Assembly (NCBI RefSeq): GCF_022808775.1 | Contig: NZ_JAKZLA010000001.1 | Span: 124,001-188,000, forward strand | Direction of reading: 5' to 3' | DNA: 64,000 nt | Source of the DNA: Geothrix terrae | GTDB lineage: Bacteria; Acidobacteriota; Holophagae; Holophagales; Holophagaceae | Shown here: positions 1-64,000 of the stretch, in pieces | How the letters are laid out: every line of letters starts with the position of its first letter | Position numbering within the stretch: the stretch's first letter is position 1 | Notes under the pieces: generated by a model | What the model saw: the letters and a program-made list of their open reading frames with translations, nothing else | Told to the model about the DNA's origin: nothing | The model's database searches: none | Translations under genes and position numbers: made by a program

Positions 1-26
1 CCCGTGAGGGTGGTGAAGGGGAGCAT
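1..26 (-). CDS. leuD: 3-isopropylmalate dehydratase small subunit, N-terminal fragment (runs off the window)
   Basis: Only the first eight codons and part of a ninth are in the window. On the minus strand the leuC stop codon and a new ATG share one base (TGATG), and the ATG opens a frame reading MLPFTTLT. This resembles the usual LeuD start (M-x-PF-x-x-LTG). LeuD is the small subunit that pairs with LeuC in the isomerisation of isopropylmalate. The one-base overlap implies translational coupling with leuC. The identification rests on eight residues plus the invariable leuC-leuD context. Confidence 0.75.
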
Positions 27-1435
27 CAGGCCTCCAGCAGACGGCGGACGTCGGTGAAGTGGCCCGCCACGGCGGCGGCGGCGGCCATGGCCGGGCTCAC
101 GAGGTGGGTGCGGCTGCCGCGGCCCTGGCGGCCCTCGAAGTTGCGGTTGCTGGTGCTGGCACAGCGCACGCCGGCCTCGAGCCGGTCCTCGTTCATGCCG
201 AGGCACATGCTGCAGCCGGGCTGGCGCCACTCGAAGCCAGCCTCGAGGAAGACGCGGTCCAGGCCCTCGGCCTCGGCCTGGCGCTTCACCAGGCCCGAGC
301 CGGGCACCACCAGGGCCCGCACACCCGGAGCCACCTTCCGGCCCCGCGCCACGCCCGCGGCCTCGCGGAGATCCTCGATGCGGCCGTTGGTGCAGGAGCC
401 GATGAACACGGCCTGGATGCCGATGGCCTCCATGGGCGTGCCCGGCTCCAGGCTCATGTACTCCAGGGCGCGGAGGATGGCCTCTCGTTCATCGGCGTTG
501 CGGGCGTGGGCGGGGTCAGGCACGCGGCCCGTGATGTCCGTGACCCACTGGGGACTGGTGCCCCAGGTGACCTGGGGGGCCATGTCGCGGAGGTCGACGA
601 CCACCTCCTGATCGAAGACCGCGTCGGGATCGGATGCGAGGGTGCGCCAGTGGGCGACGGCGGCGTCCCAGAGGGCCTCCTTCGGCGCCAGAGGCCGGCC
701 GGCCACATAGGCGAAGGTGGTGTCGTCCGGGGCCACCAGGCCCGCCCGGGCGCCGCCCTCGATGCTCATGTTGCAGAGGGTCATGCGGCCCTCCATGGTG
801 AGGGCGCGGACGGCGGGGCCCGTGTACTCCATCACGCAGCCCGTGCCGCCGGCGGTGCCGATCTGGCCGATGAGGCGCAGGGCCATGTCCTTGGCGCCAG
901 TACCGGCGGGCAGGGTGCCCTCGAAGCGCACCCGCAGGTTCTTCGAGCGGCGCTGGGGCAGGGTCTGAGTGGCCATGACGTGCTCCACCTCGCTGGTGCC
1001 GATGCCGAAGGCCAGGGCCCCGAAGGCGCCGTGGGTGCTGGTGTGGCTGTCACCGCAGACCACGGTGGTGCCCGGCAGCGTGAAGCCCTGCTCCGGACCT
1101 ACCACGTGGACGATGCCCTGGCGGTCGTCCAGGAGGGGGATGTAGGGCACGCCGTGGGCCTTCACGTTGGCCTCAAGGGCTTCCACCTGGAGGCGGCAGG
1201 TCTCGTCGGAGATGCCCTTCTCCCGGTCCCGGGTGGGCACGTTGTGGTCCGCCACCGAGAGGATCTGCGCCGGCCGGCGCAGGGCGCGCCCGGCCAGGAC
1301 GAGACCTTCGAAGGCCTGGGGGCTGGTGACCTCGTGGACCAGGTGGCGGTCGATGTAGATCAGGCTGGTGCCGTCGGCGCGGGTGGCCACCAGGTGCTCG
1401 TCCCAGATCTTGTCGTAGAGGGTGCGCGGGCTCAT
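26..1435 (-). CDS. leuC: 3-isopropylmalate dehydratase large subunit
   Basis: A cytoplasmic 4Fe-4S aconitase-family enzyme (469 residues, normal LeuC length) that converts 2-isopropylmalate to 3-isopropylmalate in leucine synthesis, together with LeuD. The N-terminus ([14 protein letters not shown]) is typical. [15 protein letters not shown] and the cysteine stretches FIGSCTNGR and PGCSMCLG supply the expected cluster-binding cysteines. The ATG overlaps the stop of the lysR gene as ATGA, and the stop overlaps leuD by one base. lysR-leuC-leuD therefore look like one translationally coupled unit, divergent from leuA and presumably under the LysR protein encoded first. Confidence 0.97.
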
Positions 1436-2352
1436 GGGCTCTTCCTTGCTGGAGCGGAGTCGGGGTGGTCGAAGTCGATGGCGCGGATCAGGTCGAGGAA
1501 GGCCCTCGTGGCGGGGGACAGGGCCGCCTCGCGGCGGGTGACGATGCGGATGAGCTTCTCCACCTGGAGCTCGCGGACGGGGATCTCCACCACCCGGCCC
1601 TCGCGGACGGCCGCTGTGGTGGTCATGCGGGGCAGGATGGCCAGCCCGGCCCCCAGACTCACGAATTCGAGGATGGTGGCGATGGAGGCCAGCTCCATGG
1701 TGAGACGGAGCGGGGTGTTGCAGCGGGCGAACAGCTCGATGATGGCGGTCCGGGTGGGCGTGGGCGCGTTGTGGGCCACGAAGCGCTCCTCCCCCAGGTC
1801 CGTGATGCTGACGTTCTTCCGCTTCGCCAGTCGATGCCCGGGCGGGACCACCAGCACCATGCGGTCCCGGTGGATCACCTCGCTCACCAGCTCAGGGTGG
1901 AGGGCGTCGTAGGAGACGAAGCCCACGTCCAGCCGGCGTTCCAGCACCTCGGTGGGGATGCGCTCTGATGTCTGGCGGTAGGCCTGGATCTTGATGGCGG
2001 GCCAGGCCTGCTGGTAGGCCAGGAGGATCCGGGGGAGCAGGAACTCGGACACGCTCTCATTGGCGCCCACGTTGAGACGGCCCTGCTGGAGGCCCTTCAG
2101 GGCCCCGAAGGTGTCGAGGATCTCCTGCCGCAGGTCGAACATGCGCTGCGCCAGGGGGAGCAAGGTGGCGCCCGCGTCCGTGAGCGTGCCGCCCTTGGTC
2201 GTGCGGTCCACCAGGGTCTCGCCCAGCTCCTCCTCGAGGCGCTTCAGGGCGAGGCTCACGGCGGGCTGGGTGCGGAAGAGACGCTCCGCCGCGCGGGAGA
2301 AGCTCTTCTCGCGCGCGACCACCAGGAACGTTTCCAGCTGTCCGAGGTCCAT
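1432..2352 (-). CDS. LysR-family transcriptional regulator, probable leucine/branched-chain regulator
   Basis: A 306-residue LysR-type regulator. The N-terminal winged helix-turn-helix (about residues 1-60, [20 protein letters not shown] with [14 protein letters not shown] following) leads into a periplasmic-binding-protein-like effector domain. The gene is first in a leftward lysR-leuC-leuD unit and faces leuA across a 132-bp gap that holds a T-N11-A palindrome, the classic LysR operator form. Many bacteria control leu genes with a LysR protein that senses 2-isopropylmalate (LeuO or CmbR-like logic). That role here is inferred from position only. The sequence does not name the ligand. Confidence 0.9.
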
Positions 2353-2380
2353 GGACCCTCCGTCGGGAAGTGTAGGGTTT

Positions 2381-2393
2381 TAAGTATTACTTA
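2381..2393. promoter_or_regulatory. Candidate LysR operator, 13-bp perfect palindrome TAAGTATTACTTA
   Basis: TAAGTA-T-TACTTA is a perfect odd-centred inverted repeat that fits the LysR-type T-N11-A rule. It lies 29 bp upstream of the lysR ATG and 92 bp upstream of leuA, in a short AT-rich patch unlike the GC-rich surroundings. A second, overlapping inverted repeat (ATTAC-N4-GTAAT, 2386-2399) extends the site toward leuA. Control of both divergent units is inferred. Confidence 0.6.
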
Positions 2394-2434
2394 TGTAATC
2401 ATAAAAAAAATTAAATGTATTTATGGGTTGGACT

Positions 2435-2458
2435 GGAGGATCTTTTGGTGATCCCTCC
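2435..2458 (+). promoter_or_regulatory. Stem-loop in the leuA 5' leader
   Basis: GGAGGATC (2435-2442) can pair with GATCCCTCC (2450-2458) with one bulged C, leaving a loop of seven bases. It ends 26 bp before the leuA ATG and just ahead of the AGGAG ribosome binding site. It has no T-tract and no leader ORF, so it is not a clear attenuator. An effect on leuA translation or mRNA stability is only a possibility. Confidence 0.3.
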
Positions 2459-2484
2459 GGCCCCGGCCGGTCCAGGAGTCCTTT

Positions 2485-4047
2485 ATGGGCAGTGAGCGGA
2501 TCGCCATTTTCGACACCACCCTCCGCGACGGAGAGCAGTCGCCCGGCTGCAGCATGAACCTGGACGAGAAGCTGCTGATGGCGCGCCAGCTGGAGGCGCT
2601 GGGCGTGGATGTCATCGAGGCCGGCTTCCCGGTGGCCTCCGAGGATGACTTCGCCGCCGTGCAGGCCGTGGCCCGCGAATGCCGGAAACCCGTCATCGCC
2701 GCCCTCTGCCGCGCCCTTCCCAAGGACATCGAACGGGCCTGGCAGGCGGTCTCCGGTGCCGCCCGGCCGCGCATCCACACCTTTCTGGCCACCTCGGACA
2801 TCCACCTGGAGTACAAGCTCCAGAAGTCCCGCGAAGAGGCCCTGGCCATGATCCGCGAGGGCGTGCGCACGGCCAAGGGCTTCACGCCGGACGTGGAGTT
2901 CTCCGCCGAGGACGCCACTCGCAGCGACTGGGACTTCCTGGTGGCGGTGTTCACCGCGGCCATCGAGGAGGGGGCGACGGTCCTCAACGTGCCCGACACC
3001 GTGGGCTACACCGTGCCCGACGAGTACGGCCGCCTCATCCGGTACCTGCGGGACAAGGTCCCGGGCATTGACGGCGTCACCATCAGCGTCCACTGCCACA
3101 ACGACCTGGGCCTGGCGGTAGCGAACTCCCTGGCGGCGGTGGCCGCGGGGGCCCGCCAGGTGGAGTGCACCGTGAACGGCATCGGCGAGCGGGCCGGCAA
3201 CGCCGCCCTCGAGGAAGTCGTCATGGCGCTGTCCGTGCGCCGGGACGCGATGCCCTACGAGACGGGCATCCACCGGGAGGCCATCACACGCGCCAGCCAG
3301 ACCCTGGCCAACATCACCGGCGTCCAGGTGCAGCCCAACAAGGCCATCGTGGGCCGGAACGCCTTCGCCCACGAGAGTGGCATCCACCAGCACGGCATGC
3401 TGAGCCACCGCTCCACCTACGAGATCATGACCCCCGAATCCGTCGGGGCGAACCGCACGAGCCTGGTGCTGGGCAAGCACTCGGGCCGCCACGCCCTGGG
3501 CAAGCGCTTCGAGGAGCTGGGCTACCCCCTGGACAAGGGGGCCCTGGAGAAGGCCTACAAGCTCTTCACCAAGCTCAGCGACCAGAAGAAGGAGATCTTC
3601 GACGAGGACCTCCTGACCATCGTGCGCGACGGACTCACGCATATTCCCGAGGCCTTCAAGCTCCGCGCGGTGCAGGCCACGGCTGGCACCGCCATGTTCG
3701 CGACGGCCCTGGTCACCCTGGCCGGCGAGGCGGGAGAGGCCACGGAGACCGCCATGGGCGACGGCCCGGTGAACGCGGTCTTCGCGGCGGTGGACAAGCT
3801 CACGGGCCTGAAGGGGAAGCTGGTGGATTTCCGCGTGTATTCCATCACGGGCGGCGCGGACGCGGTGGGGGAGGTGTTCGTCCAGGTCGAGTTCGGCGGC
3901 GTCGTCCAAGGGGGGAAGGGCGCCAGCACGGACATTGTCGAGGCCAGCGCCCGGGCCTACCTGAACGCCTCCAACAAGGTGCTGTTCGCCCGCCGCTCCG
4001 CCGAGACACCCGCCGCTGGTCCCGTCCGCCGCCAGGGGGTGATGTGA
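2485..4047 (+). CDS. leuA: 2-isopropylmalate synthase
   Basis: Condenses acetyl-CoA with 2-oxoisovalerate, the committed step of leucine synthesis. The 520-residue length matches the long LeuA type with a C-terminal allosteric leucine-binding domain (about residues 390-510). The catalytic barrel shows [11 protein letters not shown] at residues 10-20 and the metal-binding VHCHND with His203 and His205. The ATG at 2485 has AGGAG eight bases upstream. It is the first gene of the rightward leu unit. Its stop overlaps the next small ORF as ATGA. Feedback by leucine is known for the family. Confidence 0.97.
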
Positions 4048-4178
4048 TGAAGGAAATCCTGCCGCAAGGCCTTGAATCCGCCGACGCCAGGACGGACATT
4101 GCCGTCCAGGCCGCCGCGCTGCCCGCCCCGTCCCCAGAGGATGGAGCGGACCCTGATCAGTACCTGTGGGGAGTCTGA
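4047..4178 (+). CDS. 43-residue ORF between leuA and leuB, function unknown
   Basis: The ATG overlaps the leuA stop (ATGA) and the TGA ends two bases before the leuB GTG, so the frame fills the gap exactly. The product starts [16 protein letters not shown], has an Ala/Pro-rich middle and ends DPDQYLWGV. It has no membrane segment or signal peptide. The leuB ribosome binding site lies inside its last codons, so translating it would couple leuA to leuB. It could be a real small protein or only a coupling ORF. It is too short for a family call. Confidence 0.45.
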
Positions 4179-4180
4179 AC

Positions 4181-5317
4181 GTGGAAGCCCGCATCACCCT
4201 TCTTCCCGGCGACGGCGTGGGCCCCGAGGTGGTCCGCGAGGCGGCCGCCTGCCTCACCGCTGTGGCCAAGGCCTTCGGCCACCAGTTCCACCTGGAGGAA
4301 GCCCTGATCGGTGGCGCGGCCGTGGACGCCACGGGGGATCCGCTGCCGGCGGACACCCTCGCCACATGCCAGGCCGGCCATGCGGTGCTCCTGGGCGCCG
4401 TGGGCGGGCCCGCCTGGGATCGCCACCCGCGCGAGCAGCGTCCCGAGTCGGGTCTGCTGCGCCTGCGGCGCGCCCTGGGCCTCTACGCCAACCTGCGCCC
4501 CGTCAAGGTCCACCCCGCCCTGGAGGACGCCTCGCCCCTCCGCCCGGAGGTGGTCCACGGCACGGACCTGATGATCGTCCGAGAGCTGGGCGGCGGCCTC
4601 TATTTCGGAGAGCCCCGGTCCTTCTCGGAGGAGCGGGCCGTGAACACGCTGCCGTACACCCGCACCGAGGTCGAGCAGGTCGCCCGGGTGGCCTTCGAGC
4701 TGGCCGCCGGCCGCCGCCGCAGGCTGGTGTCCGTGGACAAGGCCAACGTGCTGGAGACCTCCCGCCTCTGGCGGCACGTGGTGGATGAGCTGGCTCCGGC
4801 CTATCCCACGGTCAAGGTCTCCCACGCCTATGTGGACAGCTTCGCCATGGCCCTCATCACCCGGCCCCGCGACTTCGACGTGGTGCTGACGGAGAACCTC
4901 TTCGGGGACATCCTCAGCGACGAGGCCGCGGTACTCGCGGGCTCGCTGGGCCTGCTGCCCTCGGCCAGCCTGGGCGGTCCCGTGGGCCTCTACGAGCCCA
5001 TCCACGGCTCCGCGCCGGACATCGCCGGGAAGGATGCGGCGAACCCCATCGGGACCATCCTCTCCGCGGCCATGCTCCTCCGCCACAGCCTCCGGCTCGA
5101 GGCCGAGGCCCGGGCCCTGGAATCCGCGGTGGACCGCGTCCTCAAGGGCGGCCATGGCACCTCGGACCTGGGAGGCCTCAAGCACCACCACGGCACCCAG
5201 GCCCTGGGCGCCAAGATCCGCGACGCCATCCGCCCCCCCGGCGCCAAGGGGGCCCGGCTGGCCGACTCCGCCTACGCCTGGTGTGGTTCGCCCGAGGGTG
5301 CCCGCAGCCATCTCTGA
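4181..5317 (+). CDS. leuB: 3-isopropylmalate dehydrogenase
   Basis: NAD-dependent oxidative decarboxylation of 3-isopropylmalate to 2-oxoisocaproate, the third step of leucine synthesis. The protein has 378 residues, and the N-terminus [14 protein letters not shown] and the late motif [20 protein letters not shown] are diagnostic. I place the start at GTG 4181, seven bases after GGGGAG. An in-frame GTG at 4166 would add five residues but lies inside the upstream small ORF and has no better site. It follows leuA and precedes the ilv attenuators by 39 bp, so read-through into ilv is possible. Confidence 0.95.
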
Positions 5318-5356
5318 TCTTCAACCGCCCCATTCCTCCGTCCGGAAACCCAACCC

Positions 5357-5461
5357 ATGCCTGCCACCTTTGCCCGCATCGACGTGATCCCGCCCTTCCG
5401 AGTGCGGGCCATCGTCGTGATTACCGGGCTGCCCGGGCTGGTACTGCGGCTGGCGGGCTAG
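5357..5461 (+). CDS. Leader peptide 1 (34 codons) of the leu-ilv attenuator
   Basis: A short ORF starts 39 bp after the leuB stop. The C-terminal half is IVVITGLPGLVLRL, so ten of fourteen residues are Ile, Val or Leu. The control run uses ATT and GTA, codons rare in the neighbouring genes, which favour ATC and GTG. The stop codon TAG touches the antiterminator arm of the following hairpin set. This is the layout of classical ribosome-mediated attenuation. No strong ribosome binding site is visible. The ORF may be served by the leuA-leuB transcript. Confidence 0.75.
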   Translation: MPATFARIDVIPPFRVRAIVVITGLPGLVLRLAG

Positions 5462-5517
5462 GGGCGGGGACGGCAGCTTCCGGATCCCGGCCCCGCACCT
5501 CCAGGCGGGGCCTTTCT
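5461..5517 (+). terminator. Attenuator 1: competing antiterminator and terminator hairpins
   Basis: The terminator is GGCCCCGC (5489-5496) with GCGGGGCC (5505-5512), eight perfect pairs and an 8-base loop, followed by TTTCT. The alternative fold pairs GGGGCGGGG (5461-5469) with 5485-5494, with one bulged G and one G-U pair, and consumes the terminator's left arm. A ribosome stopped at the leader TAG would cover the 5' arm and allow termination. Stalling at the Ile/Val/Leu run would leave it free. The folds were worked out by eye, without energies. Confidence 0.75.
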
Positions 5518-5592
5518 ACATCGGCCCGACCCCCTTCGAAATCGATTCTCCTGAGGATTCCCATGACCCCCCCATATGGCCTGACTTCCCGG

Positions 5593-5620
5593 TTGACTTT
5601 TCCCGCGGGATCCCTAAAAC
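5593..5620 (+). promoter_or_regulatory. Candidate sigma-70 promoter for the second leader and the ilv operon
   Basis: TTGACT (5593-5598) and TAAAAC (5615-5620) are separated by 16 bp, with five and four matches to the consensus hexamers. Transcription would begin near 5626-5628, only two to four bases before the leader-2 ATG at 5630, so the leader peptide would be translated from an essentially leaderless mRNA. It lies downstream of attenuator 1 and so gives ilv an independent entry point. Confidence 0.5.
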
Positions 5621-5629
5621 TCGTCGCCC

Positions 5630-5755
5630 ATGAGCCTCTCCCACCTCGACCACTCGGCTGCTGCGGCGATGTCGCCCGCAGTGGCGCGCCCCGTGGCCGA
5701 CCTGGTGGCCATTCCCGCCGTGCTGATTATTAGCGGCGAGGTGGGGGCCCCCTAG
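5630..5755 (+). CDS. ilvL: Leader peptide 2 (41 codons) of the ilv attenuator
   Basis: A 41-residue ORF that directly precedes a terminator-like hairpin in front of ilvD. Its second half (VARPVADLVAIPAVLIISG) is rich in Val, Leu and Ile. It contains tandem ATT-ATT Ile codons 33-34, rare in this GC-rich genome, six bases before the antiterminator 5' arm. When the ribosome reaches TAG it would cover that arm. The position of the regulatory codons and stop fits the E. coli ilv/leu attenuation model. The symbol ilvL is given by analogy, since leader peptides are not conserved in sequence. Confidence 0.8.
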   Translation: MSLSHLDHSAAAAMSPAVARPVADLVAIPAVLIISGEVGAP

Positions 5756-5810
5756 ACGTTCTCGGAACCAACCGAAACCGGCCCCGCACCTCGAACGATG
5801 CGGGGCCTTT
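5737..5810 (+). terminator. Attenuator 2: competing antiterminator and terminator hairpins before ilvD
   Basis: The terminator is GGCCCCGCA (5780-5788) with TGCGGGGCC (5799-5807), nine perfect pairs and a 10-base loop, then TTT. The antiterminator is CGAGGTGGGGGCC (5737-5749) with 5780-5793, thirteen pairs with a single bulged G at 5786. Both folds use 5780-5788 and are mutually exclusive. The left antiterminator arm lies inside the last codons of leader 2. The terminator stem is nearly identical to that of attenuator 1, which suggests duplication. Confidence 0.82.
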
Positions 5811-5863
5811 CCACATCTGGTCCTGTCATCCCCGAGGTCGGTGGCCTTCCACAGAGGAAGACC

Positions 5864-7552
5864 ATGTCAGACGCAGGACAACCCCTCAACCGCCGCAGCC
5901 GGGTCATCACCCAGGGGCCCGATCGCGCCCCGGCCCGGGCCATGCTCAAGGCCATCGGCTTCACGGACGAGGACCTGGCGAAGCCCATCATCGGCATTGC
6001 GAACACCTGGACCGAGATCGGCCCCTGCAACTACCACCTGCAGGAGCTGGCGGAGCGCGTGAAGGCCGGCGTCCGCGCCGCTGGCGGCACGCCCATGGAG
6101 TTCTGCACGGTCTCCATCAGCGACGGCATCACCATGGGCACCGAGGGCATGAAGGCCTCCCTGGTGAGCCGCGAGGTCATCGCCGATTCCATCGAGCTGG
6201 TGGCCCGGGGCAACGCCTTCGACGCGCTGGTCTGCCTCTCCGGCTGCGACAAGACCAACCCCGGCGTGGCCATGGCCCTGGCCCGCCTGGACATCCCTGG
6301 CCTGATCCTCTACGGCGGCTCCACGGCCTCGGGGCACTGCGGCGGCAAGGACCTCACGGTGCAGGACGTCTTCGAGGCCGTGGGGGCCCACAGCGCCGGC
6401 CGCCTGGACGACGCGGGCCTGAAGGAAGTGGAGGATGCCGCCTGTCCCGGCGCCGGTGCCTGTGGCGGCCAGTTCACCGCCAACACCATGTCCGCCAGCC
6501 TGGAGCTCCTCGGCCTGAGCCCCATGGGCCTCAACGGCATTCCCGCGGAGGATCCCCGCAAGGGCGAGGCCGCCGAGACTTGCGGGCGCCTGGTGATGGA
6601 GCTGTTGAAGCGCGACCTGCGTCCCAGCGCCATCCTCACCCGCGAGGCCTTCGAGAACGCCGTGGCGGCCGTGGCAGCGACGGGCGGCTCCACCAACGCT
6701 GTGCTGCACTACCTGGCCCTGGCCAGGGAGGCGGGCGTGCCCTTCACGCTGGAGGACTTCGACCGCGTCAGCGCGCGCACCCCGCTGCTGGCGGACATGA
6801 AGCCCGGCGGGCGCTTCATGGCGCCGGACCTCTACGCCGCCGGCGGCATCCGCCTGGTGGCCAACCGCCTGCTGGAGGGCGGGCTCATCCACGGCGCGGC
6901 CCTGACCGTGACCGGCCGCACGCTGGGCGAGGAACTGGCCGGCGCGCTGGAGACGCCCGGGCAGGAGGTGGTGCGACCCTTCGACCGGCCTCTGAAGCCC
7001 AGCGGCGGCCTCGTGATCCTGCGGGGCAGCCTGGCGCCGGAGGGCTGCGTCATCAAGGTGGCGGGTCACGAGCGCCTTCACCACACGGGCCCCGCCCGCG
7101 TCTTCGAGCACGAGGAGGACGCCTTCGCGGCCGTGCAGGCAGGCCGCATCGACCCCGGCGACGTGGTGGTGATCCGCTACGAGGGCCCGAAGGGCGGTCC
7201 CGGCATGCGTGAGATGCTGGGGGTCACGGCGGCCCTGGTGGGCGCCGGCCTCGGCGAATCCGTGGCGCTCCTCACGGACGGCCGGTTCTCCGGGGCCACC
7301 CGGGGCCTCATGGCGGGCCATGTGTCCCCGGAGGCGGCCGTAGGCGGCCCCATCGCCCTGGTGCGCGAGGGCGACACGGTGGTCTTCGACATCCCCTCCC
7401 GCCGCCTGGACCTGAAGGTGCCGGAGGCGGAGCTGGCGAGGCGCCGGGCCGAGTGGAAGGCCCCGGCGCCACGCTACCGGACGGGGGTCTTCGCCAAGTA
7501 CGCCGCCACGGTCGCCAGCGCGGCCGAGGGCGCCATCACCCTGGCCCAGTGA
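5864..7552 (+). CDS. ilvD: Dihydroxy-acid dehydratase
   Basis: Dehydrates dihydroxyisovalerate and dihydroxymethylvalerate to the 2-oxoacid precursors of valine and isoleucine. From ATG 5864 the protein has 562 residues, the usual IlvD length, and AGAGGA lies ahead of this start. An in-frame ATG at 5798 falls inside the attenuator-2 terminator stem, so I reject it. Candidate Fe-S cysteines are Cys55 (IGPCNYH), Cys128 (LSGCDKTNP) and Cys200 (GAGACGGQF). It is the first structural gene after the tandem attenuators and is followed ten bases later by ilvB. Confidence 0.97.
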
Positions 7553-7562
7553 AGGAGGAACC

Positions 7563-9305
7563 GTGAGCAAAGCGGGAACGCACACCGGGGCCCAGCTCAT
7601 CTGGGAATGCCTGACGCGGGAGGGCGTCACCACCGTGTTCGGCTATCCGGGCGGGGCCATCCTCCCCACCTATGACGCCATGGTGGACTTCTCCATCCGG
7701 CACGTGCTGGTGCGCCACGAGCAGAGCGCCGTGCACATGGCGGACGGCTACGCCCGGGCCTCGGGCCGGGTGGGCGTGGTGGTGGCCACCTCGGGCCCCG
7801 GCGCCACGAACCTGGTGACGGGCCTGGCCACGGCCATGATGGACTCCACGCCACTGGTGGCCATCACGGGCCAGGTGGGCTCCGGCGTGCTGGGCACCGA
7901 CGCCTTCCAGGAAGTGGACATCACGGGCATCACACTGCCCGTCACCAAGCACAACTACCTGGTGACACGGGCCGCGGACATCGTGCCCGCTCTGCGGGAG
8001 GCCTTCGCCGTGGCGAAGAGCGGGCGCTCGGGCCCCGTGCTGGTGGACATCACCAAGGACGCCCAGCAGGGCAGGGCGGACCTCGACTGGGAGGCGGCGG
8101 AGCCCATCCGGCACCTGCGCCACCTGCCGCCGCCCCTGGATCCCGAGGCCCTGGCCCGGGCCCTGGAGCTGATCCGCCACGCCAAGCGGCCCATCATCCT
8201 GGCGGGCCACGGCATCCAGATGTCCGGCGCCCGGGCCGAAGTGCTCACCCTGGCCGAGCGGGCCGACATCCCCTTCGCCCTGACCCTCCTGGGCCTGGGC
8301 GCGGTGCCCGCGACCCACCCCCTCAGCCTCGGCATGATGGGCATGCACGGCGAGGCCTGGGTGAACAAGGCCATCCAGGAGGCGGACCTCCTGCTGGCCT
8401 TCGGCATGCGCTTCGATGACCGGGTGACCGGCAAGCTCAAGGAGTACGCCCCCCACGCGAAGAAGATCCACATCGACATCGACGCCAGCGAACTGGGGAA
8501 GAACGTGCCCGTGGATGTGGCCATCGCCGGGGATCTGCTCACGGTTCTGCGGGCCCTCCTGCCGGATGTCCCCGTGGCGGACCGGTCCAAGTGGCTGAAG
8601 CAGATCCGCGGCTGGCGTGGCGATTCCGCCGTGCGCGACATCAAGAACCTGCCCGATGACGGCCACCTGTACGCGGCTCACGTGATGCACGACCTCTGGC
8701 GCCTCACGGGCGGGAACGCCGTGGTGGTGACGGACGTGGGGCAGCACCAGATGTGGGAGGCGCAGTACTACCACCACGACGCGGAGCGCAGCCTCATCAC
8801 CAGCGGGGGCGCGGGCACCATGGGCTTCGCCCTCCCGGCGGCCATCGGCGCCAAGCTGGCCCGGCCCGAGGCCGAGGTCTGGGTGGTGGCCGGCGACGGA
8901 GGCTTCCAGATGACCTTCGCCGAGCTGATGACCGCCGTGCAGGAGGGGGTGAAGGTGAACATCGCCATCATCAACAACGGCTTCCTCGGCATGGTCCGCC
9001 AGTGGCAGGCCCTGTTCTACGAGGGCCGCTACGCGGCGACGCCCATCCTGTCGCCGGACTTCGTGAAGCTGGCCGGCGCCTTCGGCATCCACGGCCAGCG
9101 CGTGGACACGCGGGCGGATCTGGCCGAGGCTGTGGCCGCGGCCCGGGCCGCCGAGGGCACCGCCCTCATCGAGTTCCGGGTGGAGCAGGAGGACAGCGTC
9201 TATCCCATGGTTCCCGCCGGCGCCGCCCTGCACGAGATGATCCGCCGTCCCGCCACTCATGCCGGCGCCAGCGCCATCGCCGAAACCGGATCCGACCCCG
9301 TCTGA
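7563..9305 (+). CDS. ilvB: Acetolactate synthase, large (catalytic) subunit
   Basis: A thiamine-diphosphate enzyme of 580 residues that makes acetolactate or acetohydroxybutyrate, the first common step of Val/Ile/Leu synthesis. The family marks are FGYPGGAILP near residue 26, the catalytic glutamate Glu53 in RHEQSAVHMADGYA, and the TPP/Mg motif GDGGFQMTFAEL followed by NN. Translation starts at GTG 7563, preceded by AAGGAGG. The small regulatory subunit gene follows ten bases downstream. It is probably co-transcribed with ilvD and controlled by the upstream attenuators. Confidence 0.97.
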   Translation: MSKAGTHTGAQLIWECLTREGVTTVFGYPGGAILPTYDAMVDFSIRHVLVRHEQSAVHMADGYARASGRVGVVVATSGPGATNLVTGLATAMMDSTPLVAITGQVGSGVLGTDAFQEVDITGITLPVTKHNYLVTRAADIVPALREAFAVAKSGRSGPVLVDITKDAQQGRADLDWEAAEPIRHLRHLPPPLDPEALARALELIRHAKRPIILAGHGIQMSGARAEVLTLAERADIPFALTLLGLGAVPATHPLSLGMMGMHGEAWVNKAIQEADLLLAFGMRFDDRVTGKLKEYAPHAKKIHIDIDASELGKNVPVDVAIAGDLLTVLRALLPDVPVADRSKWLKQIRGWRGDSAVRDIKNLPDDGHLYAAHVMHDLWRLTGGNAVVVTDVGQHQMWEAQYYHHDAERSLITSGGAGTMGFALPAAIGAKLARPEAEVWVVAGDGGFQMTFAELMTAVQEGVKVNIAIINNGFLGMVRQWQALFYEGRYAATPILSPDFVKLAGAFGIHGQRVDTRADLAEAVAAARAAEGTALIEFRVEQEDSVYPMVPAGAALHEMIRRPATHAGASAIAETGSDPV

Positions 9306-9315
9306 AAGGAATCCC

Positions 9316-9858
9316 ATGCCCCATGTGCTCGTGGTCTATACCGATGATGAACCGGGCGTGCTGACGCGGGTGGCCTCGCTGTTCCGCCGCCGGGGCTTCA
9401 ACATCCACTCGCTCACCGTGGGCCCAACCGAGCGACCCCACCAGTCCCGCATGACCATCGTCGTGGACGCGGAGGAAGCCACCGTGCGACTGGCGGTGGA
9501 GCACCTCAGGAAGCAGGTGAGCGTCCTCGAGGTCCAGCAGCTGGGCGACCGGCCCAAGGTGGTGCGGGACCTGGCCCTCATCCGCGTGGCGGCGGGTCTC
9601 GACGTGCGCTCCGAAGTCCTCCAGCTCGCCCAGGTCTTCCGCGCCAACGTGGTGGACATCGCCGGCGACAGCCTCGCCATCGAGTGCACCGGCGGCCCCG
9701 ACAAGATCGACGCCCTGGTGGACGCCCTTCGGCCCTTCGGGATCCTCGAGCTGGGGCGCACGGGGGCCGTCGCCATGGCCCGGGGCTCCCGGGCTTCGCC
9801 GCAGCCGCGCCTCACGGCCGCCCCCCAACCGGCCAGCAACCAGGCCATGTCCGTCTGA
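9316..9858 (+). CDS. ilvH: Acetolactate synthase, small (regulatory) subunit
   Basis: A 180-residue regulatory subunit that binds the IlvB-type catalytic subunit and mediates valine feedback. The N-terminal ACT domain (about residues 1-75) begins [20 protein letters not shown] and contains [16 protein letters not shown]. The C-terminal ALS_ss_C-like domain follows. ATG 9316 is preceded by GAAAGGA. The longer in-frame ATG at 9259 lies inside ilvB and is rejected. The Ala/Pro-rich tail of about 30 residues is not part of the usual domain. Confidence 0.95.
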
Positions 9859-9901
9859 TCCCCAAACCACCGACTTCCGACCACCCACCAAGGAGCCTCC
9901 C

Positions 9902-10918
9902 ATGGCCAAGATCCACTACGACGCCGACCTCGGCCTCATCCGCGCCCGCAAGGTCGCCATCCTGGGCTACGGCTCCCAGGGCCATGCCCACGCCCTCAAC
10001 CTCAAGGACAGCGGCGTCCACGTCCGCGTGGGCCTGCCCGCCAGTTCCGCCTCGCGAGCCAAGGCGGAGGCCCAGGGCCTCACCGTCACCACACCCGCAG
10101 AGGCCGCGGCCTGGGCGGACGTGATCATGGTGCTCACGCCCGATACGGGCCAGGCGGCGCTCTACCAGGAATCCATCGCACCCCACCTGGTGCCGGGGAA
10201 GACCCTGATGTTCGCCCACGGCTTCAACATCCGCTACGGCTGCATCGAGGTTCCCGCGGGCGTGGATGTGAGCCTGGCGGCCCCGAAGAGCCCCGGCCAC
10301 CGGGTCCGCGAGGTCTTCGTGGAAGGCGGCGGCACGCCGGGCCTCGTGGCCGTCCACCAGGACGCCAGCGGGCAGGCCCTGGCGGTGGCGCTCTCCTACG
10401 CGGCGGCCATCGGCCTCACCCGCGCCGGCGTGCTGGAGACCACCTTCACCGAGGAGACCGAGACGGACCTCTTCGGCGAGAAGGCGGTGCTCTGCGGCGG
10501 CACCAGCGCCCTGGTGAAGGCGGGCTTCGAGACCCTGGTGGAGGCGGGCTACCAGCCCGAGATCGCCTACTTCGAGTGCCTGCACGAACTGAAGCTCATC
10601 GTGGACCTGATGCAGCGGGGCGGCCTCAGCTACATGCGCTACAGCATCAGCGACACGGCCGAATACGGCGACTACACCGGGGGCCCCCGCATCGTGACCG
10701 CCCAGACCAAGGCGGAAATGAAGGAGATCCTGAAGGAGATCCAGGACGGCCGCTACGCCGAGGCCTGGCTGGAGGAGAACCGCACGGGCCGGAAGTGGTT
10801 CGAGGCTCAGCGGGCCGCCGACTACGACCACCCGCTGGAGCAGGTGGGGCGTGAATTGCGTCGCATGATGCCCTTCCTGGACCCCGTCGAGGTGCCGGCT
10901 CCTGCGGTCAAGAGCTGA
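9902..10918 (+). CDS. ilvC: Ketol-acid reductoisomerase, class I
   Basis: Isomerises and reduces acetolactate and acetohydroxybutyrate with NAD(P)H and Mg2+. At 338 residues it is the short class I form. The Rossmann motif [13 protein letters not shown] is at residues 22-34, with a serine-rich cofactor loop near residues 48-52. The C-terminal knotted domain contains [16 protein letters not shown] and the E-x-x-x-D-type metal ligands expected of the family. AAGGAG precedes the ATG. It ends the operon, and a 15-bp hairpin follows 33 bp downstream. Confidence 0.97.
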
Positions 10919-10950
10919 CATACCAGCTGTTGCATACGGAACATCCATGC

Positions 10951-10988
10951 CCATCCGGCCCGGCGGATCCTGACGCCGGGCCGGATGG
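10951..10988 (+). terminator. Hairpin terminator after ilvC
   Basis: CCATCCGGCCCGGCG (10951-10965) pairs perfectly with 10974-10988, giving a 15-bp stem and an 8-base loop. The following CTTCTC is only weakly T-rich, so termination may be partial. It lies 32 bp after the last gene of the ilv operon. Confidence 0.7.
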
Positions 10989-11101
10989 CTTCTCGGGGAG
11001 GTGATTTTGACCCCGAGTAGGAAGGTTGAACCCCGTCACAGGGGGAATGGCCTCAGAATGACATTGGGAGAAAAGCCATTTCCGCTCCCACGGAGCCAAG
11101 C

Positions 11102-12829
11102 ATGTCCGAGTCTTTCTTCAACACCGCGTCTCTGCCGACCCTCCAGGGTTGGCAGGCACCCGGTTCCATGGATTTCCAGGCCGCCTTCCTCCGCGCCGGG
11201 GGCTGGGCGCTGACGCGCACCGAGGCCTTTCCGGACGCCGCCAAGCTGCGGGAACGCCTGCAGGAACTGAAGGCCTCCATGCGCGAGGGCGCCCGCATCG
11301 GGCTGGACCTGCGCGGCCTCCGCGACAGCGCGGATTCGGTCATGGCCGCCGCCCGCGAGGCGGGGGTGGCCTTCCTGCTGCACACGGCGGAGCTGCCCCC
11401 CACCCTGGCCATGCTCCGCCACGCGAACCTGCCCCGCATCGTGGCCGTGCAGAACGCCGAGGAGGCGGCCCAGGCCAAGGCCGGCGGCGCCTCGGGCCTC
11501 CTGGCCCGGGCGGGCTTGGTGGCGGCCCTGCGGCACCTGGGCCTGCCGGTGATGGCCACGGCCGACACCGAGGCCGAGGCCCGGCAGGCCATGGCCGACG
11601 GCGCCGTGGGCCTCCAGCCCCGCACGCCCTCCCTCCTGGATGCCTCGCCCCTGGCGGCGTTCCGGACCCGGCTCATGGCGGGTCTCGATTCCATGGCCCA
11701 GTCCCTGGTGCGCAAGGGCGCCTGCACGCTGCCCCGCCTGCGCATCCGCAACCTCGACCTGGCCTATCCCATCCAGCAGGGCGGCATGGGCGTGGGCATT
11801 TCCTGGGAGGGCCTGGCGGGCGCCGTGGCCCACGAGGGCTGCGTGGGCCTCGTATCGGCCATCGGCACGGGCTACCACGGCTCCGCCAATCCCAAGATGC
11901 GCCTGGGCCGCCCCGACGGCTCTGATTCGCTGAATCCCCCCAAGGCCCTGGAGTGGATCATCCGGGAGGCCCGCGAGCGCTCGGCCGGCCGCGGCGCCGT
12001 GGGCGTGAACATCCTCTGCGCCATCGAGGGCTACGAGGCCGCCGTGAAGGCCTCCCTGGCCGGCGGCGCCCAGATGATCGTGTCCGGCGCGGGCCTGCCC
12101 CTGGGCCTGCCGGGCATGGTGGGCGACGCAGATGTGGCCCTGGTGCCCATCGTGTCCTCGGGCCGGGCCCTCAATGTCATCTGCAAGCAGTGGCAGCGGA
12201 AATTCAGCCGCCTGCCGGACGCGGTGGTGCTGGAGGGCCCCGAGAGCGGCGGCCACCAGGGCTTCAGCCACGAGGGCTGCGCCGATCCGGCTCACACCCT
12301 GGAGAACATCCTGCCCGAGGTCATCGAGGAGCGGGACAAGTGGGGTGACTTCCCCATCCTGGTGGCGGGCGGTGTCTGGGACCATGCGGACATCCAGCGC
12401 TTCCTGGCCCTCGGCGCCTCCGGCGTGCAGATGGGCACCCGCTTCATCGGCACCTTCGAGTGCGACGCCTCGCCGATCTTCAAGGAGGTCATCCTCCGCG
12501 CCAAGGCCGAGGACATCGGCCTCATGAAGTCCCCCGTGGGCCTGCCCGCCCGCGGCGTGCGCACCTCCCTGCAGGCGCGCATAGAGGCCGGTACCGCGCC
12601 CCAGATCCGCTGCGTGAGCAACTGCCTGTCGCCCTGCGGCCACGGCAAGGGCGCCGCCGCCGTGGGCTACTGCATCGCCGATCGTCTGGCGGACGCCATG
12701 AAGGGTGACGAGGAGAATGGCCTCTTCTTCACCGGCAGCAACGGGGCCAAGCTCCGTGACCTGATCAGCGTCCGCGACCTCATCGAGGAGCTGACCCAGG
12801 ATCCGGGGCTGCAGCGCGTCTACGCCTGA
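11102..12829 (+). CDS. Nitronate monooxygenase / 2-nitropropane dioxygenase-like flavoprotein with long N-terminal extension
   Basis: The C-terminal two thirds (about residues 210-560) match the FMN-dependent nitronate monooxygenase/enoyl-reductase barrel: YPIQQGGMGVGISW, IVSGAGLPLGLPG, the ESGGHQGFS loop with its His, and a phosphate-binding end LALGASGVQMGTRF. The first 200 residues are not part of the usual enzyme of about 330-360 residues. They contain repeats such as AREAGVAFLLHT and MADGAVGLQPRT that look like a degenerate barrel. Physiological substrates of this family are often unknown. GGAG precedes ATG 11102. It is transcribed alone after the ilv terminator. Confidence 0.8.
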   Translation: MSESFFNTASLPTLQGWQAPGSMDFQAAFLRAGGWALTRTEAFPDAAKLRERLQELKASMREGARIGLDLRGLRDSADSVMAAAREAGVAFLLHTAELPPTLAMLRHANLPRIVAVQNAEEAAQAKAGGASGLLARAGLVAALRHLGLPVMATADTEAEARQAMADGAVGLQPRTPSLLDASPLAAFRTRLMAGLDSMAQSLVRKGACTLPRLRIRNLDLAYPIQQGGMGVGISWEGLAGAVAHEGCVGLVSAIGTGYHGSANPKMRLGRPDGSDSLNPPKALEWIIREARERSAGRGAVGVNILCAIEGYEAAVKASLAGGAQMIVSGAGLPLGLPGMVGDADVALVPIVSSGRALNVICKQWQRKFSRLPDAVVLEGPESGGHQGFSHEGCADPAHTLENILPEVIEERDKWGDFPILVAGGVWDHADIQRFLALGASGVQMGTRFIGTFECDASPIFKEVILRAKAEDIGLMKSPVGLPARGVRTSLQARIEAGTAPQIRCVSNCLSPCGHGKGAAAVGYCIADRLADAMKGDEENGLFFTGSNGAKLRDLISVRDLIEELTQDPGLQRVYA

Positions 12830-12903
12830 AGCCCTGAGCGGCTCTAACAAATCGGCGCACGCGAAGGCCGCAGAGGAAGCGGAGATAGGCTGAGAAGAGA
12901 ATC

Positions 12904-12921
12904 ATCAGGCTTTGGCCTGAT
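12904..12921. terminator. Weak hairpin between convergent genes
   Basis: ATCAGGC (12904-12910) and GCCTGAT (12915-12921) form a 7-bp stem with a TTTG loop followed by TT. It lies between two converging genes and could act on either strand. The rest of the 147-bp gap shows nothing else. Confidence 0.4.
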
Positions 12922-12976
12922 TTCCCCTGCGTCCCTCAGCTTTCTCCACGACCTCCGCGAATGTGGTGGCCTTCAG

Positions 12977-13822
12977 TCAACCGCGCCGCTCGGCCACGAT
13001 CTCCAGGACCATGGGCGTGATCATCAAGGTCCGGGAGTCGGCTTCGGCGGCGCGGAGTGCCTCGCGCACGGAGCGGACCCAGGCCTCGTCCACGCGGCCC
13101 AGCTCCAGGAGGCGCAGGAGGTTGGTCTCCACGAAGGCGGAGGGCCACTTCCAGATGAAGTCCGTGGGAGGGATCACGAAGATCTTCGGCTCGAGGCGCG
13201 TCACGGCGAGGCCGGCGGCCTCGAGCAGGGTGGGGAGGGAGAGCGCGATGTCCGGCTCACCGCCGGAGGCCCGCCAACTGGCCATGACTTCCGATACGAA
13301 CGACTCCAGGGGCGGGCAGGGGGGCGCCAGGCGCCAGGTGCGGTAGTCCAGGTACTCGTGGAAGATGGCCACGCCTCCGGGCTTCAGGGCCCGGGCCACG
13401 ACGCCCACCAACTTCGCGGGATCGGATACGAAGGAGGCTACCCAGCGGCACCAGGTGGCGTCCATGTCCGTCACCTCCAGGGGGCCCGCCATGAGGTCCT
13501 GCTCGTGGAAGCGGACATTCGCGAGGCCGCGCGCCTGGCAGGCCCCGCGGGCATGCTGGAGGAAGTTGCCCGAGCGCTCGGCGGCATGGACCTCGCCCGT
13601 CGGGCCTACGATCTCGGCCAGGTCCAACGTGGCGTAGCCGGGGCCGGCGCCGACATCGAGCACCCGGGAACCGGTGGTGATCCCCGCCCTCCGCCAGCAT
13701 TCCAGCACCTGGGGGCGCCAGACCCGGTGCTGCAGTCCCAGCCGCTCGATCTCCTCCCGGTGCGTCCCGAGGACATAGTCGCGCTCGTCGGATCCGGCCA
13801 CCCCCGCCTCCATGCCTGTCAT
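12977..13822 (-). CDS. Class I SAM-dependent methyltransferase
   Basis: A 281-residue protein with the Rossmann methyltransferase core. Motif I, RVLDVGAGPGYATLDLAE, is near residue 55, motif II HAAERSGNFL follows, then FHEQDLM and the motif IV-like DATWCRWVASF. The fold resembles UbiE/UbiG-type enzymes, but the substrate cannot be read from the sequence. The neighbouring hypothetical gene 23 bp upstream on the same strand gives no clue. It converges on the flavoprotein gene. Confidence 0.85.
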   Translation of the reverse strand: MTGMEAGVAGSDERDYVLGTHREEIERLGLQHRVWRPQVLECWRRAGITTGSRVLDVGAGPGYATLDLAEIVGPTGEVHAAERSGNFLQHARGACQARGLANVRFHEQDLMAGPLEVTDMDATWCRWVASFVSDPAKLVGVVARALKPGGVAIFHEYLDYRTWRLAPPCPPLESFVSEVMASWRASGGEPDIALSLPTLLEAAGLAVTRLEPKIFVIPPTDFIWKWPSAFVETNLLRLLELGRVDEAWVRSVREALRAAEADSRTLMITPMVLEIVAERRG

Positions 13823-13845
13823 GACGCCAGTCTAGCCGGGCGGGC

Positions 13846-14832
13846 TCAGCTGGCGTTGGGATGCCGCTCCAGCAGCTGGCGCAATGGCGCGTTGCGCTTC
13901 ACGGCGTCCTGGCGGCGGAGGTGGGCGATGAGCTGGGGCGGCGTGGCGCTCCAGCGGCCCAGGTTCTGGATGAGCAGGGTGGAGACGTAGGTGCGGCGGC
14001 AGAGCAGGGCGGTGGCGTGGCCATCCAGTGTGAGGCCCACCAGGCTGGCCAGGCAGCGGCCCTCGGTGGTGAGGATGAGCTCGGCCTTCTCCTCGCCCGT
14101 GCGCTGGGTGAAGCTGGCGCGGAGCAGGTCCCGGGCCATGGCGCGCACCTGCTCCGGCGCGTCGCGGGAGGTGGCCACCAAGTACTGCTCTGCCAGGCGC
14201 CGGGAGGACCAGAGGCGGCGGTAGAGGCTGGCCGGGAGCAGGGGATTCTGGAGGAGGGCCCGGCGAACCCCGGCGTCGTTCGTGAAGCCGGCCCGTCCGC
14301 CCAGGGCCTCCAGACCCGCCGTGGTGCGGTGATGGGCGGCGATGAGGCGAGCGTGAACAGGGCCCACCCGGGGGTTCTCCAGCACCGAACGGATCACCTC
14401 GGCCGTGGGGTCGAAGCACCATGCGCTCAGCTCGGGCTCCACGGCGATCCGGGCCAGGGCCACCCGCTCGTCCACGGGCTTCGGGTGCAGCTGGTGCTCG
14501 AAGAGCTGGCGGTGGGTCGCCGTCCGGGCGGCGGCCGTGGGGGTGTCCTCCTCGGCTTCCTCGCCCCCTTCTGCTTCCTCCGCCTCGGATTCGCGCGGGG
14601 GCGGTGGTGGCGTCGGGCGCGGACGGGCCGCGGGGGGTTCCGGAACCACGGCCCCCAGGGCCACCAGGTCCCGGAGCATGCCGGTCAGCTGGTCCTGGCC
14701 CAGGCCCGTGAGGGCAGCCAGGGTCGGGATGTCCAGCGTCCCGTCCAGGCGCGACAGCAGGTAACCCTGCTTGGGATCGAGGGGCAGCGAGCGGGCATCC
14801 ACTTCCGCCCGCGGGACAGGTCTCCAGGTCAT
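13846..14832 (-). CDS. Conserved hypothetical protein with acidic linker
   Basis: 328 residues from ATG 14832 (MTWRPVPRAEVDARSLPL). The open frame continues upstream in low-complexity sequence antisense to radA, so I use the first start outside radA. The N-terminal domain (about residues 15-60) reads LDPKQGYLLSRLDG and LTGLGQDQLTGMLRDL, a small helical module that I associate with repeats of 'initiation' or winged-helix type in deltaproteobacteria and Acidobacteria. A Pro- then Glu-rich linker (about 65-105) follows, and then an alpha-helical C-terminal half resembling HEAT-like repeats. No catalytic motif is seen. Confidence 0.6.
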   Translation of the reverse strand: MTWRPVPRAEVDARSLPLDPKQGYLLSRLDGTLDIPTLAALTGLGQDQLTGMLRDLVALGAVVPEPPAARPRPTPPPPPRESEAEEAEGGEEAEEDTPTAAARTATHRQLFEHQLHPKPVDERVALARIAVEPELSAWCFDPTAEVIRSVLENPRVGPVHARLIAAHHRTTAGLEALGGRAGFTNDAGVRRALLQNPLLPASLYRRLWSSRRLAEQYLVATSRDAPEQVRAMARDLLRASFTQRTGEEKAELILTTEGRCLASLVGLTLDGHATALLCRRTYVSTLLIQNLGRWSATPPQLIAHLRRQDAVKRNAPLRQLLERHPNAS

Positions 14833-14864
14833 CGGAAGAGCATAGGCTGGATGAGGGACACGGC

Positions 14865-16229
14865 CTACTCCTCCACCACGCCCTTCAGCCACGCCTTGCC
14901 CCGCAGGCGCTCGACACTGGTCTCGGGGAAGAGGTCCAGGGGGCTCCGTCCCTCCAGCCCCAGCCGGGGCACGGCGGCACAGGCGAAGCCCAGGCGGGCG
15001 CCTTCCTGGAGGCGCAGGGGGAGCTGGGCCACGGGGCGCACCTCGCCGGTGAGGCCGACCTCGCCCATGAAGAGGCCCTTCTCGGCCAGGAGCCGGCCCG
15101 TGGCGCTGCTGCACAAGGCGGCGATGACGGCCAGGTCCGCGGCGGGATCCTCGATCTCCAGGCCGCCGGCCACGTTCACGTAGACGTCCCTGTCGTGGAG
15201 CTGCACGCCGCCCCGGCGCTCGGCCACGGCGCAGAGCATGGACAGGCGCTGGCCGTCGATGCCGAGGGCCGTGCGGCGGGGGATGCCCAGGCCTGCGGCG
15301 GCCACCAGGGCCTGGATCTCCACGACCATGGGCCGGGTACCGCTGAGCACCACGGTGGCGGCGCAGCCGGGCCGGGGCTCGGCGTCCAGGAAGAAGGGAT
15401 TGCCTTCGGCAGGCACCAGGCCCTTCTCGGTCATGGCGAAAACGCCCAGCTCGAAGGCGGCGCCGAAGCGGTTCTTGAGGGCGCGCAGCAGGCGGTGGTG
15501 GTGGTGCCGGTCGCCCTCGAAGGCCAGCACCGTGTCCACCAGGTGCTCCAGCACCTTGGGGCCCGCGAGGCCGCCGTCCTTGGTGACGTGGCCCACCAGC
15601 ACCAGGGGCGTGCCCGTGGTCTTGGCCCAGCGGGTGAGCATGGCGGCGCAGCCGCGCACCTGGCTCACGCTTCCGGCGCTGCTCTCGAAATCGGGGTCGA
15701 AGAGGGTCTGGATGCTGTCCACCAGCAGAAGGCCCGGCTTCATGCGCTCGGCCTCCTCGATGATGCGGCGAACATCCGTCTCCGCCAGCAGGTGGATGCC
15801 TGGGTTCTCGGCCCCAAGGCGCTGGGCCCGCAGCTTGATCTGGCGCTCACTCTCCTCGCCGCTGGCGTAGAGGACGGTGCCCTCCGCCGTGGCCGCCCAC
15901 TGGAGCAGCAGCGTGGACTTGCCGATGCCCGGCTCGCCGCCCAGCAGGGCCACCATGCCCGGCACCACGCCGCCGCCCAGCACGCGGTCCAGCTCCACGA
16001 GGCCCGTGGGGCTGCGCTGGGTATCCGTCACCTCCACATCGGGAAGCGCCACGGGGCCCGTGTAGTGGCTCTGTGAATAGGCCGACCTGGCGCGCTGGAG
16101 GTCGCGCTTCAAGGACCCGCGCACCTCCTGCACCGTGTCCCAGGCGCCGCAGGCCGTGCACTTACCCAGGGCCTTGGGATGGCGGGCGCCGCAGGCCGTG
16201 CACTCGAAGAGTGGACCGGACTTCGCCAT
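14865..16229 (-). CDS. radA: DNA repair protein RadA
   Basis: A RecA-like ATPase/helicase that promotes branch migration in recombinational repair. At 454 residues it has all three RadA marks: a C4 zinc finger (Cys10, Cys13, Cys24, Cys27), a Walker A GEPGIGKST with Lys104, and the RadA-specific KNRFG at residues 252-256. The C-terminal Lon-like domain holds GEVGLTGEVRPV. The stop lies 32 bp before the hypothetical gene, and the ATG overlaps the stop of the B12-binding gene by one base, so the two are probably co-transcribed. Confidence 0.97.
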   Translation of the reverse strand: MAKSGPLFECTACGARHPKALGKCTACGAWDTVQEVRGSLKRDLQRARSAYSQSHYTGPVALPDVEVTDTQRSPTGLVELDRVLGGGVVPGMVALLGGEPGIGKSTLLLQWAATAEGTVLYASGEESERQIKLRAQRLGAENPGIHLLAETDVRRIIEEAERMKPGLLLVDSIQTLFDPDFESSAGSVSQVRGCAAMLTRWAKTTGTPLVLVGHVTKDGGLAGPKVLEHLVDTVLAFEGDRHHHHRLLRALKNRFGAAFELGVFAMTEKGLVPAEGNPFFLDAEPRPGCAATVVLSGTRPMVVEIQALVAAAGLGIPRRTALGIDGQRLSMLCAVAERRGGVQLHDRDVYVNVAGGLEIEDPAADLAVIAALCSSATGRLLAEKGLFMGEVGLTGEVRPVAQLPLRLQEGARLGFACAAVPRLGLEGRSPLDLFPETSVERLRGKAWLKGVVEE

Positions 16230-16627
16230 CAGGCCGGGATCTCGCGGCGGATGAAGGTCACGATGTCATCGGTGTTCGTGCCGGGCTGGAAGATCTCGCG
16301 GATGCCGAGGGCCTTGAGGCCGGGGATGTCCTCGTCGGGGATGATGCCGCCGGCGAAGACCAGCACGTCGTCCGCGCCCTGCTCCTTCAGCAGCCGCATG
16401 ACCTCGGGGAAGATCTGGTTGTGGGCGCCGCTGAGGATGCTCAGGCCCAGCACGCGCGCGTCCTCCTGCACCACGGCCGCCGCGATCTGCTGGGGCGTCT
16501 GGCGCAGGCCCGTGTAGATGACCTCCATGCCGGCGTCCCGCAGGGCGCGGGCCACAACCTTGGCGCCGCGGTCGTGCCCATCGAGGCCCGGCTTGGCGAT
16601 GACGACGCGGATCGGCGCTTGGCTCAT
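16229..16627 (-). CDS. Cobalamin (B12)-binding domain protein, methylmalonyl-CoA mutase C-terminal type
   Basis: A 132-residue stand-alone B12-binding domain. The DxHxxG signature appears as DGHDRG (residues 16-21), with the lower-axial histidine at 18. [15 protein letters not shown] and [16 protein letters not shown] are the typical second and third binding segments of the methylmalonyl-CoA mutase small domain. It would serve as the B12-carrying subunit of an acyl-CoA mutase whose large subunit is encoded outside the window. It is coupled to radA by a one-base overlap, a context that does not explain its role. Confidence 0.88.
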
Positions 16628-16646
16628 GGAGACTCCGGTGGGCGAT

Positions 16647-17102
16647 TTACCAGTTTTCAGTCTGCCTCAGCGCCTCGTAAAGGCCAATGGCGGCGGCCTG
16701 GGCCAGATTCAGGCTGCGGTGGTGATCGCCGAGCATGGGGATGCGCACCAGCTGGTCCTTGTGGGTCGCCAGCAGGTCGTCGGGCAGGCCCACGGTCTCC
16801 CGGCCGAACACCAGGCCGTCGCCGAAGGCCCAGGGGATCTGGGTGTGGCGCTTGGCCCCCTTGGTGCTGAAGAACCAGAGGCGCATGGCGGGGTTGCGGG
16901 TCTGGAAGTCCTCCCAGCTCTCGTAGTGGGTGGGCTCCAGCTTCTCCCAGTAGTCCAGCCCCGCCCGGCGAAGGTAGTAGTCGCTGGTGTCGAAGCCCAG
17001 GGGGTGGATCAGGTGGAGCTTCGCCCCGTTGTTCACGCAGAGGCGCCCGATGCTTCCGGTGTTCTGCGGAATCTCGGGCTGGTGCAAGATGATGTGGAAC
17101 AT
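16647..17102 (-). CDS. trmL: tRNA (cytidine(34)-2'-O)-methyltransferase TrmL
   Basis: A 151-residue SPOUT methyltransferase, the minimal TrmL length, that modifies the ribose of the wobble base in tRNA-Leu species. The family start [19 protein letters not shown], the middle [20 protein letters not shown], and the C-terminal knot with [13 protein letters not shown] and [18 protein letters not shown] are all present. It precedes the B12-binding gene and radA. Its ATG is only 11 bp from the divergent HIT gene, so its promoter must lie within that gene's coding sequence. Confidence 0.94.
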
Positions 17103-17113
17103 GGGGGGTCCTG

Positions 17114-17473
17114 ATGAGCGCCGCTACCAGCGAATGTCTATTCTGCAAGATCGCGCGGAAGGAGATCCCCGCGACCCTAGTGTACGAAGATGACAGCTTG
17201 CTCGCCTTCAAAGACATCTCGCCCCAGGCGCCGGTGCACCTGCTGATCATCGCGAAGGGGCACTGCGAGGGTCCGGCGGACATGACCCCAGAGATCGCCG
17301 CGGCCGTGGGTCGCATCCCCCAGGTGGCCGCCCGCCTGGCCCGGGAATGCGGGGTCGCCGCCAGCGGTTGGCGCCTCCTTACCAACTCCGGGCCCGATTC
17401 GGGGCAGACCGTGTTCCATCTCCACTTCCACCTCCTCGGCGGCAAGCCCCTGGGCGGGAAGCTCTGCCTCTGA
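17114..17473 (+). CDS. hinT: HIT-family nucleotide hydrolase (HinT-like)
   Basis: A 119-residue histidine-triad protein. The N-terminus CLFCKIARKEIPATLVYEDD is typical of HinT, a purine nucleoside phosphoramidase. The triad is FHLHFHLLGG with His102, His104 and His106, the last two flanking the catalytic position. FKDISPQAPVHLLIIAK is the conserved central strand. The gene starts 11 bp from trmL in the opposite direction and is followed by a very strong terminator that separates it from the dcw cluster. Confidence 0.93.
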   Translation: MSAATSECLFCKIARKEIPATLVYEDDSLLAFKDISPQAPVHLLIIAKGHCEGPADMTPEIAAAVGRIPQVAARLARECGVAASGWRLLTNSGPDSGQTVFHLHFHLLGGKPLGGKLCL

Positions 17474-17503
17474 ACTGAACCCGGTTACCTTCTATTCATA
17501 TTT

Positions 17504-17547
17504 AGCGAAAAAGACACGCCTTTGCGTGTCTTTTTCGCTTTTATTTC
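17504..17547 (+). terminator. Strong intrinsic terminator after hinT
   Basis: AGCGAAAAAGACACGC (17504-17519) pairs perfectly with 17524-17539, a 16-bp stem with a CTTT loop, followed by TTTATTT. It insulates the dcw promoter from upstream transcription. Confidence 0.9.
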
Positions 17548-17550
17548 CGC

Positions 17551-17578
17551 TTGTGGCATCTCGGCGCCTTTCTAGACT
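17551..17578 (+). promoter_or_regulatory. Candidate promoter of the mraZ-led dcw cluster
   Basis: TTGTGG (17551-17556) and TAGACT (17573-17578) lie 16 bp apart, just after the hinT terminator. The -10 matches four of six consensus positions and the -35 only three. A start near 17585 would fall inside the first AGTGG repeat, a position suited to repression by MraZ. Confidence 0.4.
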
Positions 17579-17580
17579 TT

Positions 17581-17630
17581 GAAGTGGTTCTCAGTGGAGA
17601 AAAGTGGTCTGAAGTGGATCAAAGTGGTCT
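17581..17630 (+). promoter_or_regulatory. Five 10-bp AGTGG direct repeats: probable MraZ operator
   Basis: Five consecutive decamers each carry AGTGG at the same offset (17583, 17593, 17603, 17613, 17623), so the exact helical period of 10 bp is kept throughout. MraZ is known to autoregulate the dcw operon by binding GTG/TGGG-type direct repeats with 10-bp spacing upstream of its own gene (three in E. coli, about four in mollicutes). Five repeats just ahead of mraZ make this the expected operator in an extended form. Confidence 0.8.
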
Positions 17631-17673
17631 CTTCCCTCCTCCTGGTATCTCCTGAGGCCGCAGTTGAAAGGCG

Positions 17674-18165
17674 ATGCCGGTGCTGCGACTCCGCGGTAAT
17701 TCACCGGCCACGGTGGACGAGAAGGGACGATTGAAGCTCCCCTCTTCCTTCAAGGCCGAGCTCGAATCCTTCGCCCAGGGCGAGGGGGTCGGAGCTCTGC
17801 GTGAAGGCGCCGGCACCCTGCGGCACTATCTGACGTCCCTGGACGGCCGCTCCGCCCGCCTCTACCCCCTGCCGGTCTGGGAGGCCATCGAGGCCCGCCT
17901 GGCCGCCCTGCCGTCCACCAGCCCCGCCAAGCGCAAGTTCCTGGAGACCACCGCCTACTTCGGCAGCGAAGTGGAGCCGGACGCCCAGGGCCGCTTCGTC
18001 ATCCCGCCCATCCTGCGCGAGGCCGCCCAGCTCACCGGCGAGGTGGCCGTGCTCGGCCAGATGGACCACCTGGCCCTGTGGAACAAGGCCGGCTTCGAGC
18101 GCCGCCTGGCGGCCGAGCCACTTGGCGCCGAGGACCTGGCCCAGCTCGCGGACCTGGGGATCTGA
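17674..18165 (+). CDS. mraZ: Transcriptional regulator MraZ
   Basis: A 163-residue protein made of two SpoVT/AbrB-like swapped-hairpin repeats. The first contains VDEKGRLKLPSSFKAEL and the second DAQGRFVIPPILREAA. MraZ forms ring oligomers and represses the dcw operon by binding direct repeats, which are present upstream. The ATG is preceded by GAAAGG. It is slightly longer than the usual protein of about 150 residues because of an insertion after the first repeat. rsmH begins two bases after its stop. Confidence 0.95.
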   Translation: MPVLRLRGNSPATVDEKGRLKLPSSFKAELESFAQGEGVGALREGAGTLRHYLTSLDGRSARLYPLPVWEAIEARLAALPSTSPAKRKFLETTAYFGSEVEPDAQGRFVIPPILREAAQLTGEVAVLGQMDHLALWNKAGFERRLAAEPLGAEDLAQLADLGI

Positions 18166-18167
18166 TA

Positions 18168-19130
18168 ATGGCCACTCAGCCCCCCACCCATGTCCCCGTC
18201 CTCCTCCAGGAGGTGCTGGACAACCTGGTGCTGCCCCCGGCGGCCCGGATCCTGGACCTCACCCTGGGCCTGGGCGGTCACGCCGAGGCCCTGCTGGCCC
18301 GCTGCGACAAGGGCGCCCGCTACCTGGGCGTCGACCGCGACCCCGAAGCCCGCTACCTGGCCCGCCGCCGCCTGGGCGATGATGCGCGCCTCGAGATCCT
18401 GGCCTGCGCCTACGAGGACCTCTGGAACGATGCCCGTTTCCTGGCCTGGAAGGCGGAATCCGCCCCTGGCGGCTTCGACGCCATCCTCGCGGATCTGGGC
18501 GTCTCCACCCTCCAGCTCCGCAGCCCGGAACGCGGCTTCAGCTTCCGGGATGAAGGCCCACTCGACATGCGCATGGACACCACCTCCGGCCCCACTGCCG
18601 TGGAGTGGATCGCGGAACAGACCGACGAAAGCCTGGCCGACGCGATCTACCAGTACGGCGAAGAGCGCGCCAGCCGGCCCATCGCCCGCGCCATCCTCCG
18701 GGCGCACCGCGAAGGCCGGCTGGCCACCACCAAGGATCTGGCCGAGGCCGTCTACACGGTCATCCCCCGCGAGCCCGCCAAGCGCAAAGGCCATAGCGAC
18801 CCCGCCACCCGCACCTTCCAGGCCATCCGCATCGCCGTGAACGGCGAGCTGGACCGGCTGGCCGCCGCCCTGGAAGCCGCCGCCGGACACCTGCGCCCCG
18901 GCGGGCGCCTGGCCGTCATCAGCTTCCACAGCCTGGAGGACCGCATCGTCAAGCAGACTCTGCGGCGCCTCGCGGGCATCTACGACGGACCGGGCCGGAC
19001 GGCCCCCGTCACGCTCCCCAAGCTCCTCAAGCTCATCCATCCCGGTGGTCTCGCGCCCAGCGAGGCCGAGGCCGCCGCGAATCCCCCCTCCCGCTCCGCC
19101 CGCCTCCGCGTGGCAGAGCGCCTCCCCTGA
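18168..19130 (+). CDS. rsmH: 16S rRNA (cytosine(1402)-N4)-methyltransferase RsmH
   Basis: A 320-residue enzyme that methylates C1402 in the ribosomal P site. HVPVLLQEVL opens the protein and the SAM-binding motif DLTLGLGGHAEALL follows. Later come DAILADLGVSTLQL, the family signature PERGFSFRDEGPLDMRMD, and the C-terminal FHSLEDRIVK. ATG 18168 lies two bases after the mraZ stop. The longer frame from 18078 would overlap mraZ by 88 bases and lacks family sequence. This is the canonical second position of the dcw cluster. Confidence 0.96.
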   Translation: MATQPPTHVPVLLQEVLDNLVLPPAARILDLTLGLGGHAEALLARCDKGARYLGVDRDPEARYLARRRLGDDARLEILACAYEDLWNDARFLAWKAESAPGGFDAILADLGVSTLQLRSPERGFSFRDEGPLDMRMDTTSGPTAVEWIAEQTDESLADAIYQYGEERASRPIARAILRAHREGRLATTKDLAEAVYTVIPREPAKRKGHSDPATRTFQAIRIAVNGELDRLAAALEAAAGHLRPGGRLAVISFHSLEDRIVKQTLRRLAGIYDGPGRTAPVTLPKLLKLIHPGGLAPSEAEAAANPPSRSARLRVAERLP

Positions 19131-19142
19131 TCGAGGTCAACC

Positions 19143-19511
19143 ATGGCTGCCGGAATCCTGCCCAGCCCCACCGCTCCCGTCCGGACGGTCGAGAGCGAAG
19201 GCATCCTGCGCATGCTGCTCCTGGTACTGGCCCTGGCCATGCCCCTGGGCGTCCTGGCGTACCTGAAGATCCAGAGCACCCGCCTGGGCTATGCCATGGG
19301 CGACCTGAAGGAGCGCATCCGCAAGGAGGAGGAGCTCCAGCGCAAGCTCCTGCTGGAGCGCAGCCGCTACCAGCGGGATGAGGAAGTCCAGAGCTATGCC
19401 GAGAAGGCCGGGCTCCAGCCCCGCAAGCAGAGCCACCTGGTCCGCCGTGGCTTCACCCCGGAGGATCAGCGCCTGGCCAAGCTCCGCCCGGTGTCGTCCG
19501 ATGGATTGTAG
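19143..19511 (+). CDS. ftsL: Cell division protein FtsL-like
   Basis: A 122-residue bitopic protein. A short cytoplasmic tail leads into one membrane segment (about residues 21-42, GILRMLLLVLALAMPLGVLA), then a charged coiled-coil-like helix (GDLKERIRKEEELQRKLLLE). FtsL diverges strongly in sequence, so the call rests on this topology and on the position between rsmH and ftsI. It would recruit the divisome septal synthase complex with FtsB-like partners. Confidence 0.8.
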   Translation: MAAGILPSPTAPVRTVESEGILRMLLLVLALAMPLGVLAYLKIQSTRLGYAMGDLKERIRKEEELQRKLLLERSRYQRDEEVQSYAEKAGLQPRKQSHLVRRGFTPEDQRLAKLRPVSSDGL

Positions 19512-19567
19512 TCTGTAGGCAGGGGGCCGCCGCCCTCGCCACCGTTCCATCCCGCCCTGGCCTTCCC

Positions 19568-21709
19568 GTGTCCATCCGCTTCGCCACCGAGCCCCGCGTA
19601 TCCCGCCGCCTCCTGGGCCGGCAGGATCCCCAGGATCTGCTGAATCAGCGCCTGCCCTGGATCATGGGCGGCTTGGCCTTCTGGGCCCTGCTCATCCTGC
19701 TGCGCTTGCTCTGGCTGCAGGGCGTCGAGCACAGGAAGTACCAGGCCAGGGCCGATCAGCAGCACACCACCATCGTGCCGATCCCCCCCATCCGGGGCGA
19801 GCTGCGGGACCGGCGCGGGGAGCCGCTCGCCATCTCCATCAAGGTGGAGAGCCTTTTCGTCGATCCCCGCGTGTTCTACCCGGACTACAAGCCGGGAAGA
19901 GGGGAGGAGCGCCAGTGGGGCGAGCCTGACCGCAAGGCGGCCGCGGCCGTGGCGGCGAAGCTTGCGCCCATCCTGGAGCAGACGCGGGCCCAAGTGCTGG
20001 AGAAGCTCCTGAGGAAGAAGACCTTCGTCTATCTGGAGCGGCACCTGCCTCCGGTCAAGACGGCCGCCGTGCGGGCCCTGAACCTGGATGGCGTCGAGTT
20101 CCAGCCTGAAAGCCAGCGGTTCTACCCCCGGGGCAGCCTGGCGGCGCAGATCATCGGCTTCACCAACATCGACGGCCTGGGCCAGCTGGGCATCGAACAG
20201 ACCTACGACAAGCAGCTGGCGGGGGTGAAGGGCGAGCTCATCGCGCCCAAGGACGCCCACGGCAAGCTGCTCATCCTCCAGGAGAACTACAGCAAGATCC
20301 CCGTGAACGGGGCCTCGCTCCAGCTCAGCCTGGACGCCTCCATCCAGCACATCGTGGAAGACGCGCTCGAAGAGGGTGTGCGTCTCTCGCGCCCGCGCAC
20401 CGCCTACGCGGTGGTGGTGGACCCCCGCACCGGGGAGATCCTCGCCATGGCCGGCACGCCCACCTTCGATCCGAACCACATCCTGCCCAAGAAGTTCCGC
20501 AATCGCACTGAATCGGAACTTTCCTCGGCAGAACGGGACGAGCTCAACCGCGAGCTGGAGCGCCAGAAGGCGGCCCGCAAGGTGCATCCGGTGGAGGATG
20601 TCTACGAGCCCGGCTCCACCATGAAGATCTTCACCGCGGCCATGGCCCTGGAGGAACGCAAGATCCACCTGGGTGAGCGCATCGACTGCATGTCGGGCCG
20701 CTGGCAGTACAGCGCGAAAGTCCCGCCCATCACGGACACCCACCGCCACGGCCTCCTCACCTTCGAGGAAGTGCTCTGGCAGAGCTCCAACATCGGCGCC
20801 GCGAAGATCGGCATCCGCCTCGACCCGGCGGTGCACTACCAGTACTTGCGGAAGTTCGGCTTCGGCGACGCGACGGGGCTCAACTTCCCAGGTGAGAGCT
20901 CCGGCCGCCTCATCGCGCCGGACCGCTGGAGCGTGCCCACCCAGTACACGATGTCGTACGGCTACGGTCTCAGCACGACGCCTCTGCAGATCCTCATGGC
21001 CGGCTGTGTCCTGGCCAACGGTGGCAAGCTCATGCAGCCGATCCTCGTGCAGCGCATCTACAACGACAAGGGCCTGCTGCTGAAGGAATTCAAGCCCACC
21101 GTGCGCGGCCAGGTCATCAGCGAAGAGACGGCGAACCTCATGAAGGAGACCCTGAAGGGCGTCATCACCCAGGGAACCGGAAAGAAGGCGAAGCTCGACA
21201 ACGGTGTAGAGGCCTTCGGCAAGACGGGCACCAGCCGCAAGCTCATCGACGGCCAGTACGATCCCAAGCGCCACTTCGCGTCCTTCATGGGATTCTTCCC
21301 GGCCGACAAACCCCAGTTCGGGGTTCTGGTGATGCTGGACGACCCCGCCGGCGATACCACCGGCGGCGACGTGGCGGCGCCCCTGTTCAAGCGCATCGGC
21401 GACGGGATCCTGCGGTTCCGGCAGACCTCTCCGGACCCCGACCGCGAGGCGGACCTGAAGCTGTCGCTGCGTGACTGGCCTGTGAGCGAAACGGACGAGG
21501 CCGCCCTGCACGTGGAACGGGGCCGGGTGCCCGACCTCCAGGGCCTCAGCCTCAAGGCCGCCATCCATCGGGTGGTGCTGGTGGGCGGGAATCCGAAGGT
21601 GGACGCGGCGCCCGGCGCCACCGCCACGCACGTGGTGGGGCAGAGTCCTGCGCCGGGAGCCCCGCTGGAACCGGGCACGGCGGTGAAGATCAAGGCGGGG
21701 ATGCCATGA
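19568..21709 (+). CDS. ftsI: Septal peptidoglycan transpeptidase (FtsI/PBP3 family) with C-terminal PASTA domain
   Basis: A 713-residue class B penicillin-binding protein. One N-terminal membrane segment (about residues 32-55) is followed by the dimerisation domain and the transpeptidase domain with Ser350-x-x-Lys353 (STMK), Ser406-Ser-Asn408, and Lys552-Thr-Gly. The tail (about 655-713, RVPDLQGLSLKAAIH) is a single PASTA domain, a feature more usual in SpoVD/PBP2x-type proteins than in E. coli FtsI. The start is GTG 19568 with no clear ribosome binding site. The stop overlaps murE as ATGA. Confidence 0.93.
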   Translation: MSIRFATEPRVSRRLLGRQDPQDLLNQRLPWIMGGLAFWALLILLRLLWLQGVEHRKYQARADQQHTTIVPIPPIRGELRDRRGEPLAISIKVESLFVDPRVFYPDYKPGRGEERQWGEPDRKAAAAVAAKLAPILEQTRAQVLEKLLRKKTFVYLERHLPPVKTAAVRALNLDGVEFQPESQRFYPRGSLAAQIIGFTNIDGLGQLGIEQTYDKQLAGVKGELIAPKDAHGKLLILQENYSKIPVNGASLQLSLDASIQHIVEDALEEGVRLSRPRTAYAVVVDPRTGEILAMAGTPTFDPNHILPKKFRNRTESELSSAERDELNRELERQKAARKVHPVEDVYEPGSTMKIFTAAMALEERKIHLGERIDCMSGRWQYSAKVPPITDTHRHGLLTFEEVLWQSSNIGAAKIGIRLDPAVHYQYLRKFGFGDATGLNFPGESSGRLIAPDRWSVPTQYTMSYGYGLSTTPLQILMAGCVLANGGKLMQPILVQRIYNDKGLLLKEFKPTVRGQVISEETANLMKETLKGVITQGTGKKAKLDNGVEAFGKTGTSRKLIDGQYDPKRHFASFMGFFPADKPQFGVLVMLDDPAGDTTGGDVAAPLFKRIGDGILRFRQTSPDPDREADLKLSLRDWPVSETDEAALHVERGRVPDLQGLSLKAAIHRVVLVGGNPKVDAAPGATATHVVGQSPAPGAPLEPGTAVKIKAGMP

Positions 21710-23163
21710 AGCTGGATGTGCTCATCGATGGCCTGGCCGTGCGCCGATCCGGGCCGGATGTCGAAGTGGCGGATCTCACCAGCGACAGCCGTGAGGTCCG
21801 TCCCGGCTGGGCCTTCCTGGCCCTCAAGGGCGAGAAGGCCGATGGCGCCGCCTTCGTGCCGCAGGCGCTGGGGCAGGGCGCCTCGGCCGTAATCTCCGAA
21901 TCCCCGGTCGACCTGCCCTCGACCGTCGCAGGCTGTGTCTTCACGGACGATCCCCGGCTGCGGATGGCCGACCTGGCCCGCCGCCTCCATGGGGCGCCGG
22001 ATGAGCGCCTGGCGCTGATCGGCGTCACAGGCACCAACGGCAAGACGACGACCACCACGCTCATCCGCCAGCTTCTGCGGGGAGCCGGCCTCGGTTGCGG
22101 CCTGGTGGGCACAGTGCTGAACGCTGCCGGGGATGTGGAGGAAGAGGCGATCCGCACCACCCCGGAAAGCCCGGCCTTCTACCGCTGGTTGCGCCGCAGT
22201 GTGGAGGCCGGCGACGCGGCTTCCGCGGTGGAGGTGAGCAGCCACGCGCTCTGCCTCGGCCGCGTCCACGGCGCGCGGTTCAAGGTCGGCGTCTTCACGA
22301 ACCTCACCCAGGACCACCTGGACTACCACGGCACCATGGAGGCCTACTTCGAGGCCAAGCGCCGGCTTGTCGCCCAGTGCGGCCGGTTTCTCGTGAATGC
22401 TGACGACCCCTGGGGCCGCGCCATGCTGGAACGGGAGGGCCATGCCAGTTATGCGGTGGATCGCGCCGCCCGCTACCAGGCCCGGGATCTGGACCTGGGA
22501 CCCACGGGGACCCGGTTCACCCTGGCCTCGGAGGGACGGAACTGGAACGTCAGGAGCCCGCTCCTGGGCCGGTTCAACGTGTACAACCTGCTGGCGGCCC
22601 TGGCGGCCTGTGCCGAGGCGGGCTTCGATCTGGACCGGCTGGTGCCCGCCGTACCCATGGTCAAGGGCGCACCCGGGCGTCTGGAGCGCGTGGATTGCGG
22701 CCAGCCCTTCGGCGTGATGGTGGACTACGCCCACACGCCGGACGCTTTGGAGAAGCTGCTGGCGGAGGGTCGCCGCCTGCTGCCGCCGGGCGGTCGCCTG
22801 CACGTGCTGTTCGGTTGCGGGGGCGATCGCGACCGCGCCAAGCGCCCGCTCATGGCCGCTGCGGTGGCCGCGGGGGCCGACGTGCTCTGGCACACCAGCG
22901 ACAACCCGCGAGGTGAGGATCCAGAGCGCATCCTGGACGATGCGGCCCCGGGCATCCCGGAGTCCCTGCGCACCGATGGCGTCCGCTACCACCGCAACGC
23001 GGACCGGCAGGAATCCGTGCGGCAGGCCCTGGCGGACTGCCGCCCCGGCGATCTGCTGCTGCTGGCGGGAAAGGGCCACGAGCCCTACCAGGAGATCCGG
23101 GGTGTGAAATACCCCTACAGCGACCGTGCGGCCGTGGAAGCCGCGCTGCGGGGCAGCCGATGA
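21706..23163 (+). CDS. murE: UDP-MurNAc-L-Ala-D-Glu : meso-diaminopimelate ligase
   Basis: Adds the third residue to the peptidoglycan stem peptide in the cytoplasm. It has 485 residues in the three Mur domains. The ATP-binding loop is GVTGTNGKTTTTTLI, and the carbamylated-Lys region and HTPDALEKLL C-terminal hinge are visible. Asp399-Asn400-Pro401-Arg402 (DNPR) is the motif associated with meso-diaminopimelate rather than lysine specificity, so a diaminopimelate wall is predicted. It is coupled to ftsI and to the next gene by four-base ATGA overlaps. Confidence 0.96.
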   Translation: MKLDVLIDGLAVRRSGPDVEVADLTSDSREVRPGWAFLALKGEKADGAAFVPQALGQGASAVISESPVDLPSTVAGCVFTDDPRLRMADLARRLHGAPDERLALIGVTGTNGKTTTTTLIRQLLRGAGLGCGLVGTVLNAAGDVEEEAIRTTPESPAFYRWLRRSVEAGDAASAVEVSSHALCLGRVHGARFKVGVFTNLTQDHLDYHGTMEAYFEAKRRLVAQCGRFLVNADDPWGRAMLEREGHASYAVDRAARYQARDLDLGPTGTRFTLASEGRNWNVRSPLLGRFNVYNLLAALAACAEAGFDLDRLVPAVPMVKGAPGRLERVDCGQPFGVMVDYAHTPDALEKLLAEGRRLLPPGGRLHVLFGCGGDRDRAKRPLMAAAVAAGADVLWHTSDNPRGEDPERILDDAAPGIPESLRTDGVRYHRNADRQESVRQALADCRPGDLLLLAGKGHEPYQEIRGVKYPYSDRAAVEAALRGSR

Positions 23164-24158
23164 CGCGGATCCTTCCCGTCTCGGGCCCAGAGGATCCGGC
23201 CATCGCGGAGGCCGCTGGCCTGCTGCGCGCGGGGGGCCTGGTGGCCTTCCCCACGGAGACCGTGTACGGCCTCGGGGCCGACGGCCTGAATCCCAAGGCG
23301 GTGGCTCGGATCTACGCCGCCAAGGGGCGCCCGGCCACGAACCCGGTGATCCTTCACGTGGCCGACGCGGCCTCCGCCCAGGCGCTTGTCTCCCGCTGGT
23401 CCCCCGAAGCGCAGATGCTGGCGGAGCGGTTCTGGCCCGGGCCGCTGACCCTGGTCCTGCCCGCTTCAGACACCGTACCCTCCATCGTCCGCGCCGGCGG
23501 TCCCTCGGTGGCCCTGCGCTGCCCGGCCCATCCCGTGGCTTTGGCCTTGATCCGCGCCACCGGGCGCCCCCTGGCTGCGCCTAGCGCCAACCGCAGCCAG
23601 CATCTGTCGCCCACGCTGGCCCAGCACGTGGCCTCCAGCCTGGGCGAGGCGGTGGATCTCATCCTCGACGGGGGGCCGACGGAGGCGGGTCTGGAATCGA
23701 CGATCCTCGACCTGTCCAGTGGCCGGCCTTGCGTGCTTCGCCCCGGCCCCATCCCGCCGGCCGACCTCGAGGTTCTGGTCGGTCCCGTGGACCTCTGGAC
23801 AGGGGCGGTCCAGGCGGGCGACCGCCAGGCGGCTCCCGGCATGGCCGAGCGCCACTACGCCCCCCGGGCTCGGCTGCAGCTGGTGGCGCCAGGTTCCGGC
23901 TTGCGCGAGACCTTGGGCGAGACATCGGGATCCGTGGCGTATGTGGCCCTCGGAACCCTCCCCCCGCTTCCCCCGGGGGTCCGGGGCATCCTCCTGCCTC
24001 TGGATGCGGACATGGTCGGGGCGAGGCTCTATGCCCTCCTCCACGAACTGGACGACGCAGGCTGCGAGCGTATCTTCATGGAGCGCCCGCCGGAGGATGA
24101 GGCCTGGCTGGCCGTTCGCGACCGTCTCCGGCGGGCCTCGGCGAAGGAGCGGCCATGA
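23160..24158 (+). CDS. sua5: Threonylcarbamoyl-AMP synthase, Sua5 type
   Basis: Makes threonylcarbamoyl-AMP from threonine, bicarbonate and ATP for t6A37 tRNA modification. The YrdC/TsaC domain (about residues 1-200) shows GGLVAFPTETVYGLGADG, AKGRPATNPVILHV and APSANRSQHLSPT. The additional C-terminal Sua5 domain (about 235-332), joined by APGMAERHYAPRARL, marks the long Sua5 form (332 residues) rather than the short TsaC. It overlaps murE and murF by four bases on each side, so it is a fixed part of this cell-wall operon, which is not its usual place. Confidence 0.93.
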   Translation: MTRILPVSGPEDPAIAEAAGLLRAGGLVAFPTETVYGLGADGLNPKAVARIYAAKGRPATNPVILHVADAASAQALVSRWSPEAQMLAERFWPGPLTLVLPASDTVPSIVRAGGPSVALRCPAHPVALALIRATGRPLAAPSANRSQHLSPTLAQHVASSLGEAVDLILDGGPTEAGLESTILDLSSGRPCVLRPGPIPPADLEVLVGPVDLWTGAVQAGDRQAAPGMAERHYAPRARLQLVAPGSGLRETLGETSGSVAYVALGTLPPLPPGVRGILLPLDADMVGARLYALLHELDDAGCERIFMERPPEDEAWLAVRDRLRRASAKERP

Positions 24159-25519
24159 GCCCATTTACGAGCCTCTGGTCCCTGTTCCAGGCCGCCTCCC
24201 AGGTGGGCGGCGAGATCCTGGGCGACGGCGCCGTGGTGCCGTCGTCCCTTTCGTTGGATACCCGGACCCTCGAGCGCGGCGCCTGCTTCGTGGCCCTGCG
24301 GGCGGAGCGGGATGGGCACGAATTCGTCTCCCAGGCAGTGGAGAAGGGGGCCACCTGCCTGCTGGTGGACCATCCGGTGGACAGCGGGTGTCCACAGCTT
24401 GTGGTGCCGGATACCTTGGCCGCCCTCCAGCGCTGGGGCCAGGCCCGGCTGGCCGCGGTGCGCCCCAAGGCGGTGTTCGGCGTCACCGGGAGCGTCGGCA
24501 AGACCAGCACCAAAGAACTGCTGGCGGCGGCCGTGGGCGGTTGGAAGACACCCGGGAACCGCAACAACACCCTGGGCCTGCCCGAGGCTCTGGCCACCCT
24601 GCCTGAAGGGCTCGGTGCCGCCGTGCTGGAAATGGGCATGAGCACGCCCGGGGAGATCCGGCGCCTCACGGAGATCGCCCCCCTGGACTTCGGCCTCATC
24701 ACCTTGGTTGGCACCGCTCACGCTGAGAATTTCGCCAAGGGCCAGCAAGGCATCGCCGAAGCCAAGGGCGAACTGGTGGCCGGCCTCGCGAGGGGCGGCG
24801 TCTGGGCCCACCTGGCCTCGGACCCGTGGTGCCGCTGGATCGCGGAGCAGCCCTGGGCCCGCCATGCCGAGGCCCTGCCCGTGGGTGAGGGGCACCCCTA
24901 CGACTGGGGGGGCGTCGAGTCCCTGGGGGCCGCGGGGGAGGCGTTCCTCCTGCGCACGCCCAAGGGCACGTTCCCGGTGCGGCTCCAGCTCCCCGGAGAG
25001 CATCAAGTGCGCAACGCCGCCCTGGCCGCTGCCCTGGCCGTCCATGCGGGCCACGATCCGGAACGCGTGGCGGCGGGCCTGGGAGCGGTCGCGCCGGAAC
25101 CGGGCCGGGGCCGGCTCCACGGCCTCCCCAATGGTGGCTGCCTGCTGGACGAGAGCTACAACGCCAGCTCCGACTCCATCCTGGCCTGCGCCCATGCCCT
25201 GTTGGACCTGCCGGGCGGGGAGGCGGTGGCGGTCCTCGGCTCCATGAGGGAACTGGGGGCCCACTCCGCGCAGATCCACCGCGAGACCGGCGCCGCCCTC
25301 AAGGCCCTGGGGCTGTCCCGACTCTGGGCCTATGGGGACTTCGCGGAGGATTACGCGGAGGGCTTCGGTCTCCGCGCCGTGGCCTTCCCTGATTTCGAAT
25401 CGTTGCGCGACGCTGCCGCAGGTCTTTCCGCCATCCCACCGGGAGCCCGTATCCTGGTGAAAGGCAGCCGGTTCTGGCGCTCGGAACGCGCTGTCGAGTG
25501 GCTTCTCACCCACCCCTGA
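24155..25519 (+). CDS. murF: UDP-MurNAc-tripeptide : D-alanyl-D-alanine ligase
   Basis: Adds D-Ala-D-Ala to complete the UDP-MurNAc pentapeptide. At 454 residues it has the Mur ligase plan: N-terminal LSLDTRTLERGACFVALRAERDGHEF, an ATP loop FGVTGSVGKTSTKELL, the NRNNTLGLP nucleotide-binding segment, and the C-terminal DESYNASSDSI. It starts within the sua5 stop (ATGA) and is followed 28 bp later by mraY. This is the usual order in dcw clusters apart from the sua5 insertion. Confidence 0.95.
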   Translation: MSPFTSLWSLFQAASQVGGEILGDGAVVPSSLSLDTRTLERGACFVALRAERDGHEFVSQAVEKGATCLLVDHPVDSGCPQLVVPDTLAALQRWGQARLAAVRPKAVFGVTGSVGKTSTKELLAAAVGGWKTPGNRNNTLGLPEALATLPEGLGAAVLEMGMSTPGEIRRLTEIAPLDFGLITLVGTAHAENFAKGQQGIAEAKGELVAGLARGGVWAHLASDPWCRWIAEQPWARHAEALPVGEGHPYDWGGVESLGAAGEAFLLRTPKGTFPVRLQLPGEHQVRNAALAAALAVHAGHDPERVAAGLGAVAPEPGRGRLHGLPNGGCLLDESYNASSDSILACAHALLDLPGGEAVAVLGSMRELGAHSAQIHRETGAALKALGLSRLWAYGDFAEDYAEGFGLRAVAFPDFESLRDAAAGLSAIPPGARILVKGSRFWRSERAVEWLLTHP

Positions 25520-25547
25520 CCCTCAGACTCCAGACTTCGGACCCCCC

Positions 25548-26636
25548 ATGCTTCCTTGGCTCCTCTATCCCTTCCGCGACGCGATCCCCGGTTTCTCGGT
25601 CTTCCGCTACGTCACCTTCCGGACGGCCATGGCCGCGGCCACGGCCATGATCCTCAGCCTGGTGCTGGGGCCCTGGGTGATCCGGACGCTGACCGCCCTC
25701 AAGATGGGCCAGCACATCCGCGGCGAGGGGCCCGAGCACCACCAGAAGAAGGCGGGGACGCCCACCATGGGCGGCATCCTCATCCTGCTGGTGATCACGG
25801 TGTCCACGCTGCTGTGGTGCGACCTCAAGAGCGGCGCCATCTGGGTGGCGCTCATGGCGCTGCTGGGCTTCGGCACCGTGGGTGCGTTCGATGACGCCCA
25901 GAAGCTGCTCAAGAAGCAGAACCTCGGCCTCAGCAGCTGGCAGAAGATGGCCCTGCTCACCGGCATCTCGCTGCTGGTGGCCTGGCTCATCCTGCACTTC
26001 GGCCTGCGCGGCGCGGCCACCAGCCAGCTCTCGGTGCCCTTCTTCAAGAACTTCCGGCCCAACGTGGGCGTTTTGCTCATCCCTTGGATCTGGCTGGTGA
26101 TGGTGGGCACCAGCAACGCCGTGAACCTCACGGACGGCCTCGATGGGCTGGCCATCGGAGGCACGCTCATCGTGTCGCTCACCTACGCGATCCTGGCCTA
26201 CGTGGTGGGCCACGCGAAGATCGCGGCCTACCTGGTGGTGCCCCACGTTCCCGGTGGCGCTGAGTTATCCGTTTTCATGGGGGCCATGGCGGGGGCCTGC
26301 CTGGGCTTCCTGTGGTTCAACGCCCACCCGGCCGAGGTCTTCATGGGCGACACGGGCTCCCTGGGCCTGGGCGGGGCGCTGGGCACCGTGGCCGTGGTCA
26401 TCAAGCAGGAAGTGCTGCTGGTCATCGCCGGCGGACTCTTCGTGCTGGAAGCCGTGAGCGTCATCCTCCAGGTGGGCAGCTTCAAGCTCCGCGGCGGCAA
26501 GCGCATCTTCCGCATGGCACCCTTCCACCACCACCTCGAGCTGGGCGGTCTCCAGGAAACGAAAGTGGTGATCCGCCTCTGGATCACCGCCATCGTCTGC
26601 TCGATCCTGGCCCTCAGCTCTCTGAAGCTGCGATAG
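25548..26636 (+). CDS. mraY: Phospho-N-acetylmuramoyl-pentapeptide transferase
   Basis: An integral membrane enzyme that transfers phospho-MurNAc-pentapeptide to undecaprenyl phosphate to form lipid I. It has 362 residues with about ten membrane segments. Diagnostic loops are KKAGTPTMGGILIL, GAFDDAQKLLKKQ, NLTDGLDGLAIGG with the catalytic Asp cluster, EVFMGDTGSLGLGG, and FRMAPFHHHLEL. Its last 23 bases overlap the 3' end of the antisense EAL gene, so the two transcripts converge. murD, normally next, resumes about 840 bp further on. Confidence 0.97.
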   Translation: MLPWLLYPFRDAIPGFSVFRYVTFRTAMAAATAMILSLVLGPWVIRTLTALKMGQHIRGEGPEHHQKKAGTPTMGGILILLVITVSTLLWCDLKSGAIWVALMALLGFGTVGAFDDAQKLLKKQNLGLSSWQKMALLTGISLLVAWLILHFGLRGAATSQLSVPFFKNFRPNVGVLLIPWIWLVMVGTSNAVNLTDGLDGLAIGGTLIVSLTYAILAYVVGHAKIAAYLVVPHVPGGAELSVFMGAMAGACLGFLWFNAHPAEVFMGDTGSLGLGGALGTVAVVIKQEVLLVIAGGLFVLEAVSVILQVGSFKLRGGKRIFRMAPFHHHLELGGLQETKVVIRLWITAIVCSILALSSLKLR

Positions 26637-27369
26637 GCTTCGGCCGCGTGGGCCAGGGTTGGCCCAGGATGAAGCCCTGACCCCAGGGCACGTCCGCGTC
26701 CATGACGGCTTCCAGCTCCTCCATCGTCTCGATGCCTTCGGCGATGAAGCCGATGCACATGTGCCGGGCGAAGTGGGAGAGCGCGTTGAGGAGGGCGGCC
26801 TGGTAGGGGCGACGGTGGACCTGCTCCACGAGGCTCCGGTCGGCCTTGATGTAGTCCGGCGCCAGCCGCGCCATCTGCGTGAGGCTCGCCACGCCGGCTC
26901 CGAGATCATCCACGGCCACGCGCAATCCGGCATCGCGCAGCCGCTTGGCGTAGGTCTGGAGCGCCTCGAGATCATGCATGCCCTGGGATTCGGTGAACTC
27001 CATCACCACGCATTCCACGGGAAAGGGCAGGGCTTCCAGCCAGCGGGGCAGGCGCGCCCAGAATCCCGGCGCCTCCAGGCTCACGGGCTCGAGGTTCACG
27101 AAGTGGAGGTGGCTGCCGGTCCCGCGCTGAGCCAGGGCCGCGAACGTGGCATCGAGGAAGCGCAGGTCCAGGGTCAGCCGATCCTCCGGCGGGAGGGTGG
27201 GGTTCTGCAGGATCGGCCCGACGGGATGGGTGATGCCCGCCTTGTCCAGGTGGCGGGCCAGGTATTCCTGGGCCACCATGCGATTATCCTGCAGCCGGTA
27301 CATGGGCTGGACGTGAGGCACGATCGTGCCCTCTCCACTCAACAGACTTTCCAGGATGCCCTTGGGCAT
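26614..27369 (-). CDS. EAL-domain protein, probable c-di-GMP phosphodiesterase
   Basis: A 251-residue protein consisting of an EAL domain almost alone. The signature reads Glu35-Tyr-Leu instead of EAL, but the catalytic set is present by alignment to the family: Glu35, Asn92 (FVNLEP), Glu124 (MEFTES), Asp154-Asp155 (DDLGAG), Lys175, Glu211 (AEGIET) and Gln231. Hydrolysis of c-di-GMP is therefore plausible. The start at 27369 has GGAG six bases upstream. An ATG at 27426 lacks one. It is antisense between mraY and murD and overlaps mraY by 23 bases, an unusual place in a dcw cluster. Confidence 0.85.
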   Translation of the reverse strand: MPKGILESLLSGEGTIVPHVQPMYRLQDNRMVAQEYLARHLDKAGITHPVGPILQNPTLPPEDRLTLDLRFLDATFAALAQRGTGSHLHFVNLEPVSLEAPGFWARLPRWLEALPFPVECVVMEFTESQGMHDLEALQTYAKRLRDAGLRVAVDDLGAGVASLTQMARLAPDYIKADRSLVEQVHRRPYQAALLNALSHFARHMCIGFIAEGIETMEELEAVMDADVPWGQGFILGQPWPTRPKPIAASES

Positions 27370-27479
27370 GGCCACTCCACATTCGTTCAAGGGTCCTGCG
27401 TTCAGTGTAGCGCCGTAGCGCGCCACATGCTCACATGCAGGAAGGTCCGTCGCGGGTTACGCTGGAACCAGGGGGCGAC

Positions 27480-28805
27480 ATGCGCACCGTGGTCATGGGA
27501 GCGGGACGTTCGGGCTTGGCGGCGGCCCGTTTCCTCGCGTCGCAAGGACGGCCCGTGGTGCTGACGGACAGCCGGCCCGGGCCCGATCCCGCCTTGGAAC
27601 TTGAGCTGGCCCGAGCGGGCATTCCCGGAGTGTGGGGCAGCCATCCTGAATCGCTCCTGGATCATTGCGGCGAACTTGTCATCAGCCCCGGGATTCCTCC
27701 CAGCGCGCCCTTTGTTGCAGCTGCCATCTGCAGAGGCATTCCTGTCATCGGCGAAGTGGAGCTGGCCCACCGTGCCCTCAGGGACCGGCATGACGGGAGC
27801 CGCGTGCTGGCCGTGACCGGCACCAACGGCAAGAGCACCACCACCGATCTGGTGGCCCACCTGCTCAAGGCGGCAGGCCTGCCTGCGGTGGCCTGCGGCA
27901 ACCTGGGCACTCCCGTCATTGAGGCCGTGACCACGGGTGTCAGAGGGGCGGTCTACGTGGTGGAGCTGAGCAGCTATCAACTCGAGACCGTCGCGGCCTT
28001 CCACGCCGAGGGCGCCGCATTCCTGAATCTGACGCCGGACCATCTCGCCCGCCACGGCAATCTCGAGGCCTATCGTCGGGCCAAGTTGCGGATCTTCGAA
28101 CGGCAGACCACCGATGACCTGCGGGTCGTCCCCGCGGCTCATCCCGAGTGGTGGCAGGATGCGCCGGGCGGCGGGCGGATCGCGCGCTTCGGCTGGACCG
28201 AGTGCGAAGCCTGGTGCGATGCCGGGGGCCACCTCCGCCTTCATGGCGAGGTGCTCCTCCACCGCGAGGATCTGCGCATTCCCGGCGACCACAACGTGGA
28301 GAATGCCCTGGCGGCGGCCCTCCTGGCCCGCCATGGCGGCGCGGATCCCGAGACCATCCGCCAAGGGCTGCGGACCTATCCGGGGCTGGCCCATCGCATC
28401 GCCTTCTGCGGCGAGAAGGGCGGCGTGCGCGCCTACAACGATTCCAAGGGCACGAATGTGGATGCCACGGTCACGGCCATCAAGGCCCTGCCGGGCCCGC
28501 TGGTGCTGCTGCTGGGGGGCACGGACAAAGGCGCCAGCTACGAACCGCTGCGCGAGGCGCTGGACGGCAAGCTGCGGCGCCTGGTGTTCCTGGGTGAGGC
28601 CATTCCCCAACTCACCCGCGACCTGGGCGACCTGCCCCATGATGTGGTGCCGGCCTTCGATGAGGCTGTGCGGGCAGCCCTTGCCCTCGCGCGCTCCGGT
28701 GACCAGGTGCTCCTCAGCCCAGCCTGCGCCAGCTTCGACCAGTTCGATAACTTCGAACAGCGCGGGGAGCGCTTCGAGAGTCTGGTGAAGGTCTGGCTCC
28801 AGTAG
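27480..28805 (+). CDS. murD: UDP-MurNAc-L-alanine : D-glutamate ligase
   Basis: Adds D-glutamate, the second stem-peptide residue. It has 441 residues from ATG 27480 (MRTVVMGAGRSGLAAARFL), which has an AGGGGG-rich site upstream. A frame-extending ATG at 27435 lies 15 codons earlier and is less likely. The ATP loop is AVTGTNGKSTTTDLV, the central motif is EVVELSSYQLE-like (YVVELSSYQLETV), and the hinge is YNDSKGTNVDATV. It is separated from mraY by the antisense EAL gene and so probably needs its own promoter in 27370-27479. Confidence 0.95.
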   Translation: MRTVVMGAGRSGLAAARFLASQGRPVVLTDSRPGPDPALELELARAGIPGVWGSHPESLLDHCGELVISPGIPPSAPFVAAAICRGIPVIGEVELAHRALRDRHDGSRVLAVTGTNGKSTTTDLVAHLLKAAGLPAVACGNLGTPVIEAVTTGVRGAVYVVELSSYQLETVAAFHAEGAAFLNLTPDHLARHGNLEAYRRAKLRIFERQTTDDLRVVPAAHPEWWQDAPGGGRIARFGWTECEAWCDAGGHLRLHGEVLLHREDLRIPGDHNVENALAAALLARHGGADPETIRQGLRTYPGLAHRIAFCGEKGGVRAYNDSKGTNVDATVTAIKALPGPLVLLLGGTDKGASYEPLREALDGKLRRLVFLGEAIPQLTRDLGDLPHDVVPAFDEAVRAALALARSGDQVLLSPACASFDQFDNFEQRGERFESLVKVWLQ

Positions 28806-28813
28806 AATCGGTT

Positions 28814-30232
28814 ATGCACGATGCCGCCCGAGCCGCCGCCGATCTCCGCGCCATGCTGGGCGCCGATGCCGTCCTGACAGAGGCCAACGACCTGGCCCGC
28901 TACGAGGATGGCTGGCGCTACGGGAAGGGCAAGGCCCTGCTGGCGGTGCGCCCCGGGACCACGGAGCAGGTGTCGGAAGTCATGGCCTACTGCCACGAGC
29001 GGGGTATCCGGGTGATGCCCCAGGGTGCCAACACGGGTTTGGTGGGCGCCTCCAACCCGGACGCCAGTGGCGAGATGCTCGTGCTCAGCCTGGAGCGGCT
29101 GAACAAGCGCCTGGAGGTCGACGCCATCAACCGCACCGCCGTGGTGGATGGCGGCGTGCTGCTCAGCACCCTGAACGCGGCGCTGGCGGAGCACGGTCTC
29201 ATGTTCCCCATCGACCTCGGGGCGGATCCCACCATCGGCGGCATGATCGCCACGAACACGGGCGGGACTCGCCTCCTGAAGTACGGCGATGTGCGCTACA
29301 ACCTCCAGGGCCTGGAGGCGGTGCTGGCGGACGGCACGGTGGTGGAGGTCATGAACCACCTCCGGAAGAACAACACGGGCCTCGACTTCAAGCAGCTCTT
29401 CGTGGGCACCAGCGGCGCCTACGGCGTGATCACCGGGGCGGTGCTCCAGGTGGTGCCCGTACCCCGGCAGCACGCCACAGCCCTGGTGGGCTGCGCCTCC
29501 GGCGAGGCCGTGCTGGCCCTCCTGAAGGCGCTGGAGCGGGAGATGGCCGACGTGTTCACGGCCTACGAGGTCATCAGCGCCAATGCCCTGGGCCCCGTGT
29601 TCAAGCACCACGAGGACATCCGCAACCCCTACGGCACCGCCCAGCCTCCCGCGTACACCGCCCTGGTGGAGCTGTCCTCCACCCTCCCCGGGACGGCCCT
29701 CAACCTGGCGGAAGTGCTGGAGGAACGCCTGGGCGCCTTTCTGGAGGGCGAGAGCGGCGAGGGCATCACGGACATATTCATGGGCAAGCCCGAGGACTTC
29801 TGGGCCATCCGCCACCACATCAGCGAGAGCCTCCGAAACGAGGGCAAGGTGCTGGCCTTCGACATCAGCGTGCCCCGGAGCCGCATGGCCGCCTTCACGG
29901 ACGCCGCGGTGGCCCTGTTGGCCAAGGACTATCCCTTCGTGCGCTGCTGCGACTTCGGCCACTGGGGCGACGGCGGGACCCACCTCAATCTCGTGTGGAA
30001 CGAGGGGGAGGCCCCGAGGCCCACGGCCCGGATCGTCGAGGAGCTTCAGTCGCGGATCTACGAGCTGGCGGTCCGGGGCTTCGACGGCTCCTACAGCGCC
30101 GAGCACGGGGTTGGCCCCCACAACCAGCGCTTCTACGACGCCTACACTCCGGAGCCCGTGAAGGCCGCAAACCAGGCCCTCAAGCGGCACCTGGACCCCA
30201 AGGGCCTCCTGGGCACCACGCGGCTGGGCTGA
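28814..30232 (+). CDS. FAD-linked oxidase, D-2-hydroxyacid (GlcD / D-2-hydroxyglutarate dehydrogenase) type
   Basis: A 472-residue flavoprotein of the vanillyl-alcohol-oxidase family. The FAD-binding domain carries VMPQGANTGLVGA, PIDLGADPTIGGMIATNTGG and LFVGTSGAYGVITGAVLQ. The C-terminal FAD-oxidase domain has CDFGHWGDGGTHLNL with metal-binding histidines, then SAEHGVGPHN and DPKGLLGTTRLG. This pattern is closest to D-2-hydroxyglutarate or glycolate/D-lactate dehydrogenases. The exact substrate cannot be read. It starts nine bases after murD and may be co-transcribed with it, although ftsW or murG would be expected in that position. Confidence 0.85.
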   Translation: MHDAARAAADLRAMLGADAVLTEANDLARYEDGWRYGKGKALLAVRPGTTEQVSEVMAYCHERGIRVMPQGANTGLVGASNPDASGEMLVLSLERLNKRLEVDAINRTAVVDGGVLLSTLNAALAEHGLMFPIDLGADPTIGGMIATNTGGTRLLKYGDVRYNLQGLEAVLADGTVVEVMNHLRKNNTGLDFKQLFVGTSGAYGVITGAVLQVVPVPRQHATALVGCASGEAVLALLKALEREMADVFTAYEVISANALGPVFKHHEDIRNPYGTAQPPAYTALVELSSTLPGTALNLAEVLEERLGAFLEGESGEGITDIFMGKPEDFWAIRHHISESLRNEGKVLAFDISVPRSRMAAFTDAAVALLAKDYPFVRCCDFGHWGDGGTHLNLVWNEGEAPRPTARIVEELQSRIYELAVRGFDGSYSAEHGVGPHNQRFYDAYTPEPVKAANQALKRHLDPKGLLGTTRLG

Positions 30233-30300
30233 ACCGGGGCTGTCCAGCGATGGCCGCCGGCCGCGTCCAAGGGTAGATTCGAAGGATCCCCGGAGGCTCC

Positions 30301-30807
30301 ATGCGCCCTTCCATCTTCGCCCTGTCCCTGGCGGCGCCCCTGCTGGCGCAGGCACCCGCGCCCAAGGCGGACCTCTTCGAGCCGGTGCGGTTCCTCGCCG
30401 GGGACTGGGTGGGGGAATCGGACGGGAAGCCCGGCTCCCCCAGCGGCGCGGCCTCCTTCCGGTTCGAGCTGGAGGGAAGGGCCCTCGTACGGCGCAGCCA
30501 CGCCGACTACCCCGCGGCCAATGGCCGTCCGGCCGCCCACCACGAGGACCAGATGACGGTCTTCGTAGAGGGTGGCCAGCTCAAGGCCTTCTACGTCGAC
30601 AACGAGGGCCACGTCATCCGCTACGTGGCCACCGCCATTCCCCAGGGCGTGGCCTTCACCAGCGAACCTGCCCCGGGCCCGCGCTTCCGCCTGACCTACC
30701 TCCGCGGCACCGCCGACACCGTCACCGTCCGCTTCGAGATCGCTCCGCCCAACGCCCCCGAGGCCTTCAAGCCCTACGTGGAAGGCGTCACTCGCAAGGT
30801 GAAGTGA
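30301..30807 (+). CDS. Secreted hypothetical protein, lipocalin-like (heme-binding-like) fold suspected
   Basis: A 168-residue protein with an N-terminal signal peptide (about residues 1-18, IFALSLAAPLLAQA, cleaved after AQA). The mature part is beta-rich: VRFLAGDWVGESDG, then ASFRFELEGRALVRRS, HHEDQMTVFVEGGQLKAFYVDNEG and AFTSEPAPGPRFRLTY. This resembles the DUF1579/THAP4-like lipocalin pattern in which a short L-x-G-x-W motif opens the barrel. That is a fold guess, not a family match. GGAGG precedes the ATG. It stands alone before a bidirectional terminator. Confidence 0.65.
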   Translation: MRPSIFALSLAAPLLAQAPAPKADLFEPVRFLAGDWVGESDGKPGSPSGAASFRFELEGRALVRRSHADYPAANGRPAAHHEDQMTVFVEGGQLKAFYVDNEGHVIRYVATAIPQGVAFTSEPAPGPRFRLTYLRGTADTVTVRFEIAPPNAPEAFKPYVEGVTRKVK

Positions 30808-30827
30808 GTTCTCCCTGGCCGTTCCCT

Positions 30828-30867
30828 GCTGCAAAACGGGCTCCCGATTGGGAGCCCGTTTTGCAGC
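30828..30867. terminator. Bidirectional terminator, 18-bp perfect stem
   Basis: GCTGCAAAACGGGCTCCC (30828-30845) pairs perfectly with 30850-30867 around a GATT loop. The GC core CGGGCTCCC is flanked by AAAA on one side and TTTT on the other, which gives a T-tract on both strands. It lies exactly between two convergent genes. Confidence 0.88.
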
Positions 30868-30880
30868 GATGAAAATGGCT

Positions 30881-32653
30881 TCAAGCCTTGTGGTGAGGTT
30901 TCTGCTCCCAGAAGCGCGGCGGCGCGTAGCAGATGGCCATGAAGACCAGCTGGCTCAGGCCGAAGCCCATGAGGGCGTAGAAGGCCTGGTCCATGAAGCC
31001 GTAGGAGTGCAGGCCCACGCCCAGCATGTTCACGCCGAACCAGGAGCAGGCGGTGATGATGTTGCCGAAGATGGCCATCACCATGGTGCCGCGCTCGCGG
31101 ACATAGCCGGCCCAGCGGGCGTGGAGGATGATGGCGTTCCACAGCACGATCAGCAGGGCGCCGTTCTCCTTGGGATCCCAGCCCCAGAAGCGGCCCCAGG
31201 ACTGGTCGGCCCAGATGCCGCCCAGCACGGTGCCCACGAAGCTGAAGAAGAGGGCGAAGCAGATGATGCCGTAGGCCATGTCCACCAGGGCCTTGTCCGT
31301 CTCCACGTCCACCTTGCTGACGATGTGCTTCCGGATGGCGTAGGCGATGGCGATGGCGCCGGCCAGGAAGGTGCCGGAGTAGCCGATGGTGATGGTCACC
31401 ACGTGGGTGGCCAGCCAGAAGTTGGAGTCCAGCACGGCCCGCATCATCTCCATGGTGTCGCCCTCGGTGCCCAGGTTCTGGGCGACGATCAGGGAGGCGA
31501 AGCCCGCCACGGCGGCCACGGCGGTGCCGAAGCCCTTGCGGTACATCCGCTCCACGATGAGGCCCAGGATCACGGCGCCCCAGCCCACGAAGATGGCCGA
31601 GGAGTAGAGGTTCGTCACCGGCGGGCGGCCCTGGAGGATGATGCGCGCCGCCAGGCCCAGGGTGTGGACGATGGCGCCCGCGAAGAGCAGCGAGTAGGCG
31701 GTGGGGCGCAGCAGCTCCGGTTTCCAGATCCAGGAGATGCACAGGACGATGAACGCCACGAAGTAGATCGACAGGCCCACGAAGAAGGGCTGGGCCCGGT
31801 TGAAGACGACCTCGTTGGTCGCGTGGCTGAGGGCCCCGGGCTTGAGGGTGGAGACCACCCCGTTCATGTCGGCCAGGGCCTGGTTGAAGCTGGCGGCGTC
31901 GTTGGCGACGTAGGCCGCGTTGAGCCGCGCGAGGGGGACCAGGGCCGGGTGGACGCCCTGGCCGGCGGCCATGGCGCGAAGGCTCTCGCCCACGTTCTTC
32001 CAGGCATCGGGACTGCCGCCGGGGAGGGGTGGCAGGATGCGGAACTGGGACAGCTGCATCAGGTCCTGGTGGCGGGCGGAAGCCTCTGGATCGCTGATGG
32101 ACTGGAGCTCCCAGCCGAGGCCGGGCGAGCCGGCCAGCTGGAGGGTGTTCCTCAGCTTGTAGTAGAGGTAGACGCGATCGAACAGGTTGACGATGGCGCT
32201 CTGGAAGCGGGTCCGCTTCTGGGGCGCGATGGGCTGCGCCGTCTGGGCCTGCTTCTGGATTTCCTCCAGATGGGAGGACAGGTCCGCGAAGCTGAAGTAA
32301 TTGCGATTCTGCTTCTGCTGAGCCCCGATCAGCCCGATGACATCCGGATCATCGATGACGAAGATGGGCTGCTGGTCAGCTACCTGGGGGCGGAACATCA
32401 CATCGAGGATCCACTCGTCGGGGCCGATGGTGCGACCTTCGTAGCGGAAGCCCTGGCGACTGTGGATGACCAGCAGGGAGTTGCGGGCCACGGAATCCAG
32501 CGGCTTGACGCGCCCGCCTTCGAGGATGGGGATGTTGCCGAAGCCGGCGACGTCGAAGCCGCGGACCTTCCCGCCGGGGAGGGCGAAGATCAGGGCGATC
32601 AGGAGGGCGAGGGCCCCGGCCGCCCAGGAGAGGTATTTCTGCACAAAGGTCAT
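30881..32653 (-). CDS. ccsA: Cytochrome c biogenesis protein CcsA/ResC (system II heme handling)
   Basis: A 590-residue membrane protein. After one N-terminal membrane segment (about residues 10-27) comes a large extracytoplasmic region (about 30-290). A hydrophobic C-terminal half follows, with around eight helices containing the tryptophan-rich WGWDPKENGALLIVLWNAII (WWD-type heme site) and conserved histidines such as LHARW and ATHVVTITIG. CcsA with ResB exports heme and attaches it to CxxCH apocytochromes. It follows resB by one base, the standard pairing. A C-terminal tail of about 15 residues ends in EQKPHHKA. Confidence 0.92.
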   Translation of the reverse strand: MTFVQKYLSWAAGALALLIALIFALPGGKVRGFDVAGFGNIPILEGGRVKPLDSVARNSLLVIHSRQGFRYEGRTIGPDEWILDVMFRPQVADQQPIFVIDDPDVIGLIGAQQKQNRNYFSFADLSSHLEEIQKQAQTAQPIAPQKRTRFQSAIVNLFDRVYLYYKLRNTLQLAGSPGLGWELQSISDPEASARHQDLMQLSQFRILPPLPGGSPDAWKNVGESLRAMAAGQGVHPALVPLARLNAAYVANDAASFNQALADMNGVVSTLKPGALSHATNEVVFNRAQPFFVGLSIYFVAFIVLCISWIWKPELLRPTAYSLLFAGAIVHTLGLAARIILQGRPPVTNLYSSAIFVGWGAVILGLIVERMYRKGFGTAVAAVAGFASLIVAQNLGTEGDTMEMMRAVLDSNFWLATHVVTITIGYSGTFLAGAIAIAYAIRKHIVSKVDVETDKALVDMAYGIICFALFFSFVGTVLGGIWADQSWGRFWGWDPKENGALLIVLWNAIILHARWAGYVRERGTMVMAIFGNIITACSWFGVNMLGVGLHSYGFMDQAFYALMGFGLSQLVFMAICYAPPRFWEQKPHHKA

Positions 32654-32654
32654 G

Positions 32655-33815
32655 TCAGCCCTCCTTCTTGTCCTGGCGCCGCTTCAGGGAGCGCCGCAGG
32701 ACGATGGCGAAGTGCACGAGCAGGCCCAGGGAGACCAGCACGCAGGACACATAGGGGAGAAGCCAGCCGGGATTTTCGACCACGGAAAGGATAGACAGGG
32801 TGTCGTTCTTGCCAAAGCTCGCCTGGTAGAAGGTCTTGCCCTCGTACCGCAGCGGCTGGTTCATGTAGATGAGCACCTCGCGGGATTCCTTCTGGGAGGG
32901 ATTCACCACCTGGACCAGGCTGGAGAAGTTCTTGGGGATTTCCGTGCCCGGATAGACGTCGTGCCGGAACTGCTTCAGCGTGAAGGCGTAGGGCAGGTAC
33001 TGGCGGCGGAGGCGCATGGTGAGCAGGTAGGTGTGCCCTTCGTGGGTGAAGGACTGGGGCGCCCCGAGGGCCATGGAAGCCAGCCAGATGCCGTAGCTGC
33101 GGCCGCCGGCCACGGGCTCCACGAACACGGAACCCGTGTTCAGCTCGTTGTCGTTGGTGACCGTGGGTCGCTCCACGACGGAGATGCCGGGGCCGATGCC
33201 CGCGGTCGCCAGGGACGGCGGCGCGCCGGGAGGCAGGTTGGAGAGCTCCGAGTTGGGGTAGTAGCGCTTCACGTTCAGGGTGATGGGCGTGCCCGGGATG
33301 GCGATGGACCCGCCTTTGGCCAGCAGGGTGTCGGGCACCGAGTAGACCTCGTCCCAGGCGGGGTCGGTGGTGTCGATGACGGCCAGCTCCATGTTCTTGT
33401 AGCTCTGGACGTAGTTGACGGTCTGGCCCACCTCGATGGACATGTTGGTGTCCACCTGCATCATGCCGGCCACGAACTCGCCCGCGAACAGGATCACCAG
33501 GCCCGCGTGGACCAGCCACATGCCGGCCTTGGCCCAGCTGCGCTGGATGTCGAGCGTCTTGGCGATGAGGTTGAGGGTGAGGAGGAGGCCCACCAGACCG
33601 CCGCCCGGGAACACGGGCAGGGGGAAGGACAGGAAGCTGAACTGCCGCCATACGAAGAAGCTGCGCATGTAGGCGTTCACCGCGCCCTGGGTGCCCATCT
33701 CCACCTGGGCCAGGGTGCAGAGCACCACGAGCGCCATCAGGCAGGCGAGCAGGACGATGGTGAGTTGGAAGGACTTGAAGAACTTCCAGATGCGGGAGGC
33801 GAGTGTCTTAATCAA
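32655..33815 (-). CDS. resB: Cytochrome c biogenesis protein ResB
   Basis: A 386-residue ResB/Ccs1-like membrane protein. It has N-terminal membrane helices (about residues 15-38 and 56-75), a third near 90-112, a large periplasmic domain (about 115-345), and a C-terminal helix (PYVSCVLVSLGLLVHFAIV). ResB and CcsA form the system II synthetase. Its stop lies one base from ccsA and its start overlaps the upstream lipoprotein gene by eight bases, so lipoprotein-resB-ccsA form an operon. Confidence 0.9.
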   Translation of the reverse strand: MIKTLASRIWKFFKSFQLTIVLLACLMALVVLCTLAQVEMGTQGAVNAYMRSFFVWRQFSFLSFPLPVFPGGGLVGLLLTLNLIAKTLDIQRSWAKAGMWLVHAGLVILFAGEFVAGMMQVDTNMSIEVGQTVNYVQSYKNMELAVIDTTDPAWDEVYSVPDTLLAKGGSIAIPGTPITLNVKRYYPNSELSNLPPGAPPSLATAGIGPGISVVERPTVTNDNELNTGSVFVEPVAGGRSYGIWLASMALGAPQSFTHEGHTYLLTMRLRRQYLPYAFTLKQFRHDVYPGTEIPKNFSSLVQVVNPSQKESREVLIYMNQPLRYEGKTFYQASFGKNDTLSILSVVENPGWLLPYVSCVLVSLGLLVHFAIVLRRSLKRRQDKKEG

Positions 33816-34488
33816 GGCGGAGGCTCTCCAGGATGCGCATGAAATCAGGCTTGGCCTTGGCCACGGGACCGGCGTCCCCCGTCAGCTTCAGGAACCAGGT
33901 GTTGCCGTCGGGGGTGGAGATCAGGCCGGCCACCATGCGGCTCTTGGTCTGGCCCTCGCTGGTGAAGTCGTAGACGTTGAGCGCGCCAGCCTTGGTCTTC
34001 ACCACCTTCCGCGCGGCAGCCAGGGCCGCCTCGTCGATGGGGCCCAGGCCGATCTGCCCGCGCCAGCGGTTCACGTTCGCCAGCTCGCCGCCGGCGGCAC
34101 CGGGCAGCACCACCACCGTGGCTTCGTTCTTGCCAGCCACCGGCGACTTGAAGGTGGCGAAGCGCATCCCCTCGCCGGGGACTTCGCTCCAACCCTGAGG
34201 CAGGGACCACTTGAGGGACCCCTGGCCCGAGGGCCGGGGGGGCGCGGGCATGCCCCCATCGGCCGGTGGCATTCCCATCGGTCCGGAGGGGGCCTCCTGG
34301 CCCGTGCCGTCCAGCCGCGCGGCGGCGGACTCCTTGGGCACCCGGTAGTGACTCACCTGGTCCCGGTTGCACCCGAGGGCGGCCAGGGCCAGGAGCCCGG
34401 CGCCGGCCAGCAGAGAAGCCTTCGAGATGAAGGACGTAGGTCGGTGGGGGAGCGTCAATGTTTTCAACAAAGGGTTCCTCGGGGACAT
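33808..34488 (-). CDS. Lipoprotein of unknown function upstream of resB-ccsA
   Basis: A 226-residue protein with a lipoprotein signal peptide: a positively charged start, a hydrophobic stretch LLAGAGLLALAALG, then Cys40 in the lipobox. The mature region has a Gly/Pro/Met-rich spacer (about 65-90), then LKWSLPQGWSEVPGEGMRFATF, a compact alpha/beta domain found as stand-alone lipoproteins. ATG 34488 lacks a ribosome binding site. A TTG eight codons in follows GAGGAA and is an alternative. The operon position suggests an accessory role in cytochrome c maturation, by context only. Confidence 0.7.
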   Translation of the reverse strand: MSPRNPLLKTLTLPHRPTSFISKASLLAGAGLLALAALGCNRDQVSHYRVPKESAAARLDGTGQEAPSGPMGMPPADGGMPAPPRPSGQGSLKWSLPQGWSEVPGEGMRFATFKSPVAGKNEATVVVLPGAAGGELANVNRWRGQIGLGPIDEAALAAARKVVKTKAGALNVYDFTSEGQTKSRMVAGLISTPDGNTWFLKLTGDAGPVAKAKPDFMRILESLRLD

Positions 34489-34539
34489 TTCAGAATACCG
34501 GACCTTCCAGTGTGAAGACAGGCAAGGATGGGGGCGGGC

Positions 34540-34785
34540 TTACAGGTCGAGCCGCAGGACGGCTTCATCGATGAGTCGGGCCAATTGGTGGTCCTTTTCC
34601 GTGATGCCTCCTGCGTCATGGGTGGTCAGGGTGATCCGCACGCGGCCCCAACCAAAGAGGATATCTGGGTGATGATTCATTGCCTCGGCAGGTTCCACGA
34701 CGCTGGTCACAATCCGGAAAGCGGTCATGAAATCCGGGGTCCGGAACTCCCGCACCAGGCACCCGTCCTGTTCGATCCAGCTCAT
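34540..34785 (-). CDS. phhB: Pterin-4a-carbinolamine dehydratase
   Basis: An 81-residue protein that dehydrates 4a-hydroxytetrahydropterin, regenerating the cofactor of phenylalanine hydroxylase. The signature is AEAMNHHPDILFGWGRVRI with the catalytic His-His-Pro, followed by TTHDAGGITEKDHQLA. The start at 34785 has AGGAGG upstream and overlaps the phhA stop as ATGA. The longer open frame to 34845 lies within phhA and is rejected. Coupling to phhA fits stoichiometric co-production. Confidence 0.94.
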   Translation of the reverse strand: MSWIEQDGCLVREFRTPDFMTAFRIVTSVVEPAEAMNHHPDILFGWGRVRITLTTHDAGGITEKDHQLARLIDEAVLRLDL

Positions 34786-36386
34786 GGCCGCGCCTCCTGG
34801 GCCAGGGTGGCCGCCAGTTCTGTCAATTCCGCTTGCAGAAGCCACTCATCCGGATAGGCCCGAGCCCGGTCCGCCAGGGTTTGGAGCCGCCGCTCGTCTC
34901 CGGCCTCGCGCAGGGCCCGGGCCTCCTGATAGAGGCCGGCCAGACCCGGGGAAAGGGAGGATGCCTTGCGGGTCCGGGCCTGGGCTTCGGCCTCGCCTTC
35001 CGCGAAGGTCCCCTGGGCGCCGTACCAACGGTCCCAGGTGCCCGGATCCGCAGGGCCCCCGGCGACGGAAGGCAGGCTGGAACTGAGGAAGAGCAGGGCC
35101 CAGCTGGGCAGGTCGAGGGGGCGGCCGTCCTGGTGGCCCCTCAGGTTGATGACCTCGTGCTCACCCACCCGGAAGCCCGTGAGGAAGAGTCCCGAGGGCA
35201 GGTCCAGGCTGAAGGGGCCGCGAGGGGGCAGGACACCGCGCCCGAAGGCCACCAGGGCCGTGCCGGGCCAGGGCGAGCCCTCGGCCGTGCCCTTCCGGGA
35301 GATCATCACGGGGCCCTCCACCCGCGCCAGGGCCGTGGCCAGGCCCGGGGCCAGCTCGCCACGGGCGGGGATCCGGGCCACCACCTTGCCCGTGAGCTCC
35401 AGGCCGCCCTCCAGGCCCAGGTGGTTCACCGTACGGGCCCGCAGCGCTTCCTCCAGGCCGTGGTCGCCCCCCCTCCTCCAGCCCAGGGTCGCCTCGAAGG
35501 CCTCCAGCACCTCGAACAGATGGTCGAAGTCCCGGGCCACGAAGAGCTGGGGCTGCATGCGGGTGATGTCGTATTCGGTGTCTGCGCAGGCGAGGCTGAG
35601 GGGCACCTTGGTCACGGCGGGCGTGAGGCAGTGGGCGGCCTCGCCGAGACTGCTGAGGAGGCCAGCCCCATAGAGCTTGGGGTCCGCCAGGTCGCCCACC
35701 AGGCCGTACTCGGCGGTCCACCAGTAGAGGCGGCTGGCCTTGGTGCTCTCGCTCACATAGCGTCGGCTGGCGGAGGCGGCCCGCAGGCGCTCCTCGGCCA
35801 GGTGGGCCTCGGCCTCCGTGGCTTCGGGATCCTCCTTGACCACGCTGAGGTTGCGGATGGCCTCGTAGACGGCCTGGTCCTCCACCGAGGCGATGGCCCG
35901 GAAGCCCGCCTCACCGCAGCGCTTCAGGTAGTCGGCGTAGCGCCGGTCCGCCAGGATGGGCGCATGGCCGGCGCTCTCGTGGACGATGTCGGGCGCCGGG
36001 GTGTACTCGATGTGCTCGTGGCTGCGGATGTCCGCGGCGATGGCCAGCACGCCCAGGGACTGCAGCTCCGTGAACACCGCGGGGGGGATGAAGCCCCGCA
36101 CGCCCACGGCGGACCAGCCCAGTCCCTCGAGCTTGAGGTTCATCTCGTCCAGGCTGGGGATGCGTTCCAGGCCGATGCCCGTGGCCGCCAGGCCCGAGAG
36201 GTAGCTGGCGTGGGCCGTGTCCTTCAGGCGGTCCGCCAACCGGTGGAGGATGTGCCGCCAGACCGCGTGGTCCCGCGGCGTGTAGGCGTCGTAGTCCTGG
36301 GCCGCCACATAGCGCCGCAGGTGGGCCGGAAGCCGGTCGATGGCGCGCTGGGTGGGGCTGGGAGACGTGGAAGGGGAGGCCATCAT
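34782..36386 (-). CDS. phhA: Phenylalanine 4-monooxygenase with long C-terminal extension
   Basis: A non-heme iron, tetrahydropterin-dependent hydroxylase that converts phenylalanine to tyrosine. The catalytic domain (about residues 20-330) has HESAGHAPIL with iron ligands His136 and His141, and Glu226 in YWWTAEYGLVG. The protein has 534 residues, against about 260-300 for the proteobacterial enzyme. The extra 200 residues (about 330-534) form an additional domain of unknown function, with an Ala-rich helical tail. The gene is followed immediately by phhB. Confidence 0.93.
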   Translation of the reverse strand: MMASPSTSPSPTQRAIDRLPAHLRRYVAAQDYDAYTPRDHAVWRHILHRLADRLKDTAHASYLSGLAATGIGLERIPSLDEMNLKLEGLGWSAVGVRGFIPPAVFTELQSLGVLAIAADIRSHEHIEYTPAPDIVHESAGHAPILADRRYADYLKRCGEAGFRAIASVEDQAVYEAIRNLSVVKEDPEATEAEAHLAEERLRAASASRRYVSESTKASRLYWWTAEYGLVGDLADPKLYGAGLLSSLGEAAHCLTPAVTKVPLSLACADTEYDITRMQPQLFVARDFDHLFEVLEAFEATLGWRRGGDHGLEEALRARTVNHLGLEGGLELTGKVVARIPARGELAPGLATALARVEGPVMISRKGTAEGSPWPGTALVAFGRGVLPPRGPFSLDLPSGLFLTGFRVGEHEVINLRGHQDGRPLDLPSWALLFLSSSLPSVAGGPADPGTWDRWYGAQGTFAEGEAEAQARTRKASSLSPGLAGLYQEARALREAGDERRLQTLADRARAYPDEWLLQAELTELAATLAQEARP

Positions 36387-36471
36387 TGAATTCTAATCCG
36401 AAATCAATGCTGCGGCCCGCCAAGCCACAAAGCGCCTCAGGTTCCACCCTACTGCGGGCTACCCTGGTCTC

Positions 36472-37254
36472 ATGGCCTTCGACCCCTGGGAACCCTACCG
36501 AGACCTGCGCTTTGCCGGCACCCGGGAGCATCCGGAGCACGGTTCCTGCTTCATCGCGGAGGGCCGGATCCTGGTGGAGGACCTCCTCTCGGCGGGTCGG
36601 GCAGGGCGCCTGCAGGTCGTATCCGTGGCCGCGACCACCACCGCGGCCGAGGCGGCGCGGGCCCTGCTCCCGGAAGGGACGGAGCTGCTGGTGGCCGAGC
36701 CGGGGGCCCTGTCGGAGCTGGCGGGCTTCTCCTTCCATCGCGGCCTCATGGCCCTGGCCAAGGTGCCACCGCCGCCTCCGGTGTCGGCGCTGCTCCAGGC
36801 GCGGCGGCTGCTGGTGCTGCCGAGGCTCTACGACGGCGAGAACCTGGGTCTGCTGCTGCGCAGCGCGGCCGCGCTGGGGCTGGATGGCGTGCTGGCGGGA
36901 CCGGGGCCGGGCCTCTGGAGCCGCCGCACGGTGCGGGTCTCCATGGGCGCCGTCTGGCGCATTCCCGTGTGGCGGGTGGAGGATCCCTGGCCTCTTCTGG
37001 CTGACTGGAGGGCCGCGGGACCGGGCTCGGAGATCGTCGCCGCCGCGCTCACGCCGCAGGCGGGGGACGCCCGTCGCTGGCAGCCCGCCCCGCGCAGCGC
37101 CCTGGTGATGGGACCGGAGGATACGGGCCTGGACCCGGACCAGCTGGCCTGCTGCGACCGCGCCGTGGCCATCCCCATGGCCTCGGGCATGGACAGCCTC
37201 AACGTGGCCGCCGCGGGGGCCATCCTCATGTTCCGGATGATGGAGCAGCCCTAG
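36472..37254 (+). CDS. SpoU/TrmH-family RNA 2'-O-methyltransferase
   Basis: A 260-residue SPOUT methyltransferase. An N-terminal substrate-binding segment (CFIAEGRILVEDLL) precedes the knotted domain with LVLPRLYDGENLGLLLRSAAALG, ALVMGPEDTGLD and IPMASGMDSLNVAAAGAI, the three SpoU motifs. In motif 1 the usual Asn in 'DPxNxG' is kept as GENLG. The target (tRNA G18 or rRNA) is not decidable. The last four bases overlap the end of the convergent thioredoxin-like gene. Confidence 0.88.
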   Translation: MAFDPWEPYRDLRFAGTREHPEHGSCFIAEGRILVEDLLSAGRAGRLQVVSVAATTTAAEAARALLPEGTELLVAEPGALSELAGFSFHRGLMALAKVPPPPPVSALLQARRLLVLPRLYDGENLGLLLRSAAALGLDGVLAGPGPGLWSRRTVRVSMGAVWRIPVWRVEDPWPLLADWRAAGPGSEIVAAALTPQAGDARRWQPAPRSALVMGPEDTGLDPDQLACCDRAVAIPMASGMDSLNVAAAGAILMFRMMEQP

Positions 37255-37820
37255 GGCTCGAGGCTGCTGGCGATGTCCACCAGGCGCGTCAGCTCGGCCA
37301 CGACCTCGCGGCGGTCGGTGTCCTGCTCGTAGAGGGCCGACACCTTCTTCCGCGCGGCGGCCACGTCGCCGCAGGCTTTGCCCCGGGCGATGAGTTCCTT
37401 GCAGCTCTCCGGCATGGGGCCCCAGTTCCCGCACTCCACGAAGTGGTCGCTGAGGAAGATGAACTTGGGGATCGCCTCGCCGCCGTTGGTGAGGAAGCGG
37501 GTGAACACGTCCGGGTGCTGCTGCCGGCTGATGTAGCGGACGTTCAGGTTCGGACCGGCCTCGGCCAGGCGCTGGAGCACGGGCGCGTGGCGCACCACGT
37601 CGCCGCACCAGTCCTCGGCGATGGCGACCACGTGGACAGGCCGGGGCAGGGTGGCCATGAAGCGCGCCGCCGGCGGGGCCAGCGTCAGGGCGCGATGCTG
37701 GGTCTCGATCTTGTCGCGCTGCTCGGGGGATTCCGCTTCGGCCAGCCAGTCGGCATAGGTGAGGCCGGACTCGAGCACGGCCTTCCAGTCCAGAGTCGGC
37801 AGGGTGGCGGGGCGGGGCAT
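37251..37820 (-). CDS. Thioredoxin-fold protein with a single active-site cysteine
   Basis: A 189-residue protein from ATG 37820, which has GGAGG upstream. A helical N-terminus precedes a thioredoxin fold whose first strand and active site read HVVAIAEDWCGDVVRHAPVLQRL. Related proteins typically have WCGDC, but here position 75 is Val, so only Cys72 remains. The cis-Pro loop is present (GEAIPKFIFLS). It lacks a signal peptide. A disulfide reductase role is unlikely without the second Cys. Glutathione-type or redox-sensing chemistry is possible but unproven. Confidence 0.72.
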   Translation of the reverse strand: MPRPATLPTLDWKAVLESGLTYADWLAEAESPEQRDKIETQHRALTLAPPAARFMATLPRPVHVVAIAEDWCGDVVRHAPVLQRLAEAGPNLNVRYISRQQHPDVFTRFLTNGGEAIPKFIFLSDHFVECGNWGPMPESCKELIARGKACGDVAAARKKVSALYEQDTDRREVVAELTRLVDIASSLEP

Positions 37821-37919
37821 GGAACCTCCAGCGAACCTCTGATGCTGCCATGCCCGGCCTCGTGACTGGACGTACCTTTGGAGTGGCGCGGACCGCTGCC
37901 CGCGGGAAAGGGGGGCGCC

Positions 37920-38432
37920 ATGAGGGCCATGTGGAATGCCACCAAGCCACCTCTCGAATGGGTGGATCCCATGGTGAGGGTGCCGAAGTACGAGCTCCAT
38001 GCCGGCGACGAGGTGCTGGCGCGCCTATCCCTGGAGCCGCTCTGCCGGACCTTCGCCACGGTGGAGACGGCGGAGGGGCGCTGGACCTTCAAGCAGACGG
38101 GCATCCTCGCCACGCTCGTCCACATCCGCGAAGCCGGGGCCGGCCAGGATCTGGCCGTCTTCCATCCGGGCTTCCTGGGGCGGGGGCTGCTGCGGTTCTG
38201 CGACGGCGAGACCTTCCAGTGGCGGCGGGCCCACCACAATGGAGGCTGGTCGTTCCGCGACAAGGATGGCCGCGTGTTGCTGACCCTCCGCCTGGAACCC
38301 TCGCCACCCGGAGAGCCCTGGCCCCGCCGGACCCGGGCGGAAGTCGACATCACGGCGGAGGGCCGCCCCAACCCGCGGACACCCCTGCTGACGGCCGTCG
38401 GCTGGTTCCTGATGCTGCTCCACCCGCTTTAG
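37920..38432 (+). CDS. Hypothetical protein, probably cytoplasmic beta-rich
   Basis: 170 residues from ATG 37920, with AAAGGGGGG upstream. The frame opens at 37878 but the earlier ATG has no site. The sequence alternates short charged and hydrophobic strands (ARLSLEPLCRTFATVETAEG, GRGLLRFCDGETFQWRR, GGWSFRDKDGRVLLTLRLEP), similar to tubby-like/LURP C-terminal scramblase-type barrels found in small bacterial proteins. It ends in a hydrophobic stretch (LLTAVGWFLMLLHPL) that could be a membrane anchor. No firm family. Confidence 0.6.
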   Translation: MRAMWNATKPPLEWVDPMVRVPKYELHAGDEVLARLSLEPLCRTFATVETAEGRWTFKQTGILATLVHIREAGAGQDLAVFHPGFLGRGLLRFCDGETFQWRRAHHNGGWSFRDKDGRVLLTLRLEPSPPGEPWPRRTRAEVDITAEGRPNPRTPLLTAVGWFLMLLHPL

Positions 38433-38437
38433 CGGGT
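38422..38437 (+). terminator. Short hairpin at the stop of the 37920 gene
   Basis: ACCCGC (38422-38427) and GCGGGT (38432-38437) can pair around TTTA, overlapping the TAG stop. There is no T-tract, so its terminator role is doubtful. The following 130 bp to the next gene show nothing else recognisable. Confidence 0.3.
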
Positions 38438-38565
38438 CTCTGCAGATTCCCGTCAGCCGATGGCATCCCGGACTCGCAGGTCCAGAGGCCACGCACCGGG
38501 AAGTGCCTTCTTCACCCCGGGGCCCCGTGGTCTAGAGTGGAGGTCCGGTCTTTTCAGGAGCTCCC

Positions 38566-39609
38566 ATGACCACCGCCAAAGCCTACGCCGTGTCCTCCGC
38601 CAAGGCCCCTCTGGCACCCTTCCAGATCGAGCGCCGCGCCGTGGGGCCGCACGATGTGCAGATCGAGATCGCCTACTGCGGCATCTGCCACTCCGACCTG
38701 CACCAGGTGCGCGACGAGTGGGGCGGCTCCAAGTACCCGATGGTCCCGGGCCATGAGATCGTCGGAAAGATCACCGCCGTGGGCGCCCATGTGAAGGCCT
38801 TCAAGGTGGGCGATCTGGCCGGCGTGGGCTGCATGGTGGACAGCTGCCGCACCTGCCCCAGCTGCCAGCGGAAGCTGGAGCAGTTCTGCGAGAAGGGCGT
38901 GGCCTGGAGCTACAACAGCACCGAGATGGACCGCGTGACGCCCACCTACGGCGGCTACTCGTCCAGCATCGTGGTGGACGAGGCCTTCACGCTGAAGGTC
39001 TCACCCAAGCTGGACCTCGCCGCCGCGGCGCCCCTGCTCTGCGCGGGCATCACCACCTACTCGCCCTTGCGCCACTGGAACACGAAGAAGGGCGACAAGG
39101 TGGGCGTGGTGGGTCTGGGCGGCCTGGGCCACATGGCCGTGAAGATCGCCGCCGCCATGGGCGCCGAGGTGACCATGCTCAGCACCTCGAAGTCCAAGGA
39201 GGCCGATGCCCGCAAGCTCGGCGCGCACCACTTCGGCCTCACCTCCGACGACGCCACCTTCAAGCGGCTGGCGGGCCAGTTCGACCTCATCATCGACACC
39301 ATCTCCGCGCCCCATGACTACAACAAGTACCTTGGCCTGCTCCGGATCGAGGGGGCCATGGTGCTGCTGGGCGTGCCCCCGGAACCCACGCCCGTGGCGG
39401 CCCATGCCCTCATCGGCGGCCGGAAGATCCTCACGGGTTCGCTCATCGGGGGCGTCCAGGAAACCCAGGAGATGCTCGACTTCTGCGCCGAACACGGCAT
39501 CGTCTCGGAGATCGAGCTGATTCCGGTCCAGCAGGTCAACGAGGCCTACGAGCGGATGCTCAAGAACGACGTGCGCTACCGCTTCGTGCTGGACATGAAG
39601 ACATTGTGA
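38566..39609 (+). CDS. Zinc-dependent NAD(P) alcohol dehydrogenase (YahK/cinnamyl-alcohol type)
   Basis: A 347-residue medium-chain dehydrogenase. The catalytic zinc site is Cys-Gly-Ile-Cys-His-Ser (residues 40-45) with GHEIVGKITAVG. The four-cysteine structural zinc lobe reads CRTCPSCQRKLEQFCEKG. The nucleotide-binding motif is VGVVGLGGLGHMAVKIAAAMG, and the sequence STSKSKEADA after it suggests NADPH preference. The overall pattern matches the YahK/CAD family of broad-range aldehyde reductases. AGGAG precedes the ATG. It is monocistronic. Confidence 0.92.
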   Translation: MTTAKAYAVSSAKAPLAPFQIERRAVGPHDVQIEIAYCGICHSDLHQVRDEWGGSKYPMVPGHEIVGKITAVGAHVKAFKVGDLAGVGCMVDSCRTCPSCQRKLEQFCEKGVAWSYNSTEMDRVTPTYGGYSSSIVVDEAFTLKVSPKLDLAAAAPLLCAGITTYSPLRHWNTKKGDKVGVVGLGGLGHMAVKIAAAMGAEVTMLSTSKSKEADARKLGAHHFGLTSDDATFKRLAGQFDLIIDTISAPHDYNKYLGLLRIEGAMVLLGVPPEPTPVAAHALIGGRKILTGSLIGGVQETQEMLDFCAEHGIVSEIELIPVQQVNEAYERMLKNDVRYRFVLDMKTL

Positions 39610-39651
39610 TTGAATCCGCGTAAATGCGGGCGGTCACAAGGAAAAAAGCGG

Positions 39652-39680
39652 TTGGCAGCGTAGATCTGAAGATGTAACCT
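39652..39680 (+). promoter_or_regulatory. Candidate promoter of the kinase gene
   Basis: TTGGCA (39652-39657) is followed after 17 bp by TAACCT (39675-39680). The -35 matches five of six consensus bases, the -10 only three. It lies 39 bp upstream of the kinase ATG. Confidence 0.3.
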
Positions 39681-39718
39681 TCCGGGGCTCCCCCTCTCCT
39701 CCATCAGGCGGAGATCCC

Positions 39719-42277
39719 ATGCCACCCCTTGCCCCTGGCTCGTCCCTCGGCGCCTACGAGATCGTGGGCACGCTGGGCGCCGGCGGCATGGGAGAAGTCT
39801 TCCGGGCCCGGGACACGAAGCTGGGCCGGGATGTGGCGATCAAAGTCCTGGCCGAATCCTTCGCCTCGGATCCGACGAGGTTGCGGCGGTTCCAACAGGA
39901 AACACGCGCGCTGGCCGCCCTGTCGCATCCCAACGTGGTGCAGGTCTTCGACGCGGGCGAGCACCACGGAGTTCCCTACCTCGTGATGGAGCTGGTGGAG
40001 GGCGAGACCCTTCGGAAGCGGATGGCCACCGGGCCCATGCCCTGGCGCCAGGCGGCGGAACTTGCGGCGGCGGTGGCGGACGGTCTCGCGGCAGCCCATG
40101 CCAAGGGCATCATCCATCGGGATCTCAAGCCCGAGAACCTGATGCTGACCCTGGATGGCCATGTGAAGATCCTCGACTTCGGACTGGCCAAGCTGCGGAA
40201 GGAACAGTCCAGCCCGCATGCGCCCAGGCTGACGGCGGGGGCACCCCAGCTTGCCGGGAGGCTCACGGAAGCTGGTCTGGTCATGGGAACCGCCGACTAC
40301 ATGAGTCCGGAGCAGGTGCGCGGCCAGGCAGTGGAGGCCCCGAGCGACCTGTTCAGCCTGGGGGTGATCCTGTGGGAGCTGGTGACGGGCGGTCACCCCT
40401 TCCGCCGGAGCACGCCAGGGGAGACGATGCGGGCCATCCTGATGAACCGGCCGGAGCTTCCAGGCGGGAAGGAACGGCTGCCTTCGCCCTTGGGGGGCAT
40501 CCTGCGGGTCTGCCTGGCGAAAGACCCCGCCGAGCGGTTCAAGACAGCCCGGGCCATGGCGGAAGCCCTGCGTTTCGCCGCGCGTTCGGAATTGGGCCCG
40601 CGTCCGATCCTGGGGCGCTCAGGCTACCCCTCGCCGACGCGCGGCCTCCAATTCCTGGGTGCCGGACTGGCGCTGGCCCTCCTGGGCTCAGGTGCGGGCA
40701 TCTACGCTTGGCTGCGGAGCCATCAACCCGCCTCTGTGCCGGCGACCAAGGCGAGGGACCTGCCCAGCGTCCTGGCCCTGCCCGCGCGGGTGTACGGAGC
40801 CGAGGATTCGGCCTTCCTCACGGACGCCGTGCCCAACACCCTGTCCACGCTGCTCTCGAAAGTGGAGGGCCTGGACACGAAGGCGCCGCCCTCTAGCTTC
40901 CAGATGGAGAAGTGGAAGGGGGACCTGGCCCGCGTCACGGAGGCCTATCACGCAGATCACCTGGTGGTCACGACCATCACCAAGAACGCCAAGCGCTTGA
41001 TCCTCAACGTTCAGCTTGTCGATACGCGGACCTGGAAAGTGCGGTGGGGGCATCAATACGAAGGAACCCAGGCGGACTACAACACCCTGGTCCGCGACGC
41101 GGCGGAGGCCGTGGCTCGGACCCTGACCCGGGAAGAAGGCCTCGGGCCTGTCATCGCCCGGCCGACCACCGGCTCTGAGGGGGAACTCGCCTTCGGCGAA
41201 GGGCGGCACTTCCAGTATCGGTACCGTGCGCTGGGACGGAGCCAGGACTTCGATCAGGCCGTGGCCGCCTTCGAGAAGGCCTTCCGCCTGGATCCGCGCA
41301 ACACTGAAGCCGCGGTGCAGCTGGCATGCCTGCACGGATGGCGCGCCTACGAGGCGGGCACGGCGCAGGCGGGCGAAGCCGAGCGGCGGCTCGAGGCCAC
41401 GTGGGCGCGGCGGGCCCTGGAGATCGATCCCCGTAGCGGGTTGGCCTGGAGCCTCCTCGGGGCCGTGGAGGCGCAGGGGCGACGGGAGAACCCGGACCTG
41501 GCGGTGGAATACGCGGTGAAGGGTGTGTGCCTGGCCCCGAACCAAGCCCAGGTCCACATCACCATGGCCACCATCCTGTCCGGGCCAGGGTCGGTGGGGC
41601 TCTTCATCGCGGGTGGCCGGCGGTCCATGGAGCTGGATCCCATGGATCTCACGGGACCCGCCTTCGTGGCACTGGGCCTGGCCTGGATGGGCCGGGCCGA
41701 GGAGGCCCTGGCCATGGCGGATCGAGCCCTCCTGAGGGAACCGGAACATGTGCTGCTCAACCACACGGTCCGGCCCTACGCCCTGGCACAATTGGGCCGG
41801 CCGGCCGAGGTGGAGGCGCACGCCACGCGCCTGGGCCGGCCGGTCGGCACGACGATCCAGTTCTGGTGCGCGGCAGACCGCGGACAGCAGGCGGAGGCCC
41901 GGGCCCTCGCGAAGATCCTGCGGACCCGTTGGCTGGGTCCCAAGATGCGGGCCATCGACATCGGGAATGAAGTGCTGTTCAACGCGCCCTACCTGGTCAA
42001 GGTGGGGCTGTACGACGACGCCTTCCGCCTCCTCCTGCGGAGCGTGGAGGTGGGCAATCCCCCCTGCCTGGATTGGCTCATGACCAACCCGGAGATGCAG
42101 CGATTGCGCCCTGATCCCCGGTTCGCGAGGGTTCTCCAGGCCTCCCGGAACGGTGCTGCCCTGGTGGCAAGGCAGCTCGGCCGGGCCCAGATCCGGGGAG
42201 ACCTCCCGGAGTACCTGTATGGCCCCTTGGAGGACCTGCACCGTCACATCAGGCTGGCCTCACCGCCGGGGTCATGA
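39719..42277 (+). CDS. Membrane Ser/Thr protein kinase with TolB-like and TPR extracytoplasmic region
   Basis: An 852-residue Hanks-type kinase. The N-terminal kinase domain (about 12-285) is complete: glycine loop [10 protein letters not shown], Lys42 in [14 protein letters not shown] at 133-140 with Asp135, DFG with Asp153, and [10 protein letters not shown] membrane helix (about 311-332) is followed by a TolB-N/FlgO-like domain (about 350-475, [19 protein letters not shown] and [15 protein letters not shown]), then TPR-like helical repeats to the end. This architecture is common in Acidobacteriota. Ligand and targets are unknown. Confidence 0.9.
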
Positions 42278-42304
42278 GAAGCGCCCCGCGGGGCGGGGCG
42301 CTTC
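42278..42304. terminator. Hairpin between the kinase gene and the convergent gene
   Basis: GAAGCGCCCCGC (42278-42289) pairs perfectly with 42293-42304 (12 bp, GGG loop). It starts on the base after the kinase stop codon. There is little T-tract on the plus strand (TTC within the stem), but the position between converging genes supports termination. Confidence 0.6.
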
Positions 42305-42321
42305 GAGGCCGGGACCGGCGC

Positions 42322-42882
42322 CTACCGGTACTGGAACACCAGGTCCAGGGTGGCGGGTCCACCCTTGGTGCCGTTCTGCCAGGGGGTGATCGTGATGTCC
42401 TCAATGACGCCCTTCTGCAGGTCGAGGTTCAGCAGCTTGGGATTGAACAACAGCTCCCAGTTGGTGGCCTGCCCCATGGCCATGACGCACCCATTCTTCA
42501 GGGCCTCCGGACGGGTGCCGAAGGCGGGGATGGTGTCGTTGACCTGGTGCACCAGCGCCGTGGCATAGGGCGATCCATCGCGGATCAGGGGATCGTTGGG
42601 CAGGAGCGCCAGCAGCTGGACACCGCGCTGGACGATCGTCGACCCGGCGGGTCCCACCTGCATGGGATGCCGCGCGTCGACCACCGTGAGGGTGGTTCCT
42701 TCGGGCAGGGCCCTCTGGAGGTCCGCCAGCTGGTCTCGGCTGCGGCCATAGTCGCAGACGACGCCGAAGTGGGTTTTCCCCTGGTAGATGATGCCCGCCG
42801 CCTTCACCACGGGGCCGAAGTCCTCGGCGGCGAGCGAGGCAGTGAGGGCAGCCAGGGCGAGCAATGTGGTGGGTCGGAACAT
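42322..42882 (-). CDS. Secreted hypothetical protein, YfiR-like or substrate-binding-like
   Basis: 186 residues from ATG 42882, where GGAGG lies six bases upstream. The signal peptide is about residues 1-17 (TTLLALAALTASLAA). The mature domain shows VVKAAGIIYQGKTHFGVVCDY, LPEGTTLTVVDARHPMQVGPAGS and LLALLPNDPLIRDGSP, an alpha/beta pattern seen in periplasmic YfiR/ABC-substrate-like proteins, and ends in a beta-strand (PATLDLVFQYR). No catalytic residue is recognisable. It converges on the kinase gene and diverges from the next regulator. Confidence 0.6.
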   Translation of the reverse strand: MFRPTTLLALAALTASLAAEDFGPVVKAAGIIYQGKTHFGVVCDYGRSRDQLADLQRALPEGTTLTVVDARHPMQVGPAGSTIVQRGVQLLALLPNDPLIRDGSPYATALVHQVNDTIPAFGTRPEALKNGCVMAMGQATNWELLFNPKLLNLDLQKGVIEDITITPWQNGTKGGPATLDLVFQYR

Positions 42883-43150
42883 GGAACACCTCCATGAAAG
42901 GGACCCGGAGCGATCCGGGTGGCGCCGAGCCAGCGCTGCGGCGGAAGAAAGGCTGGGAAAGACCACCTCTCCCCGCCATAACCGATGGCTTACGATGTAA
43001 TCGCACGAAAATATTGAGTTGTTACGACCGATTCGGTGCGGGACAGACTTGATCTCTCCTGGAGATGGGACCGGTTAGATTCCGGTGAGATCGGAGTGTT
43101 GATGGGGGCCCGGCCGATCCCATACTTGCCACGCCTCCCAGGAGCGTCGG

Positions 43151-44122
43151 ATGACCCGGCTGGCCTTTGGCGGATTCGAGCTGGACCCCCACACTGGCGA
43201 ACTCTGGAAGGGAGAGGATTGCGTCCGGATCCAGGACCAGCCCCTCAAGCTGCTGCTCTGCCTGCTCGAGAGGCCGGGCCAGATCGTGGGGCGCGAAGAG
43301 CTCCAGAAGCGGGTCTGGTCCGGGGACATCCATGTGGGCTTCGAGGATGGTCTCAATGCGGCCGCCTGGCGCCTCCGCCAGGTGCTCGGGGACTCCGCGG
43401 AAGCGCCCGCCTTCATCGAGACGATCCCCCGCAAAGGCTACCGCTTCGTGGGGAAGGTGGTCTCCCTCCCGGGCAAGTCCCCTCCGCCCTCCGGATCCTT
43501 CCCAATGCCTGTCTTCAGGCCTCCCTCTGGTTCCGGGATGGACGCGTTCACCCCCACTCGGGACCGTCGGCCGTGGCGTCCTTGGACGCTGTGGTTCGGA
43601 GTCGCCCTCGGGCTGGGCCTCCTGGGCGCTGGCGTGATGCTCTGGGGGTTCATGAGGACCCCCACGGTGACCCTGGTCGTCACTCCGCTGTCCAACGTGA
43701 CGGGTGATCCCGCGGTGGACTACTTCGCTTCCGCCATGTCCCGGCAGGTCACCCAGGACCTTGCGAACGTTCCAAGCCTGGATGTCCAGTCCGTTGAAAG
43801 GCCCGATTCGGACAGGTCTTTGCCGAAGGCCGCGCTGACCCTCACCTGGACCCTGGATCGGGAGGCCTGGGGCTACCGCATCCACGTGAACCTGAGGGAT
43901 GCCCAGGGGCGCAGCCGGGGCGACCGCACCTTCCCCGTCCCGCCGGAGGAATTGCACCGGATCCACCGGACCGTTGCCGACTACATCGCCCAGCAGGCGA
44001 CAGCGCAGGTCGCGGGGCAGGCGACGGGAGAGGCCGTGGGGGCGGCGGTGGCGCCACAGATGGGCGCGGATGCCGGGGTCAGGCTGGCGGGATGGGCAGA
44101 CCGTGCTGGCGGAGGAAGCTGA
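43151..44122 (+). CDS. ToxR/CadC-type membrane-anchored transcriptional regulator
   Basis: A 323-residue protein. The N-terminal OmpR-like winged helix (about 1-102) reads FGGFELDPHTGELWKG, LLLCLLERPGQIVGREELQ and FIETIPRKGYRFVG, the usual Trans_reg_C pattern without a receiver domain. A Pro-rich linker, one membrane helix (about 146-167), and an extracytoplasmic domain (about 170-310, VTPLSNVTGDPAVDYFASAM) resembling the TolB N-terminal fold follow. It would sense a periplasmic cue and regulate DNA directly. The 268-bp region upstream contains an AT-rich patch but no clear box. The 3' end overlaps the next gene by 44 bases. Confidence 0.85.
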   Translation: MTRLAFGGFELDPHTGELWKGEDCVRIQDQPLKLLLCLLERPGQIVGREELQKRVWSGDIHVGFEDGLNAAAWRLRQVLGDSAEAPAFIETIPRKGYRFVGKVVSLPGKSPPPSGSFPMPVFRPPSGSGMDAFTPTRDRRPWRPWTLWFGVALGLGLLGAGVMLWGFMRTPTVTLVVTPLSNVTGDPAVDYFASAMSRQVTQDLANVPSLDVQSVERPDSDRSLPKAALTLTWTLDREAWGYRIHVNLRDAQGRSRGDRTFPVPPEELHRIHRTVADYIAQQATAQVAGQATGEAVGAAVAPQMGADAGVRLAGWADRAGGGS

Positions 44123-44444
44123 GCTTGTCCCAGTAGCCGCGTTGGAAGGCGATCCTCCCGTCCAGCACGCGGAAGAAGCCGCAGCCGCGCAGGCCCAGGG
44201 GATCCCGCCACTCGAGGATCGCCCACTCGCCATCCTCGAAGAGGTTCTCCACCAGGCACACCATATCCGCCGCCGCGAACTCCCGCGCGAACATGGCCCG
44301 GATCGCCTCTCGGCCCGCCACCGGGGTTTCGGCCACCTGGTGGTTCACCGCGTCCTCGTGGTACATCGCGGCCAGCGCCTCGGCATCGCCGCGGTTGAAG
44401 GCCTCGACCCAGGCCGAGACCAGGTTTCGTGGGGTGTGTGGCAT
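44079..44444 (-). CDS. SnoaL-like (NTF2-fold) protein
   Basis: A 121-residue protein with the SnoaL/NTF2-like pattern: LVSAWVEAFNRGDAEALAAMYHEDAV at the N-terminus, AGREAIRAMFAREF in the middle, and a beta-rich second half GEWAILEWRDPLGLRGCGFF ending FQRGYWDKLSFLRQHGLP. Members are small isomerases, cyclases or carrier-like proteins, and the function here is unknown. It overlaps the convergent regulator by 44 bases and is followed upstream by a DinB-like gene at 22 bp, probably one transcript. Confidence 0.82.
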   Translation of the reverse strand: MPHTPRNLVSAWVEAFNRGDAEALAAMYHEDAVNHQVAETPVAGREAIRAMFAREFAAADMVCLVENLFEDGEWAILEWRDPLGLRGCGFFRVLDGRIAFQRGYWDKLSFLRQHGLPIPPA

Positions 44445-44466
44445 GGGGACTCCGGGTGGCGGGGCG

Positions 44467-45006
44467 TCAGGCCTGGGGCCGGTCCTTCATCTTGGCGGCG
44501 TTGTAGGCAACGCTTCCACCTCTGGCGACGCTGAGCGACTTCCAGGAGTCTGGCGCCAGGTGTTTCGCGAGGAAGACGATCTGGCCCGTGTGGTAGGGGT
44601 AGTGGGCGAGCTGGCGGTTGATGGCTTCGAGCACGGTGTGGGTCTCCTTCCGGATGGTCACCACGCGGTCGAGGTCGGCGGCGGTGAGGCTTCCCAGGGT
44701 ATCGAAGAGGCAGGCCCAGCCCCGTTCCCAGCGGTCGCGCAGGGCCTCGGGGTCGAAAGTCTCGGGATCCTCGAACTCGGTGTCGCGGTGGCGGTCCGGC
44801 TTCTCGCCATCGGTGGTCAGGAAGTCGGTCCAGCGGGAGAGCATGTTGCCCGAGAGGTGCAGCATCAGCGTGGCCAGGCTGTTGGATTCCGGATCCAGCC
44901 GGTGGGTCCAGCGTTCCACGGGCACCTGCGCGAGGGCGCGGTCGCACTGGGTGCGCGCTTCGCGGAAGCGCTTGAGGGCATCGGCCAGGTAGAGGTCGCC
45001 GTTCAA
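44467..45006 (-). CDS. DinB-like / DUF1572 protein
   Basis: A 179-residue four-helix protein of the DinB/YfiT superfamily: LKRFREARTQCDRALAQV, NSLATLMLHLSGNMLSRWTDFL with the first metal-type His, and HYPYHTGQIVFLAKHLAPDSW near the C-terminus with the His pair typical of DUF1572. These may be metal-dependent thiol transferases. I choose a TTG start at 45006 because AGGAG lies upstream. The ATG at 45132 would add 42 low-complexity residues that do not fit the family. Confidence 0.75.
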   Translation of the reverse strand: MNGDLYLADALKRFREARTQCDRALAQVPVERWTHRLDPESNSLATLMLHLSGNMLSRWTDFLTTDGEKPDRHRDTEFEDPETFDPEALRDRWERGWACLFDTLGSLTAADLDRVVTIRKETHTVLEAINRQLAHYPYHTGQIVFLAKHLAPDSWKSLSVARGGSVAYNAAKMKDRPQA

Positions 45007-45055
45007 TGGAGGCTCCTGGGAAGGGGTGGCAGGTGGGATCGAGGCTGGGCCCGCC

Positions 45056-45507
45056 TCAGGACAGGATGGCCGTGGGAGGCGCATAGGCCTTGGACATCCG
45101 CCGGAACTCGATCCGGATGTCCTCGAAGTCATGGAATTCCGCGCCCGTTTCCGCGTAGCCCAGGCCCCGGTAGAAGCGGATGGCGCGGTCGTTGCCGTGG
45201 TACACCACCAGCCAGGCGGACGGGGCCTTGCGGGCCCTCATTGCGTCCTCGCCCGCCTGCATGAGGCGCCGCCCGCCTTCAGCTTCAGGAAGCCCTGGAG
45301 GCGGCCCCCCGCCTCGGCCACGAAGTAGAGGTTGGCGGTCTTGGCCAGGCTTCCGCCGATCTTCCGGGCGGAGTAGGTCCCGTCCAGGTAGCGGGCCAGC
45401 ACGTCTTCCCGGAACAGCGCCCCGAAGGCCCAGGAGAAGCTCTTCCGGCCCAGGGAGGCGATGGCTTCGGCATCTCCCGCGACCGCACTGCGCACCGTCG
45501 TGTTCAT
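45056..45507 (-). pseudogene. GNAT acetyltransferase broken by internal deletion and frameshift
   Basis: The 5' part (ATG 45507) reads MNTTVRSAVAGDAEAIASLG through YFVAEAGGRLQGFLKLKAG, the first half of a GNAT fold, then terminates at 45238. The 3' half continues in another frame as GRRLMQAGEDAMRARKA, then WLVVYHGNDRAIRFYRGLGYAETG, ending at 45056. The segment that should lie between (strand 4 and most of the acetyl-CoA loop, usually about 20 residues) is missing. The join falls near 45271-45276 in GGCGGGCGGCGCC, a short repeat that could have mediated deletion. An assembly error is the alternative, but a single-base error would not explain the missing residues. Confidence 0.72.
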
Positions 45508-45539
45508 CCCAGGCTCCTCGAACAGGGGATCGGCATGAC

Positions 45540-45554
45540 TGAGAACGATTCTCG
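45540..45554. promoter_or_regulatory. Fur-box-like inverted repeat
   Basis: TGAGAAC-G-ATTCTCG differs at two positions from the 7-1-7 form TGAGAAT-N-ATTCTCA often seen for Fur-family sites in GC-rich bacteria, and contains the perfect pair GAGAA-N3-TTCTC. It lies 33 bp upstream of the GNAT pseudogene start. A second short repeat (GAATC-C-GATTC, 45563-45573) is next to it. A single site without a known fur gene in view is suggestive only. Confidence 0.4.
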
Positions 45555-45627
45555 ATCGCCGGGAATCCGATTCGAGGATGCCGGCTCGTCCGGGCCCGGG
45601 CCACCCGACTCTTGCGGTATTTGACGA

Positions 45628-46176
45628 TCAGACAACTTTCGCGCCGGCCGGCCGGGCGAACCCCGACCGGATCCGCCGCACCAGCACCGGCACGACGAGC
45701 ATGGCGCCGAGGACGATCCACATGGTGGTGTTCGGGTTCTTGATGACCGTGTTCAGGCGCAGGGTCGTGAGGGCGATGACGCCGTAGTAGAGCATGTCGC
45801 CCGTGATGGCGATGGCCCAGCCCGCCAGGAAGCCGTGGCCCGCGGCCAGGGCCGCGCTCCGGCCGGTCATGGGGTCCACGCCGAAGGCGATCATGACGAG
45901 GGAGATGGGCCCTGCGCCGGGGCCGCCGACATGCGCGGCGCTGCGGGCCATGACTTCCCGCATCGCCGCACCGAACCGGGCCAGGAAGGGCACCCGCCGT
46001 CCCAGCGCCACGAACCCCCGGAGCACCGGCTCGAAGGCCAGGGCCAGCAGCACGTCCGACACGAAGTACAGCCCCGCGGTCAGGGGCCAAGCCAGCCCTT
46101 TGGACTGCGCCAGCAGCACCCCCGCCGGGATCCCGCCCCCAACGGGGAGCAGGAAGAGGAGGAGGACGGGAAGCAT
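45628..46176 (-). CDS. Integral membrane protein of unknown function
   Basis: A 182-residue protein with about five hydrophobic helices: residues 1-24, 31-50 (PLTAGLYFVSDVLLALAFEP), 88-102 (ISLVMIAFG), 108-135 (AGHGFLAGWAIAITGDMLYYGVIAL) and 149-166 (MWIVLGAMLVVPVLV). A conserved-looking GGGIPAGVLLAQSKG follows the first helix. It resembles small exporters of the LysE/COG2426 kind in size, but I see no diagnostic motif. The gene precedes the GNAT pseudogene by 120 bp. Confidence 0.65.
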   Translation of the reverse strand: MLPVLLLFLLPVGGGIPAGVLLAQSKGLAWPLTAGLYFVSDVLLALAFEPVLRGFVALGRRVPFLARFGAAMREVMARSAAHVGGPGAGPISLVMIAFGVDPMTGRSAALAAGHGFLAGWAIAITGDMLYYGVIALTTLRLNTVIKNPNTTMWIVLGAMLVVPVLVRRIRSGFARPAGAKVV

Positions 46177-46237
46177 GAACCCATGCTACCCGGCTGACCG
46201 CCGAGGCCTGGTGCCAATGGGACCGTGGCAGGCCCTC

Positions 46238-46462
46238 TTAGCTCCGGGTGCCCTTCGGGTCGAGAGACCTCGGATAGGTGCGCTCCTCCTGGATCTGGCC
46301 GTTCTCCTTGTGGATCTTCACAGAGCCCGGGTGGTCGTGCATGTAGGCACGCATCTGCCCGATCGCGTCCGCCTTGGTCATCGCGTGGACGACCGGCCGG
46401 TTGCCTCCCTCAGGCTTGAGGTTCCAGGCGTTACCTTCCTTGGCGAGGTGATAGTTTTTCAT
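46238..46462 (-). CDS. DUF2188 family protein
   Basis: A 74-residue small protein matching the DUF2188 pattern: N-terminal YHLAKEGNAWNLKPEGGNRP, a helix rich in Ala and charged residues (MTKADAIGQMRAYMHDHPGS), and the closing strand VKIHKENGQIQEERTYP followed by a DP. These short proteins pair a beta-hairpin with a helix. Their function is not established. They are often induced by stress and found in soil bacteria. The 120 bp between it and the next gene contain nothing recognisable. Confidence 0.8.
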   Translation of the reverse strand: MKNYHLAKEGNAWNLKPEGGNRPVVHAMTKADAIGQMRAYMHDHPGSVKIHKENGQIQEERTYPRSLDPKGTRS

Positions 46463-46584
46463 ACCGCCCTCCTCATGTGGCTATCGCCGGTGCTGAAGAT
46501 AGGCCTTTCCTGCAGCATGGCCAATGAAGCTGCCGCGCCCTGCGGCGGTGGCCCTTGAATGGGCCTCCGTGCTGCCCGGGATCT

Positions 46585-47157
46585 TCAATGCCTGGAAATA
46601 ACGGGGGGCGTCACCTTGAAGACGAAGGCAGGAACCAGATCCATGCCCAAGTGCTTGGCGCAGATCGCCCGATGATGGCCATCGAATCGGAACATCCTGT
46701 AGGGGAGATCGAACTCGGCTACGTCCACCAGCAGGACCGGCCGACGAATCCCGTCCCTCTCGACGCTCCGGGCAAGCCGCCGGAACTCCTCCGCCTTCGC
46801 CAAAGCGCAAGCCAGGGTCCGTCCATGGTTCCCGATCTGGATGTCCTGGATGTAACGGGCCTGTTCCAGTTGAGCACCGTTTGCCCGAAGTACTTCCAGG
46901 TAGGCCTCATTCTCCTCGTGGTTCTTTTCCAAAACCGAATCGACTGGTATCCATAGGGCATCGACACGGGTGAAGCGCGGGGTCTCATAATGCCTGGCGG
47001 TGACGGAGGCGGCCTTGCACCAGTCCCTTTCGAATTTCACGTGGGTTTTGGGCCATACAAGGGCCAGTAATGCCTTGAATTGCATGGCGAAGGATGGCGG
47101 TTGTTCGCCACGGTCGATCTCACATGGTTTTCTGGAAATCATCTGGAGCACAGACAC
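46585..47157 (-). CDS. Orphan ParB/Srx-fold domain protein in AT-richer DNA
   Basis: A 190-residue protein whose C-terminal half carries the ParB-N/sulfiredoxin-fold signature: IRRPVLLVDV, then YRMFRFDGHHRAICAKHLGMDLVPAFVFKV (residues about 150-180). An initial region (RVDALWIPVDSV) could be the first strand. No ParA, parS or helix-turn-helix domain accompanies it, so it is not a chromosome-partition ParB. Stand-alone ParB-like proteins include nucleases, CTPases and phage proteins. The gene and its 5' region are visibly poorer in G+C than the neighbours, which suggests acquisition. Confidence 0.7.
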   Translation of the reverse strand: MSVLQMISRKPCEIDRGEQPPSFAMQFKALLALVWPKTHVKFERDWCKAASVTARHYETPRFTRVDALWIPVDSVLEKNHEENEAYLEVLRANGAQLEQARYIQDIQIGNHGRTLACALAKAEEFRRLARSVERDGIRRPVLLVDVAEFDLPYRMFRFDGHHRAICAKHLGMDLVPAFVFKVTPPVISRH

Positions 47158-47477
47158 CCCTTTCGAGCTTTTCCTGGTTGGTGGCTCAAACCTAGGTTGC
47201 TAAAACCTGACTTGCAACACCGTAGGTCCGGTAGGAAATTGACTACACTAAACAGAGATCTGCCCGGTCGTCCACTTTCACCTGGATCAGGTATGCCGGA
47301 TCCGTTGGAACCGGACTTGAGAACCCACCTGACCTTGGGGATTCCGCCATTCCGCCAGGGGTATGGATTCAGTAGGCAGGGCCCAGCCGACCCCCAGGCA
47401 ACCGCCGGCAGACTGACCCGTCCATGAAGTGCCGTGGGGTTTTGTTACGACCTCTTAGGCGCTGTTGCGAGGGACGT
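47158..47477. other. Gene-free 320-bp stretch, AT-richer
   Basis: No frame here is supported as a gene. It holds a small tandem repeat (ATTCCGCC twice, 47341-47356), a TTGACT-like hexamer without a matching -10, and no strong hairpin. Composition is similar to the ParB-like gene next to it, so it may be the rest of an acquired segment. I cannot assign a riboswitch or small RNA. Confidence 0.5.
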
Positions 47478-48770
47478 TTAGCCCCACACCCGCTTGCCGC
47501 CCACCCAGGTGCCGAGGACCTGGCCGGGCAGGCTCCAGCCCTTGAAGGGAGTGTTGTAGGACTTGGACTGGATGAAGGCGCGGTCCACCTGGACCTTGGC
47601 GCCGGGATCGAAGAGGACGAAGTCGGCGGGGGCGCCGGGCTGGAGGCTGCCGAGGCCGCGGCGGTCCAGATGGAAGGCCTGGGCGGGCTTCCAGGAGAGC
47701 AGGGCGATGGCCTGGGCCAGGTTGAGGACCTTGCGGTTCACCAGCAGCTCCATCGTGAGGGGGAGGGCGGTCTCCAGGCCGATGACGCCGAAGGCGGCGA
47801 TGGGCAGCTCCACTTCCTTGTCGTCCCAGGCATGGGGCGCATGGTCAGTGGCGATGGCGTCCACCGTGCCGTCCGCGAGAGCCTCCAGCACCGCCTGGAT
47901 GTCAGCCTCGGTGCGGAGGGGCGGGTTCATCTTGTAGTCGCTGTCGAACTTCATCAGTTCCTTGTCCGACAGCGCGAAGTGGTGGGGCGTCACCTCGCAG
48001 GTCACATTCAGCCCCCGGGCCTTGGCCTCGCGCACCATGCGCAGGGAGCCCTTCGTGCTGAGGTGGGCCAGGTGCAGATGGCCGCCGGTGTGCTCGGCCA
48101 GGACGATGTCCCTGGCCACCATGGCCTCCTCCGCCGCTGCGGGGATACCGAGACAGCCGAGCGACGCGCTCACGGCGCCCTCGTGCATGTAGCCCTTGCC
48201 GGCCAGGTCGCGATCCTCCTCGTGGGCCACCACGGGGACTTCCAGCCAGCGCGTGTACTCCAGCGCCCGTCGCATCAAGGCCGAGTTGCCGATGGGCTGG
48301 CCGTCATCGGAGAAGGCGACGCAGCCCGCGGCCTTCAGGGTGCCCATGTCCGCCAGTTCCTCGCCCTTCATCTCGCGGCTGACGGTCCCGATGGGGAAGT
48401 AGCGGCACAGGTCGGCTTTCGCCGCGCGGGTCAGCATCATTTCCGTGATGGCCACGCTGTCGTTCACGGGCTTGGTGTTGGCCATGGCGCAGACGGAGGT
48501 GAAACCGCCGGCCACCGCGGCCCGGCTACCCGTCTCGATGCTCTCCTTGCGGGTCTGTCCCGGTTCGCGGAAATGAACATGCAGGTCCACGAAGCCCGGT
48601 GCCAGCACCGCGCCGCCGCCATCCAGCACTTCGGCTCCGGCCGCGAGGAGGTCGTGCTCCGCCTCCGTCCCGATGGCCGCCACGGCCCCCTCAACCACCA
48701 GCAGCGAGCCCGGCCCGTCCAGGTTCTGCACGGGATCCACAAGGCGGACGTTCTTCACGAGGAGGGACAT
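47478..48770 (-). CDS. pyrC: Dihydroorotase, class I
   Basis: A 430-residue zinc amidohydrolase that interconverts carbamoyl-aspartate and dihydroorotate in pyrimidine synthesis. The metal site GFVDLHVHFREPG has His64 and His66, NTKPVNDS follows, and ATDHAPHAWDDKE carries the catalytic Asp. It is of the class I length (about 430), unlike the 345-residue E. coli PyrC. It lies 92 bp downstream of guaB on the same strand, a purine-pyrimidine pairing with a repeat-rich spacer. Confidence 0.95.
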   Translation of the reverse strand: MSLLVKNVRLVDPVQNLDGPGSLLVVEGAVAAIGTEAEHDLLAAGAEVLDGGGAVLAPGFVDLHVHFREPGQTRKESIETGSRAAVAGGFTSVCAMANTKPVNDSVAITEMMLTRAAKADLCRYFPIGTVSREMKGEELADMGTLKAAGCVAFSDDGQPIGNSALMRRALEYTRWLEVPVVAHEEDRDLAGKGYMHEGAVSASLGCLGIPAAAEEAMVARDIVLAEHTGGHLHLAHLSTKGSLRMVREAKARGLNVTCEVTPHHFALSDKELMKFDSDYKMNPPLRTEADIQAVLEALADGTVDAIATDHAPHAWDDKEVELPIAAFGVIGLETALPLTMELLVNRKVLNLAQAIALLSWKPAQAFHLDRRGLGSLQPGAPADFVLFDPGAKVQVDRAFIQSKSYNTPFKGWSLPGQVLGTWVGGKRVWG

Positions 48771-48805
48771 GGGGGCTCCGGGGATGCCTTCAGATCTAGT
48801 TTGGG

Positions 48806-48850
48806 CTGTCCGCTGTCAACTGTCAGCTGTCAGTGGCCGACAGCCGACAG
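48806..48850. repeat. 7-bp tandem repeats CTGTCNN (four) and inverted GACAGNN (two)
   Basis: CTGTC occurs at 48806, 48813, 48820 and 48827, exactly seven bases apart, followed by its complement GACAG at 48839 and 48846, again seven apart. The last two CTGTC copies can fold on the GACAG pair into a stem of 6 + 5 pairs with one A-C mismatch and a loop AGTGGCC. It lies between guaB and pyrC and could serve as the guaB terminator. It looks like a short tandemly repeated element of the kind dispersed in some genomes. Confidence 0.75.
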
Positions 48851-48862
48851 CTCATGGCCCCT

Positions 48863-50323
48863 CTACTCCATCCGGTAGTTCGGGGCTTCCTTGGTGATCA
48901 TGACGTCGTGGGCATGGCTCTCGCGGAGGCCGGCGCCGCTGATCTCGACGAGGGTGGCCTTCTGCTGGAAGTCGGCGACGGAGGCGCCGCCGCTGAGGCC
49001 CATGCCGGCGCGGAGGCCGCCCATGAGCTGGGTGACCAGGTCGGCCATGCGACCCTTGTAGGGCACCTGGCCTTCGATGCCCTCGGGCACGAGCTTGGTG
49101 TCGTCCTTGCCTTCCTGGAAATAACGGTCCTTGCTGCCCTGCTTCATGGCGCCCAGGCTGCCCATGCCGCGGTAGGACTTGAAGGTTCGGCCGGCGTAGA
49201 AGATGGTTTCGCCGGGGGCTTCGTCGGTGCCCGCGAAGAGGCTGCCGATCATGACCGCATCGGCGCCCGCTGCGATGGCCTTGGCCACATCACCGCTGAA
49301 CTTGATGCCACCGTCGGCGATGCAGCTGACGCCAGCCTCGCGGCAGGCCCGGCTGGCTTCCGCCACGGCCGTGATCTGGGGCATGCCCGCCCCGGTGACG
49401 ATGCGGGTGGTGCAGATGGAGCCGGGCCCGATGCCGACCTTCACCGCATCGGCGCCTGCGGCGGCCAGGTCCTTCGCGCCCTGGTAGGTGGCCACGTTGC
49501 CGGCGATGAGGGCCACGCCGGGGTGTGCCTTCTTGAGGGCCTTCACGGCGTCGATGATGCCTTTGCTGTGGCCGTGGGAGCTGTCCAGGCAGAGCACGTC
49601 CACCTTGGCTTCCACCAGGGCGGCGGCGCGGTCCAGCAGCTCTTTGCCTACGCCTACGGCGGCGCCCACGCGCAGGCGCCCATGGGTGTCCTTGCAGGCA
49701 TTGGGGTACTCGATGGACTTCTCGATGTCCTTGACGGTGATGAGGCCCTTGAGCTGGCCCTGGCCGTCCACCACCAGCAGCTTCTCGATGCGGTGCTTCT
49801 GCAGGATGCCCTTGGCCTCCTGCAGCGTGGTGCCCACGGGCACGGTGATGAGGTTCTCCTTGGTCATGGCCTCGCGCACCGGGAGCTCCCAGCGGGTCTC
49901 GAAGCGCAGGTCGCGGTTGGTGAGGATGCCCACCAGGCGGTGGCCCTCCACCACGGGGACGCCGCTGATGCGGAACTTGGCCATGAGGGCCTCGGCGTCC
50001 CGGATGGGCGCGTCGGGTCCGATGGTGATGGGGTCCGTGATCATGCCGGATTCCGACCGCTTCACCTTGTCCACTTCCTCGGCCTGGCGCTCGGGGCTGA
50101 GGTTCTTGTGGATGATGCCGATGCCGCCCAGCTGGGCCAGGGCGATGGCCATGCGGCTTTCCGTCACCGTGTCCATGGCGGCGGAGAGGAGGGGGATGCG
50201 CAGGCCGATGTCCTTAGTCAGCCGGGTGCCCAGGTCCACCTGGTTGGGGTGGATCTCCGAGTAGCCGGGGACGAGCAGGACGTCGTCGAAGGTCAGCGCG
50301 CGCATCAGGGGCAAGGTCAGCAT
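48863..50323 (-). CDS. guaB: Inosine-5'-monophosphate dehydrogenase
   Basis: Oxidises IMP to XMP with NAD+, the first step of guanine nucleotide synthesis. From ATG 50323 ([20 protein letters not shown]) it has 486 residues, matching the family. A longer frame start at 50365 is rejected. Two CBS domains lie at about 95-210 ([20 protein letters not shown] and [16 protein letters not shown]). The catalytic loop is [17 protein letters not shown] with the active-site Cys, and the flap is near [20 protein letters not shown] lies just upstream of the start. Confidence 0.96.
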
Positions 50324-50374
50324 GGGGAGCCTTTTTCCGGACCCGCAGCCTGCGGGACCTTGCATCCCATGGTC

Positions 50375-51313
50375 TCACGGCTGGGGCGCGGGTTCCAGCG
50401 GACGCTCGCAACGCAGGCCGTCCCGGGAACTTCCGCGCCATGGACCCCAGGTGCCGCAGGTCCCGGCAAGGTCGGGACACCGGGGCTGAAAGGGGCAGCC
50501 CGGCGGGCGATCCTGGGGCGCGGGAAGGAAGCCCGCATCCCGGGAAGGCTGCCTCCGGGCGCCCGCCAGAAGGCGCGCGGTGTAGGGGTGGCGGGGGCTC
50601 TCGAGGAGACGGGCGGCGGGTCCTGACTCCACCGGTTCGCCGCCGTAGAGCACCAGCAGGCGGTCGCAGGCCCTCGCCGCCAAGCCCAGGTCGTGGGTGA
50701 TCCACAGGAAGCCGAGGTTCCGCTCCTGCTGGAGTTCGAGCACGACCTCCAGGAAGGCCTGCTGCGCCGCTGGATCCAGGGCCGTGGTGGGCTCGTCGAG
50801 CACCAATAGCTCCGGATCGCAGGAAAGGGCGATGGCCAGAGCCAGCCGTTGCCTCTGGCCGCCGCTGACCTGATGGGGGAAGCGGGCCAGGAAGGCCGGG
50901 GTGGTGGGCAGGCGCAGCCGCTCGAGCAGCGGGGCGAGGCGGGCCAGGGCCGCTTCAGGCGATTCTTTCCGGTGGACACCCGGCAGCAGGGTCAGGTGCT
51001 GGGCCAGGGTCAGCAGAGGGTTCATGACCTGCCGGGGGTCCTGGGGCATCCAGGCCATCCGGGCGCCGCGAATGCGGTCCCATTCCCGTCCGGGGTGGTG
51101 CATGGGAACGCCGAAAGCCGTGAACCTTCCCCCCGCCGGCCGCACTCCAGGAGGCAGGACACCGAACAGCGCCTGCGTCAGCAGGCTCTTGCCCGACCCG
51201 CTCTCTCCCACCAGACCCAGGCGGTCACCGGGAGCCAGGTGGAGGTCCAGCGGCCCGAGCAGGCGGACCCCGTCCACCCGTTCCAGGAGCAGCGCGTCGA
51301 TGGCCAGGGACAT
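50375..51313 (-). CDS. Peptide/nickel-type ABC transporter ATP-binding protein (DppD/OppD-like), orphan
   Basis: A 312-residue ABC ATPase. Walker A is GLVGESGSGKSLLTQ, the Q-loop sits in WMPQDP, the signature is VSGGQRQRLALAIALS, Walker B is LLVLDEPTTALD, and the H-loop is WITHDLG. The C-terminal oligopeptide-type extension reads HPYTARLLAG with a four-Cys segment PPGCPFQPRCPDLAGTC, seen in Opp/Dpp ATPases where it can hold an Fe-S cluster. No permease or binding protein is adjacent, so its partners are elsewhere. It is 51 bp upstream of guaB on the same strand. Confidence 0.88.
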   Translation of the reverse strand: MSLAIDALLLERVDGVRLLGPLDLHLAPGDRLGLVGESGSGKSLLTQALFGVLPPGVRPAGGRFTAFGVPMHHPGREWDRIRGARMAWMPQDPRQVMNPLLTLAQHLTLLPGVHRKESPEAALARLAPLLERLRLPTTPAFLARFPHQVSGGQRQRLALAIALSCDPELLVLDEPTTALDPAAQQAFLEVVLELQQERNLGFLWITHDLGLAARACDRLLVLYGGEPVESGPAARLLESPRHPYTARLLAGARRQPSRDAGFLPAPQDRPPGCPFQPRCPDLAGTCGTWGPWRGSSRDGLRCERPLEPAPQP

Positions 51314-51460
51314 GGCCTGAGAATGGCATGGAAGTGATGGAAGTCAAAGGGTTCCATAGAGTCCCCGATTGCCCCTTGACGCCTTCCGGGGGGGTCCTAC
51401 CCTTGGGCCACCTGATCACCCTGCGGGCCCGGCAGAGGCCCGCCCAGGCAAGGAGGATTC

Positions 51461-51694
51461 ATGGATTTCCTGCGCCCAGATCTCCAGGAGCGCCTGATGA
51501 AGGAGCACTTCGAATTCCGCAAACTCATGGAAGAGCACAGGGCCGCTGACACGCGCCTGTGCGACCTCCAGAGGAAACCCACTCTCTCCGCCAAGGAATC
51601 CCTCGAAGAGGTGGAGCTCAAGAAGACCAAACTCCGCGCCAAGGAACGCATCTACTCCATCGTGCAGGAGGCCTCAAGGCACGTCGAACAGTAG
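51461..51694 (+). CDS. DUF465 (YdcH-like) small coiled-coil protein
   Basis: A 77-residue, highly charged helical protein: LMKEHFEFRKLMEEHRAADTRLCDL, a short loop, and ELKKTKLRAKERIYSIVQEA. This is the DUF465 pattern of two antiparallel helices (E. coli YdcH). Function is not established. AAGGAGG precedes the ATG. It is monocistronic and ends just before a strong terminator. Confidence 0.85.
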   Translation: MDFLRPDLQERLMKEHFEFRKLMEEHRAADTRLCDLQRKPTLSAKESLEEVELKKTKLRAKERIYSIVQEASRHVEQ

Positions 51695-51713
51695 GCCCTC
51701 CGCACTCGCAGGA

Positions 51714-51741
51714 GAAGCCCCGGGAATCGGCCCGGGGCTTC
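51714..51741. terminator. Bidirectional terminator between DUF465 and hutI
   Basis: GAAGCCCCGGG (51714-51724) pairs perfectly with CCCGGGGCTTC (51731-51741) around AATCGG, followed by GTTTTGG. It lies between two convergent genes. Confidence 0.85.
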
Positions 51742-51775
51742 GTTTTGGTGACCGAGGCCTGGAGATCTTTCTGCG

Positions 51776-52984
51776 TCAGGCCGTGAGAATCCTAGGCCTG
51801 TAGGGCTCACCGACCCAATAGACCAGCTCCAGCAGCTCCTCCACATCCCACAGCAGCACGTTGGCGCGGGCGCCGGGGTGGAGGTGGCCGAGATCCTCGC
51901 GGCGGAGGCTGCGGGTGGGGTGCAGGGTGAGGGCGGTGAAGGCCTCCTCGAAGGTCATGCGCAGCTGGAGGCAGCCCAGGCGCAGGATGGTGAGAGGGTC
52001 CACGCAGGGGCAGGATCCGGGGTTGAAGTCCGTGGCCAGGGCCACGCGGCAGCCGGCCTCGATCATCTTCCGGGCCGGAGCCCAGTCGCGCATGCCGAGG
52101 AAGAGCGTGGTTCCGGGCAGCAGGACGGGCGTGACGCCCGCGGCGGCCATGGCCTTCATGCCCGCCTCGCTGCAGAACATGAGATGGTCCGCGCTGGCGG
52201 CCCCCAGCTCCGCGGCCAGCTCGGCGCCGCCGGTCCAGGAGAGCTCGTCGGCATGGACGCGGGGGATCAGCCCCAGGCGCTTCCCGGCCTCGAAGATTCG
52301 GCGGCCCTGGTCGGCGGTGTACACGCCCATCTCCACGAACACATCGCAGAAGCGCGCCACGCCGGGATGGCGACGCACCAGCTCCGGCAGCCACTCGTCC
52401 GCCACGGCCCGGGCGTTGGTCTCGGCATCGCCGTTGAACTCCGGCGCCAGGTCGTGGGCTGGCAGCAGGGTCACGTCCAGGCTCCACCCGCGCGCCTTGA
52501 GCTCGGCGTAGGCGGCCGTGAGGCGGGATTCTGTTTCCAGCTCCAGGCCGTAGCCAGTCTTGCACTCGAGATGGACGACGCCGCGCTCGCGGAAGGCCTT
52601 CAGCCGCGCTTCGCCCGAGGCCACGAGCTCCGCGACCGTGGCGCCGCGGGTGGCCCGGACGGTCTCCCGGATGCCGCCACCCTCTGCCGCGATCTGCTGG
52701 TAGCTGACGCCATGGAGGCGCCGGTTGAACTCGCCGGAGCGGTTTCCGCCGAAGAGCAGATGGGTGTGCGGGTCCACGAAGCCCGGCGTGGCCCAGGCGC
52801 CACCTCCATCCACCTTGGGCGCGCCCTGCCATTCCGCCGGGAGGTCCATGGCCCGGCCCAGCCAGGCCACCCGGCCGCCGTCCAGGGCCAAGGCCGCGTC
52901 GGGAACGCGATCCACCGCCCAGGCCCGGGTGGGATCGGGGGTCAGCAGGCCCCGGAGGTTCACGAGCACGCGGCGGTCCGACAT
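51776..52984 (-). CDS. hutI: Imidazolonepropionase
   Basis: A 402-residue amidohydrolase that opens the imidazolone ring in histidine degradation to formiminoglutamate. The metal site is GFVDPHTHLLFGGNR, with HLECKTGYGL, RVHADEL and ATDFNPGSCPC later. A much longer open frame on this strand runs upstream to 55255, but the family begins at ATG 52984 (MSDRRVLVNLRGL). The other hut genes are not in the window, so it is solitary here. It diverges from the operon that begins at 53093. Confidence 0.95.
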   Translation of the reverse strand: MSDRRVLVNLRGLLTPDPTRAWAVDRVPDAALALDGGRVAWLGRAMDLPAEWQGAPKVDGGGAWATPGFVDPHTHLLFGGNRSGEFNRRLHGVSYQQIAAEGGGIRETVRATRGATVAELVASGEARLKAFRERGVVHLECKTGYGLELETESRLTAAYAELKARGWSLDVTLLPAHDLAPEFNGDAETNARAVADEWLPELVRRHPGVARFCDVFVEMGVYTADQGRRIFEAGKRLGLIPRVHADELSWTGGAELAAELGAASADHLMFCSEAGMKAMAAAGVTPVLLPGTTLFLGMRDWAPARKMIEAGCRVALATDFNPGSCPCVDPLTILRLGCLQLRMTFEEAFTALTLHPTRSLRREDLGHLHPGARANVLLWDVEELLELVYWVGEPYRPRILTA

Positions 52985-53092
52985 GGGTCCAGTCTGCCAG
53001 CAAAAAATTCCCAAGAGGTCCCTTGCGCCGGGTCGCCAGCTTGATAGCATCGCTCGACACCGGAGGTTCCAGTGCGGGGCAGGGGGCGTGGC

Positions 53093-55249
53093 ATGAGGCG
53101 ACTCGCGCAGAGTCTGTGTGTGCTTGGAGCGGTCCTGGCTCCCGCGGCGGCACAGGAAACCGTGCCGGCCTGGGCTCGGGAGTACGCCGCGCACTGGTCC
53201 ACTTACCGCACGGATGCCCGAGGCCAGCGGAACTGGCAGGCCGTTCCCTTCGCCCAGATGACCCAGGGTGAGCAGTGGGCGCAGTTCATGGAGCACCTCA
53301 AGCAGGGCGGGAAGGCCCAGCGCGCGGCGCTGGCCTTCCTCAGCCAGCGGACTCCCTCGGTCTGGGCCTCGGAGGGGCTGAAGACCGGGGATCCGGAGGT
53401 CGCCCTGGCCCTGCATCGCCTCGGCTTCCGTCAATCCGGGGGCGATCCCTTCGCCTACCTCGGGGCGCCGGATCGCGTGGACCGCCCCTGGACCCACGGG
53501 TTGGGCCTGCATCTGGACAAGGCTGGCTGGCGGTTCCAGTGGATTCCCAGTCCGGCGCTCTTCACTCAGGGAGGGAACGCGGCGTTGCCGAAGGGGCTGG
53601 GCCGGGCCGCCCAACCCGGCGTGCTCATCCACCTGAAGGCGCTGCGCCCCGGGCTCGAGAGACTGGTGGCTCTCAGCGGTGGGACGGGCCCCGACGCGCA
53701 GGGCATCCTGCCGGCGCTCGGCCAGGGCAGCCGGCTGGGCTTCACGGCGCGCCACCTGGAACCCTGGCTGAAGAAAGCCTCGCCGGCCCTGGAACCCCTG
53801 GGGAACCGCGAGGCCTGGGTGCTGCACTACGGCACCGCGCGCGCCGGTGCGGACGAGATCCAGGGAACGCTGGTCTTCATCCCCGGGGACCTGCCGGCAC
53901 GCACGCAGCTGACGATGGCGCTGTTGCGGCTGAACCCCTCCAGCTCCGGCGCGCGGTCCCGCGTGGTGACATGGACAGGCCCTGGCACGTCCACGGAAGT
54001 CCAGCAGCTGCGCGGCTCCGGCGGCGTCTTCCACCTGATCCAGATGGCCGAGGGCACCTGGATCAGCGACCGCGAGGCCCCGCTTCGCGCCCTGCTGTTC
54101 CCCGGGCCCGTGCCCACCCTGGGGGAACGCCCGGAATGGGCCCGCGTGGCCCTGTCGGCCGCGACGCCGGATACGGAGCTCTCCTTCTGGCTGGCGCCGC
54201 GCATCGGCGCGGATGCGGCTTTCGAGGTGCAGGCCCTCCGCCGCCGGCAGATGAACGCGCAGCAGGGCACCTGGCCCAACCCCTTCGTGGCCAAGGCCGC
54301 GCCCCGCACTGGCGCCCTGGCGGTCTCCCTGGGGGCCGGCCCCACCGAGAAGCTGGTTGAGGCGATCCTCCGTGTGGACGATGCCACGGAATTCCGGATG
54401 CCGTCGATGCCTGCGTTCGCGGACGGGGGCCGGGCTCTGAGCCCAGACCAGATGAAGGCCTACCAGGAGGCGCTCGCGGCGGCCCAGGAGCGCCAGCGCC
54501 AGCGGGCGGCCCTGCGCCAGGACGCCCAGGCCCTCCAGGCCTGCCTCGACCTCCGCGGCGCGGCCTTCTTCTGGAACGGCTGGGTGACGGCGCCGCCGCT
54601 GACGGGAGCGGAAAAAGCAGCCCTGACCGAGCTGACCAAGCTTCGGCGCGAGGATCCCTGGCGGGCCATGCGGCTCCAGCAGGATGGGAAGGTGACCGCC
54701 TTCGGGGGCTTCGGCGAGCCCGGCATGGCCCCGAGCGTGGCCTTGGCCTTCCCTGTGCAACCCGCCCGGCGGACGCAGGCCGAGAACCTCCTGAAGAAGG
54801 TGCTGCCGCGGCTCTTCAAGGGCCAGAACCAGAAGCAGGCCTTCGGCTCGGCGGAGCTGCACCGCATCCTCACGGCCCAGGCCTTCCGGCCTGCCTGGAT
54901 CCTGGTGGCCGACACGCTGGTGCTGGGCACGGATGAGGGCGCGGTGAAGGCCGTCGCTGCCGGTCTCCAAGGCCAGGCGCCCACCCTGGCGGACAGCGAC
55001 TCCCGGGCCTGGGCCCGCATGGAAGTGGACGGGGCCCGGGCCTCTTCCGAATTGGAGAACCTGCTGCTGGCCTTCCTCCGCAGCCGCAGTGGCGGCGGGT
55101 GGTGGATCGGCGAGGCCTCGAGCCAGGATGACGCGACGGCGGAACTGGCGGCCAGCCTCGGACCCTTCCTGGGCGCCCTGAAGGCCCTGGGACCGGTGCG
55201 CATCGAGTGGAACTGGACCGCGGCGGGCCTGGAGGGGCGTCCGCGATGA
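53093..55249 (+). CDS. Large secreted protein at the head of the alpha-2-macroglobulin operon (YfaA/DUF2138-like)
   Basis: 718 residues from ATG 53093 (preceded by AGGGGG). The signal peptide is about residues 1-21 ([14 protein letters not shown]). There is no catalytic motif that I recognise. An acidic/Gln- and Ala-rich helical segment (about 445-480) splits two beta-rich halves. It is the first gene of a set that matches the E. coli yfaA-yfaT-yfaS-yfaQ-yfaP group, in which YfaA (DUF2138) holds this position, so I suggest DUF2138 by order and topology rather than by a clear sequence match. It is longer than E. coli YfaA (about 560). The stop overlaps the next gene as ATGA. Confidence 0.6.
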
Positions 55250-56196
55250 CACCATTCCGGCTCCTGCCCGCGGCCCTGGCCGCGGGGGCCGTGGCCTTCA
55301 TGGCTCTGGCCCCGGTGCGCCACCGGGCGTTCCTGGAGACGGATCCCTCCAATCCGGTCGCCAGGATCCGCCTGGACAGCCGCTCCCTGCTGGGCCTGCG
55401 CCGGCCGGCCTGGGGGACCCGGGTGGACGGCGCGGCGACCTGGGGAGACAGCCGCAGCGGCTTCTTCCTCCACGCCGCGGCTCCCGCCCAGGCCGTCATC
55501 CGCGCCTGGCCACGATTCCGACAGTCACTGTCTATTCCGGCGGCCACCAGCGGCTCGACCACCCTCCTGGACGAAGGCGACCGCGAGGCATTCCGGGACT
55601 GGTTCGTGGCGCTCCTGGAGCAGCAGGTGGAGGCGCCCAGCCCTGCCTGGGAGCCCGCCCAGCGGGACTGCGCCGGCCTGCTGCGCTTCGCCTTCCGGGA
55701 GGCCCTGGCGGCCCACACTGCGGGCTGGCGGGCGCGGGTGGCCTTCACGGATGGCGCTCCGGGACAGGATCCCTCGCCGGCCTTCGCGGCGGCCTGGCGC
55801 CAGGGGTTCCCCACGCCGGAAGGGCTCCGTCCCTTCGCCAAGGGCGCCTTCCTCCGGCAGCTGTCCTGCGTGCCGCTGGGGCGCGACCTGGCCCTGGCGA
55901 AGCCCGGGGACCTGCTCTTCTTCGCCCGGGGCGGGGCCCACGCCCAGCCCGACCACGCCATGGCCTTCGTGCGGCCCGATGTGGATGGCCTCCCCATGCT
56001 GCTCTACCACACGGGACCCGAAGGCAGCGGTGCCTCCCGGCAATCCGGCGAGATCCGCCGGGTGCGCCTCGACGACCTGATGCACCACCCCGATCCCGAC
56101 TTCCGTCCCCTGCCCGAGAACCCCGCGTTCCTGGGCCTCTTCCGCTGGCGGGTGCTGGCGGAGGCGGCCTCTGAACCTCTCCCTCCCAGGTCCTGA
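55246..56196 (+). CDS. NlpC/P60-like secreted protein (YfaT/DUF1175-like)
   Basis: A 316-residue protein with an N-terminal hydrophobic helix (about 8-25, [12 protein letters not shown]). The second half has the papain-like arrangement of NlpC/P60 proteins: Cys142 in [15 protein letters not shown], then [14 protein letters not shown], and His237 in [12 protein letters not shown] peptidoglycan endopeptidase or amidase role is plausible but not demonstrated. In the yfaA-yfaT-yfaS gene order this is the YfaT (DUF1175) position. It is coupled to its neighbours, overlapping the upstream stop by four bases and lying one base from the macroglobulin gene. Confidence 0.7.
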
Positions 56197-56197
56197 C

Positions 56198-59100
56198 ATG
56201 CGCTGGTTCCGTCCGCTTCTCACCCTGCTGCTGCCCGCGATCCTGCTGCTGCCCACCACGGGCACGGCTCAGAAGCGCGGCGCGGAGGCCCCCTGGCGGG
56301 AGGGCGGATGGACCGGCGCCTTCGCCAACCTGAGGCCCACGCTGCCCGGGAAGCCGGGCCAGCTGGAGGCGGCCGGACCCATTCCGGCCGAGGCGCGCAT
56401 CCGCATCTACCGCGTGGAGGACCCCGAAGCCCTGCTGAAGAAGGTGCTGGCGGACCGGGGCCGCGCCGTGGCGGAAGGCGGCCGCGGCGTCCAAGATCCC
56501 CTCGACCTGCTGCGCGAGGCGGTCCTGTGGGGCGGGCGGCGGGCCTTCGTCACGGTCCACCGCACGGCCACCCAGGCCCTCCGGGACGCCGCCAAGCAGA
56601 CGGATCGCCTGCGCTCGGCCCGCACCTCGCCGGACCGGATCCGCGAAGGTGTTGCCCTGCCCATCGAAGGCCAGCCCGGGATCACCTTCGTCACCGAGCT
56701 CGTACCGCGTATCAGCGAGGATGTCGCTGGCAAGAAGGGCCACCCGGACGACGAATCCGGAGACGACGGTTTCCTCAGCCGGGTGGACCTGCCCGCTCAG
56801 GCCGCCGGCCTGTACCTGGTGGAAGTGCTGCGCGGCAGCGACGCCGCCTACGTGCCGTGGCTCGTCACGGACCTGGCCCTGCTGGCGGAGCAGGACGGCG
56901 CGCGGATCCGCGTGCAGGCGGTCGATGCGCGGGACGGCTCGGCCAAGCCCGGCGTGTCGGGGCAGATCCTCGAGGGCTCCAAGGCCCAGCCCCTGGCCTT
57001 CGACGGCTCGGGAATCGCCGAGGCCGCCGCCACGCCCGGCGTGCGCCGGGTGGTGGTAGCCCGCAGCGGCGCGAGCTTCGCCCTGCTGGCCAGCGAGGGA
57101 CAGGGCTCCGCGGCCGTGCGCCAGCGCCTCTACGCTTTCACCGAGCGGCCTCTCTACCGTCCGGGCCAGGAGGTCTTCGCCAAGGCCATCCTCCGCCGGG
57201 TGGAGGACGGCGAGAATCGCGTGGCGGGTGGCGCCGCGGACCTCCCCTTCACGGTGCTCGATCCCGAGGACACGAAGGTGACGGAGGGCCGGGCCAAGCT
57301 GCTGAGCGCGGAGACGGGCACCTACGCCGCCCAGTTCACCCTTCCGGGCGCGGGCCGCCTGGGCCTCTACCGCCTCGTCTTCCAGGGGCCGCAGGGGCCG
57401 GGCCAGGCCGAGTTCAAGGTGGAGCAGTTCGTGAAGCCCGCCTTCGAGGTCAAGGTTACGGCCGCGAAGGCCAAGGTGGGCCTGGGCGACATGCTGGCGT
57501 TCCACGCCAACGCCCGCTATTTCTACGGCGCCGCCGTGCGCGGGGCCAAGGCGGACTGGTTCCTCTACAAGGTGGTGCCGCCGAAGTCCCGCTGGATCTG
57601 GGACGACGAGGATGCCGGCCCGGCGCCCGAGCTCATGGAGAGCGGGCAACTGGAACTGGACGAGGAGGGCCAGGCCGATCTGCCCACCTTCAAGGCCGAG
57701 AGCGATGGCCTCTGGCGCATGGTGGTGAAGGTGGCGGACGCTTCGGGCCAGCGCAACAGCGGCCAGGCCCAGGTGCGGGCCGCCGCTGGCGACCTGGTGT
57801 TGATGATCGCTTCGGACCGCCAGGTGGCGCTACCCGGCAGGCCCTTCCAGGTCACGGCCCGGGCCCTGGACCTGGATGGCAAGGAGGTGCCGGGCGTGGC
57901 CATCTCCCTGCGCGCTGCCCGCATCGTGGCCCAGAAGGACACCGCGTACTGGTGGTCCCGTCCCAACGCCCTGAAGCCCGGCGAGACCATCGCCTCCGCG
58001 CAGGGACCCCAGGCCATGCTGAGCATCCCGGAAGGGGGCGCCTTCCTGCTGGTGGCCGAGGCCCGCGATTCGAAGGGCCGCCCCGTGACCGCCCAGCGCC
58101 AGATTACCGTGGCGGCCGAAGGCACGCCGCTGCCCGCGGTGCCGGATCTCCGCGCGGCCGCGGACAAACCCGAGTACCAGCCCGGCGACACGGCCCGGGT
58201 TCTCGTGCAGCTGCCCCGGCCCCGGCTGACCCTGCACTGGGCGCTGGAGCATGAGGACCTCGGCCGGCACCAGAGCCGGATCGTCCAGGGCACCACCGCC
58301 CTGATCGAGATCCCCGTCACCGCCGCCATGCAGCCCAACGCCTGGGCCGTCTTCGAGATCGTGAGCGAAGGCCGCCGCCAGATGGTGGAAGTGCCGCTCC
58401 GCGTGCCGAAGCGGGACCGCCGCCTCCAGGTGGCCGTCACCACCGACAAGGAGCGCTACCAACCCGGCCAGCCCATGAAGGTGTCCGTGGAGGTGAAGGA
58501 CGCCTCTGGAAAGCCTTCCGCCGCGGACCTCAGCGTGGGTGTGGTGGACGAGGCCATCTACGCCCTCAGCCAGGAGCTGAACCCCGACCCCGTGCGCTTC
58601 TTCCATCCCACGCGCCGCCACGGCGTGCTGCGGTCCGGGTCCACGGACTGGAGCTTCCACGACCTCCTCCGCCGCCAGCGCCCCGTGTGGAGCCTCAAGC
58701 AGACGAAGCGCGGCGACTTCAAGGCCGATGACGACGAGAAGGTGCGGCAGAACTTCAAGGACACCGCCCACTGGGCGCCCTTCGTGGCCGCGGGCCGCGA
58801 TGGGAAGGCCAGCGTCGACCTGGTGCTGCCGGACAACCTCACGGCCTGGCGGGCCACGGCCACCGCGATTACCGCCGACACCAAGGTGGGTGTGGGCCGG
58901 GCTTCCAAGCCCGCCTCCAAGCCTCTGCAGGTGGCTCTCACCCTGCCGCGCACGCTGAGCGTGGGCGAGGAGGCCCGGGCCATCGCGCTGGTGCGGAACC
59001 TCTCGGGCCAGCCCATCCAGGGCCGGATCCGCATGGAGGTGCAGAACGGCCGCTTCTCCGGGACGCCCGAAAGTGCCTTCACCCTCCAGGACCAGGGCGA

Positions 59101-60955
59101 GTACCGCTTCGCCCTGCCGCTGTTCTCGGACAAGACCGGCCCGCTGACGGTCACGGCCCGCGTGGAAGGCGGCGGCCTGAAGGACGCCGAGCGCCAGCGG
59201 GTGGCCGTGCAGGACCAGCTGGTGCCGGCCTCCCTGTCGGGCTCCATCCTGCTCGATGGCGGCGCCCAGACGGTCACGATCCCCGCGCCCCCCTCGGCGA
59301 AAGGCGAGGCGGCCCTGGTGCTCACCCCCGTGGGCAACCTGGAGCACCTGGCGGCGCCCTCGCTGCCCTACCTCATCGGCTATCCCTACGGCTGCGTGGA
59401 GCAGACGCTCTCGAGCTTCGTGCCCAACCTGCTGGTGGCCGACCTCGTGAAGCAGGGCGCCATGCCGGATCTGGACTGGAAACAGCTCACCAACCTGGAC
59501 CGTAACATCCGGGACGGCGTGTTCAAGGTGTACGGCTACCAGATGCCCAATGGCGGCTGGGGCTGGTACGCGCCCAACGACTTCGGCCTGGACGCCAACC
59601 CCCACACCACCGGCTATGCCATCCAGAGCTTCGCCACCATGAAGCGTCTCGGCTATGCCGTGGATGAGGGCGTCTATCGCCGGGGCCGCCTCGCTGCCAT
59701 GAATCTCTTCCAGCAGGTGGCGCGGCAGGCGGACCAGGCGACGGCGGCCCAGCGCCAGCGGAACAGCCACGGGCAAACCGCCGATCCCCAGGCGGACGCG
59801 GCCTTCCTGCTGGCCTCCCTGGCCCAGACCGGCGAGCCCATCGCCGGCCTGGTGGACAGCGCCGCTGACAAGGTGCTGCAAGGCCGGTGGTCCGGCGACC
59901 ATGTGCTCGCCATGGTGGCCCTGGCCGCCGCCCAGGCGAAGCATCCCAAGGCGGCAGCCCTGGCTGAGCGCCTGGAGCAGCGGGCTGTGGTGAAGGGCGG
60001 CCTGGCCCGCTGGGAGGGCCGGCGCGATGTCTGGTGGGGCTATGCCTCCGGCGACGTGGTGCCCACGGTGATGGCGCTGAAGGCCCTCTGCCTGGTGCGC
60101 CCGCAATCGCCGCTGATCCGCCAGGGCGAGACGTTCCTGGCTTCGGAGTACCGGGGCTATGGCTGGTATTCCACCTGGAGCACGGGGCAGATCGTGGACC
60201 TGCTGCCCTACCTCTTGAAAACCCGCAAGCTGGACTGGGGGGCGCTCGCGATCCAGGCCTCGGTGCAGGGGGGCCCCACCTGGGACTTCAAGGAGCGGCC
60301 GCAGGCCCGCCGGTGGAATGCCCGGGAGGCCCGGGCCGGCACCTTCGCCATGGCCGAGCCGAAGCCCGTCACGGTCAGTGCCAGCGGCCGGGGCCTGCTC
60401 GTGTGGACCTACGCCTACCAGGTGCCCGGCAGCGCCGCGGGCGTGCCCAAGGGCGACGCCTCCACGGCGCTGCGCATGTCGGTGACCCGCGACCTCTGGC
60501 GCCTGAGGACCCCCCAGGAGACCGGCAACGCCAGCCAGGGCTGGATCCGCCAGCCCTGGACCGGCACGCTGAAGGCTGGCGAGGAGGCCTGGATGCAGGT
60601 GTCCTTCCGCACGGACCGTGACGCGGACTACGTGATGCTGGAGGTGCCCATCCCCGGCGGCCTCAACCCGACCGTGAAGCTCGAGGGCTTCGTGCTCGAG
60701 GGGAAGGCCTTCACGGAGGAAGGGGCCTCGGACCGTTGGGTGAAGCCGCGGATCGAGGTGCACGCGGACAAGGTGACCTTCCTGTTCCCCCACACCTGGA
60801 GCTGGGACACGCAGACTGTCCGGATCCTCCTGCGGGCGGGCATGGCGGGCCACTATCGGCTCAGGCCCGCCAAGCTGAGCCTCATGTCGAATGAAGGGCA
60901 GTGGGTCACCAGCGACGGGCTGGACCTGAAGGTGGTGGATGGAGGTGCGCGATGA
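56198..60955 (+). CDS. yfaS: Bacterial alpha-2-macroglobulin (YfaS type) with intact thioester
   Basis: A 1585-residue secreted protein. The signal peptide is about 1-25 (LLTLLLPAILLLPTTGTAQ). A row of beta-sandwich (MG) domains includes FTERPLYRPGQEVFAKAIL (MG1-like) and VTTDKERYQPGQPMKVSVEV (later MG domain) with the bait-region neighbourhood near DDEKVRQNFKDTAHWAPF. The thioester domain has GCVEQ with Cys1066 and Gln1069, the residues that form the reactive bond. Such proteins trap foreign proteases at the envelope. The thioester implies covalent capture. It is in an operon with wall-active-looking genes and overlaps the next gene by four bases. Confidence 0.9.
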   Translation: MRWFRPLLTLLLPAILLLPTTGTAQKRGAEAPWREGGWTGAFANLRPTLPGKPGQLEAAGPIPAEARIRIYRVEDPEALLKKVLADRGRAVAEGGRGVQDPLDLLREAVLWGGRRAFVTVHRTATQALRDAAKQTDRLRSARTSPDRIREGVALPIEGQPGITFVTELVPRISEDVAGKKGHPDDESGDDGFLSRVDLPAQAAGLYLVEVLRGSDAAYVPWLVTDLALLAEQDGARIRVQAVDARDGSAKPGVSGQILEGSKAQPLAFDGSGIAEAAATPGVRRVVVARSGASFALLASEGQGSAAVRQRLYAFTERPLYRPGQEVFAKAILRRVEDGENRVAGGAADLPFTVLDPEDTKVTEGRAKLLSAETGTYAAQFTLPGAGRLGLYRLVFQGPQGPGQAEFKVEQFVKPAFEVKVTAAKAKVGLGDMLAFHANARYFYGAAVRGAKADWFLYKVVPPKSRWIWDDEDAGPAPELMESGQLELDEEGQADLPTFKAESDGLWRMVVKVADASGQRNSGQAQVRAAAGDLVLMIASDRQVALPGRPFQVTARALDLDGKEVPGVAISLRAARIVAQKDTAYWWSRPNALKPGETIASAQGPQAMLSIPEGGAFLLVAEARDSKGRPVTAQRQITVAAEGTPLPAVPDLRAAADKPEYQPGDTARVLVQLPRPRLTLHWALEHEDLGRHQSRIVQGTTALIEIPVTAAMQPNAWAVFEIVSEGRRQMVEVPLRVPKRDRRLQVAVTTDKERYQPGQPMKVSVEVKDASGKPSAADLSVGVVDEAIYALSQELNPDPVRFFHPTRRHGVLRSGSTDWSFHDLLRRQRPVWSLKQTKRGDFKADDDEKVRQNFKDTAHWAPFVAAGRDGKASVDLVLPDNLTAWRATATAITADTKVGVGRASKPASKPLQVALTLPRTLSVGEEARAIALVRNLSGQPIQGRIRMEVQNGRFSGTPESAFTLQDQGEYRFALPLFSDKTGPLTVTARVEGGGLKDAERQRVAVQDQLVPASLSGSILLDGGAQTVTIPAPPSAKGEAALVLTPVGNLEHLAAPSLPYLIGYPYGCVEQTLSSFVPNLLVADLVKQGAMPDLDWKQLTNLDRNIRDGVFKVYGYQMPNGGWGWYAPNDFGLDANPHTTGYAIQSFATMKRLGYAVDEGVYRRGRLAAMNLFQQVARQADQATAAQRQRNSHGQTADPQADAAFLLASLAQTGEPIAGLVDSAADKVLQGRWSGDHVLAMVALAAAQAKHPKAAALAERLEQRAVVKGGLARWEGRRDVWWGYASGDVVPTVMALKALCLVRPQSPLIRQGETFLASEYRGYGWYSTWSTGQIVDLLPYLLKTRKLDWGALAIQASVQGGPTWDFKERPQARRWNAREARAGTFAMAEPKPVTVSASGRGLLVWTYAYQVPGSAAGVPKGDASTALRMSVTRDLWRLRTPQETGNASQGWIRQPWTGTLKAGEEAWMQVSFRTDRDADYVMLEVPIPGGLNPTVKLEGFVLEGKAFTEEGASDRWVKPRIEVHADKVTFLFPHTWSWDTQTVRILLRAGMAGHYRLRPAKLSLMSNEGQWVTSDGLDLKVVDGGAR

Positions 60956-61809
60956 AGGCCGGGCTGATCCTCTCCCTGCTGCTGTCGGCCACCTTCCTAG
61001 GGGCACAGAAACCGCGCCCGGCCAAAGCTCCCGCCGCGGCCTACGTGCCGGACCTGAAGCTCTGGCGCCTGGAGGCGTCGCCGGCCCTGGGTGGCTGGTC
61101 CGGCGACCGCACCGTGGCGCTGAAGGTGAAGCTGGTGGATCCCAAGGATCCGAGCCCGCCCAAGGACGAGCCCCAGCCTCGCTTCTTCGACGAGGAGGAC
61201 GAGGGGGACTTCGCCCCGCCGGCCGAAGACACCCGCACCGCCGATCAGCTGCGCCGGGAGCGGCTGGCGCGGGAGGCGGAGGCGGCCCGCAACGCCTGGC
61301 GATCGCGCACCCTGCTGGTGTGGCTCAACGGTGCCTCGATGCGCTGGCAGGCCAGTGTGGGCACTACCCTGAACATGGAACTCACCGCCCAGAACGGCGA
61401 GAACCGGCTGGAGATCCTGGAGCCGGATTCGGGCCTGAAGGTGGTCCGGAGCTGGTGGGTGTCCACCACCCGCACGCGGCTCCGGGTGGTGAGCCTCCAG
61501 GTCAATGACGAGTACGCCAGCGGCAGCCTCCAGGTGCAGGAACCGGACGGGGCCCTGGCGCAGGGCGGGCGTCGCACGCCTTCCGGCGGCATGCTGCGAT
61601 GGTCCGGCGAGTACACCCACGACACACCACCGCCAGGCACCTATGCGCTGAAATGGACCGGGGGCTGGCGGGGCGGTAAGCCCGCCCGCATCCACGTGGA
61701 GGCCGTGCTCGACGGCGGCACGGACCAGGAGCGGCGCTGGACCTGGGAACGCCTGATCCTGCCAGGTTCCGGCCCTGTCATGCTGGGAACCTTCGATGTG
61801 GAACCTTAG
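60952..61809 (+). CDS. Secreted beta-rich protein, YfaP/DUF2135-like
   Basis: 285 residues from ATG 60952, which overlaps the yfaS stop as ATGA. The signal peptide is about 1-18 (LILSLLLSATFLGAQ). A Pro/Asp/Glu-rich spacer (about 60-95) is followed by a beta domain: LLVWLNGASMRWQ, GENRLEILEPDSG, VNDEYASGSLQVQEPDG, and PGTYALKWTGGWRGGK, consistent with the DUF2135 beta-sandwich of YfaP. The gene position relative to yfaS supports this. Role unknown, probably an envelope accessory to the macroglobulin. Confidence 0.6.
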   Translation: MKAGLILSLLLSATFLGAQKPRPAKAPAAAYVPDLKLWRLEASPALGGWSGDRTVALKVKLVDPKDPSPPKDEPQPRFFDEEDEGDFAPPAEDTRTADQLRRERLAREAEAARNAWRSRTLLVWLNGASMRWQASVGTTLNMELTAQNGENRLEILEPDSGLKVVRSWWVSTTRTRLRVVSLQVNDEYASGSLQVQEPDGALAQGGRRTPSGGMLRWSGEYTHDTPPPGTYALKWTGGWRGGKPARIHVEAVLDGGTDQERRWTWERLILPGSGPVMLGTFDVEP

Positions 61810-62626
61810 GCTCATCTCGCTCTTTCTGGCCTCCGTCCTGCTGGCCGCCCAGCCGGCACCGGAGGAAGGGCCCACGCCCGCCGTGATGGCCGCGGTCCGG
61901 GCGCCCGTCCTCCGGCCCGGCGAAGGCTTCGCCATCACCGTGGGGGATGGCGAGGTGCATGCCTTCGGCGAGGCGCGGAAGGAAGCCCCCATGGGCAGCC
62001 TGGCCAAGCTGGCCTGGATGAAGCTGGAAGGGAGCGAGTGGTCCACGTCCGGCGTCAATTACCGCTGCAAGGGTGCCGATGGGCCCTTTGTCTGCTGGAA
62101 CCGCGAAGGCCATGGCCGCGTGGACCTGGCCCGGGCCCTCCAGGAGAGCTGCAACCTCGCCTTCCTGGTCTGGATCGAGGGTTCCCGCGAGCGCTGGGCG
62201 CAGGACTACGGCCCGGATGCGGCCCGGGCCAGGCTCGAGGAGACCTTCGGGCCGTTCCTCGGGCGGCGGATGCCTCCGGGCGAGGGGCTCCCGCCGCTGA
62301 CAGCGGCCTGGGTGGGTGACGGCGATCTGCTGCGCACCAGCCCCGAAGCTTTCCTGCGCTGGCTCATGGACCCGAGCCAGGCGGAGGTCGTCACCTTCGG
62401 CAAGCGCTACCTGGCGGGCTTCTGGGTGGAGGTGAAGGACCTGTTCGGCAAAGAGGACTGGTGGTTCAAGACCGGCACGGGCCCGGTACCCGGCGATCCT
62501 TCTGCCACCAGCGCCTGGGTGGCGGGCGGCCGGCGATCGGTCCTGGTGGTGCTCCACCTCCCGCGGGGACGTGGCAAGCAGGAGGGCATGACGCGCATCC
62601 GGGAGATCCTGGGGCTGAAGCCTTGA
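61796..62626 (+). CDS. Penicillin-binding-fold serine enzyme (DD-transpeptidase or class D beta-lactamase-like)
   Basis: 276 residues with a signal peptide (about 1-18, LISLFLASVLLAAQ). All three active-site motifs of the serine penicilloyl fold are in the right order and spacing: Ser68-Leu-Ala-Lys71 (SxxK), Ser118-Cys-Asn120 (SxN), and Lys225-Thr-Gly227 (KTG, in WWFKTGTGPV). The small size suggests a single transpeptidase-like domain, like class D enzymes or the C-terminal domain of class A/B proteins. A role in peptidoglycan rather than antibiotic resistance is favoured by the operon. It overlaps the previous gene by 14 bases and the next by four. Confidence 0.8.
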   Translation: MWNLRLISLFLASVLLAAQPAPEEGPTPAVMAAVRAPVLRPGEGFAITVGDGEVHAFGEARKEAPMGSLAKLAWMKLEGSEWSTSGVNYRCKGADGPFVCWNREGHGRVDLARALQESCNLAFLVWIEGSRERWAQDYGPDAARARLEETFGPFLGRRMPPGEGLPPLTAAWVGDGDLLRTSPEAFLRWLMDPSQAEVVTFGKRYLAGFWVEVKDLFGKEDWWFKTGTGPVPGDPSATSAWVAGGRRSVLVVLHLPRGRGKQEGMTRIREILGLKP

Positions 62627-64000
62627 TCCTGCTGGTCGCCCCGGCGCCTGCGCCGCCGTTCACGCCACCGGTGATCGAAGGAGATGGCGCCAATCAGGGC
62701 CCACTGGAGGACTCGCTGCGGGCGGCCTTCATGTCCACGGCGGGGTACGGCCCCTGGCCTTCGGGCCCCTGGCGGGTTCGCGTCCACGCGGATGCGGCCG
62801 CCTTCGAAAGGGACACAGGCGCGCCGACCGGCCGGAGTGGCCAGTGGCTGGGCGACACGCTGCACTTGCGCCCCTGGGATCAGCTGCGGCGCCGGGATCT
62901 CGGCGCCATCCTGCGCCATGAGCTGACCCACCGGCGTCTGCGGGAGGCGCGCCTCCGGCGCTGGGCGGAAGAGGCGAGATGCCTGTGGGCGGAGGGTCAC
63001 GCCAAGCCGCCGCGGGCTTGGCCCGCCGCGCCGCCGGCGGGCGTCCAGGCGCGCCTGGATCGGGCCCTGGCGGGAGGCGCCACCCGCGAACAGGCCTGGG
63101 CCTACCGCTGGCTGCGGGCCTGGCTGCGCGGCGATCCCCTGCCGCAGCCGCCGGGCCGGACCGGTGCTGCCGCGGAACGCTGGATCCAGGAGGCTCCCAT
63201 TCTGGCCGAGATGGTCACGGTGGTCTGGCCTTCAGAGCGCCTGCGGGGGCCCATGGTGGTGAATGGACATCGCCTGTCGCATCGCCTGGGGAGGACCTGG
63301 CGTTTCCATGGAACCATCCGTTTCCAGGCGGGTTTTCCGGTCGCACCGCTCCGGGGCACAGTGCAGGTCCGGGCCGAGCGCCACGGCTGGCGCCTGGCCT
63401 GGACGACCTCTCGAATCGCCTGGGTCGCCGCGGCCACTGAGGGGGAGCTCGGAACCGACTCGCCCTTCGAGGCCCGGCGCGCCCTGGCCGCGGTACTGGA
63501 GCGCTGGCTGGACGGCCATTCCCGGCAGCACCCGGGCGGCGTTCTCTGTCCCTTGACCCACTGCGCCGTGGTGCGGGGTGGGGCCTCGCCGGGCACGACC
63601 CAGGCTGCGAAGGCGGCTCCGGTCCTGGACCTGGATTCCCGCTGGGCCTTCTTCACGGGTTCCGCCGGCGGGCACCCGCTGAGCCCCCGGGAAGTCTGGG
63701 GTGACGGACCGGCGGTGGCCGGCAAAGCTCCGGAGGTGCCCGGGGATCGCTGGATGACCTGGGAGCGCAGGCTGGATGCGTCGCAGGTCGCGGCCCTGAA
63801 GCGGGATGTCGCCATCGGTCTGAGACCGGGACAGCTCGGCATGAAGCTGGGCGCCTCCGGCCCTTACGCGGTGGAGGCGTTGCGCCTCGCCGCAGGTCGG
63901 CGGTACGGCTGGACCACGTGGCCCAGCGATGCCTGCGAGGCGGAGATGCTGGCCGACGGATCCCTCCGCCTGACGGGGCGGGGCTGGGGCCACAATGTGG
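62623..64000 (+). CDS. Large protein with HExxH peptidase motif and SpoIID/DUF2300-like motif, 3' end outside the window
   Basis: An uninterrupted frame of 459 codons to the window end. The probable TTG start at 62623 overlaps the upstream TGA (TTGA). The N-terminal part has His99-Glu-Leu-Thr-His103 followed by Trp114-Ala-Glu116-Glu117, the gluzincin-like HExxH plus Glu arrangement of metallopeptidases. Cys309-x-x-x-His-Cys314 lies further on. The last residues in view are GRGWGHNV (452-459), which match the SpoIID/LytB signature GRGWGHGVG. This mixed content fits DUF2300 (YfaQ), the last unassigned member of the yfa set, but the assignment is inferred. Confidence 0.7.
   Translation, partial: MILLVAPAPAPPFTPPVIEGDGANQGPLEDSLRAAFMSTAGYGPWPSGPWRVRVHADAAAFERDTGAPTGRSGQWLGDTLHLRPWDQLRRRDLGAILRHELTHRRLREARLRRWAEEARCLWAEGHAKPPRAWPAAPPAGVQARLDRALAGGATREQAWAYRWLRAWLRGDPLPQPPGRTGAAAERWIQEAPILAEMVTVVWPSERLRGPMVVNGHRLSHRLGRTWRFHGTIRFQAGFPVAPLRGTVQVRAERHGWRLAWTTSRIAWVAAATEGELGTDSPFEARRALAAVLERWLDGHSRQHPGGVLCPLTHCAVVRGGASPGTTQAAKAAPVLDLDSRWAFFTGSAGGHPLSPREVWGDGPAVAGKAPEVPGDRWMTWERRLDASQVAALKRDVAIGLRPGQLGMKLGASGPYAVEALRLAAGRRYGWTTWPSDACEAEMLADGSLRLTGRGWGHNV

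Follow-up and report, generated by a model that had tools for sequence, protein, structure and literature searches.

The leuB-ilvD locus

The window analysed here is a 64 kb stretch of the 3.43 Mb genome of a soil bacterium (G000) of Geothrix, a genus of the phylum Acidobacteriota, class Holophagae. The gene order, with names taken from the translations, is leuA, leuB, a gap of 546 nt, ilvD, ilvB, ilvN and ilvC, and upstream of leuA lie leuC and a LysR-type gene in divergent orientation. At the level of LeuB, the identity is 97% with Geothrix paludis SG195 and 92% with Geothrix fuzhouensis SG12, and a gammaproteobacterial origin is rejected on this ground. The gap between leuB and ilvD holds two short open reading frames, each paired with a hairpin, here termed A and B in that order, and the features of the locus are as follows.

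2485-4047: leuA, named from its translation
4166..5317, + strand: leuB, 3-isopropylmalate dehydrogenase, upstream gene of the putative read-through transcript (from the ORF list; homologues 90-97% identical in the tandem clade)
5357..5461, + strand: leader ORF A, 34 codons, MPATFARIDVIPPFRVRAIVVITGLPGLVLRLAG then stop, frame open in 19/19 homologues
within 5357..5461, + strand: predicted control codons of ORF A, ending IVVITGLPGLVLRL, Leu-dominated
5461..5465, + strand: core of arm 2 of candidate attenuator A, GGGGC, overlapping the ORF A stop and pairing with 5490-5494 (from the fold and kinetic profile)
5489..5512, + strand: putative terminator hairpin of A, arm 3 at 5489-5496, arm 4 at 5505-5512, tail UUUCUAC
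5593..5621, + strand: promoter-like element for the B transcript, TTGACT-N17-AAAACT (or TAAAAC with N16), kept in Geothrix B homologues
5630..5755, + strand: leader ORF B, 41 codons, MSLSHLDHSAAAAMSPAVARPVADLVAIPAVLIISGEVGAP then stop, frame open in 14/14 homologues and the other forward frames in 0/14
within 5630..5755, + strand: predicted control codons of ORF B, ending LVAIPAVLII, with the rare ATT ATT
5737..5749, + strand: arm 2 of candidate attenuator B, CGAGGUGGGGGCC, inside the last ORF B codons, forming 13 pairs with 5780-5793 with one bulge
5757..5777, + strand: region between the arms of B, with hairpin UCGGAACCAACCGA; its A counterpart in other species is TCGGAACCACCGA (from folds and alignment)
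5780..5807, + strand: putative terminator hairpin of B, arm 3 at 5780-5788, arm 4 at 5799-5807, tail UUUCCAC
5864..7552, + strand: ilvD, dihydroxy-acid dehydratase, first gene of the predicted regulated block ilvD-ilvB-ilvN-ilvC (from the ORF list and ilvD orthologues)

No leader was seen before leuA itself, where a 5' hairpin is no better than those of shuffled sequences; the stretch at 2353-2484, between the LysR-type gene and leuA, is AT-rich and divergent, with a palindrome-like sequence, tattacttatgtaatcata.

Leader ORFs and their codons

The original prediction placed two ORFs rich in Ile, Val and Leu (ILV) codons, each with a hairpin, in the gap between leuB and ilvD; both are present at the positions given, and they are the only such loci in the 64 kb. 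A detector for an ATG ORF of 20-60 codons with an ILV-rich end, followed within 75 nt by a GC hairpin and then T, was run on both strands of the window, where it returned A and B and no other locus, and on 20 simulated windows, where it returned nothing; its thresholds had been chosen after A and B were known. The hairpin of A has the sequence GGCCCCGC...GCGGGGCC at 5489-5512, its stem being nearly identical to that of B, as remarked earlier. The stem GGCCCCGCACCTC with an ACCTC continuation occurs in the whole genome at A and B only. A terminator idiom used throughout the genus was considered as the cause of this identity and rejected, since the five further stems of this sort in the genome are unlike these two, being short palindromes of 20 nt. 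Both hairpins, on the + strand, are omitted by a simple terminator scan because each tail has a run of just three T.

The frames were followed in an alignment of 19 A homologues and 14 B homologues, the latter including genera g4, g5 and g6, and in every one the leader frame is open with length differences in threes; ORF A homologues measure 102, 105 or 108 nt without the stop, and the distance from the leuB stop to leader A is 16-40 nt. Of the last 20 codons read in the leader frame, 43% (A) and 46% (B) are ILV codons; the remaining forward frames give 5-10%. The rare codon ATT accounts for 15/34 (44%) of the Ile codons of leader ends in A and 36/40 (90%) in B, against 7/136 (5%) over seven genes of the region, and the enrichment of both ILV codons and rare ATT is limited to the leader frame. 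The two leaders differ in what they would read, for in the decision zone, the ten codons before the predicted switch, A has 64 Leu, 22 Val and 3 Ile of 190 codons and B has 38 Ile, 34 Val and 15 Leu of 140.

The full peptide sequences are not conserved, as is usual for leader peptides, and a BLOSUM-based codon-substitution test on the full ORFs gave no clear coding signal, a test that is uninformative for leader peptides. Across the seven genomes that carry both units the last ten codons of A are 92% identical and its arms 100%, and codons 25-34 of B are 97% identical and its arms 3 and 4 100%; the comparison stretches reach 50% (leuB-A gap), 71% (first 17 codons of A), 69% (from the A hairpin to the promoter-like element) and 87% (end of leuB). 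The ILV codons and arms of this clade are thus conserved as much as, or more than, the end of leuB, and in its A hairpin the stem is invariant and the loop variable.

Alternative folds and the predicted switch

An antiterminator exclusive with the terminator had been proposed for both units, and such a pairing is present in both, but it stands above shuffled sequences in B only. For B the proposed pairing of 13 pairs with one bulge proved to be the minimum-energy fold of the arms (-30.5 kcal/mol, against -19.3 for the terminator). Only 1/500 shuffles pairs as well as the window's B arms, the pairing is stronger than 497-500 of 500 shuffles in each of the ten distinct Geothrix homologues and than 498/500 in genus g5, and it is weaker in g4 and g6, where 98, 44 and 57 of 500 shuffles are as good. 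The hairpin between the arms would bring arm 2 and arm 3 together. For A the energies are similar (terminator -18.3, antiterminator -29.6 kcal/mol), but 460/500 shuffles pair at least as well as the window's arms and the Geothrix homologues likewise fail to exceed shuffles. Folding each whole leader separately, as the original prediction had advised, distinguishes B from shuffles (z -3.3) and does not do so for A (z -0.4). The search of relatives that it also advised found both leaders conserved; as for compensatory changes, the B arms have one two-sided change, which is within the shuffle range. No Rfam covariance model, T-box included, matched at its gathering score, and chance matches alone were returned at E up to 10.

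As the antiterminator pairing of A is not above chance, A has to be argued from its conservation and from its relatives, and it may be asked whether B is the sole working attenuator, with A a leuAB terminator behind a decaying leader and without an amino-acid response. The pairing result is what this explanation would expect, and in species with A only the hairpin is followed by a poor tail (GUUCCCG, GCUGACU) and preceded by a variable ILV cluster (L097, L101). We consider it unlikely nonetheless, since in genomes that also carry B the last ten codons and the arms of A show strong conservation, its frame stays open in 19 genomes whose leader lengths differ by multiples of three, and the first units of family f2, described below, are strong.

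That both units would act as switches is suggested by a kinetic profile, in which only the RNA visible downstream of the ribosome before arm 4 exists is folded. In this model the antiterminator probability is mostly 0.5-0.9 with the ribosome on the 3' ILV codons and drops to about 0-0.4 at the end of the ORF, and the drop is seen in all A and B homologues, in the cases fused to LeuB and in both f2 units. In every Geothrix homologue the predicted switch point lies just 3' of the last ILV codons, at SGEV.. in B or T-G-stop in A; VIISGEVG of leader B is also present in genus g6. When the leader is folded to equilibrium for every ribosome position, with arm 4 present, the terminator usually wins and the positions are not discriminated, so any switch must be kinetic and the model depends on the order of folding. 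Known attenuators do switch kinetically.

The putative terminators of the window are conserved GC hairpins of 8-9 bp with three U in their tails, and termination may be partial given the longer U tract of the Geothrix trp leader. Weak U tracts of this kind would also fit hairpins that affected ilvD translation or mRNA decay rather than transcription, but the ilvD ribosome binding site (about 5852-5860) is outside the hairpins and the U tracts are classical in the g6 and f2 relatives, which makes this explanation very improbable.

A promoter-like element before leader B

Upstream of leader B the promoter-like element has a layout that recurs before nearly all Geothrix B leaders: TTGAC(A/T), 16-17 nt, a hexamer ending in CT, 6-8 nt and then ATG. 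Ten Geothrix B homologues keep TTGAC(A/T) together with a hexamer whose second base is A and whose last two are CT, and equivalents are present in genera g5 and g6 and absent in g4. A strict sigma-70 scan of the window did not match the element before B. In the window the ATG of ORF B lies 8 nt after the -10-like hexamer, a spacing kept in most homologues (at L104 a first ATG is 2 nt past the hexamer and a second 8 nt past). A transcription start 7 nt past the hexamer would hit or adjoin this ATG, and the B mRNA is therefore probably leaderless, starting at or next to its ATG.

Distribution in Geothrix and nearby genera

Both units were found in seven sampled Geothrix genomes, and other genomes have A alone, B alone or an A apparently fused to the C-terminus of LeuB. 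A LeuB tree places the genera g4-g6, which have B only, outside Geothrix, and within the genus it resolves A-only lineages, a B-only clade (G009, G019, G034), the A+B clade and a clade F. The A+B clade, to which the window belongs, consists of the seven genomes plus G007, which lost B and ilvD. Given the conservation across these seven genomes, the single-unit relatives and the tandems of f2, the best-supported reading is one of two consecutive ribosome-mediated attenuators, of which A would sit on leuAB read-through and B behind a promoter-like element of its own.

Clade F lacks a separate leader. The ancestral tail of LeuB is replaced by ..VILPT, ..VILPS, ..AVILP or degenerate ends, and the leuB stop is followed by arms and hairpins of the A type, mostly with a better U tract and with the same predicted switch. 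Leader A is seemingly fused in frame to the end of leuB in seven genomes of the genus (L005/L125, L106, L108, L111, L122, L123, L124).

The units A and B have in common the hairpin between the arms (TCGGAACCA(A)CCGA) and comparable in-frame ends (VLRLTG-stop and VLIISGEVGA), which suggests that the two are of common descent.

Several genomes depart from this layout. At two leuB-ilvB junctions (L085, L088) ilvD lies outside the operon, in G007 and G012; G007 retains A alone and G012 retains A and B before ilvB, which provides a natural test of the purpose of each unit. In G015 (L096/L161) ilvD is spread over two frames, which points to a pseudogene or to an error in the assembly, and G039 and G046 (L107, L109) have neither leader nor hairpin, with ilvB directly after leuB.

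Tandem leaders elsewhere in the class

Serial leaders are not confined to Geothrix. In family f2 of the same class, whose genomes span 3.5-12 Mb, two serial leaders precede ilvD in 4/6 genomes with an ilvD locus (examples are MFPTIAIVIIVVVVIRLTS and MINSNLIGFNNLSNTVAPVLGLAVSAVVDVIIVVVVVIIVISSAGPPG), each with a hairpin of 9-12 bp and a long U tract, and the remaining two, G080 and G081, have a single leader. The f2 arms pair better than most shuffles (0-42/500 as good) and the predicted switch again lies just past the ILV codons. In G077, G078 and G083 arm 2 of the first unit comes right after the stop, as in A, and arm 2 of the second is inside the last codons, as in B, so an ancestral tandem seems likely. 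Before the first f2 leader, past a likely promoter of the tandem, the sequence ggccaagaaga is conserved (L197-L199). Among 36 ilvD loci from 28 other Acidobacteriota families one chance-looking match and no tandem was found; this stricter detector, which asked for 50% ILV codons over the final 15, would not pick up the B of the window.

Other amino-acid operons of the class carry leaders too. The Geothrix trp leader, of textbook form, ends in GAWWWRAGSDGSLCEA and is followed by a hairpin with a U tract; probable trp attenuators lie before trpE at L260 (688-829), L261 (769-910) and L262 (- strand, 769-914), and the trpE leaders carry WWW, YWW or W codons and have a hairpin with a U tract. Near hisG in an f2 genome lies a textbook His leader, MLLAAQHHHHHVHHSYPQGRKMPV, with a hairpin of 14 bp (L271, - strand, 1076-1230). 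Attenuation thus appears to be in general use in the class. The hydrophobic nature of the ILV-rich peptides and their conserved C-terminal motifs might be taken to indicate functional small proteins followed by ordinary terminators, but the N-terminal halves diverge freely, conservation tracks not just the codons but also the nucleotides of the arms in the RNA, the leaders adjoin terminators before ilv genes in every case and the trp and his leaders of the class have the same plan, so that this explanation too is very improbable.

Proposed mechanism

The reading we favour, with a probability of roughly 0.8, is that two ribosome-mediated attenuators lie in series between leuAB and ilvDBNC, A on leu read-through and responding to Leu and Val, and B responding to Ile, Val and Leu. 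In each, a ribosome stalled at the ILV codons would leave arm 2 uncovered, and its pairing with arm 3 would form the antiterminator so that transcription continues, whereas a ribosome that reaches the last codons would cover arm 2 and allow arms 3 and 4 to form the terminator.

Attenuator A would act on transcripts coming from leuAB and read mainly leucine (and valine), and attenuator B would act both on transcripts that have passed A and on those from its own promoter, reading isoleucine and valine and also leucine. As leucine synthesis needs the products of the ilv genes, a shortage of leucine would lead A to let leu transcripts continue into ilv. The ilv genes would thereby be raised together with leu under leucine shortage, and alone under shortage of isoleucine or valine. 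Read-through transcripts would have to clear both A and B, and the decision zone of B still has a Leu codon.

A fuller version is possible, though we hold it only tentatively: that the pair forms a two-input device, in which A reads leucine on leu read-through and B reads isoleucine and valine on read-through and on a separate leaderless transcript, that tandems of this kind are ancient in the class, and that in one Geothrix clade the C-terminal codons of LeuB itself (..VILPT stop) have become the ilv sensor.

Relation to known attenuators

In the enteric ilvGMEDA and leuABCD leaders, branched-chain codons control the ilv and leu genes, each with a single unit and not after leuB. A branched-chain leader peptide, again as a single unit that does not follow leuB, is found at ilvBNC of Corynebacterium glutamicum (PMC11857589). 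The Listeria Rli60 and Staphylococcus aureus ilvD attenuators are closer in position, with the same type of leader rich in branched-chain codons and a terminator/antiterminator directly before ilvD, but they are single units at the 5' end of the operon, in Firmicutes and with CodY control (PMC5864092, PMC5794164). A leader ORF at the very 5' end of its RNA, as predicted for B, is known from trpL of Sinorhizobium meliloti, which is a single unit for tryptophan (PMC7298713).

The original prediction regarded tandem units as unusual. This needs qualification within the class, where they extend beyond one Geothrix clade to f2, and is in keeping with the description of the tandem attenuators of Salmonella mgtCBR as a singular example by their authors (PMC3641672). 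The likeness to mgtCBR is that of two short ORFs in series, each affecting transcription into the operon, with additive signals as proposed here for A and B; in Geothrix and f2 two complete leader/terminator units are present in series. The mgtCBR signals are ATP and proline, acting within one shared 5' leader on a target of Mg transport and virulence (PMC3641672), whereas both Geothrix units are located between biosynthetic genes and are predicted to respond to branched-chain amino acids, and B has a promoter-like element of its own. Almost no attenuators with an assigned function have been reported for Acidobacteria (PMC2965389), and a literature search found no paper on ilv attenuation in Acidobacteria or Geothrix. 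The mechanism of attenuation is itself known, and for the class no earlier description of such paired switches seems to exist.

If the reading of two serial attenuators is right, Geothrix would have two amino-acid attenuators with different codon preferences stacked inside one biosynthetic operon. Its relatives, with one unit, the other, both, or one apparently merged with an enzyme, would form a natural series for how serial attenuators compute, and the same series bears on how leader peptides may arise, duplicate and vanish.

Follow-up and report, generated by a model that had tools for sequence, protein, structure and literature searches.

MraZ is known as a repressor of its own dcw promoter, on which it acts via short direct repeats (PMC7761207 and PMC8475190, both in excerpt). 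In Burkholderia cenocepacia, MraZ bound a DNA fragment in which a site of four repeats was then recognized downstream of the -10 element and overlapping the transcription start (PMC7761207, in excerpt). According to the same excerpt, this site lies before mraZ and is built of 7-nt repeats with 3-nt spacers, and thus shares its 10-nt period and probably its position with the array of the Geothrix genome described here, which has five repeats instead of four (PMC7761207). For mollicutes, the MraZ box is given as AAAGTG[T/G] (excerpt of PMC8475190, citing Fisunov 2016). Two structure entries of Mycoplasma genitalium MraZ, 9r4j (a promoter complex) and 9sz7 (a “4 box promoter”), place the protein on a multi-box promoter according to their titles; the fold is that of the Geothrix protein, whereas the identity is only about 23% and the title of 9sz7 names four boxes, not five. 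The mraZ promoter of E. coli K-12 (L065 in our set), reportedly described in Eraso 2014, carries AGTGGG, TGTGGG and AGTGGG in steps of 10 bp, and a TAAACT hexamer lies 6 nt ahead of them; this amounts to three good boxes and a weak AGGGG as compared to five boxes in Geothrix. A first, sequence-only reading of the locus had claimed more repeats than the three to four known from MraZ operators, and the B. cenocepacia, M. genitalium and E. coli sites agree with this. A search of the open-licence literature turned up no publication that deals with a five-box MraZ operator or with the new MraZ-DNA structures, which is weak evidence of absence.

The window analyzed here, the whole stretch of 64,000 nucleotides to which all coordinates refer, contains AGTGG five times without mismatch, in steps of exactly 10 bp, in positions 17583-17627 of the plus strand, as had been claimed for positions 17581-17630:

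17583-17587, plus strand: putative MraZ box 1 (AGTGG), from sequence and family conservation; transcription start expected here or just after
17593-17597, plus strand: putative MraZ box 2 (AGTGG), from sequence and family conservation
17603-17607, plus strand: putative MraZ box 3 (AGTGG), from sequence and family conservation; the least often exact box in the family
17613-17617, plus strand: putative MraZ box 4 (AGTGG), from sequence and family conservation
17623-17627, plus strand: putative MraZ box 5 (AGTGG), from sequence and from family and phylum comparison; beyond the usual three or four

The 10-bp steps place the boxes on one face of the helix. The linkers between them (TTCTC, AGAAA, TCTGA and ATCAA) are unlike each other, so that a plain tandem duplication does not account for the array. 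When up to 3 mismatches are allowed, the window has a single match to the five-box pattern and 0 of 100 dinucleotide-preserving shuffles have one, and with up to 2 mismatches the array is the single match in its own genome, where a second five-box place was not found by this pattern search. The shuffles, together with the conservation in the family that is described below, rule out a chance origin, and the differing linkers rule out a tandem duplication; the probability that chance or a recent duplication of a decamer produced the array is therefore negligible.

Three boxes are a different matter. A search of the own genome for three AGTGG boxes with 0-2 mismatches returned the three registers of the array and 2 further places with 2 mismatches each, and its reversed control gave 6 matches. 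Three RGTGG boxes without mismatch occur at one further place, as three GGTGG on contig 13, and as the control of this search gave 5 matches, three GGTGG boxes represent background. In the 47 genomes of the genus, exact three-box RGTGG matches comprise the arrays at the mraZ coordinates and scattered single places, most of which are three GGTGG and a few of which have AGTGG mixed in; in one genome (contig 157 of G035) three AGTGG lie within a short simple repeat. These scattered places are likewise taken as background, because control matches are about as frequent.

Promoter-like elements precede the array, and a probable ribosome-binding region follows it:

17504-17539, plus strand: terminator-like hairpin (terminator scan), presumably of the upstream HIT-family gene at 17114-17473 (HIT domain match)
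17533-17548, plus strand: T-rich stretch TTTCGCTTTTATTTCC directly preceding the -35 position, a possible UP element
17551-17556, plus strand: putative -35 element, TTGTGG, 16 bp before the -10-like hexamer, from its sequence
17573-17578, plus strand: putative -10 element, TAGACT, ending 4 nt before box 1, from its conservation
17664-17671, plus strand: conserved TTGAAAGG before the start codon (alignment), probable ribosome-binding region

The hexamer preceding the array reads TA[GCA]ACT in 71 of 75 family loci, and its distance to box 1 is 4 nt in 69 of the 75 loci, with 5 nt in five of the others and 3 nt in the last one; the -35-like hexamer is TTGTTG in many relatives. A sigma-70 scan of the region reported no promoter at its threshold, so that the support for a promoter comes from the conservation of the -10-like hexamer and not from the scan. 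As this hexamer ends 4 nt before box 1, the expected transcription start falls within box 1 or shortly behind it. The claim that the repeats overlap a predicted transcription start thus agrees with the conserved hexamer, but the scan does not back it. Further upstream, the hairpin runs into the T-rich stretch (17504-17548, plus strand). One hairpin was found in the region as compared to 0.7 expected from region shuffles, but its stem has 16 pairs. The T-rich stretch is partly invariant in 9 aligned sequences (the window included) and is also visible in loci without the hairpin; because it is kept in such relatives, the tail of the terminator may overlap with a possible UP element.

With the expected start, most of the array would be transcribed as part of the leader, and the repeats could then act in the RNA, via a ring-shaped or GGA-binding RNA regulator, rather than as DNA boxes. 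A helical period of 10 bp and an array that starts at the promoter argue against this, as does the DNA with such repeats that was bound by MraZ in B. cenocepacia (PMC7761207, in excerpt). Also, the leader had no Rfam match at the gathering threshold and its fold is unremarkable (z -1.29, with 21 of 200 shuffles as stable), which rules out a structured RNA leader, and we think that an action of the repeats in the RNA is barely conceivable.

The gene downstream of the array, mraZ, is the first gene of the dcw cluster and is followed by rsmH and then by FtsL-like, FtsI-type and Mur ligase genes:

17680-18165, plus strand: mraZ, encoding 161 aa when read from the conserved GTG (PF02381, start-codon conservation and fold)
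18168-19130, plus strand: rsmH (mraW), from a profile match
19143-19511, plus strand: ftsL-like gene, from a profile match below the model's cut-off
19568-21709, plus strand: gene for an FtsI-type penicillin-binding protein, from a profile match
21706-23163, plus strand: Mur ligase gene, from a profile match; murE by position

Most likely, mraZ begins at the GTG at 17680, as 68 of 75 family members have GTG at this codon and the others a different start codon (ATG in 4, TTG in 3). In its favor, the ATG at 17674 was rejected as start, because this position holds ATG in only 9 and TTG in only 4 of the 75; gene calling from the first ATG places the start two codons too early. From the GTG, 52 bases separate box 5 and the gene, in keeping with the claim that the repeats immediately precede mraZ. 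The cluster further contains a gene for a Sua5/TsaC-type threonylcarbamoyl-AMP synthase (23160-24158, plus strand) between two Mur ligase genes, and the murD-like gene is followed by a gene for an FAD-linked oxidase (28814-30232, plus strand) instead of another dcw gene. Four ORFs that follow the mraY-like gene had no Pfam match at an E-value of 1e-8.

The encoded protein scores 66.1 bits against PF02381, well above the cut-off of 23. Its best score with the five MraZ models of NCBIfam, 75.1 bits with TIGR00242, is below the equivalog cut-off of 98.35 bits, which is a naming threshold and not a biological criterion, and the other four scores are also below their cut-offs. Two AbrB-type half motifs (D-x-[KQ]-G-R) per chain are a mark of the MraZ family, and both are present, as DEKGRLKLP and DAQGRFVIP. 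An AlphaFold2 model of the single chain, computed from an alignment without the sequence L146 that a motif pattern had missed, has a mean pLDDT of 91.4. It matches 1n0f_B with a Z of 18.4 (rmsd 2.4, 139 aligned) and M. genitalium MraZ in 9sz7_A with a VIA-align Z of 17.7 (rmsd 2.4, 139 aligned), and the matches below the MraZ entries (FliY, FliM, CheC and others) have a Z of at most 5.6. The closest named relatives by MraZ are Geothrix paludis (98%) and further Geothrix, which places the genome in this genus or very close to it. As seen by eye, all 17 family sequences in the alignment but 0 of 28 others carry an insertion of roughly 6-13 residues in the N-terminal half, in a stretch that is of low confidence in the model. 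As three of these 28 come from five-box loci outside the family (L107, L112 and L149), the insertion is ruled out as a requirement for five boxes.

The sequence-only reading had proposed to compare mraZ upstream regions of related genomes, with a repeat number that is not conserved as a refuting outcome. The family set was equated with Holophagaceae from the names of relatives, two of which are labelled otherwise (one as “Deltaproteobacteria”, one as a “Bacillota” MAG). Of its 77 genomes, 75 have mraZ, as do 46 of the 47 in the genus, and the two family genomes in which none was found are 58% and 84% complete. For all 75 upstream regions, the best placement of five units was imposed and scored against RGTGG. 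The lowest sum was 20 of 25, and boxes 1-5 reach at least 4/5 in 75, 71, 71, 73 and 74 of the 75 loci, respectively. All five units do so in 64 of the 75 loci, among them 46 of 46 genus loci, and the remaining 11 have one weaker unit; the repeat number is thus largely conserved. The unit position before box 1 reaches 4/5 in none of the 75 loci and that after box 5 in 1. When the number of boxes was left free, five were obtained in 72 of 75 loci and six, four and three in one each; the locus with six belongs to the genus, whose other 45 loci have five, and those with four and three belong to the rest of the family, where the other 27 have five. Judged from this comparison, five boxes are a trait of the family with some decay.

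Since one box has decayed in part of the family, not every box appears to be needed to the same degree. Exact RGTGG is found in 71, 67, 49, 57 and 65 of the 75 loci for boxes 1-5, and the low values of boxes 3 and 4 suggest that in some species a smaller number of boxes may suffice. This leads to the view that only three or four boxes are functional and that the remainder is left from an older or duplicated site, and the 11 family loci with a unit below 4/5 fit this view, as does the fact that three boxes are commonest elsewhere in the phylum. However, boxes 1, 2 and 5 are those most often exact, and over the 72 distinct arrays the TGG that closes box 5 does not vary in any of its three columns, whereas the next 10 columns average 0.30 bits; in the same arrays, box columns hold 1.75 bits and linkers 0.90. 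We therefore regard such a reduced functional site as unlikely, although it deserves to be kept in mind.

Outside the class, 68 upstream regions from 119 mraZ-bearing genomes were examined, of which 28 were chosen by best E-value, including some from genomes with further MraZ-like matches that may not represent the dcw copy, and 40 were hand-picked mostly in E-value order. Significant arrays, defined by at most 10 of 200 shuffles and uncorrected across the many loci, so that a few small arrays may be due to chance, were present in 45 of the 68 loci; 30 of these arrays have three boxes, 11 have four, 3 have five and 1 has two. The other 23 had no significant array with the RGTGG box model, to which the detector is tuned, so that it undercounts AATGG-based arrays. 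Within the class, arrays of two or three boxes are seen in 5 of 6 loci of one other family, and none of the 7 loci of a further family (f3) reached significance, several of which carry AATGG-type units that the detector scores low. In many three-box loci, box 1 likewise lies few bases after a -10-like hexamer, as judged by eye, which places the extra boxes of longer arrays on the downstream side. Furthermore, 12 of 149 phylum genomes lack a match to mraZ, and 10 of the 12 belong to two genera (g47 and g78). Outside the phylum, where the survey covered E. coli K-12 and eight further loci, five units of which one is degenerate precede mraZ in a MAG labelled Nevskia, a label outside the phylum (L266), and the non-Nevskia loci among the eight show one to four units.

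A search of 396 phylum genomes for the five-box pattern with up to 2 mismatches gave matches in 38 genomes, namely in all 26 of the genus, in 8 of the 13 other family members and in 4 of the 357 genomes outside. As the reversed control matched in 6 of the 396 genomes, such loose matches alone prove little. All four matches outside the family lie directly before mraZ, though, and this is of relevance for the question whether another DNA-binding protein uses the boxes. The divergence of MraZ in this genome could be taken in favor of such a protein, but the position of these four matches speaks against it, as does the resemblance of the boxes to the described MraZ repeats (PMC7761207 and PMC8475190, in excerpt), and we consider another protein very improbable.

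With high confidence, we therefore assign the array as operator of the MraZ encoded just downstream, and very probably it serves autoregulation and exceeds the usual number by one or two boxes, which have been kept across the family. It is a modest variant of the known operator, with five units in place of the three or four of described sites. The proposal of an extended MraZ operator is thereby supported in part, for the extra boxes and for the largely conserved repeat number before mraZ. By analogy to known MraZ, adjacent subunits of the ring would sit on consecutive boxes and the DNA would bend along the ring; the start region would be covered and the promoter blocked, so that plentiful MraZ would hold down the transcription of mraZ-rsmH-ftsL-ftsI-mur. 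By the same analogy, MraZ may occupy all five boxes. Most likely, the extra boxes raise affinity or the tolerance to losing a box. That they make autoregulation steeper, as had also been suggested, is a further guess that would need assembly or opening of the ring on the DNA; if the ring forms before binding, there would be one ring per operator, and extra boxes should raise the affinity and not the Hill coefficient.

An unequal use of the boxes is also conceivable. Box 3 is the weakest in two of the five-box arrays outside the family (L107 and L112), but L149 has several weak units, L266 a weak box 4, and in G126, G316 and G420 the weakness lies at one end of the array. As lineages are not independent and other arrays are weak elsewhere, a relaxed middle box is a lead only. 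A ring or arc that engages five boxes unlike the four-box complexes, for example by clamped pairs 1-2 and 4-5 with a relaxed middle box, and with the N-terminal insertion as part of the arrangement, is doubtful to our view.

With three, four and five boxes before mraZ, the phylum offers a natural series, in which one can ask how many subunits of the MraZ ring touch the DNA and whether the number of boxes tunes the repression of the cell-division cluster. The family members with one weak box are natural variants that are suited to binding tests in this context.
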